From a virus, in the IMG/VR virus record IMGVR_UViG_3300035698_007176, positions 1 through 23,455 of that record: 23,455 bases of DNA. One strand, written 5' to 3'. The notes under the pieces are model-generated. The model was not told the origin of the DNA. It ran no database searches and saw only the letters and a list, made by a program, of their open reading frames with translations. Positions 1 through 23,455 of this stretch are shown here, piece after piece. The translations under genes and the position numbers were made by a program. Positions within the stretch are counted from its first letter, which is position 1. Each line of letters opens with the position of its first letter.

Positions 1-1
1 G

Positions 2-1003
2 CAGTCACTGCAACTCGATCGCATCGCGGACGCCAGCCCCTGGGTCGTCGAAAACTGCCCCGGGGCTACGATTGTGTATGCGTCTACGCGGAAACACACG
101 GAGGCCTATGCGGATTCCATTGCGCGTTACACCGACCGGCCGACGTTCTTCTACCACGGAGGCATGAACCAGAACGATCGTAAGTTCAGCCAGGACAAGT
201 TCATGTCGGACCCGGACGCCATCATCTCAGCCACCAACGCCTTCGGTATGGGGGTCGACAAGCCAGACATCCGGAACGTCGTTCACTTCGACATCCCAGG
301 TAACCTGGTTTCTCTGGCCCAGGAGGTGGGTCGAGCAGGTCGTGACGGTAATGATGCTTTCTGCACCATCATCCCCACAGCCGAGGGCATTCGCACCCAG
401 CGACACTTCATCCGGTGTGGTAACCCGACCCCCAAAGATATCCGCGCCTTCTTTCAGGCTGCGGCATCCATGCGGGAAGGGCGGAATGGCGCGATCACAG
501 CTAAGCGGGACGAGATTGCCGCCGCAGCCAACATCGATCCGTTCGCTATCCAGGCCATCATGACCTTCTGCCTGGGTGAGAACATCTTCTACCACGACAC
601 TGCGGCTGCGCGCCAGCAACGTCTGCGGTTCGCGGATGTGATCCCGTCTCTCACAAAGATGCAGCAGGAGACCAGGAATGCTCTCTTCGATGTGTCGGTC
701 GAGAAGGACGGGTGGTTGCAGTTCGACATCGAGGCGTTGTCTGAGCAGCTCAGTAAGGAACCTACCACCGTGATGGGCCGGCTACGGAAGCTACACGACC
801 TGGGATACATCGAGTGGGTAAGGGCGGCGTCGTCTAAACCTCTGCAGATTGGTAAGCAACCCAGCGAGATTCCTCAGGAGTCCTTCGATCGGTTGGCAGA
901 GAAAGCAGCGCAGTCATTGGCTGACCTGCAGTCTGTGTTGGAGTATGCTGAGACGGCGGACGACGAGAAGCATGATTTCCTGGAGGCACACCTGAACCGA
1001 TGA
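2..1003 (+). CDS. RecQ-like ATP-dependent DNA helicase, 3' part (5' end outside window)
   Basis: The frame is open from the left edge, so the GTG at 74 is not the true start and the N-terminal ATPase half (Walker A, DEAD/DEAH box) is missing. The visible part is the second RecA-like domain of a superfamily 2 helicase. A strand like GATIVYASTRK opens it; YHGGMNQNDR follows. Motif V reads ATNAFGMGVDKPDIRNVVH and motif VI reads QEVGRAGRDG, with the arginine fingers present. Downstream, the segment with EALSEQLSKEPTTVMGRLRKLHDLGYIEW looks like a winged helix of RQC type. The usual four-cysteine zinc site of bacterial RecQ is not evident. RecQ-family helicases unwind DNA 3'-5' in recombination and replication restart; a phage copy probably serves replication or recombination. 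The family call is secure; which RecQ subgroup is not. Confidence 0.9.
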   Translation, partial: QSLQLDRIADASPWVVENCPGATIVYASTRKHTEAYADSIARYTDRPTFFYHGGMNQNDRKFSQDKFMSDPDAIISATNAFGMGVDKPDIRNVVHFDIPGNLVSLAQEVGRAGRDGNDAFCTIIPTAEGIRTQRHFIRCGNPTPKDIRAFFQAAASMREGRNGAITAKRDEIAAAANIDPFAIQAIMTFCLGENIFYHDTAAARQQRLRFADVIPSLTKMQQETRNALFDVSVEKDGWLQFDIEALSEQLSKEPTTVMGRLRKLHDLGYIEWVRAASSKPLQIGKQPSEIPQESFDRLAEKAAQSLADLQSVLEYAETADDEKHDFLEAHLNR

Positions 1004-1221
1004 CCGGTCCTCATTGCCTGGAAGCCCAGGAGTGCCGCGGCGACTTCTGGAATACTCTGGAGACTGCTATGGGCGAGTGCGGCGGCGGGTTCCCCATAGA
1101 GAGGATTGCCAAGATGAGCTTGGAGGATGTCGTAGAGGTGCTGGCGCAGAACGGGATCCGCATGGTTTACATCGAGGGCGCCAAGATCAGCAAGGCGAGG
1201 CAGGCAACGACTGCGTCGTAG
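1000..1221 (+). CDS. small hypothetical protein (73 aa)
   Basis: The start codon overlaps the helicase stop as ATGA, indicating translational coupling. The protein has a short Cys-containing N-terminus, then a likely helical stretch (FPIERIAKMSLEDVVEVLAQNG) and a strand (IRMVYIEGAKI). No family is recognised. A competing ORF in another frame, from 1014 to 1244, has Arg/Gly-rich low-complexity content typical of a shadow frame and was rejected. The context suggests an accessory gene of the helicase transcript. No function is assigned. Confidence 0.6.
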   Translation: MTGPHCLEAQECRGDFWNTLETAMGECGGGFPIERIAKMSLEDVVEVLAQNGIRMVYIEGAKISKARQATTAS

Positions 1222-1247
1222 ACGGATTGCCATTCGAGAAGTAAAAT
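1219..1247 (+). promoter_or_regulatory. candidate sigma70-like promoter before the beta N-terminal gene
   Basis: TAGACG at 1219-1224 (4 of 6 matches to TTGACA) lies 17 bases before TAAAAT at 1242-1247 (5 of 6 matches to TATAAT). The start codon is 15 bases after the -10 box, so the predicted leader is about 8 nt and no good Shine-Dalgarno fits in it. Confidence 0.45.
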
Positions 1248-1262
1248 GGTAGAAGTTAGACT

Positions 1263-2750
1263 ATGCAGCAGCCGACTGATACCCCTGAACCGCCGCCTGG
1301 CGTCACGCTTCGAGACCCTGAGGACTCAGACGCTATCCGCGGTGACATCGAGGACTCGATGCTCGGTGCGATGGACCGCTACGTGAACGGGTATTCCTAC
1401 GGCGGCGTTAAGCTTGAGCTGAAGGACCTGAAATACGTCGGCGCCAAGTCCTACTCCAAGAAGGAGCAGAGCGATGCGTTGATGAGTGACCGTCTACTGT
1501 CCCGCCGGCTGCGCGGAACAGTCAGGCTGGTCAATGAAGAGGACAACAGCGTCCTGGACGAGAAGAAGAATATCACGCTGGCCCAGGTGCCCTACCTCAC
1601 TGAGCGCGGGACCTTCATCGACAACGGCAGCGAGTTCAGCCCTGTGATGCAGTCACGACTGCTGCCTGGGTCTTACACCCGCCGCAGGGACAACGGGGAG
1701 TTGGAGACGCACTTCAACACTCGACCCGGCACGGGGTCGGCCATGCGAGTCACATTTGATCCGACGTCCGCCCAGTATCGCCTCAAGGTTGGGTCTTCGG
1801 ATCTGCACGCTTACTCGGTCTTTAAGGACCTGGGCGTGACCGACGAGGAGCTGGAGCGCAGGTGGGGGCCGGATATTCTGGAGGCCAACCGAGCTAAGTA
1901 TTCCCGCCACACACTCGACAGGCTCTACAAGAAGGCCATTCCCAAGTGGGAGCGGGACGATTCGCGGGAGCCGGCAGAGAAGGTCAAGGAGATCCGGGCG
2001 GCGTTCGATCGTGCTCAGGTATCCGACGGCATCCTCAAGCAGAACCTGCCAAACCTCTACAGCCAGGAGAAAGCAGCTCGGTGGCGTATGGAGGGGCGAG
2101 CAATCCAGGTCATCCAGAACATGGCCAAGGAAGCCTCGCAACACTTCGAGCCCGACTTCACAGCCGCGCAGGTGTTCGACCAGTGGGAGTTCTTCGAGGT
2201 TGGTATGACGAAGCGGGCAGCGTTCGACCCGGACTTGAGCCCGGAGGAACTGAAGGAGACTTACAACTCTGTCTACGGCGGATCCGGGCCGAGGTTAGCA
2301 TCCATGCGGGCGTGGCCGAAGCACTGGCTCGACGGAACGGACAGTCAGGGTTGGCTGCAGTGGTATGAGAATTACTCCGCCGGTCGCCGAGGGGACACTG
2401 ACGAAAAGCAGAAGAAGCGGTGGAAGAACTTCAAATCCTTGCACGGCTCTCAGTTCGTAGCCAAACCCACACCGCGCAGAGCTTACGCCCTGGTGAACTG
2501 GGGGATCGACCCGATCAAGATGCTCTCGGACGAGAAGGGAGAGGACATGAAGGAGGAGATGGAGCGCTACCGCCGCGGCGAGTATGTGAAGTGGTTCATG
2601 AACCGCCACGACTTCGATGACGATGAGGCTACGCGGTTAGGCAAGTTGGCAAAAGGCCGAGGCGCCAAGACAGTGGACGAAGTTCCAGGCCCGGGTCAGC
2701 TGATGACGCTTGCGCTGGACGGTCACATTCAACCAGAAGATTTGAAATGA
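1263..2750 (+). CDS. phage multisubunit RNA polymerase, beta subunit N-terminal part, with an extra C-terminal module
   Basis: 495 residues. Residues 105-140 (ITLAQVPYLTERGTFIDNG, then SEFSPVMQSRLLPGSY) match the bacterial RpoB segment around '[27 protein letters not shown]'. Residues about 146-202 follow the next RpoB block ('iiPxRGxWLxFExDxKxxxxVRIDRRRKxP...LRALGxsdEEIL'), ending here in LGVTDEELERRWG. This is the N-terminal/lobe region of beta and is colinear with the next polymerase gene. The region after residue 315 is not RpoB-like. It begins with TKRAAFDPD and contains SQGWLQWYENYSAGRRG, then QKKRWKNF, which resembles an uncharacterised GW-WY-GRR-RW module I recall from phage and giant-virus proteins. 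The downstream stop overlaps the start of the next ORF as ATGA. The gene sits among head genes, suggesting a virion polymerase. Family assignment is firm for residues 100-200 and inferred for the rest. Confidence 0.8.
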   Translation: MQQPTDTPEPPPGVTLRDPEDSDAIRGDIEDSMLGAMDRYVNGYSYGGVKLELKDLKYVGAKSYSKKEQSDALMSDRLLSRRLRGTVRLVNEEDNSVLDEKKNITLAQVPYLTERGTFIDNGSEFSPVMQSRLLPGSYTRRRDNGELETHFNTRPGTGSAMRVTFDPTSAQYRLKVGSSDLHAYSVFKDLGVTDEELERRWGPDILEANRAKYSRHTLDRLYKKAIPKWERDDSREPAEKVKEIRAAFDRAQVSDGILKQNLPNLYSQEKAARWRMEGRAIQVIQNMAKEASQHFEPDFTAAQVFDQWEFFEVGMTKRAAFDPDLSPEELKETYNSVYGGSGPRLASMRAWPKHWLDGTDSQGWLQWYENYSAGRRGDTDEKQKKRWKNFKSLHGSQFVAKPTPRRAYALVNWGIDPIKMLSDEKGEDMKEEMERYRRGEYVKWFMNRHDFDDDEATRLGKLAKGRGAKTVDEVPGPGQLMTLALDGHIQPEDLK

Positions 2751-2926
2751 CAGACGCTGGGTTACTTTACGCCACGACGGCGATACTGTGGGGGATGTAC
2801 TCGTCAGTCCGCACGCACAATCTTTACGGGAGCGAAGGGCGTCAGATGCTGTCCTTCGTGATCAACGTGTTGGTTTGCCCCGTCGCCATTATGGTCACCA
2901 TTTACCAAGAGACCCATGACAGCTAA
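2747..2926 (+). CDS. small membrane protein (59 aa)
   Basis: The start overlaps the preceding stop as ATGA at 2747-2750, and the gene runs 11 bases into the next polymerase gene. The protein begins MTDAGLLYATTAILWGMYS and ends VCPVAIMVTIYQETHDS. It has two hydrophobic stretches (about residues 5-20 and 35-53) separated by a charged loop (SVRTHNLYGSEGRQ), so it is probably a two-segment membrane protein. It fills the gap between two polymerase genes with coupled junctions on both sides, which supports its being real. A holin-like role is possible from size and topology alone, but nothing specific supports it. Confidence 0.6.
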   Translation: MTDAGLLYATTAILWGMYSSVRTHNLYGSEGRQMLSFVINVLVCPVAIMVTIYQETHDS

Positions 2927-4589
2927 GCCCGCTCCTACCGCCAACCCTATGGCTCATCACCGCTACCTGGCGGATGACGACGAGCACGAAGCTTACTCAC
3001 CGATCGGGGTCGACGGTCTACTTGCCGCCACGGAGAAGCTCCTGGCAGTCAACCGCGGCCTGGCAGATCCCGATGACCGCGACTCGTTACCCAATGACCG
3101 GGTGCATACGGTGGACCGCCTACTAGCCGAGCGAGTGAAGCTCGATCACGGGCGGACTCTCCGGTCCATGATGGGTCGCCTGAGTCGGGCGAAGACACTC
3201 CAACCATTTGGGGCCAATGCGTTTGGCGAATACTCCACGGGCTACATCAAGAGTAACCCACTGGTCCCGGCTCTCGAGGGGATCAACCTCATGCATAACC
3301 TGGAGCAGAAATGCCGCATCACCAAGATGGGGCCAGGAGGGATCGGCGATCCCAACGCAATTACGGAGGACATGCAGGCTGTGTCAGCGACGCAGTTCGG
3401 CTTCGTGGATCCTATCGCGGGGCCAGAAAGCCTGTCCAGGGACACGTTGATATTAAGTGACTTAGGTTGGGTTACGGCTCACGAGGTAACGATGAAGCAC
3501 CGCCTGGCTTGTAACATCGACGGGCGGTTGGAGTTCCGCCATCCAGAGAAGGTTCACAGTTACCCGTTCAAGGGTGAGTTGATTGGGGTGAAGACGAAGT
3601 TCATGGATTTCCTCGTGACTCCCACGCACCGCATATGGTCCAGGGATACGGACAAGCGCAACGCTCTTGGTCGTCACTGGCAGATGAGGTTCGCGGGGGA
3701 CATCTTCGGTCGCGCCGTGAATTTCGAGATGGCTCACGACCCTATCCTGCACACTGGAGATGAGACGTTCACGGGCCTCGAAGGCTGCGAGTTCCCGATG
3801 GGGCCGTGGTGTAAGTTCCTGGCCTACTGGATGGCTGACGGGTCCCTCAAAGGAGATGGGGCGTGGATTGCGATTACCAATGCTACTACCAGACCAGCAT
3901 ACGCCGGCATAGGGGAGGTCCTGGACGCTCTGGGTCTACAGTGGAAATACAGTCCCAGCAAGGATCCTGGAGCAGTAGGTAAGGGGGACTTTCTGATCAA
4001 GCACGGCGCGCTGTGGGATTACCTGCGGCAGTTCGGCAAGGCCGGGACGAAGTATCTGCCAGACTACATCCTACGCCAGAGCGTTGAGGTGCGGGAGTCT
4101 GTATGGCAGTCTCTCATGGAGACTGACAGCCGGGTCAACGCGTCGCATACCTCGTTCGTCTCCACCAGTAAGAGGTTCGCTCGTGTGGTGGAGCGCCTGC
4201 TGATATCCCTCGGTCACCCAGTATCCTTTCGCGAAGAGCCTGATTCCAGAGAGCACGTTAAATCCACTAATTGGGTTGTCTCGAAGCTGAAGCTGACGAC
4301 GCGGCAGGCGATGACGCCTTCCCACAACGGGTGGTACAAAGAGGCCTACGATGACGACGTGTTCTGCGTCACCGTCTCAGGCGGGATGATCTTCACTCGC
4401 CGAGGTGATGGTTACGGGCATTGGACGGGTAACTCTGAGAAAGCAGGCATCGATGTGCGCCTTGCTCACGGAGCAAGGATTGGGTCAGATGGTCGAATTT
4501 ATCAGTTGCTACTCAACCGTAAAACCGGTAAGAATGAATGGGTCTCCCCTAGTGATATGAGGGGTAAGACCGTCAAACTACCCGACTAA
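2916..4589 (+). CDS. phage RNA polymerase beta subunit, central part, interrupted by an intein
   Basis: 557 residues, of which 172-506 are an intein; the spliced product would be about 222 residues. The N-extein has DPDDRDSLPNDRVHTVDRLL (51-70), matching RpoB 'DDIDHLGNRRVRSVGELL'. It then has NLEQKCRITKMGPGGI (128-143), matching 'ELTHKRRLSALGPGG', and FGFVDPIAGPE (161-171), matching 'YGRICPIETPE'. The C-extein SEKAGIDVRLAHGARIGSDG continues as 'GPNIGLIxSLAxYAxxNEYG'. This is the fork/rifampicin-pocket region of beta, following directly from the gene at 1263. The start ATG lies inside the end of the small membrane gene; the upstream sequence has only a weak purine run (AAGAGA). The protein ends shortly after this block, and the following beta sequence resumes in the gene at 17367. 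As translated, the protein must be spliced to restore the conserved motif. Confidence 0.88.
   Translation: MTAKPAPTANPMAHHRYLADDDEHEAYSPIGVDGLLAATEKLLAVNRGLADPDDRDSLPNDRVHTVDRLLAERVKLDHGRTLRSMMGRLSRAKTLQPFGANAFGEYSTGYIKSNPLVPALEGINLMHNLEQKCRITKMGPGGIGDPNAITEDMQAVSATQFGFVDPIAGPESLSRDTLILSDLGWVTAHEVTMKHRLACNIDGRLEFRHPEKVHSYPFKGELIGVKTKFMDFLVTPTHRIWSRDTDKRNALGRHWQMRFAGDIFGRAVNFEMAHDPILHTGDETFTGLEGCEFPMGPWCKFLAYWMADGSLKGDGAWIAITNATTRPAYAGIGEVLDALGLQWKYSPSKDPGAVGKGDFLIKHGALWDYLRQFGKAGTKYLPDYILRQSVEVRESVWQSLMETDSRVNASHTSFVSTSKRFARVVERLLISLGHPVSFREEPDSREHVKSTNWVVSKLKLTTRQAMTPSHNGWYKEAYDDDVFCVTVSGGMIFTRRGDGYGHWTGNSEKAGIDVRLAHGARIGSDGRIYQLLLNRKTGKNEWVSPSDMRGKTVKLPD
3429..4433 (+). mobile_element. intein with LAGLIDADG-type homing endonuclease in the beta central gene
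   Basis: It spans residues 172-506 (335 aa) of the host protein. Block A begins at Ser1 (SLSRDTLILSDLGWVTAHEV). Block B has VTPTHRIW with the TxxH histidine. The first endonuclease helix is KFLAYWMADGSLKGDG and the second is near ESVWQSLMETDSR. Block F is DDVFCVTVSGGMIFTRRGDG, and block G ends HWTGN before the +1 serine. The penultimate residue is Gly rather than the usual His, a known variation. The second endonuclease motif is weaker than the first (TDS instead of TDG), so nuclease activity is uncertain. The insertion lies between PIAGPE and SEKAGID, in the counterpart of PIETPEGPNIG, one of the most conserved beta motifs. Removing it leaves an uninterrupted beta alignment. Confidence 0.9.
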
Positions 4590-4590
4590 T

Positions 4591-4788
4591 ATGAGTGAAC
4601 CAACCGACTTCCCGATGCCCTCACAAGAGGAGTTCCGTAACGCCCGCCACGCTGGATTTGATGATTCAGTAGCGCCACTGGCTACGGAACGTCGCGACCG
4701 TCTGACTGCTGCCCACCGTCCCCAGGACGCTCGCCGTGAGGCGAATGTGAATGGGTTCTACGCAAGTGTCCTCGGTAACGAAGACTGA
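4591..4788 (+). CDS. small hypothetical protein (65 aa)
   Basis: It begins one base after the stop of the beta central gene, and its stop overlaps the next start as TGATG, so it is translationally linked on both sides. It is polar and probably mostly disordered (SEPTDFPMPSQEEFRNARHA), with several Arg and Asp residues and a short C-terminal segment (ANVNGFYASVLGNED). No homologue family is recognised. Its position inside the polymerase transcript raises the possibility of a small polymerase or virion accessory factor, but this is inference from location only. Confidence 0.6.
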   Translation: MSEPTDFPMPSQEEFRNARHAGFDDSVAPLATERRDRLTAAHRPQDARREANVNGFYASVLGNED

Positions 4789-5507
4789 TGTCACACGCCA
4801 GACGGCGAGTCGAAAACCCCGATAGAGCTTTCGACTCCGCTAAGACGGCGCCCGCCTCCGGCACGCCGCTAGCGTTAGTATATCTGGAGTCCTACCTCGA
4901 GGGGAAGGCGAACAGGAAGCTAGCGACTGCAGCCCTTCTGGGGTGTAGCACGCGCACAGCTGGGAGGATCGCTTCGCGCACCACAGCTTACACGGCTGGG
5001 ATGAAGATGGAGTGGGTCTACCGCATCTGCGCCGTAGTCGGGAAACCTATGGGCGACATCCTGGGAAGCCGCAACCCAAAGGAGTGGGGAGACTGTATCA
5101 TCGGTTGGAACCACGCCCGCAATGCTGCGGAGGGTATCCAGTTCGCAACGGACTGCGCTCTCGCTATCGTCTACAAGGCCTACACCGGGTTCTCTCTGAC
5201 CGGTGGGTTTACTGTTTCGTATCACGGGGGCTTCCCGAGTGACGTGACAATCTTCCTGTCCCCAGCGCCAGAGATGAGCGTCAACAAGGGTCGATTCGGG
5301 TTGCACCGGATAATCGTGACCTCTGAGCGCACCTCGCCCGACAATCGCAAACGGATGTTCGTGCAGCACATCGACCCAGTGGATGACCTGCAGGATAAGA
5401 ATTTCCTGACCGTTAAATACCTCGAACAAATACTCAAATATATCTATGGCATTACAAAGCACCTCCCCGCCGAGCTCCAACGAGAGGCAGCTCGATCGGC
5501 CGCCTAA
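4788..5507 (+). CDS. protein with probable helix-turn-helix N-terminal region (239 aa)
   Basis: Residues 43-92 (RKLATAALLGCSTRTAGRIA ... VYRICAVVGKPMGDILG) fit the layout of a Cro/C1 (XRE)-type helix-turn-helix: a helix, the LGCSTRTAGRI recognition unit, and a last helix with RICAVVGKPMGDIL like 'RIAKALGVSLDDLL'. A variable loop of about ten residues separates the parts. The C-terminal two thirds has mixed strands and helices (GGFTVSYHGGFPSDVTIFLS) and matches no family I recognise. The start is coupled to the previous gene (TGATG). DNA binding is inferred from the pattern. A role in phage transcription or DNA packaging would suit the position between polymerase and portal genes. Confidence 0.6.
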   Translation: MSHARRRVENPDRAFDSAKTAPASGTPLALVYLESYLEGKANRKLATAALLGCSTRTAGRIASRTTAYTAGMKMEWVYRICAVVGKPMGDILGSRNPKEWGDCIIGWNHARNAAEGIQFATDCALAIVYKAYTGFSLTGGFTVSYHGGFPSDVTIFLSPAPEMSVNKGRFGLHRIIVTSERTSPDNRKRMFVQHIDPVDDLQDKNFLTVKYLEQILKYIYGITKHLPAELQREAARSAA

Positions 5508-6225
5508 CCCAGGCGACGCCGTCGCGGCCTTCGTCGACCAGCTGCGAGACGGCGACGATTCCGATCTTTACACGGACGAAGACGAAGCTGCCGCAGCGCA
5601 GGAGTCATCGTACCTAGCGTCACTGTCTGCCCCGGTAGACCCCGTAACCTTGGCGCGCGTTCAAACGGGCCCAGTGCTACCAGCGGTTCTGCAGAGAATA
5701 TTTGGCACACCAGCAGAAGACGAGCTGATGGCGGTGGCTAAGATCCTGGACCCGCAGGCCAGGAAGACGCTGACTCTGGTGTTCCACACGGAAGCTGGGG
5801 ATGTTAAGTGCCCGGTCAACTGGTCCTCGGTCGCCCCCGAGCGACTCCACCTTGAGGATCGGCTACTGCTTATGATGGTGAGATCCTCTGAGACCATGTT
5901 CTCCCCCAACCCTGCTGCGAAGCTGGAGATCAGTTTCCTGGAGAGTAGGAGCGCCCCTAGGAGAAAGGTGATCTGCCTTGCTCCTCCCATGCAGCTCTAC
6001 GCCGGTGTCGGTGTTGACTTGCTGTGCTTTCTGCCTGACACTGATCCTATGGAAAAGACAGGAAAACTCGAAGACGGTGCTCCATCGGTAGTCTCAGGAC
6101 TACCTAGCGACACTGTGAACGAAGACGGAGAACCAACCGTCGAGGGTGAGAAGTCGGCCTCGATGCTCGGTGCTGTAGCCTCTGGACCCCCTGAGGTAGA
6201 CTTCGACAAGGTACGCGAGGGCTGA
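5446..6225 (+). CDS. hypothetical protein (259 aa), acidic ends
   Basis: The ATG at 5446 overlaps the preceding gene by 62 bases. It is kept because the next in-frame ATG (about 5728) would remove a third of the protein; a shorter non-ATG start cannot be excluded. No Shine-Dalgarno is present and the upstream region is AT-rich. The N-terminus (to about residue 60) is polar and acidic. The core (about 70-195) has alternating hydrophobic strands (KTLTLVFHTEAGDVKCPVNW, LEISFLE, RKVICLAPPMQLYAGVGVDL) suggesting a beta-rich fold. The last 60 residues are low-complexity and probably disordered. Its place just before the portal gene suggests a virion or head-assembly protein, but no family is recognised. 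Confidence 0.65.
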   Translation: MALQSTSPPSSNERQLDRPPNPGDAVAAFVDQLRDGDDSDLYTDEDEAAAAQESSYLASLSAPVDPVTLARVQTGPVLPAVLQRIFGTPAEDELMAVAKILDPQARKTLTLVFHTEAGDVKCPVNWSSVAPERLHLEDRLLLMMVRSSETMFSPNPAAKLEISFLESRSAPRRKVICLAPPMQLYAGVGVDLLCFLPDTDPMEKTGKLEDGAPSVVSGLPSDTVNEDGEPTVEGEKSASMLGAVASGPPEVDFDKVREG

Positions 6226-6231
6226 TATACT
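6203..6231 (+). promoter_or_regulatory. leaderless-type promoter before the portal gene
   Basis: TCGACA at 6203-6208 (5 of 6 matches to TTGACA) is separated by 17 bases from TATACT at 6226-6231. The ATG at 6239 is only 7 bases after the -10 box, so transcription should start within about a base of the start codon. Confidence 0.6.
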
Positions 6232-6238
6232 CTGCAGC

Positions 6239-8113
6239 ATGGCGATTGTTTCCTCATCTTTTATGAACGGACCGAAGAAATTCGGCGACCCGTTCATACT
6301 TCCATCGACGGACTCTTTCCCTACGGATATAAAGTCGTCGCTGGATCTGTGCCTCTATCTTTACAAGATGAACCGCCTCTACGGAGCGGTGTGCAATCGG
6401 ATCGTAAGTTACTTTATCACTGACATTGAGTTCGTGGACGGGGGAGACAAGGACGAGCAGCGCGACTTGAGAGATCTGTTGCTGGAGACCCTGGCGGTCT
6501 TTACCAAGATGCAAGCGGCCGGTATTGACTGGGCGGTCTACGGTAATGCGTTCATAAGAGTTGTGGAGCCGTGGGACAGGTGGCTTATCGACGATCGCGA
6601 CGACAAATACCGCGCCATCTCGCTCGATACTTTCCCGGAGCATTTGGTGCACTACAACTGGCGCGAAATGACTTACACGGTGCCGGATTTGTCTGCTGCA
6701 CTTGACTCACCCAAGGAGGAGTGCGCAATCAGCAAGCTACCCAAGGTGACGTTGGAGTTCAGAGACAAGCCATCAAAGGCCCCAGACCGATTCTCAATCA
6801 TTGCGCTCGATCAGCGCTACGTCGACCTGGACACGCCGCATCACGCGGACACGACTGAGTTTATCTACAGGATCCCGCCCAATATGGAGTCGCGGATCAA
6901 ACGCAACAATCTCCACGAGGTCAACAACACACCACGAGGATTGCTCGAGGCGGTCGCCAAGAACAAGGATTACCGGTTCCGTAAAGGTGAGGTGTTTCAT
7001 TTCAAGGGGCCGGCCCCGAGCGGCGTGTCAGACTCTGGATGGGCAGTGCCGGAGGTGCTCATGCACTACGACTCCCTCTACCAGCTCCAGGTCTACCGCA
7101 AAGCAGACTTCGCTGTGGCCCAGGACTTTCTTCTACCTTTCCGGGTGTTCAGCCCGAACTTCTCCGGTAATGCGAACGACACGGTCATGAACACGCTGAT
7201 GTCTCGCTGGCGCGGCGAGATGCAGAACATGATTGCGACGAGGCGTAAGGACCCCACCGCCATCCACGCACTACCTTTCCCCGCGGAACTCAATTCTTAC
7301 GGAGGCGAGGGGAAGAACATGGTTCTCCACGAGGTCGTAGAGGTTTACACCGACGCCCTGTTCGATGGCCTTGGATTCCCTCGTGAATTATTCAGGGGCA
7401 CACTCTCCCCGGATCAACTGCCGAACTCTATCCGGATGTTCGAGCGCCAGTATGAGTGGCTTTACACGGCTCTCAACGGGCTGCTGAAGTTTATCGCCAG
7501 GACGGTGCAGAGAGCCTACGAGTCCGATGAGATGGAGGTTCGCCTCAAGCGCCCAGCCATGGCTTACAACGCAGAGTGGATGCAGTTGCGGATGCAGCTT
7601 GCAGCCAACCGCGAGATCCCACGAAAAGACGTCTACACAGACATTGGAGTGCCCGATCCCGAAAGCGCTTCTATTCGCGCCGTCGAGGAGGATCAAGAGA
7701 TCCAACGCGGCGCCGAGGAACTGGCCAAGTCTTACGAGAAGGAGAAAACTCAAGGCTCTATGGCGGACCTGGCTATGGCAGCAGCCGAGCAGGGGATGCA
7801 GGAGCAGGCCCAGGCTGCCGGAGCGCCAGCAGGCGGCGCCCCAGCGGGACCTGGCGGTGGCGGGCTCGATTACTCTCTCGACCCCAACGCGAACCCCTCG
7901 ATGGTGCAGCAGCGGGCCCAGGAGATCGCTATGGAGTGGCAGGCCATGCACGAGCAGGCGCCGAACTCACATCGTAAGGAGATGCAGTCCGCCGAGGCCC
8001 TTAACCCGACACTTTACGCAGCAGCCAAGGACGCCCTCGGCAAACTTCGCAGCCAAGGCGCGTCGGCCGGACGTGCTCAAGCTACGCAAGGAGTTGCAGG
8101 GCCGCAGCAATAA
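6239..8113 (+). CDS. portal protein (probable)
   Basis: 624 residues. The portal forms the dodecameric ring at the capsid vertex through which DNA is packaged and ejected. Supporting features are an N-terminal helix-rich region; WAVYGNAFIRVVEPW (98-112), like the 'YGNAYi' segment of many portals; GEVFHFKGPAPSG (from about 250) followed by GWAVPEVLMHYDSLYQLQVYRK, resembling the portal 'viHi...GxSpL..a...i......'; and a long helical stretch FERQYEWLYTALNGLLKFI before the basal region. Length suits a large-phage portal. The C-terminal 120 residues are Gln/Ala/Gly-rich and probably disordered. The start is fixed by the promoter 7 bases upstream; there is no Shine-Dalgarno. I know of no exact family match, so this is a pattern-level call reinforced by the following virion-like genes. 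Confidence 0.7.
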   Translation: MAIVSSSFMNGPKKFGDPFILPSTDSFPTDIKSSLDLCLYLYKMNRLYGAVCNRIVSYFITDIEFVDGGDKDEQRDLRDLLLETLAVFTKMQAAGIDWAVYGNAFIRVVEPWDRWLIDDRDDKYRAISLDTFPEHLVHYNWREMTYTVPDLSAALDSPKEECAISKLPKVTLEFRDKPSKAPDRFSIIALDQRYVDLDTPHHADTTEFIYRIPPNMESRIKRNNLHEVNNTPRGLLEAVAKNKDYRFRKGEVFHFKGPAPSGVSDSGWAVPEVLMHYDSLYQLQVYRKADFAVAQDFLLPFRVFSPNFSGNANDTVMNTLMSRWRGEMQNMIATRRKDPTAIHALPFPAELNSYGGEGKNMVLHEVVEVYTDALFDGLGFPRELFRGTLSPDQLPNSIRMFERQYEWLYTALNGLLKFIARTVQRAYESDEMEVRLKRPAMAYNAEWMQLRMQLAANREIPRKDVYTDIGVPDPESASIRAVEEDQEIQRGAEELAKSYEKEKTQGSMADLAMAAAEQGMQEQAQAAGAPAGGAPAGPGGGGLDYSLDPNANPSMVQQRAQEIAMEWQAMHEQAPNSHRKEMQSAEALNPTLYAAAKDALGKLRSQGASAGRAQATQGVAGPQQ

Positions 8114-8122
8114 AGGTAGGCT
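8094..8122 (+). promoter_or_regulatory. candidate leaderless-type promoter before the GTG-started gene
   Basis: TTGCAG at 8094-8099 lies 17 bases before TAGGCT at 8117-8122. The GTG at 8129 is 6 bases after the -10 box, the expected transcription start. The -35 match is weak (3 of 6). Confidence 0.4.
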
Positions 8123-8128
8123 TCCATT

Positions 8129-8380
8129 GTGAAGACAAGCACCCTCAACCCAGGCATCGTAAGTCCGTCCATCAAGAAGTTGCGTAACGCAGCGTTGAAG
8201 GAGATGGACGGTCCTGGAGAGAACGAGCAATCCAAAGGGAAGCCGACGTTCGACCAGGCGCACGACTCGACTCCAGACAATGACGCCTCGCAGGAGACGT
8301 TCGACGCCAAGAACGGCGTAGCCATGTATCCTGGGCCGAACGTAGAGCACATAGGCAACGGCAGTGGAGGGACGCGCTAA
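8129..8380 (+). CDS. small hypothetical protein (83 aa), GTG start
   Basis: The start is GTG at 8129, chosen because it is the first start after the portal stop and sits 6 bases after a TAGGCT -10-like box. The stop overlaps the next ATG as TAATG. The protein is hydrophilic and Gly/Asp/Asn-rich (ENEQSKGKPTFDQAHDSTPD), with one short helix near the N-terminus (SPSIKKLRNAALKEMDG), and is probably largely disordered. Its position between the portal gene and hydrophobic virion-like genes suggests a head-associated or scaffold-like peptide. No family is recognised. Confidence 0.6.
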   Translation: MKTSTLNPGIVSPSIKKLRNAALKEMDGPGENEQSKGKPTFDQAHDSTPDNDASQETFDAKNGVAMYPGPNVEHIGNGSGGTR

Positions 8381-9240
8381 TGGCTGACTCCGACACAATA
8401 GTCCCAGGCCTTACGCCTACAGGGAAGGTCCCGTCCTACGTCCCCCCTCACCTACGTGGGAAAGTGTGGGATTTTCGCAACGAGGATAACGGTAATATAT
8501 CCTTCGCACACCCGGCTGCGTCCCTGGGGTTGGCGCCGGACAGGTCCCGGGTAAATCTGACCCCCGAGAAGTATAAGCAGACGTTCGATCCCATTCACCG
8601 CGGGTTGAACTTGTTTGACTCTATGAACGGGCAGCACGCGCCACTGCACAGATCGAAGACCCCTTCCAGGCAGATGAACGACAGCATTGCTGCCGCGCTC
8701 AGAAAGGCTTTCGACTGGGGGACTTCCTCGCAAGGTAAGGCTATCGGATCCGTGGGTGCTGCTTCAGCACTCGCCGGAGGAGTTGGTAGCTACCTGTGGG
8801 ACCTCAATAGCGGAGGCAGCGGGTCTGCGAGTAAGGCTTTACTCATGGCACTCCTAGCCGGCAGCGCAGGAGCAGCCGGTACTGCCCTAGGTCAAAGTCG
8901 GCACAGCCAGCGGGAGAGCTACCTCGCCAAGACTGCTTCGATGGAGGTCGCTACGGCGCTTATGCGGATGCTCGACGGCGACCCCACTTTGAACTCGTAT
9001 GAGAAAGCTCAAATTCTGAACGCACTAGGCCGAGCCCCAGATAATACCAGAGACCAGCTTTACCGCCTGATGCGAACTTCCATGGGAGCGGGGGCCGGCG
9101 TGCTTGCTATGAGATTCCTGGGAGCCAAGGGCTTGCTGCCGATGCTGGCAGGTGGTATCCTAGGTGGAATGCTTGCCAGGGGAGGGCCGGGACTTCGGCA
9201 CAATGCGCAGGGACAACTTTCAATTACAAACTACCTTTAG
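8380..9240 (+). CDS. probable virion protein with Gly/Ala-rich hydrophobic segments (286 aa)
   Basis: The start overlaps the previous stop (TAATG), and GGAGGG lies about 10 bases upstream, one of the few Shine-Dalgarno-like sites here. The N-terminal 110 residues are soluble. Then come Gly/Ala-rich hydrophobic stretches at about 121-139, 152-171 and 235-268, typical of membrane-spanning or glycine-zipper helices. The segment ESYLAKTASMEVATALMRML (179-198) contains the K-T-A motif that recurs in neighbouring proteins. No family is recognised. Being next to the portal gene and carrying several potential membrane helices, it could be an internal virion or ejection protein. That role is inferred from context only. 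Confidence 0.6.
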   Translation: MADSDTIVPGLTPTGKVPSYVPPHLRGKVWDFRNEDNGNISFAHPAASLGLAPDRSRVNLTPEKYKQTFDPIHRGLNLFDSMNGQHAPLHRSKTPSRQMNDSIAAALRKAFDWGTSSQGKAIGSVGAASALAGGVGSYLWDLNSGGSGSASKALLMALLAGSAGAAGTALGQSRHSQRESYLAKTASMEVATALMRMLDGDPTLNSYEKAQILNALGRAPDNTRDQLYRLMRTSMGAGAGVLAMRFLGAKGLLPMLAGGILGGMLARGGPGLRHNAQGQLSITNYL

Positions 9241-9243
9241 AGC

Positions 9244-9825
9244 ATGACAGACGATCCATTTTTTGAACTGGGAGTGCAGATGGCGGTGTCGCACCACGGC
9301 GTCTCCCGAGATGAGTTCCTGCAAAAGCGGGCGAGTGCGGCTGTCATGGAGACAGCCGAGGCTGCGCCGTTCCTGCGGGAGGTCTGCAAGATTGCGCACG
9401 CTGCGTTCGTCACCTCAGGAGAGCCTTACGCACCTGAGGCCATTTTGTTCGACAACTTGTCTAAAGCAGCGACGTGGCACCCGGCTTATAACCGCTTCAC
9501 AGACCCAGTGCTTCGTGCGCTCGCCAAACAGGACTTCACGAAAGAGGGCGCAATGTTACTCCCTGCCGTGGTTGCACTTCACGATAAGGCTGGCGGTGGT
9601 TACGCTAAGACGCTCACCGCTGGAGGTGCCTTGGGCGGCGCCGCGCTAGGTTCTCTGGCCTTCCTTCTGTCCCGAAACGCGCAGCAATCTTCGGCAGAGA
9701 ACGCCGGGTTGCTAGCGAAGGTCAAAGCCTACAAGCAGATCAAGCGTGATATTCAGGAGGACATGGCTTCTAACGACGCTATGGAAGCGGATGCTGCCGA
9801 GCCCACCCACCGATACAATGTCTAA
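9244..9825 (+). CDS. probable virion protein with one hydrophobic segment (193 aa)
   Basis: It begins three bases after the previous stop with no Shine-Dalgarno, which implies re-initiation. The N-terminal two thirds is helical, with LQKRASAAVMETAEAAPFLR near residues 26-45, another copy of the K-x-A motif. A Gly/Ala-rich hydrophobic segment follows (124-143, LTAGGALGGAALGSLAFLLS), then a charged helical tail ending EPTHRYNV. The stop lies inside the next gene. It has the same architecture as its neighbours (helical domain plus glycine-zipper-like segment), so it probably belongs to the same group of virion proteins. No known family is recognised. Confidence 0.6.
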   Translation: MTDDPFFELGVQMAVSHHGVSRDEFLQKRASAAVMETAEAAPFLREVCKIAHAAFVTSGEPYAPEAILFDNLSKAATWHPAYNRFTDPVLRALAKQDFTKEGAMLLPAVVALHDKAGGGYAKTLTAGGALGGAALGSLAFLLSRNAQQSSAENAGLLAKVKAYKQIKRDIQEDMASNDAMEADAAEPTHRYNV

Positions 9826-10297
9826 CATCGACCCCCTCGCGTCCAAGGCTGAGCAGGAAGCTCAGTTCCTAGCACAGGCTGAAGCTACGCTGGAGAAGTC
9901 GGCTACGGTGGTCGGTGAGAATTCCGCGCCGCAGGTAGGAGACTTTGTGCCCGATGACGCCAGCCGCTTTGAGGAGCGGCCAGAAGAGCCCGCCGACACA
10001 CCGTCCCCGGATGAGCTGGAAGAACCTGCGACACGAGCTAACAGTAAGTATGGCAGCCGACCGTGCATCAAGGACCAGATCCTAAACCAACCCGATTCAA
10101 TCAGGGAAACGTGCCCGACGACTAAGATTTTCGAGCTGTGGGACCCAGATCAGCTGACCGCGTTCAACAAAATACAGGATGCCGCTTCAGACCCGGAGGC
10201 TCCTACTATCGCTATTACGACGCTGGACAGGAAACATTTTGAAGGTCGCTGGACGGTGTATGTGACCTATACTCAAGTTCAATATTTACAATTCTGA
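9818..10297 (+). CDS. hypothetical virion-associated protein (159 aa)
   Basis: The ATG at 9818 is preferred over an upstream in-frame ATG at 9746 because it gives an 8-base overlap with the previous gene, and the upstream extension reads as the shadow of that gene. Residues 11-35 form a helix containing LEKSATV, the recurrent motif. Residues 36-85 are acidic, Pro-rich and probably disordered. The C-terminal part (KIFELWDPDQLTAFNKIQDA ... RWTVYVTYTQVQYLQF) is predicted to be folded, with strands. No family is recognised. Gene order suggests a structural or head-tail junction protein. Confidence 0.6.
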   Translation: MSNIDPLASKAEQEAQFLAQAEATLEKSATVVGENSAPQVGDFVPDDASRFEERPEEPADTPSPDELEEPATRANSKYGSRPCIKDQILNQPDSIRETCPTTKIFELWDPDQLTAFNKIQDAASDPEAPTIAITTLDRKHFEGRWTVYVTYTQVQYLQF

Positions 10298-10304
10298 TCA
10301 TACC

Positions 10305-11759
10305 ATGGCGAATCCTATAGAATCCGTAGCACGCGCAGCTAAGGCTGGCTTAACTGGAGTCATTGCACCGGGCGACCGTGCGGCGCAACAAGATGCTCGC
10401 GGCGGCGAGATGGTGCGAAGTCTAGCGACTGGAGGCCTGGCTCTGGGAGCTGGCACCGGCGCGCTGGTTGCTCTCGTGAACTACCTCAAGTCCATGAAGG
10501 AGGAGAACGAGATCGAAGACGAGTCGCGAATGAATGACGACACGCTTTACATCCCTGAGATTAATAAAACTGCAGCAGATGGAGACGTGAATCGATTCGT
10601 CGCGCCTGGCTTGGCTGTTACGGGTGGTATCCTGTCGGCTGGCGGTGCCTATGCGTTGACCCAGGCCGTCTACAACCACCTCCAGAAGAAGCGTCGTCAG
10701 GCTATGTTAGACGAGGCACAAGGGGAAGCTCTCCTGGCTGCAGATCTCGAAGCTGAGAAGTCTGCGGCCAATATGGATTTCTGGGACTTAGCTACCGCAT
10801 TCCCCGTGGCGGTGCCGCTACTGGCAGCACTCGCTTCCGGGGGTGTGGCTTACGCTGCACTGAACAAGACGTTCCCAACTGTTAAGAACCCCAAATCGAA
10901 GTTTCCAAAGCGTATCCGGCAGGTTTCTCAGACGGGACAGGTATCTGACCTGGACGATGAGGACGAGCCAGTCAAGATGGCCTCCGATTACGCCGGCGAG
11001 GCGGACTGCGAGGACGCGGCGAGAGAGTTCCTCATCCTAACCGTGGACCAGATGTCTCACGAGAAGTCTGCCTCGGTTAGGCTCACGTCGGACATCTTGA
11101 ACCGCGTCGCGAAGGATGGACTAGCAGGTGTGGCTCACATTCAGAAAGCAGGCGGACTGGAGGCTCTCGTGGAAGCTGTTAAAGGCGCGTCACACGAGCC
11201 GGCCGATCTACCGAACAAGGTGCTCGCCGCGGCAGCCATCTGTAAGTCAGCCCGCCTACGACCAATCGTGTCCATGCTCGCCTCGGCCGAGTTCCAAGAG
11301 CTCGCCCCGGATCTTTACGACTCAGCCCTGTCTTACGGTGATGAGCAGCTGGAGAAGTTTGCCGGTATTGCTCCGTTGATGCACCTCATGTATTTCCGAC
11401 CATTGATACTGGAAAAGAGCGCGATGATGAACCCTCTGATGGGGGAGCTGGAGGAAGAGATGAGTCCCTACCAGGATGGCATCGGAAACAACGAGGAAAT
11501 GGCGGCTGGCCTAGGCAGCGGTATGAATCATATGGACCCAGCAGACATGGCGGGTGGTTTGATGTCGGACATCAACGGCCCTATTGGCTCTGACTCTGCT
11601 GAAGGCGACGCGGACGAGATTCCCGAGGAGATGATGCAGGACAACGCTCCTGAGGATCCTGTGGATGAATTCCTGCTCACCCAGGGAGAGGAATCCCCGA
11701 TCCTTATACCAGCAGACGACGAAGGCGAGGAAGAAGAAGGTGCCGCGATCGTTAACTAA
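10305..11759 (+). CDS. probable virion protein with three hydrophobic segments and repeated EKSA motifs (484 aa)
   Basis: Hydrophobic Gly/Ala-rich segments lie at about 41-61, 98-120 and 163-186. The motif K-(S/T)-A appears at INKTA (86-90), EKSA (151-154), EKSA (253-256), CKSA (313-316) and EKSA (370-373). Related EKFA (350) and VKMA (223) also occur. The middle region (230-350) is helical. The last 110 residues are Met/Gly/Asp/Glu-rich and strongly acidic, ending near GEEEEGAAIVN. TACAAT at 10287-10292 lies 12 bases before the ATG and could serve as a -10 box. A strong terminator follows. Likely an internal or ejected virion protein, by analogy with its neighbours; no family is recognised. 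Confidence 0.65.
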   Translation: MANPIESVARAAKAGLTGVIAPGDRAAQQDARGGEMVRSLATGGLALGAGTGALVALVNYLKSMKEENEIEDESRMNDDTLYIPEINKTAADGDVNRFVAPGLAVTGGILSAGGAYALTQAVYNHLQKKRRQAMLDEAQGEALLAADLEAEKSAANMDFWDLATAFPVAVPLLAALASGGVAYAALNKTFPTVKNPKSKFPKRIRQVSQTGQVSDLDDEDEPVKMASDYAGEADCEDAAREFLILTVDQMSHEKSASVRLTSDILNRVAKDGLAGVAHIQKAGGLEALVEAVKGASHEPADLPNKVLAAAAICKSARLRPIVSMLASAEFQELAPDLYDSALSYGDEQLEKFAGIAPLMHLMYFRPLILEKSAMMNPLMGELEEEMSPYQDGIGNNEEMAAGLGSGMNHMDPADMAGGLMSDINGPIGSDSAEGDADEIPEEMMQDNAPEDPVDEFLLTQGEESPILIPADDEGEEEEGAAIVN

Positions 11760-11775
11760 AAACCCAAACAACTTT

Positions 11776-11812
11776 CAAGAAGGCCCGACGTCGTAAGGCG
11801 CGGGCCTTCTTG
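11776..11812 (+). terminator. rho-independent terminator after the portal/virion block
   Basis: A perfect 12-base stem (CAAGAAGGCCCG at 11776-11787 with CGGGCCTTCTTG at 11801-11812) encloses a 13-base loop. The 3' side is followed by only a short CTT tail. It lies 17 bases after the stop of the 484-residue gene. Confidence 0.85.
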
Positions 11813-11834
11813 CTTACAAACCCATACAAATATT

Positions 11835-12398
11835 ATGAAGAACATCCAAGAAATTGAAGCAGAACTTGTCGACGCCGCCCCAGGCACTGTTGTCCTAGTC
11901 AAGGGCTACACCAACTCCGCCGGGAACAAGGCGGACGTTTCCTTCGAGCTTCTCGGTAATGACGCTTTCATAGCGTTGATGCACGAAGACCTGAAACTGC
12001 TGCAAGACGCCGCAGAAGATCAAATGATACTCTTCGATGACCTGACGGCACTTAATATGCTGGCAGCCAAACAACAGCTTACCGTCTCGCGTAAGGCGTC
12101 CATCGGGAGCAGAGACAGTAAAGAGCCGTCGAGGGGCGGCGCAGCATACACAGCGGTCGGAGGGTCCCTCGCCGTCTTAGATTCTGCGCCAGGTGCGCTT
12201 TACATCCTGGGTGTCAAGATCAAGGGTGCTCCAATGCTGCCTAAGCCTGCGAAGGGGTCGATCCCCCGCGCCAGGCAGCGCATCACAGCGTTGTTGGATC
12301 TACCTTCCCGCTACTACGCGCACAGTATCAAACTGGCGGATGGGAAGTTCGACGACCTCGTCGTCCTCACGAAGGTCGCGGGGACAGCGAATGTCTAA
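11835..12398 (+). CDS. hypothetical protein (187 aa)
   Basis: It is the first gene after a terminator, so it must have its own promoter, although only a TACAAA/TATTAT-rich stretch just before the ATG can be pointed to. No Shine-Dalgarno is present. The protein starts with an acidic helix, then has strands (TVVLVKGYT, KADVSFELLGNDAFIALMHE). A Ser/Arg/Lys loop (VSRKASIGSRDSKEPSRGG) follows, and then a hydrophobic C-terminal half. It has no cysteines and no membrane segment. No family is recognised. It could be a small virion or tail component given the surroundings. Confidence 0.6.
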   Translation: MKNIQEIEAELVDAAPGTVVLVKGYTNSAGNKADVSFELLGNDAFIALMHEDLKLLQDAAEDQMILFDDLTALNMLAAKQQLTVSRKASIGSRDSKEPSRGGAAYTAVGGSLAVLDSAPGALYILGVKIKGAPMLPKPAKGSIPRARQRITALLDLPSRYYAHSIKLADGKFDDLVVLTKVAGTANV

Positions 12399-12503
12399 AA
12401 CCCTGCTATTCTGGCCCTAACTGTGGTTTCACGGAAACAGCAACTCTGACCCCTCGTCATTCTGCCTTAACTGGTTTACAGTCAGTTAGGCGGGGTGACT
12501 GCG

Positions 12504-12522
12504 GTTGGGGCCAACTTTTTTT
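12504..12522 (+). terminator. weak rho-independent terminator candidate
   Basis: GTTG (12504-12507) pairs with CAAC (12512-12515) around a GGGC loop, directly followed by seven T residues (12516-12522). The stem is short, so it may work only together with the larger hairpin just upstream. Confidence 0.45.
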
Positions 12523-12582
12523 ACCTACGTGAAAACAGCCTGCCACAGTTACAGGTTAGCGGCCCCCTGAGGAAGAAACGGG

Positions 12583-12610
12583 TTGACTGCGCCGTGTAAA
12601 AAGGTGAATC
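12583..12610 (+). promoter_or_regulatory. candidate promoter before the gene at 12617
   Basis: TTGACT at 12583-12588 is a strong -35 match. With a 16-base spacer the -10 position is TGAATC (12605-12610), a poor match, 6 bases before the ATG. The layout copies the other leaderless-type promoters here, but the -10 is weak. Confidence 0.35.
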
Positions 12611-12616
12611 CTACTC

Positions 12617-13198
12617 ATGGAGAAACCCCCAAAAACGAAGGATGTCAGGCTGTATGACAAGTCTGGACACCCCATAAAAGGTAAAGTTCCGACACCTCTC
12701 ACCGCCTCCTGGTGCCGGCGAGCCTACTACAAGGGGCCGGCGAGAGTCGGTGAGTTCGATGAGGACGGCAGACCAGGAGACTTTGTCCGTGATTCCCTCG
12801 TGCGGGCCCAGGTGCCTTACGTGGTCACGCTGCTGGTCTACAACAGCAAGTTTGAGATTGAACCCACTCACCGCGAGTATTTCGTTTACGCCCCGCTGGA
12901 GATACAGAAGGCTGCGGAGCTGGGATTTCGACTGTGGCAACGGTGGGAGCGACCCAAACGCACAGGGGAGTTCCTCTTCGGTGACATGCGCGACGTGTAT
13001 CCCAAGGTGGATGACGGAATCGTAGCTGAGCCTATCGGGGACGAGGATTTCGCTGCGCACTTGAAGGATGTGAGGGCTCGCAAGCATCGCCTAGCAGGTG
13101 ACCCGGGCGATCCTTTCGCCTTTACCTGTCTGGACCAAGACGTTAAGGTATTCAAAACCGCGGACTTTCAAGAAGGTCTTAAGGTCACTATTCAATAA
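12617..13198 (+). CDS. hypothetical protein (193 aa)
   Basis: It starts after the structured intergenic region. The N-terminus is Lys/Pro-rich, followed by RLYDKSGHPIKGKVPTPL. A strand-rich centre follows (VPYVVTLLVYNSKFEIEP, EYFVYAPLEIQKAAELGF), then an acidic patch near 130-145 and a C-terminal segment with DVKVFKTADFQEGLKVTIQ. The composition suggests a soluble alpha/beta protein without membrane segments. No family is recognised. The spacing of 18 bases to the next gene puts it at the head of a short operon (12617-15275). Confidence 0.6.
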   Translation: MEKPPKTKDVRLYDKSGHPIKGKVPTPLTASWCRRAYYKGPARVGEFDEDGRPGDFVRDSLVRAQVPYVVTLLVYNSKFEIEPTHREYFVYAPLEIQKAAELGFRLWQRWERPKRTGEFLFGDMRDVYPKVDDGIVAEPIGDEDFAAHLKDVRARKHRLAGDPGDPFAFTCLDQDVKVFKTADFQEGLKVTIQ

Positions 13199-13216
13199 AA
13201 TAACTCAGCAACAACA

Positions 13217-13744
13217 ATGACATCACACACCCAAGAAAGTCTTGACGATCTAGCCCGTAAGGGAGACGTCCAAAAGGTAGCGCAAAGCCTTGACCTGTCG
13301 GTTGACGGAACACGAGCGGACGTCACCGCACGCATCCTGGAGTCTCAGAGTGCGGAAGCGCCTGCCGAATCAGAGCGAGCACGTGCCGACGACGGGCAGT
13401 TCACACCCGACGACGATGCCACGCAGCCAAGCGAGGCATACGTCCCACCGAAGCCCCGTAAGGTTTCAAACGGAGCGAAGAGCTTGGCGGGACGAATCGT
13501 CGCAGGTTACATCTCTGAAGAGGAGTATACCAAGGACGTGGAGACGCAGGTTTTGACAGCGCTGTCAGAAGGCAAGCAGCCGTGCATCGTCGAGGGTAAA
13601 GGAAACCGCCGATTCGCCCTCAAGGTGTTCGACAAGGAGTTCAGCTATACAGACCTGTCGAGTGATATTGCGGCGAAGAGTGGGGGAGTTATCCTAAACG
13701 TCGCTCGCCGTCTCGCCGATGCCAACGTCTTCCCAAGCGACTAA
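13217..13744 (+). CDS. SAP-like domain protein (175 aa)
   Basis: Residues about 8-42 (LDDLARKGDVQKVAQSLDLS, then VDGTRADVTARILE) fit the SAP/LEM-like two-helix pattern 'L.dLkelakklgLsvsGtKaeLieRIl', a small fold that often binds DNA or RNA. A disordered, acidic, Pro-containing linker follows (45-85), then a folded C-terminal domain (KSLAGRIVAGYISEEEYTKD ... RFALKVFDKEFSYTDLSSDI). The start has no Shine-Dalgarno and is preceded by an A/C-rich leader (CAGCAACAACA). Nucleic-acid binding is inferred from the motif. In this context it could be a head-internal DNA-binding protein or a transcription factor. The C-terminal domain is unrecognised. Confidence 0.6.
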   Translation: MTSHTQESLDDLARKGDVQKVAQSLDLSVDGTRADVTARILESQSAEAPAESERARADDGQFTPDDDATQPSEAYVPPKPRKVSNGAKSLAGRIVAGYISEEEYTKDVETQVLTALSEGKQPCIVEGKGNRRFALKVFDKEFSYTDLSSDIAAKSGGVILNVARRLADANVFPSD

Positions 13745-14138
13745 AGACACAGAGGACCGCCTTTGTGAGGTCCTTGTCTACGGTCTGAACCGCAGGGAAA
13801 GCGTGCGTCGACTCATCGACGCGCTGGCAGGCGTACCCTGCCTCCCTGAGATCATCTTCAGAATCGACCGACAAGGTCGACTTCTGGGGGTCATCGATCA
13901 CGTAACGCCCGGGAAGATATTCTACGTGCAAGTCCACCACTGGGGGAGGGAACCAGACCATGACCCGGTGATTGGTTGGACCTTGAATCCGCAAAAGCTC
14001 AGCCCCAGCCTGCGAAGCCGCGGCGATAAGAAGCTGGTCAACTATGAGTCCGCCGTCAGAGTGGAGCCTATGAGGTTGAAAATCAGCGTGGACAGGCACG
14101 CTGCTGTCGGTGCAAGAATGGGTCTCCCTGCGTCATAA
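13719..14138 (+). CDS. hypothetical protein (139 aa)
   Basis: The ATG at 13719 overlaps the previous gene by 26 bases, consistent with coupling. The sequence has a helix (DRLCEVLVYGLNRRESVRRL), then a strand-rich segment (EIIFRIDRQGRLLGVIDHVT, GKIFYVQVHHWG) and a basic C-terminal half. No catalytic motif or membrane segment is apparent. No family is recognised. The stop is 9 bases before the next gene, within whose promoter-like region it ends. Confidence 0.55.
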   Translation: MPTSSQATKDTEDRLCEVLVYGLNRRESVRRLIDALAGVPCLPEIIFRIDRQGRLLGVIDHVTPGKIFYVQVHHWGREPDHDPVIGWTLNPQKLSPSLRSRGDKKLVNYESAVRVEPMRLKISVDRHAAVGARMGLPAS

Positions 14139-14139
14139 T
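14111..14139 (+). promoter_or_regulatory. candidate leaderless-type promoter
   Basis: CATAAT at 14134-14139 is a 5-of-6 match to TATAAT and lies 8 bases before the ATG at 14148. At 17 bases upstream is TGCAAG (14111-14116), a weak -35 match. The site overlaps the end of the preceding gene. Confidence 0.4.
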
Positions 14140-14147
14140 AGTTTGCT

Positions 14148-15275
14148 ATGAGCAAACTATTAAGAAAATCACAAATAGAAGCCCCGAACGTAAACACCGA
14201 CGCCGAGAGACTCTCGAAGAGACCTGGGCGTTACAACAAACAGTTCCTTCGCAGTATGTATGGCGCGTTCCTAACGCTCTACAACGATAAGGATGAGATC
14301 CTGTTCTTCCCTGCTGGGGTCCTACGGGTCCAGCTGAACAAGGAGGTAGACCGGGTAATCCACCTCACGCCGGAGAAGTTGAATGCTGGTATCTTCCGCC
14401 CTGAAGGCTGTCAGCACCCAGGGTATGGTTACGATGACCTCACCGGCAACGCGAAGAAAGGTCAGCACACCTTTGAGCTTGCGGACATACCGCACCTTTC
14501 GCACTACCTCGGGAGAGTTATCCCAGAGGCAAAATCGTGGGGAATTCTCAACGTGGGGCCGCATCCTAACAGAATGTGCAACGCCTACAAACCGTGGATC
14601 CCAAACGGTCAAAATTCGGAGTTCCGCCTGGACAGTGCTACGTGGAAACCCGCAATCAACAACAGGAAGGTAGCCAATAGCTCGTTGGAGGACATGATCA
14701 CCAGGTTAGCGCCTGAAGCACTGGCGTATGCGACGAAACTCCCGAGCGCCTGGAGCTTGGCGGTGACGGCTATGCAATACTTTGGTGGGGTGCAGGGCCT
14801 GCCAGTCGTGGACCCGCGCAGCGATGACGATGAGGCGCTTATCCACGCTGTAAGGTGCGAGATTGCCACCCGGGAAGCTAAGAAAGCCTACCACGAAGGT
14901 AGGAGAGCACACCCGCAGCATGATGGGTCCTACCAGGACTACCAGCAGCCAGTAATGGCGGCTGTCGATCTTGAGCCACCGTCGTTGTCACCTCAACCGA
15001 CACAACCCGCGATCACCCGGGTGGAAGAACCTGTCGAGCAGCCCGCTGCGGAACAGACTCCTGTAGAGCAACCGTCCACTCCCTCACCGGAGACGGACGT
15101 AGTCTACAACACCAATACCCAGGAGCTGGAGCCGGCCAATCCGGCGCTCCTTGAAGAGGTGCTGCCTTATCCCGCTGTCATAGAGGAACCCCTGAAAACC
15201 CCCCTCACCGCAGCGGACGCCGCTGCGCTGACCCAAGCAATGCTGCAGCCCGCTCCCGTAGAGCAGGCTGTTTGA
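14148..15275 (+). CDS. hypothetical protein (375 aa) with a Pro/Glu-rich C-terminal tail
   Basis: The N-terminal 250 residues look folded, with RYNKQFLRSMYGAFLTLYND, an aromatic/His-containing region (DIPHLSHYLGRVIPEAKSWG), and a helical segment (EDMITRLAPEALAYATKLPS). From about residue 255 on, the sequence is Pro/Glu/Gln/Thr-rich with near-repeats (VEEPVEQPAAEQTPVEQPST), a flexible extension seen on many virion or scaffold proteins. No known family is recognised and no enzymatic motif is visible. The start is supported by the -10-like box 8 bases upstream, and the gene ends at a strong terminator. Confidence 0.65.
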   Translation: MSKLLRKSQIEAPNVNTDAERLSKRPGRYNKQFLRSMYGAFLTLYNDKDEILFFPAGVLRVQLNKEVDRVIHLTPEKLNAGIFRPEGCQHPGYGYDDLTGNAKKGQHTFELADIPHLSHYLGRVIPEAKSWGILNVGPHPNRMCNAYKPWIPNGQNSEFRLDSATWKPAINNRKVANSSLEDMITRLAPEALAYATKLPSAWSLAVTAMQYFGGVQGLPVVDPRSDDDEALIHAVRCEIATREAKKAYHEGRRAHPQHDGSYQDYQQPVMAAVDLEPPSLSPQPTQPAITRVEEPVEQPAAEQTPVEQPSTPSPETDVVYNTNTQELEPANPALLEEVLPYPAVIEEPLKTPLTAADAAALTQAMLQPAPVEQAV

Positions 15276-15293
15276 GGTAAAACATGTTGAACT

Positions 15294-15320
15294 CGCGCCG
15301 CCAGTAACTCTGGCGGCGCG
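15294..15320 (+). terminator. rho-independent terminator
   Basis: A perfect 11-base GC-rich stem (CGCGCCGCCAG at 15294-15304 with CTGGCGGCGCG at 15310-15320) encloses a 5-base loop, followed by a pyrimidine-rich tail (TTCTCTTCCTCTTT). It lies 18 bases after the 375-residue gene. Confidence 0.9.
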
Positions 15321-15331
15321 TTCTCTTCCTC

Positions 15332-15360
15332 TTTACCTAGGGGCATCGTTGAGGTAGGAT
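15332..15360 (+). promoter_or_regulatory. leaderless-type promoter before the GNAT-containing gene
   Basis: TTTACC at 15332-15337 lies 17 bases before TAGGAT at 15355-15360, and the ATG at 15369 is 8 bases further on. Sitting between a terminator and a start codon, it is the only place a promoter can be. Confidence 0.6.
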
Positions 15361-15368
15361 TACCGCAT

Positions 15369-17360
15369 ATGATCAAGGCGGCCAGCAGTATCGAACTTCC
15401 TATCGTAAAGAGGATCATGAGTTGTATCCACGACGAGGATCCAAGTTACTGGCCTCATGGACTGGACTCAGCTCAGTTTAACGGCGGACTCTACCTGGTG
15501 CAAAAGTCCGCCAGCGCAGAGCCCGTGGGCTTTGTAGGGTGGCAGAAGTTCAACGAGTCCGGGCGGGATGTCGGATACTACGCGATCGGTATCCTACCTG
15601 AGCACCGACAGCAGAGCTTCGCTAAGCAGGCAGTGACCCAGGTCCTACGTGAGATCGGCGGGCAGTGCGACGAAGTGAAGGCTATGGTGATGGTGCACAA
15701 TGAGCCGTCGAAGGCGTTGGCTCGATCCCTCAGTATCCCCATGATCGAGAAACTCGCAGCCGAGAAAGCCGGCTCCACCAAGGCGCAGATCGTGCAGGGG
15801 TTGTTAGGCGCAGTAGGCACTACAGCGTTGTTCGACCAGACTGCCGACCCGGACCGCTCTGTGGGCAGCACGTTCCAACCGTGGAAGTGGGACAAGGAGC
15901 GCAAGCTAATGGGCAGTCTGAACGCTATCCTGGGTGGATTAGGCGGACAGCAGATGGCGAAGGGAGAGTTTGGCCGAGGGCTGACTTCCATTGCCCTGGC
16001 CCCTACGAAAGACCTGGCTGTGAAAGGGATCGGGTCGCTGCACAACATTGATGACGCCGCGAAGAAGTTTTCTGAGGCTCCTGAGGTAGGTGGCATTCCT
16101 ACAGGAGCCATGATAGGCGCGGGAGGTATCGGTCTCGGTGCCCTGGGTCTACTCGCCTACAGCGCCAAACGAAAGGCCGACCACAGAAAGGCTGTCCTCG
16201 AGGAGGAAGCCAAGGGCCGGGTGCGTATCACCTTACCCACCAAACAGGAGGGCGACGCTGAGACACAGATCGAACTTCCGTTTGATGAGATCAACCTTTC
16301 CAACGCACTCCGAGGCCGCCTCAGCCGCGACACCCGGAGACGACTCTACGCAGAAACGAAGCAGCGCACCCGCCAGCGCAAGCCGAAGGATCCCGAGAAG
16401 CCCACGGAGGCTGAGCGCGAGACCTTGGAGTTGGTGCGGGAAAGCGACGATCTTGACAAGGCCGCGACGATGAACGAAAAGCTGCAAGGGCTTGTGGCGG
16501 AGCTCGAACTTCGCAAGCGCGGGTCTATAGGGCCAGCAGTAGCTCCGCAGAACGCGGTGCCTACGCCTCCTCAACTGGGACAGAATCCAGCGCTGAGAAT
16601 GAACCAGCAGAATCAAGCGGTAGCTAATTCTATCCAGCCGGCCCCTGATGCTAACCCGCAAATCATGCAGGCCGAGCAGGCAGCAATGCAAGCAGAGCAG
16701 GCAGGCGCGCAGCAAGCCGCCGAGATGGATCAAGCTAATCAGCAGGCCCAGATGGACCAGCAAGCGCAGTTCCAGCAAGCAATGTCAGCGTCAGAGCAGG
16801 AGAAAGACGTGCTCAAGATGCAGCTCGAGAAGGAGAAGGCTATGGGCGAGCTGAATAAGGCGCAGGCCGCAGCCGAGGCGAAGTCCAACGACGCTGCTGC
16901 AACGTCTGCAGCAGATGCAGCCAAAGGTGAGGGCACTGAGTCTCAGAAGCTGATCTCGAACCGAATCGGAAGGTTGGGTAAGCGAGTGAAGTCGGCGAAG
17001 GCTATCATGAACCCCACCGGGCCTCTACCTGGCAACCCAGTTAAACCAGGAACGCCGGGGACTCTGAGCGGTAACACTGGTCAGGTTATTCCGGAAAAGC
17101 CGGTCTACTTGAAGCCGCACGCGATGAACATTATGAACTCTTCTCCGGAAATGTCCGCCATGATCCCAAACATCGGCGTGTATCGCCACTCTTACGGACC
17201 CATGCTGGACTCCGTCTACGGGATGTTCAGGGATCGTTTCCTGAAGCCCACTCCGCCCCAACCCATAGCGCGCATGACTCGATCCGACATGATCAACAAC
17301 CCGGACATGATTGGATCACTTAGCCGAGTTTATAACGGGATACTGCGGCAGAACGCGTAA
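15369..17360 (+). CDS. probable virion protein with N-terminal GNAT-like domain (663 aa)
   Basis: Residues about 40-125 resemble a GNAT N-acetyltransferase core. VGFVGWQKF is followed by DVGYYAIGILPEHRQQSFAK, matching the acetyl-CoA loop pattern 'Q/RxxGxG/A' (with Ser for the first Gly), then AMVMVHNEPSKALARSLSI like the final 'N..a...y.k.GF' segment. After this come a Gly-rich hydrophobic segment (244-265), a basic region (RDTRRRLYAETKQRTRQRKP), a Gln/Ala-rich coiled-coil-like stretch (430-505) and a C-terminal domain rich in Met, Pro and Asn. Motif copies QKSA (46-48), AEKAGSTKA and LDKAAT link it to the neighbouring virion proteins. Acetyltransferase activity is plausible but the degenerate loop may be inactive. 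The C-terminal part is unknown. Confidence 0.6.
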   Translation: MIKAASSIELPIVKRIMSCIHDEDPSYWPHGLDSAQFNGGLYLVQKSASAEPVGFVGWQKFNESGRDVGYYAIGILPEHRQQSFAKQAVTQVLREIGGQCDEVKAMVMVHNEPSKALARSLSIPMIEKLAAEKAGSTKAQIVQGLLGAVGTTALFDQTADPDRSVGSTFQPWKWDKERKLMGSLNAILGGLGGQQMAKGEFGRGLTSIALAPTKDLAVKGIGSLHNIDDAAKKFSEAPEVGGIPTGAMIGAGGIGLGALGLLAYSAKRKADHRKAVLEEEAKGRVRITLPTKQEGDAETQIELPFDEINLSNALRGRLSRDTRRRLYAETKQRTRQRKPKDPEKPTEAERETLELVRESDDLDKAATMNEKLQGLVAELELRKRGSIGPAVAPQNAVPTPPQLGQNPALRMNQQNQAVANSIQPAPDANPQIMQAEQAAMQAEQAGAQQAAEMDQANQQAQMDQQAQFQQAMSASEQEKDVLKMQLEKEKAMGELNKAQAAAEAKSNDAAATSAADAAKGEGTESQKLISNRIGRLGKRVKSAKAIMNPTGPLPGNPVKPGTPGTLSGNTGQVIPEKPVYLKPHAMNIMNSSPEMSAMIPNIGVYRHSYGPMLDSVYGMFRDRFLKPTPPQPIARMTRSDMINNPDMIGSLSRVYNGILRQNA

Positions 17361-17366
17361 CACCCC

Positions 17367-20300
17367 ATGCACGTTGTAAGAAACAATCGCCTCGAGGAGA
17401 TCGCAGACGACGACCAGGACGTCGACTACGAGCTGACTGACGCCACGCGACAGTATGGTAGTCACACCAACTCGATCCCTCTAGCCAGCGCTGTGCAGGC
17501 CCCGCGCCTGTTCTACGGCGGCCGCTTTGCTAACCAGGCTCTAGCGATCGAGGGCGGAGAAGCACCCCTGGTGCAGAACCTCGACACGACTGACCCTGAT
17601 GGGCGCAGCTTCGATGAGACCGCCGGCGAGAAGCTGGGAGCCGTCCGCGCCAAGCAGGGCGGTAGAGTCATCTCCGTCAAGCCGGACTACATGCGCGTGC
17701 GCTACGATGACGGGAAGACGGACGACATCGGCCTCTACCAGGACATGGCCTTCAACCAGAAGTCTGGTATAACTTCCCGCCCCCTCGTGCAGAAGGGCGA
17801 CGTGTTCAAGCCAGGGCAGATGATGGCCGCGTCCAGCTACACTGACGACAAGGGCGTGCAGAACATGGGCCTGAATGCCCGAATTGGCCTCGTCCCTTAC
17901 AAAGGGTTCTCGATGGACGACGCCATCCCCATCTCCGAGTCCTTCGCTAAGCGCCTGTCCGCCATCCAATACAAGGTGGTGAAGCAGGACAGCACGGACA
18001 ATCTGAAGACAGGACTGAACCACTACCGCGCGCTGTTCCCGAATAAGTTCAAGAAAGAGAAGCTCGAAGCGTTCGATGACGACGGGCTCGTCCGGGCAGG
18101 CACGATCCTCGAACCCGGCGACCCCGTGCTACTGGCTACCATGCCTCGCACACTGTCGAGCTCGGGCGCCAATGTAGGGAAACTGTCCAAGGCCCTCCGG
18201 CAGCAGCGTCGAGACGCCTCGCAGACCTGGCACGGCAATCAACAGGCTAAGGTCGTGGCGTCGAAGAAGACGAAGAACGGTTACAAGATCGTCCTCAAGT
18301 ATGTCAAACCGACGGAGGAAGGGGACAAGATCGTTTTACGACAAGGCGCGAAGGCGACAGTGTCTAAGATCATCCCCGACGACCAGATGCCTCGCACCGA
18401 GGACGGGCAGGCTCTCGATGCGCTCCTCAATCCGTTGTCACTGGTCAGCCGAGCCAACCCGGCGTCGCAGCACGAGATGCGCCTGGGTAAGATTGCTCGC
18501 AAGATGGGCGTCGCTCTAAAGCTGCCCTCCTACCTTCCCAAAGGAGAGAACTGGAACGATTACATCGATAACCTGGAAGCCGAACACGGCGTCGAGTCCA
18601 AGGAACGTGTGTTCGATCCTGAGACGGATCGATTCCTGTCCGACCCCGTCACCGTAGGCTACGCCTTCGTCAACAAGCTACACCACACCTCGGAGGGTAA
18701 AGTATCCTCGCGAGGCACCGGCAGCTACGACTGTTTTGACGCCGAGACAGAAGCACTGACCGCTCGGGGTTGGGTGGCGTGGCCTGACGTGCGTGACGAT
18801 GACCTGCTGTGTGTCCCGTCGGAGGATATGGCAACCGCGGCATTCGAGAAGCCAACCAGGTTGGTCGATTACGATTTTGACGGGCACTTGCTGCGCTATG
18901 AGTCTACGCATCTGGACTGGGCGGTCACGCCGCAGCACAGGTTCCTGACCTACGGTAAGGGAGGTAAGATATTTTACCGGGAGGCTGCGGAGCTGCGCGA
19001 CGTCTGTCGTGTTGCAGTGCCGCAATTCGGATTTGAAGTGTCGGCCACTACCCCAACTTCCAAAGTGATTCATCCAACGTCGCAAGGCCGCGCGGCGAGG
19101 AACAGTGAACCTCTTGTGGTGGGGTTTATGGACTACGCCGCGTTCATGGGGTGGTGGATCTCGGAGGGCAGCGTGCAGGGCGCCCGTGTTTACATTTGGC
19201 AGCACGCCGACATACACCCAGAGCACAGCGCGGAGATAAAGAGCCTCATGTCTCGCATTTTTGGGAAGGACCCGATGGACCACGCTGGGCGGGGCTGGCG
19301 CACGGACGACAGGAGGGCGGCCGAGTTCCTAGCGGGCTACGGGACGAAGTCTGGGGATAAACGCATCCCCCGGGACATCATTGAGGCCGGCGGCGAGGCG
19401 GTGACGGCTTTCATGGATGCCTACGTGAAGGGTGACGGCACGGACGGGGAGTATGAGAAGTATGACGGACGCCAGGCGCTCAATGTCGTGCGGGCTGTAG
19501 GGAGCACCAGTCCGCGACTGATGGACGACATGCAGGAAATGCTCATGCGGCGTGGGCTGGGCCTCATCGCTCGGAAGACTCGCGACGACGGGGCTGAGGT
19601 TAGATTCCCCGACCGTGAAGTGGTCTACCACGGCGCGGCGTTTTACTCCGGGGCTGTGCATAGCAAGCGCAAGCGGGCCACGGTAGTCCCTCGGAAGGGC
19701 ATCCCGCGCTACAAGGGTGCGTGGAGCGAGCTCCGTTATACTGGGAAGGTCTATTGCGCGACCACTAGCACGGGACTGCTGGTCGTCCGCCGTAACGGTA
19801 AGCCAGTCGTCACTGGTAACTCCAACGAGCAGCCCAGCCGAGGCGGCGGAGAGATGGCCCAGGCGAAGAGATACTCTGGCCTGGAGAACTTCGCCACCCT
19901 CTCAAGCGGCGCCTACTCGCTCATGCGGGAGAACTCCACACTCCGCGGACAAAAGAACCACGATTTCTGGCGGGCCCTACGCTCGGACAGACCGCTCCCC
20001 AAAATCGACGAGCCGTTCGTGTGGCACAAGTTTCGCGCGATCCTGGCTGGAGCCGGGATGAATACCAAGGAGACCAAGAAAGGCCGCTACCGCCTGTCAC
20101 CATTCACAGACAAGGACCTGGACGAGCGCGGACCCATTGATATCGACAACGGCGAGATGGTGAACCTTAAAAACCTAGAACCTGTCAAAGGCGGACTGTT
20201 CGATGGTCGACTACTCAACGGGGAGAAGTGGGGCCGAGTCCGACTCCCCCGTCCGATTATCAACCCGGCAATGGAAGACACGGTGCGCGTGATGCTTGGC

Positions 20301-20369
20301 ATTACCAAGAATCAGCTGGAAGAAGTTCTCGCCGGTCGTCTCGACTTGGCTGAGGCCATGGAAAAATAG
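17367..20369 (+). CDS. phage RNA polymerase beta subunit C-terminal part, with intein, fused to a beta-prime N-terminal segment
   Basis: 1000 residues; 637 after removal of the intein (456-818). Residues 35-70 (NSIPLASAVQAPRLFYGGRF) match RpoB '[26 protein letters not shown]'. LNARIGLVPYKGFSMDDAIP (169-188) matches 'NMRVAFMPWNGYNFEDSI'. EEGDKIVLRQGAKATVSKII (317-336) matches 'GDKMAGRHGNKGVISKI', with both catalytic-centre lysines kept. LNPLSLVSRANPASQHEMRL and VGYAFVNKLHHTSEGKVSSR complete the match, followed after splicing by EQPSRGGGEMAQAKRYSGLE, the counterpart of '[27 protein letters not shown]'. From about 909 the sequence turns beta-prime-like (RLSPFTDKDLDERG ... EPVKGGLFDGRLL ... WGRVRLPRPIINP), without a zinc finger, and then stops. 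The start has no Shine-Dalgarno and lies 6 bases after the previous stop. Confidence 0.88.
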   Translation: MHVVRNNRLEEIADDDQDVDYELTDATRQYGSHTNSIPLASAVQAPRLFYGGRFANQALAIEGGEAPLVQNLDTTDPDGRSFDETAGEKLGAVRAKQGGRVISVKPDYMRVRYDDGKTDDIGLYQDMAFNQKSGITSRPLVQKGDVFKPGQMMAASSYTDDKGVQNMGLNARIGLVPYKGFSMDDAIPISESFAKRLSAIQYKVVKQDSTDNLKTGLNHYRALFPNKFKKEKLEAFDDDGLVRAGTILEPGDPVLLATMPRTLSSSGANVGKLSKALRQQRRDASQTWHGNQQAKVVASKKTKNGYKIVLKYVKPTEEGDKIVLRQGAKATVSKIIPDDQMPRTEDGQALDALLNPLSLVSRANPASQHEMRLGKIARKMGVALKLPSYLPKGENWNDYIDNLEAEHGVESKERVFDPETDRFLSDPVTVGYAFVNKLHHTSEGKVSSRGTGSYDCFDAETEALTARGWVAWPDVRDDDLLCVPSEDMATAAFEKPTRLVDYDFDGHLLRYESTHLDWAVTPQHRFLTYGKGGKIFYREAAELRDVCRVAVPQFGFEVSATTPTSKVIHPTSQGRAARNSEPLVVGFMDYAAFMGWWISEGSVQGARVYIWQHADIHPEHSAEIKSLMSRIFGKDPMDHAGRGWRTDDRRAAEFLAGYGTKSGDKRIPRDIIEAGGEAVTAFMDAYVKGDGTDGEYEKYDGRQALNVVRAVGSTSPRLMDDMQEMLMRRGLGLIARKTRDDGAEVRFPDREVVYHGAAFYSGAVHSKRKRATVVPRKGIPRYKGAWSELRYTGKVYCATTSTGLLVVRRNGKPVVTGNSNEQPSRGGGEMAQAKRYSGLENFATLSSGAYSLMRENSTLRGQKNHDFWRALRSDRPLPKIDEPFVWHKFRAILAGAGMNTKETKKGRYRLSPFTDKDLDERGPIDIDNGEMVNLKNLEPVKGGLFDGRLLNGEKWGRVRLPRPIINPAMEDTVRVMLGITKNQLEEVLAGRLDLAEAMEK
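18732..19820 (+). mobile_element. intein with LAGLIDADG-type homing endonuclease in the beta C-terminal gene
   Basis: It spans residues 456-818 (363 aa). Block A starts at Cys1 (CFDAETEALTARGWVAWPDV). Block B has WAVTPQHRFLTYG with TxxH. Endonuclease motifs are YAAFMGWWISEGSV and AVTAFMDAYVKGDGTDG. Block F is TGKVYCATTSTGLLVVRRNG, and block G ends KPVVTGN before the +1 serine. The penultimate residue is Gly rather than His. Both acidic endonuclease positions (Glu and Asp) look intact, so homing activity is plausible. The site falls in the conserved RpoB segment between 'ARSTGSY' and the '[14 protein letters not shown]' loop. The class differs from the first intein (Cys1 versus Ser1, different endonuclease sequence), so the two probably arrived independently. 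Confidence 0.92.
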
Positions 20370-20372
20370 ACC

Positions 20373-20401
20373 TTGAGCTGAGGCCAAGATCTGAGTATGC
20401 T
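20373..20401 (+). promoter_or_regulatory. leaderless-type promoter before the 71-residue gene
   Basis: TTGAGC at 20373-20378 (4 of 6 matches to TTGACA) lies 17 bases before TATGCT at 20396-20401. The ATG at 20410 is 8 bases beyond the -10 box. It begins right after the polymerase gene stop. Confidence 0.65.
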
Positions 20402-20409
20402 GTAGGACG

Positions 20410-20625
20410 ATGAATGCATCACAATACCTTCAATTAGTCGGAGCCACTGTTCGCTCCGGTGCCGCCGTCCTAGAAAAGTCTGCTTCGGCAGCTCCTTCAC
20501 AGCAGGAGATCCTCGCAGCCGGTTGGCCGCAAGAGGGTGAGGGCATCACGAAGAAGGCGGAACTTTCCCGCATCCTCGCTACCGGCCTGATGGTTTCAGA
20601 GGCTGAAGCGAGCCTCGCGGAATAA
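20410..20625 (+). CDS. small virion-like protein (71 aa) with LEKSA motif
   Basis: The ATG at 20410 sits 8 bases after a TATGCT -10 box; no Shine-Dalgarno is visible. The N-terminal 20 residues form an amphipathic helix (NASQYLQLVGATVRSGAAVL), followed by EKSASAAPSQ, then a second helix (KKAELSRILATGLMVSEAEA). The motif LEKSA is the same as in the larger predicted virion proteins. The gene has its own promoter and its own terminator, so it is a single-gene transcription unit that could be highly expressed. A capsid decoration or minor head protein is possible; no family is recognised. Confidence 0.65.
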   Translation: MNASQYLQLVGATVRSGAAVLEKSASAAPSQQEILAAGWPQEGEGITKKAELSRILATGLMVSEAEASLAE

Positions 20626-20661
20626 CCGGGAAACAAAACTTTAAATTTATTCATAGCCGAG

Positions 20662-20688
20662 AGGGCGGTCCTGTAATGGGGCCGCCCT
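20662..20688 (+). terminator. rho-independent terminator
   Basis: AGGGCGGTCC (20662-20671) pairs with GGGCCGCCCT (20679-20688) over 10 bases with one G-T pair and a 7-base loop, followed by a T-rich tail (TTCTGTGTTT). It ends the 71-residue gene. Confidence 0.85.
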
Positions 20689-20705
20689 TTCTGTGTTTAC
20701 AGATC

Positions 20706-21059
20706 ATGACTGCAAAAGAACAAACAGACGCCCTCCGCGCATTCTGCGGGTGGGTAAAATGCAAGGCATGCGAGCCCGGCGGGTGCTGCTTCTGGTGGTC
20801 CCCTGCCGAAGATCCGTCAGAGTGTCGTGCGACGCACTTCGCTCCGAATTATGCGGAGGACCTCAATGCTACGCACGACGTTGAACTGCTCCTGAAAGAC
20901 AAGAACGCAGGAAAGATAGATGGCCTGTGGTGGGACTACCGCGCGTGTCTGATCGACATCCAGGAGCGCGACGGAGAAGAATTCTCCGACGGCATCAACG
21001 CCTCCGCCGCTCAAAAGACTGAGGCGCTGTGCCGCACCGCCGACCTGTGGACTGATTAA
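20706..21059 (+). CDS. hypothetical protein (117 aa), Cys-rich N-terminus, possible phage ABA-sandwich domain
   Basis: The ATG at 20706 is used because the in-frame upstream start (20676) lies inside the terminator. The first 35 residues hold five cysteines (CGWVKCKACEPGGCCFWWSP), possibly a metal site. The rest has NYAEDLNATHDVELLLKDKN, a Trp/Tyr segment and a C-terminal helix with SAAQKTEALCRTADLW. That layout recalls the small 'phage ABA sandwich' family, in which a strand, the conserved 'ysxdxxaa' segment, and a final 'a.t..eAicraal' helix are characteristic. The resemblance is moderate. The gene opens the right-hand accessory cluster. Confidence 0.55.
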   Translation: MTAKEQTDALRAFCGWVKCKACEPGGCCFWWSPAEDPSECRATHFAPNYAEDLNATHDVELLLKDKNAGKIDGLWWDYRACLIDIQERDGEEFSDGINASAAQKTEALCRTADLWTD

Positions 21060-21077
21060 TCAATAACAACAACAGCA

Positions 21078-21563
21078 ATGCTTAAAATACATCTCATCAG
21101 CACCCGGGGGAACCTCTTACGCGAGGATCTCTCAGGTATCATCACAGACGCCCGCAGCTTGAAACAATACCATTCGGAGTTGCTCAGACTCTGTAAGGAG
21201 AAGCAAGGGGTCGGCGTATCGGCCAACCAGCTCGGGCTCAAGGAGAACTTCTTCTTCGTGACCGCTGGGGCCAAGTTCCCGACGAACAGCGGAAAGAACT
21301 ACGCAGCAGCTAACATCTGCGCTAACCCCACGTGGAGGTCGAACGGGCAGTCCAGCCTGGTGGACAGCACCGAAGGCTGTTTGTCCTTACCAGGGCGAGA
21401 CTTCGTGGTCCTTCGTGAAGGTATCATCGACGCCGAGTGGACCAATGTGCTAGGGCACCGCATCCGCCGCAAGCTCAAGGGCTGGCCGGCGCGTGTGTTC
21501 CAACACGAGCACGACCACCTGCGAGGCGTGACTCTTCTGGAGTCCGGGAAGGAGGTCAAATGA
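21078..21563 (+). CDS. def: peptide deformylase
   Basis: 161 residues, a normal length for the family. All three signature motifs are present: GVGVSANQ (44-51, motif 1 GxGxAAxQ with Ser for one Ala), EGCLSLPG (99-106, motif 2) and QHEHDHLRG (142-150, motif 3). These supply the metal ligands Cys101, His143 and His147 and the catalytic Glu144. The enzyme removes the formyl group from N-formylmethionine of new proteins in the cytoplasm. Phage copies are known, for example in cyanophages. The start has an A/C-rich leader (AACAACAACAGC) and no Shine-Dalgarno. The stop overlaps the next start as ATGA, and the end of the gene contains an AAGGAGGT site that serves the next gene. Confidence 0.95.
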   Translation: MLKIHLISTRGNLLREDLSGIITDARSLKQYHSELLRLCKEKQGVGVSANQLGLKENFFFVTAGAKFPTNSGKNYAAANICANPTWRSNGQSSLVDSTEGCLSLPGRDFVVLREGIIDAEWTNVLGHRIRRKLKGWPARVFQHEHDHLRGVTLLESGKEVK

Positions 21564-22339
21564 ACGAGGCTGTAGAAATCATCAAGGACCTGCTCACGTG
21601 GGCCGATACGCGCAGCGACGGAGTTGGGTTATCCGCTCCCGCATGGAGTCGAGCACGGAAGTTCGTCGCCCGCGATAGCGCCGGGGTTGCGGCTCAGCAT
21701 CATACGCCAGGGTTCGCTCAGAATCAGGCGTTGTCTGAGGGCTGGTGCATTATTGAGAACTCTGAAGGATGGCTCGATATTCAAAGGACTGATGAGGGGT
21801 CGGAGTTTCCTACGGATCGTTTTGCCCAGGCTTACGTCATGGGGTGCGTGGATGAACGGTGCAGCCTTTACCATCGTGACGCGCTGATTTATGTCACCGC
21901 CTTCAACGGCGTCCGATACAAGACCCGTAAGGCCTCCTCCGGGACGATCTACATGAGGTTAAGAAACTGGCGCGATGGTAACGTGACGTCGTTCATGACG
22001 GTGCGCCAGGAAGCGTCCTTTGACCTGGCTAACGAAGGTTACGGCTGGTCGAAGGGCTACCCATCAAACAACCAGGACATCGTCCCATTGACGCAGAGCG
22101 ATGAGATCCCGGACGTGACCTACGAGTTGGAAGGATTCGACTTCTGCGAGGCTGCGGTGACTCTCGACGAGTTCGGGCACCCTGTCAGCGGCGTCTGCGG
22201 TAACTGCAGCGAGAGCTTTCCGCTGGAGTCCGACACCGGCTACAACTACAAAACCGTATCGCTAGCCTACGGACTAGCCCACATCCCTCAGTGCCCGCAT
22301 TGCGGCGCGCTGGGACACACCCCCAAGCCAAGATCATGA
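21560..22339 (+). CDS. hypothetical protein with C-terminal zinc ribbon (259 aa)
   Basis: The start at 21560 overlaps the deformylase stop (ATGA) and has a strong Shine-Dalgarno (AAGGAGGT) 3-4 bases upstream, which rules out the longer in-frame ORF beginning inside the deformylase gene. Residues 213-248 contain CGNC ... CPHC, a typical zinc-ribbon spacing. The central part is mixed alpha/beta with further cysteines (MGCVDERCSLYHRD). No family is recognised for the body. A nucleic-acid or protein-binding role is possible because of the zinc ribbon. Confidence 0.65.
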   Translation: MNEAVEIIKDLLTWADTRSDGVGLSAPAWSRARKFVARDSAGVAAQHHTPGFAQNQALSEGWCIIENSEGWLDIQRTDEGSEFPTDRFAQAYVMGCVDERCSLYHRDALIYVTAFNGVRYKTRKASSGTIYMRLRNWRDGNVTSFMTVRQEASFDLANEGYGWSKGYPSNNQDIVPLTQSDEIPDVTYELEGFDFCEAAVTLDEFGHPVSGVCGNCSESFPLESDTGYNYKTVSLAYGLAHIPQCPHCGALGHTPKPRS

Positions 22340-22551
22340 ATGATACACTGATAATTGAAAACGTCGACTTAGACAAACTGGAGGAGCAGCGCGTTGCTTT
22401 TCAGCTGAACATGACCAGACTAGAGTCGTTGAGTCGAAAGGTCCGAGTCGATCTCCTGGGCATCACTGACACCTACTTAGCGCGTCTGCGAGGGCTCGAG
22501 TCCATGCTGGACGAGTGGTCGGACAAGAGAGCACGAGAGGAGGCAGCATGA
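22336..22551 (+). CDS. small helical protein (71 aa)
   Basis: The ATG at 22336 overlaps the previous stop (ATGA); an upstream in-frame start (22291) would read through the zinc-ribbon gene and is rejected. The protein begins MNDTLIIENVDLDKLEEQRV and is almost entirely helical with heptad-like Leu spacing (LNMTRLESLSRKVRVDLLGI), so it probably forms a coiled coil. It ends DKRAREEAA, overlapping the next start. No family is recognised. Confidence 0.6.
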   Translation: MNDTLIIENVDLDKLEEQRVAFQLNMTRLESLSRKVRVDLLGITDTYLARLRGLESMLDEWSDKRAREEAA

Positions 22552-22973
22552 GGCTAACCGTCGAAATCACGCGCCCCCTCGAGGGCGGAGCTCCGGATCT
22601 CGTTGTAAGCAACACGGCGACAGGCGATGAGATGCTGCGGCATACCCTCGCCGAGTATGATATGCAACCGTGGGACTTCGCCATCGACCTGAGCCCGGAC
22701 CTCTCGAGTTCTACCTCCGTCGTCGAGATCCGCGACACTGAGACGAACGAAGTATTTAAGCAGCAGACCCTAGAGGATTTCTTGCGTCGCTCTTACGAAT
22801 ACATCCTTGACGGCGGGACCGCGGAGCTGATTAAAGGCATCGACCCCTCCGCATTCGTCGCGGGATGGTTGCAAGTAGCTGAGACCCTGGAATCTGAGGC
22901 TAAGCTACTGAGAGCGGCGATCGAAGCAACGGAGGTAGTTGCGGGTAATTATGAACCGAGGACAATAGTATGA
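22548..22973 (+). CDS. hypothetical protein (141 aa)
   Basis: The ATG at 22548 is coupled to the preceding stop (ATGA) and has a GAGGAGG Shine-Dalgarno about 5 bases upstream, so the upstream in-frame start at 22515 is rejected. The N-terminal 80 residues are strand-rich (RLTVEITRPLEGGAPDLVVS), and the C-terminal 60 form a helical region (FVAGWLQVAETLESEAKLLR). There is no cysteine and no membrane segment. No family is recognised. Confidence 0.6.
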   Translation: MRLTVEITRPLEGGAPDLVVSNTATGDEMLRHTLAEYDMQPWDFAIDLSPDLSSSTSVVEIRDTETNEVFKQQTLEDFLRRSYEYILDGGTAELIKGIDPSAFVAGWLQVAETLESEAKLLRAAIEATEVVAGNYEPRTIV

Positions 22974-23311
22974 CAAGCATGAGAACCCCCGAAGGTATCT
23001 GCAACGACTGCCCCTGGCGCCGTATCGCGGCCCCAGGTTGGTTGGGTGATGCGCAGGACGCAGCAGACTGGGCAGCCACCGCGCACTCAGACGACACCGC
23101 GGAATGCCACACACGTGACGACTGCCACTGTATCGGCCTAGCCACTTACAGGAGCAACGTAGCCAAGATGGCACGCCCACCGAACCCGGAAGGCATTGAG
23201 GCGGACAGAGAGAAAGTATTCTCCAGTCCAATGGAATTCCACCAACACCACACCAGAGGCGAAGACCTACCAGAAGACTGGGTCATGCGTCGTTACACCA
23301 AGAAACTATGA
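22970..23311 (+). CDS. DUF6283-like Cys-rich protein (113 aa)
   Basis: It starts MTSMRTPEGICNDCPWRR. The CxxCPWR motif (11-17), followed about 30 residues later by ECHTRDDCHCIGLA (C46, H47, C52, C54), fits the DUF6283 family as I recall it, a small phage/actinobacterial protein with a probable metal site (CxxCPwR ... CH ... C.G). The function of the family is unknown. The start is coupled to the previous gene (ATGA), and the stop overlaps the next start (ATGA). Confidence is moderate because the alignment is from memory. Confidence 0.6.
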   Translation: MTSMRTPEGICNDCPWRRIAAPGWLGDAQDAADWAATAHSDDTAECHTRDDCHCIGLATYRSNVAKMARPPNPEGIEADREKVFSSPMEFHQHHTRGEDLPEDWVMRRYTKKL

Positions 23312-23455
23312 GCTATTCAACTATATTCACCGCGGCGTCACTGCTCGTCACGATCTTTATCTGCGTCTTTATCATGCCCAGCTGTGTGAGCAGCGGAGGT
23401 CCCCCAGGCAGTCAGAACGACTCCAACCCGGAGAAGACTTATCGTGTTATCGAAA
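23308..23455 (+). CDS. small membrane or exported protein, 3' end outside window
   Basis: The ATG at 23308 overlaps the previous stop (ATGA), and the frame stays open to the right edge. The visible 49 residues begin MSYSTIFTAASLLVTIFICV, a hydrophobic helix, followed by FIMPSCVSSGGPPGSQ and a polar region. This could be a signal anchor or a lipoprotein-like signal peptide (Cys26), but the residues before the Cys (MPS) are a poor lipobox. No family is recognised. Confidence 0.6.
   Translation, partial: MSYSTIFTAASLLVTIFICVFIMPSCVSSGGPPGSQNDSNPEKTYRVIE

Follow-up and report, generated by a model that had tools for sequence, protein, structure and literature searches.

The locus and its relatives

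We analysed a phage record of 23,455 bases from IMG/VR (IMGVR_UViG_3300035698_007176), called the window throughout, in which the genes considered all lie on the + strand. Judged by portal and polymerase, this phage is distantly related to Salmonella phage Arash and to Vibrio phages D69, D148, and D181, and its group consists of large phages encoding their own RNA polymerase. The RNA polymerase beta subunit of the window is split into separate ORFs (1263-4589 and 17367-20369), the two parts lying 12.8 kb apart across other genes. Two ORFs carry intein-like inserts, the first of which is much shorter in L006. Other genes in the window include an ORF whose N-terminal GNAT acetyltransferase domain is followed by a long C-terminal region (15369-17360) and a peptide deformylase gene (21078-21563).

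The 218-base gap that had drawn attention to this locus was borne out at 12399-12616, between two + strand ORFs and with only short ORFs inside it. The following features are discussed (T7 denotes seven T residues):

4788-5507, + strand: probable Cro/C1-type helix-turn-helix protein, candidate regulator by a putative link, about 7 kb upstream of the gap
11835-12398, + strand: upstream gene UP, 187 aa; all five other sequence groups have an orthologue 5' of the gap
12399-12616, + strand: intergenic region, most likely a control region; length roughly kept among relatives (173-278 bases), most of the sequence not alignable between groups
12418-12423, + strand: repeat copy 1, TAACTG forward, seen in the sequence, within the 9-base long-range pair
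12468-12473, + strand: repeat copy 2, forward TAACTG, inside the local hairpin at 12464-12491 (5' arm)
12483-12488, - strand: repeat copy 3, reverse CAGTTA, inside the same hairpin (3' arm)
12504-12522, + strand: short inverted repeat followed by T7, terminator-like in sequence, not called by a consensus scan
12546-12551, - strand: repeat copy 4, CAGTTA reverse, on the 3' side of the 9-base long-range pair
12575-12588, + strand: promoter element GAAACGGGTTGACT, conserved among relatives, with the -35-like TTGACT at 12583-12588
12605-12611, + strand: expected -10 position, TGAATCC, a poor match in the window; by eye, some relatives have better -10 sequences
12617-13198, + strand: downstream gene DN, 193 aa, with its start codon 28 bases past TTGACT

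Searches of Pfam, PHROGs, and NCBIfam found no family for UP or DN of the window, the structure model of DN was poor (mean pLDDT 52.8), and a tRNA search found none. A DNA search of phage records with the gap and its flanks gave no match, single-protein scans of viral contigs with DN, UP, and a polymerase piece gave no relative, and a genome contig scan returned one distant polymerase relative; the syntenic contigs came from alignment-based scans of viral contigs. The order of UP, gap, and DN is kept in seven relatives (L030 and L034 to L039, records G001 to G007), and for three more contigs (L041, L042, and L044) the comparison is confined to the gap and the first part of DN. Including the window, the comparison covers 11 contigs in six sequence groups, i.e. 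ten other IMG/VR contigs and five further groups. Another lineage, L079, is a 6.3-kb contig found by its portal that stands outside the gap comparison, the gap being missing because the contig ends less than 1 kb past the portal. The start of the 200-kb record G002 recurs near its end (L055, L064; 23 bases matched, position 200000) and the portal gene spans the ends; this record is therefore probably complete and circularly permuted.

The gap measures 218 bases in the window, 238 in L034, 278 in L035, 250 in L030, L036, and their kin, 221 in L039, and 173 or 185 in L038 depending on the start codon chosen, and most of it fails to align between sequence groups. L030 and L036 differ by 2.8% in the gap, 4.2% in UP, 4.7% in DN, and 1.6% and 2.4% in two other neighbouring genes, figures that are no evidence either way on selection in the gap within this close group.

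A conserved, probable promoter element before DN

The -35-like TTGACT before the next gene turned out to be the best supported part of the original prediction, with TTGAC found at near-constant spacing in six of six groups. It is kept in all 11 contigs, 28-32 bases before the start codon of DN as counted from the end of the hexamer: 28 in the window and L039, 29 in L035, L030, five further contigs of the L030 group, and L038 (assuming the second of two ATG codons), and 32 in L034. These spacings were not drawn from the MAFFT alignment, which misplaced L039. Directly 5' of TTGAC, four of the six groups carry AAAC(G/C)GG. Because TTGAC stands just before the start codon of DN, the repeats described below lie upstream of the promoter.

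Leaderless sigma-70-type promoters are built from TTGAC, a spacer of 16-18 bases, a -10, and a start codon a few bases on. The window resembles them in having TTGAC far enough from the start codon to fit a spacer of 16-18 bases and a -10, but differs in that its -10 is poor. Judged by eye at a spacing of 16-18, the -10 is poor in both the window and L039 and fair in L035 and L038, and a consensus scan of 11700-13300 found no sigma-70-type promoters, with 0.7 expected. An SD-like sequence is missing by eye at five of six starts, the window having AAGGTG ten bases before its start codon. From the conserved sequence and spacing, TTGACT at 12583 is probably the -35 of a sigma-70-type promoter, which would start an almost leaderless mRNA, from a predicted start site, for the operon beginning at 12617.

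Other predicted genes of this phage group have similar near-leaderless promoter candidates. Within 90 bases upstream of 573 predicted genes in six contigs, 13 of 32 TTGAC copies lie at a spacing of 23-40 (a count made without a shuffle control), and two of these 13 have a good -10 by eye (TATACA and TAAATA). Possibly another promoter class is represented by GTCATAATGATTTGCTA, which occurs in or beside two neighbouring gaps of G002 (L062; 156331-156529 and 158335-158521).

Short repeats in the gaps

Repeated 6-mers are moderately enriched in the gap of the window, where we counted 30 pairs on either strand against a shuffle mean of 15.2 (reached by 6 of 500 shuffles); for 7-mers, there were 10 pairs against 4.8 (37 of 500). 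Separated by orientation, the 6-mers form 19 inverted pairs against 8.7 (5 of 400 shuffles) and 11 direct pairs against 6.9 (64 of 400). Each gap repeats its own motif of 6-9 bases in three to five copies on both strands: GTATCA five times in L036 and L030, ACTGCCA four times in L035, ATGACCG five times in L038, CTCAGAA three times in L034, and GTAGACA four times in L039, counting the upstream stop codon. For every one of seven gaps tested, between 0 and 12 of 500 shuffles had as many equal 6-mer pairs. With 7-mers, five of six groups have more inverted than direct pairs, and a clear excess of direct pairs over shuffles is confined to L035, L030/L036, and L038; an excess of inverted pairs would also come from hairpins in RNA or DNA.

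When the best hairpin arm of a gap was sought elsewhere in the same gap, the recurrence had a joint p of 3.7e-5 over six gaps, with individual values of 0.006 (L035), 0.034 (L030), 0.004 (L038), and 0.026 (L039), and with the window (0.152) and L034 (0.267) not significant alone. The best arm of L034 belongs to a second motif, not to CTCAGAA.

We also asked how common such repetition is in the rest of each contig. A 6-mer as frequent as in the gap (four times or more) occurs in 15 of 465 stretches of the window, that of the gap included, and the corresponding 7-mer count is uninformative, with 436 of 465 stretches as frequent. For the relatives, again with the own stretch counted, a motif as frequent was present in 18/385 (6-mer) and 29/385 (7-mer) stretches for L034, 93/3950 (7-mer) for L035, 49/3631 (7-mer) for L030, 4/1106 (7-mer) for L038, and 64/1539 (6-mer) and 97/1539 (7-mer) for L039. 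Sixteen of 59 non-coding gaps in six contigs, this locus included, are repeat-rich (at most 1 in 100 shuffles), and only three of these 16 lie at this locus, namely the L034, L038 (in part only), and L039 types; the gaps of G001 and G002 at this locus are absent from the 30 gaps listed, probably because ORFs are predicted inside them. The window's own gap reached 9 in 100 shuffles in this control. Several of 11 stretches inspected contain, by eye, terminator-like hairpins or codon-like repeats. Only one motif cluster (at least three copies in 300 bases) was found outside the gap, in G002 near 136 kb, and single copies elsewhere occur at roughly the background rate, several records being incomplete. 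The G002 cluster (L061, 135800-136460) is a second cluster of ACTGCCA, far from the gap.

Control region, ordinary gap, or structured RNA

As the most likely explanation of the gap, we favour a control region acting on the phage genes that follow over an unusually folded RNA. Support is good for a conserved promoter region and, for a phage-private array of sites, moderate across the family but weak in the window alone; a structured switching RNA is unsupported. Our main reading, to which we assign a probability of about 0.5, combines the promoter with an upstream array of phage-private regulator-binding sites and, in the window, the small terminator-like T7 element. The roughly four copies of a phage-private motif, on both strands upstream of TTGACT, would most likely be regulator sites, and a phage-encoded regulator at these predicted sites would set promoter activity. 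In the window phage, termination of the upstream operon is probably due to the T7 element. In favour of this reading are the kept gene order, the spacing of TTGAC, the private motif of each gap, the joint recurrence of hairpin arms, and the orthologues of the candidate regulator. Counting against it are the recurrence values of the window and L034, the repeat-rich gaps elsewhere, the predominance of inverted pairs, the weak -10, the empty promoter scan, and the AAGGTG of the window, as well as the distance of the candidate gene and its helix-turn-helix match below the cut-off.

Alternatively, though somewhat unlikely, the gap could be an ordinary intergenic region with a terminator of the upstream operon and a downstream promoter, the repeats of the window being due to chance and the hairpins of the relatives being terminators. 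The small hairpin with seven T residues does exist in the window (GTTGGGGCCAAC at 12504-12515, then T x7 at 12516-12522), only L034 among the other groups showed a comparable element (T7-ACC) by eye, and a consensus scan called no + strand terminator inside the gap. The T7 element in the window and L034 and the conserved promoter element fit an ordinary region, as do the fold and recurrence test of the window, both within chance, and the strong terminator-like hairpins seen by eye in other gaps, repeat-rich gaps not being rare. However, a T tract after the hairpin is missing by eye in four of six groups, and four groups have hairpin arms with further copies within the gap (p 0.004-0.034). An ordinary terminator plus promoter had been named in advance as the finding that would explain away all the structure; it goes part of the way, with a terminator-like element and a promoter element present and further copies of the hairpin motif left over.

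A structured RNA with alternative pairings, be it an attenuator, a switch, or a small RNA, is improbable, even though the individual pairings that the original prediction described can all be found. The stem of nine base pairs is a hairpin between GCCTTAACTG (12464-12473) and CAGTTAGGC (12483-12491) with one bulged base, the long-range pair matches exactly over nine bases (TAACTGTGG at 12418-12426 and CCACAGTTA at 12543-12551), and competing pairings are present (TGGCCCTAAC with GTTGGGGCCA and CCTAACTG with CAGTTAGG). The switch proposed from the latter is unsupported, the fold energy lying within chance, and the description of a highly structured RNA did not hold either: z was -1.3, with 18 of 200 shuffles folding as stably or better, and -1.15 in a second calculation, with scores as low in ten of 30 stretches drawn at random from the sense strand of this contig. 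For the minus strand, 57 of 200 shuffles matched or exceeded the stability of the gap. On the + strand, z was -1.15 in the window, -3.24 in L034, -4.20 in L035, -1.03 in L030, -2.83 in L038, and +0.30 in L039; the minus strand gave, in the same order, -0.45, -2.40, -2.61, -0.34, -3.08, and +0.37. Random stretches were as low in 1 of 30 cases each for L034, L035, and L038, in 7 of 30 for L030, and in 23 of 30 for L039.

A structured RNA thus has in its favour the competing pairings of 8-10 bases, the enriched inverted repeats, and the folds of L034, L035, and L038, which are more stable than shuffles; because of these low z-scores, structure is possible in the three relatives. Against it stand the values of the window, L030, and L039, the similar scores of the minus strand in three groups, and the failure of the gaps to align between groups. 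In the close group, where only three distinct and near-identical rows could be aligned, the check for covariation found no two-sided change among 72 pairs and four pairs disrupted in one or two rows, and no substitution in these rows fell within a 7-mer motif copy. Moreover, an Rfam search of the window and six relatives found no family at its cut-off (one match reached 15.8 bits against a cut-off of 41.2), and a transcript from the conserved promoter would lack the pairing region because this region lies upstream of it. Inverted repeated sites give hairpins in any case, and the pairing noted originally comes from the inverted copies of the motif, which are complementary at the RNA level as well.

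A replication origin or partition site with iterons is very improbable and was rejected as the main reading, since, despite several short repeats in one gap that are private to each phage, minimum and maximum of the cumulative GC skew both lie away from the gap in G001, G002, and G003, a different gap of G001 (96727-97133) looks more origin-like, and the present gap is directly upstream of the conserved promoter element. That G001 gap (L049) contains a long imperfect inverted repeat around an AT-rich core.

A candidate regulator

For the main reading, in which a phage regulator would bind the repeats of the control region, the probable helix-turn-helix protein encoded at 4788-5507 is our candidate. 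Its ORF has an orthologue in all six groups (six of six records searched), about 7 kb upstream of the gap. No Pfam family matched the copy of the window, the L006 orthologue matches HTH_31 at 5e-5, below the Pfam cut-off, and none of the six records has a match above it. The structure model places helices over residues 25-92, with block pLDDT of 80-94 for residues 21-90. Foldseek gave no match at E <= 0.001 (all E > 0.02), and the top ranks by E were HppE enzymes, not a phage regulator; XRE-named chains reached a probability of up to 0.93 and the transcriptional regulator 3op9 one of 0.98, all at E > 0.1.

The putative recognition helix, CSxxTAxR, keeps its framework in seven lineages, each of which has its own combination of residues at the x positions, and one recognition helix is common to six contigs with a near-identical gap. 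We take the x positions to correspond to the DNA-facing positions in Cro/C1 proteins. The whole candidate is divergent (18-36% identity), and the variable helix positions are therefore not special in themselves. Other regulators are possible, since searches of the six records with PF13560 and PF01381 turned up two additional HTH_31 matches, both weak, in G001 and G002. It is a quite doubtful idea that each lineage keeps an array at the same promoter with both site and regulator contact residues rewritten, i.e. a private operator code; if true, such codes would be expected where related phages are selected against responding to each other's regulator.

If the array is real, these phages with their own RNA polymerase genes offer a natural series of re-specified regulator/site pairs, and the array reveals which promoter of these genomes is privately controlled. 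Otherwise, we are dealing with an ordinary terminator plus promoter, and the RNA label can go. In a limited search of the literature on Arash, stoperators, split RNA polymerase, recognition helices, and leaderless phage promoters, we recognised no description of this region, which does not imply that it is unpublished.

Comparison with known systems

Lambdoid operators are near-palindromes that overlap the promoter and lie beside the gene of a Cro/C1 repressor. The gaps studied here resemble such operator arrays in their cluster of short sites beside a promoter and in the candidate helix-turn-helix regulator with variable contact positions, but most sites look like half-sites and precede the -35, with about 7 kb separating them from the candidate gene.

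The stoperators and operators of Cluster A mycobacteriophages, as described in PMC6550527 and PMC9283540, consist of many short copies that are spread over the genome mostly in one orientation, with site and repressor differing between related phages. Instead of a genome-wide distribution in mostly one orientation, we found clusters in the gap and one in G002, on both strands. Compared with stoperators as portrayed there, the copies in our phages are clustered in one gap and lie in both orientations, and the repressor is a candidate only, but both have short sites in many copies, here putative, that differ between related phages, as does the repressor or, here, its candidate.
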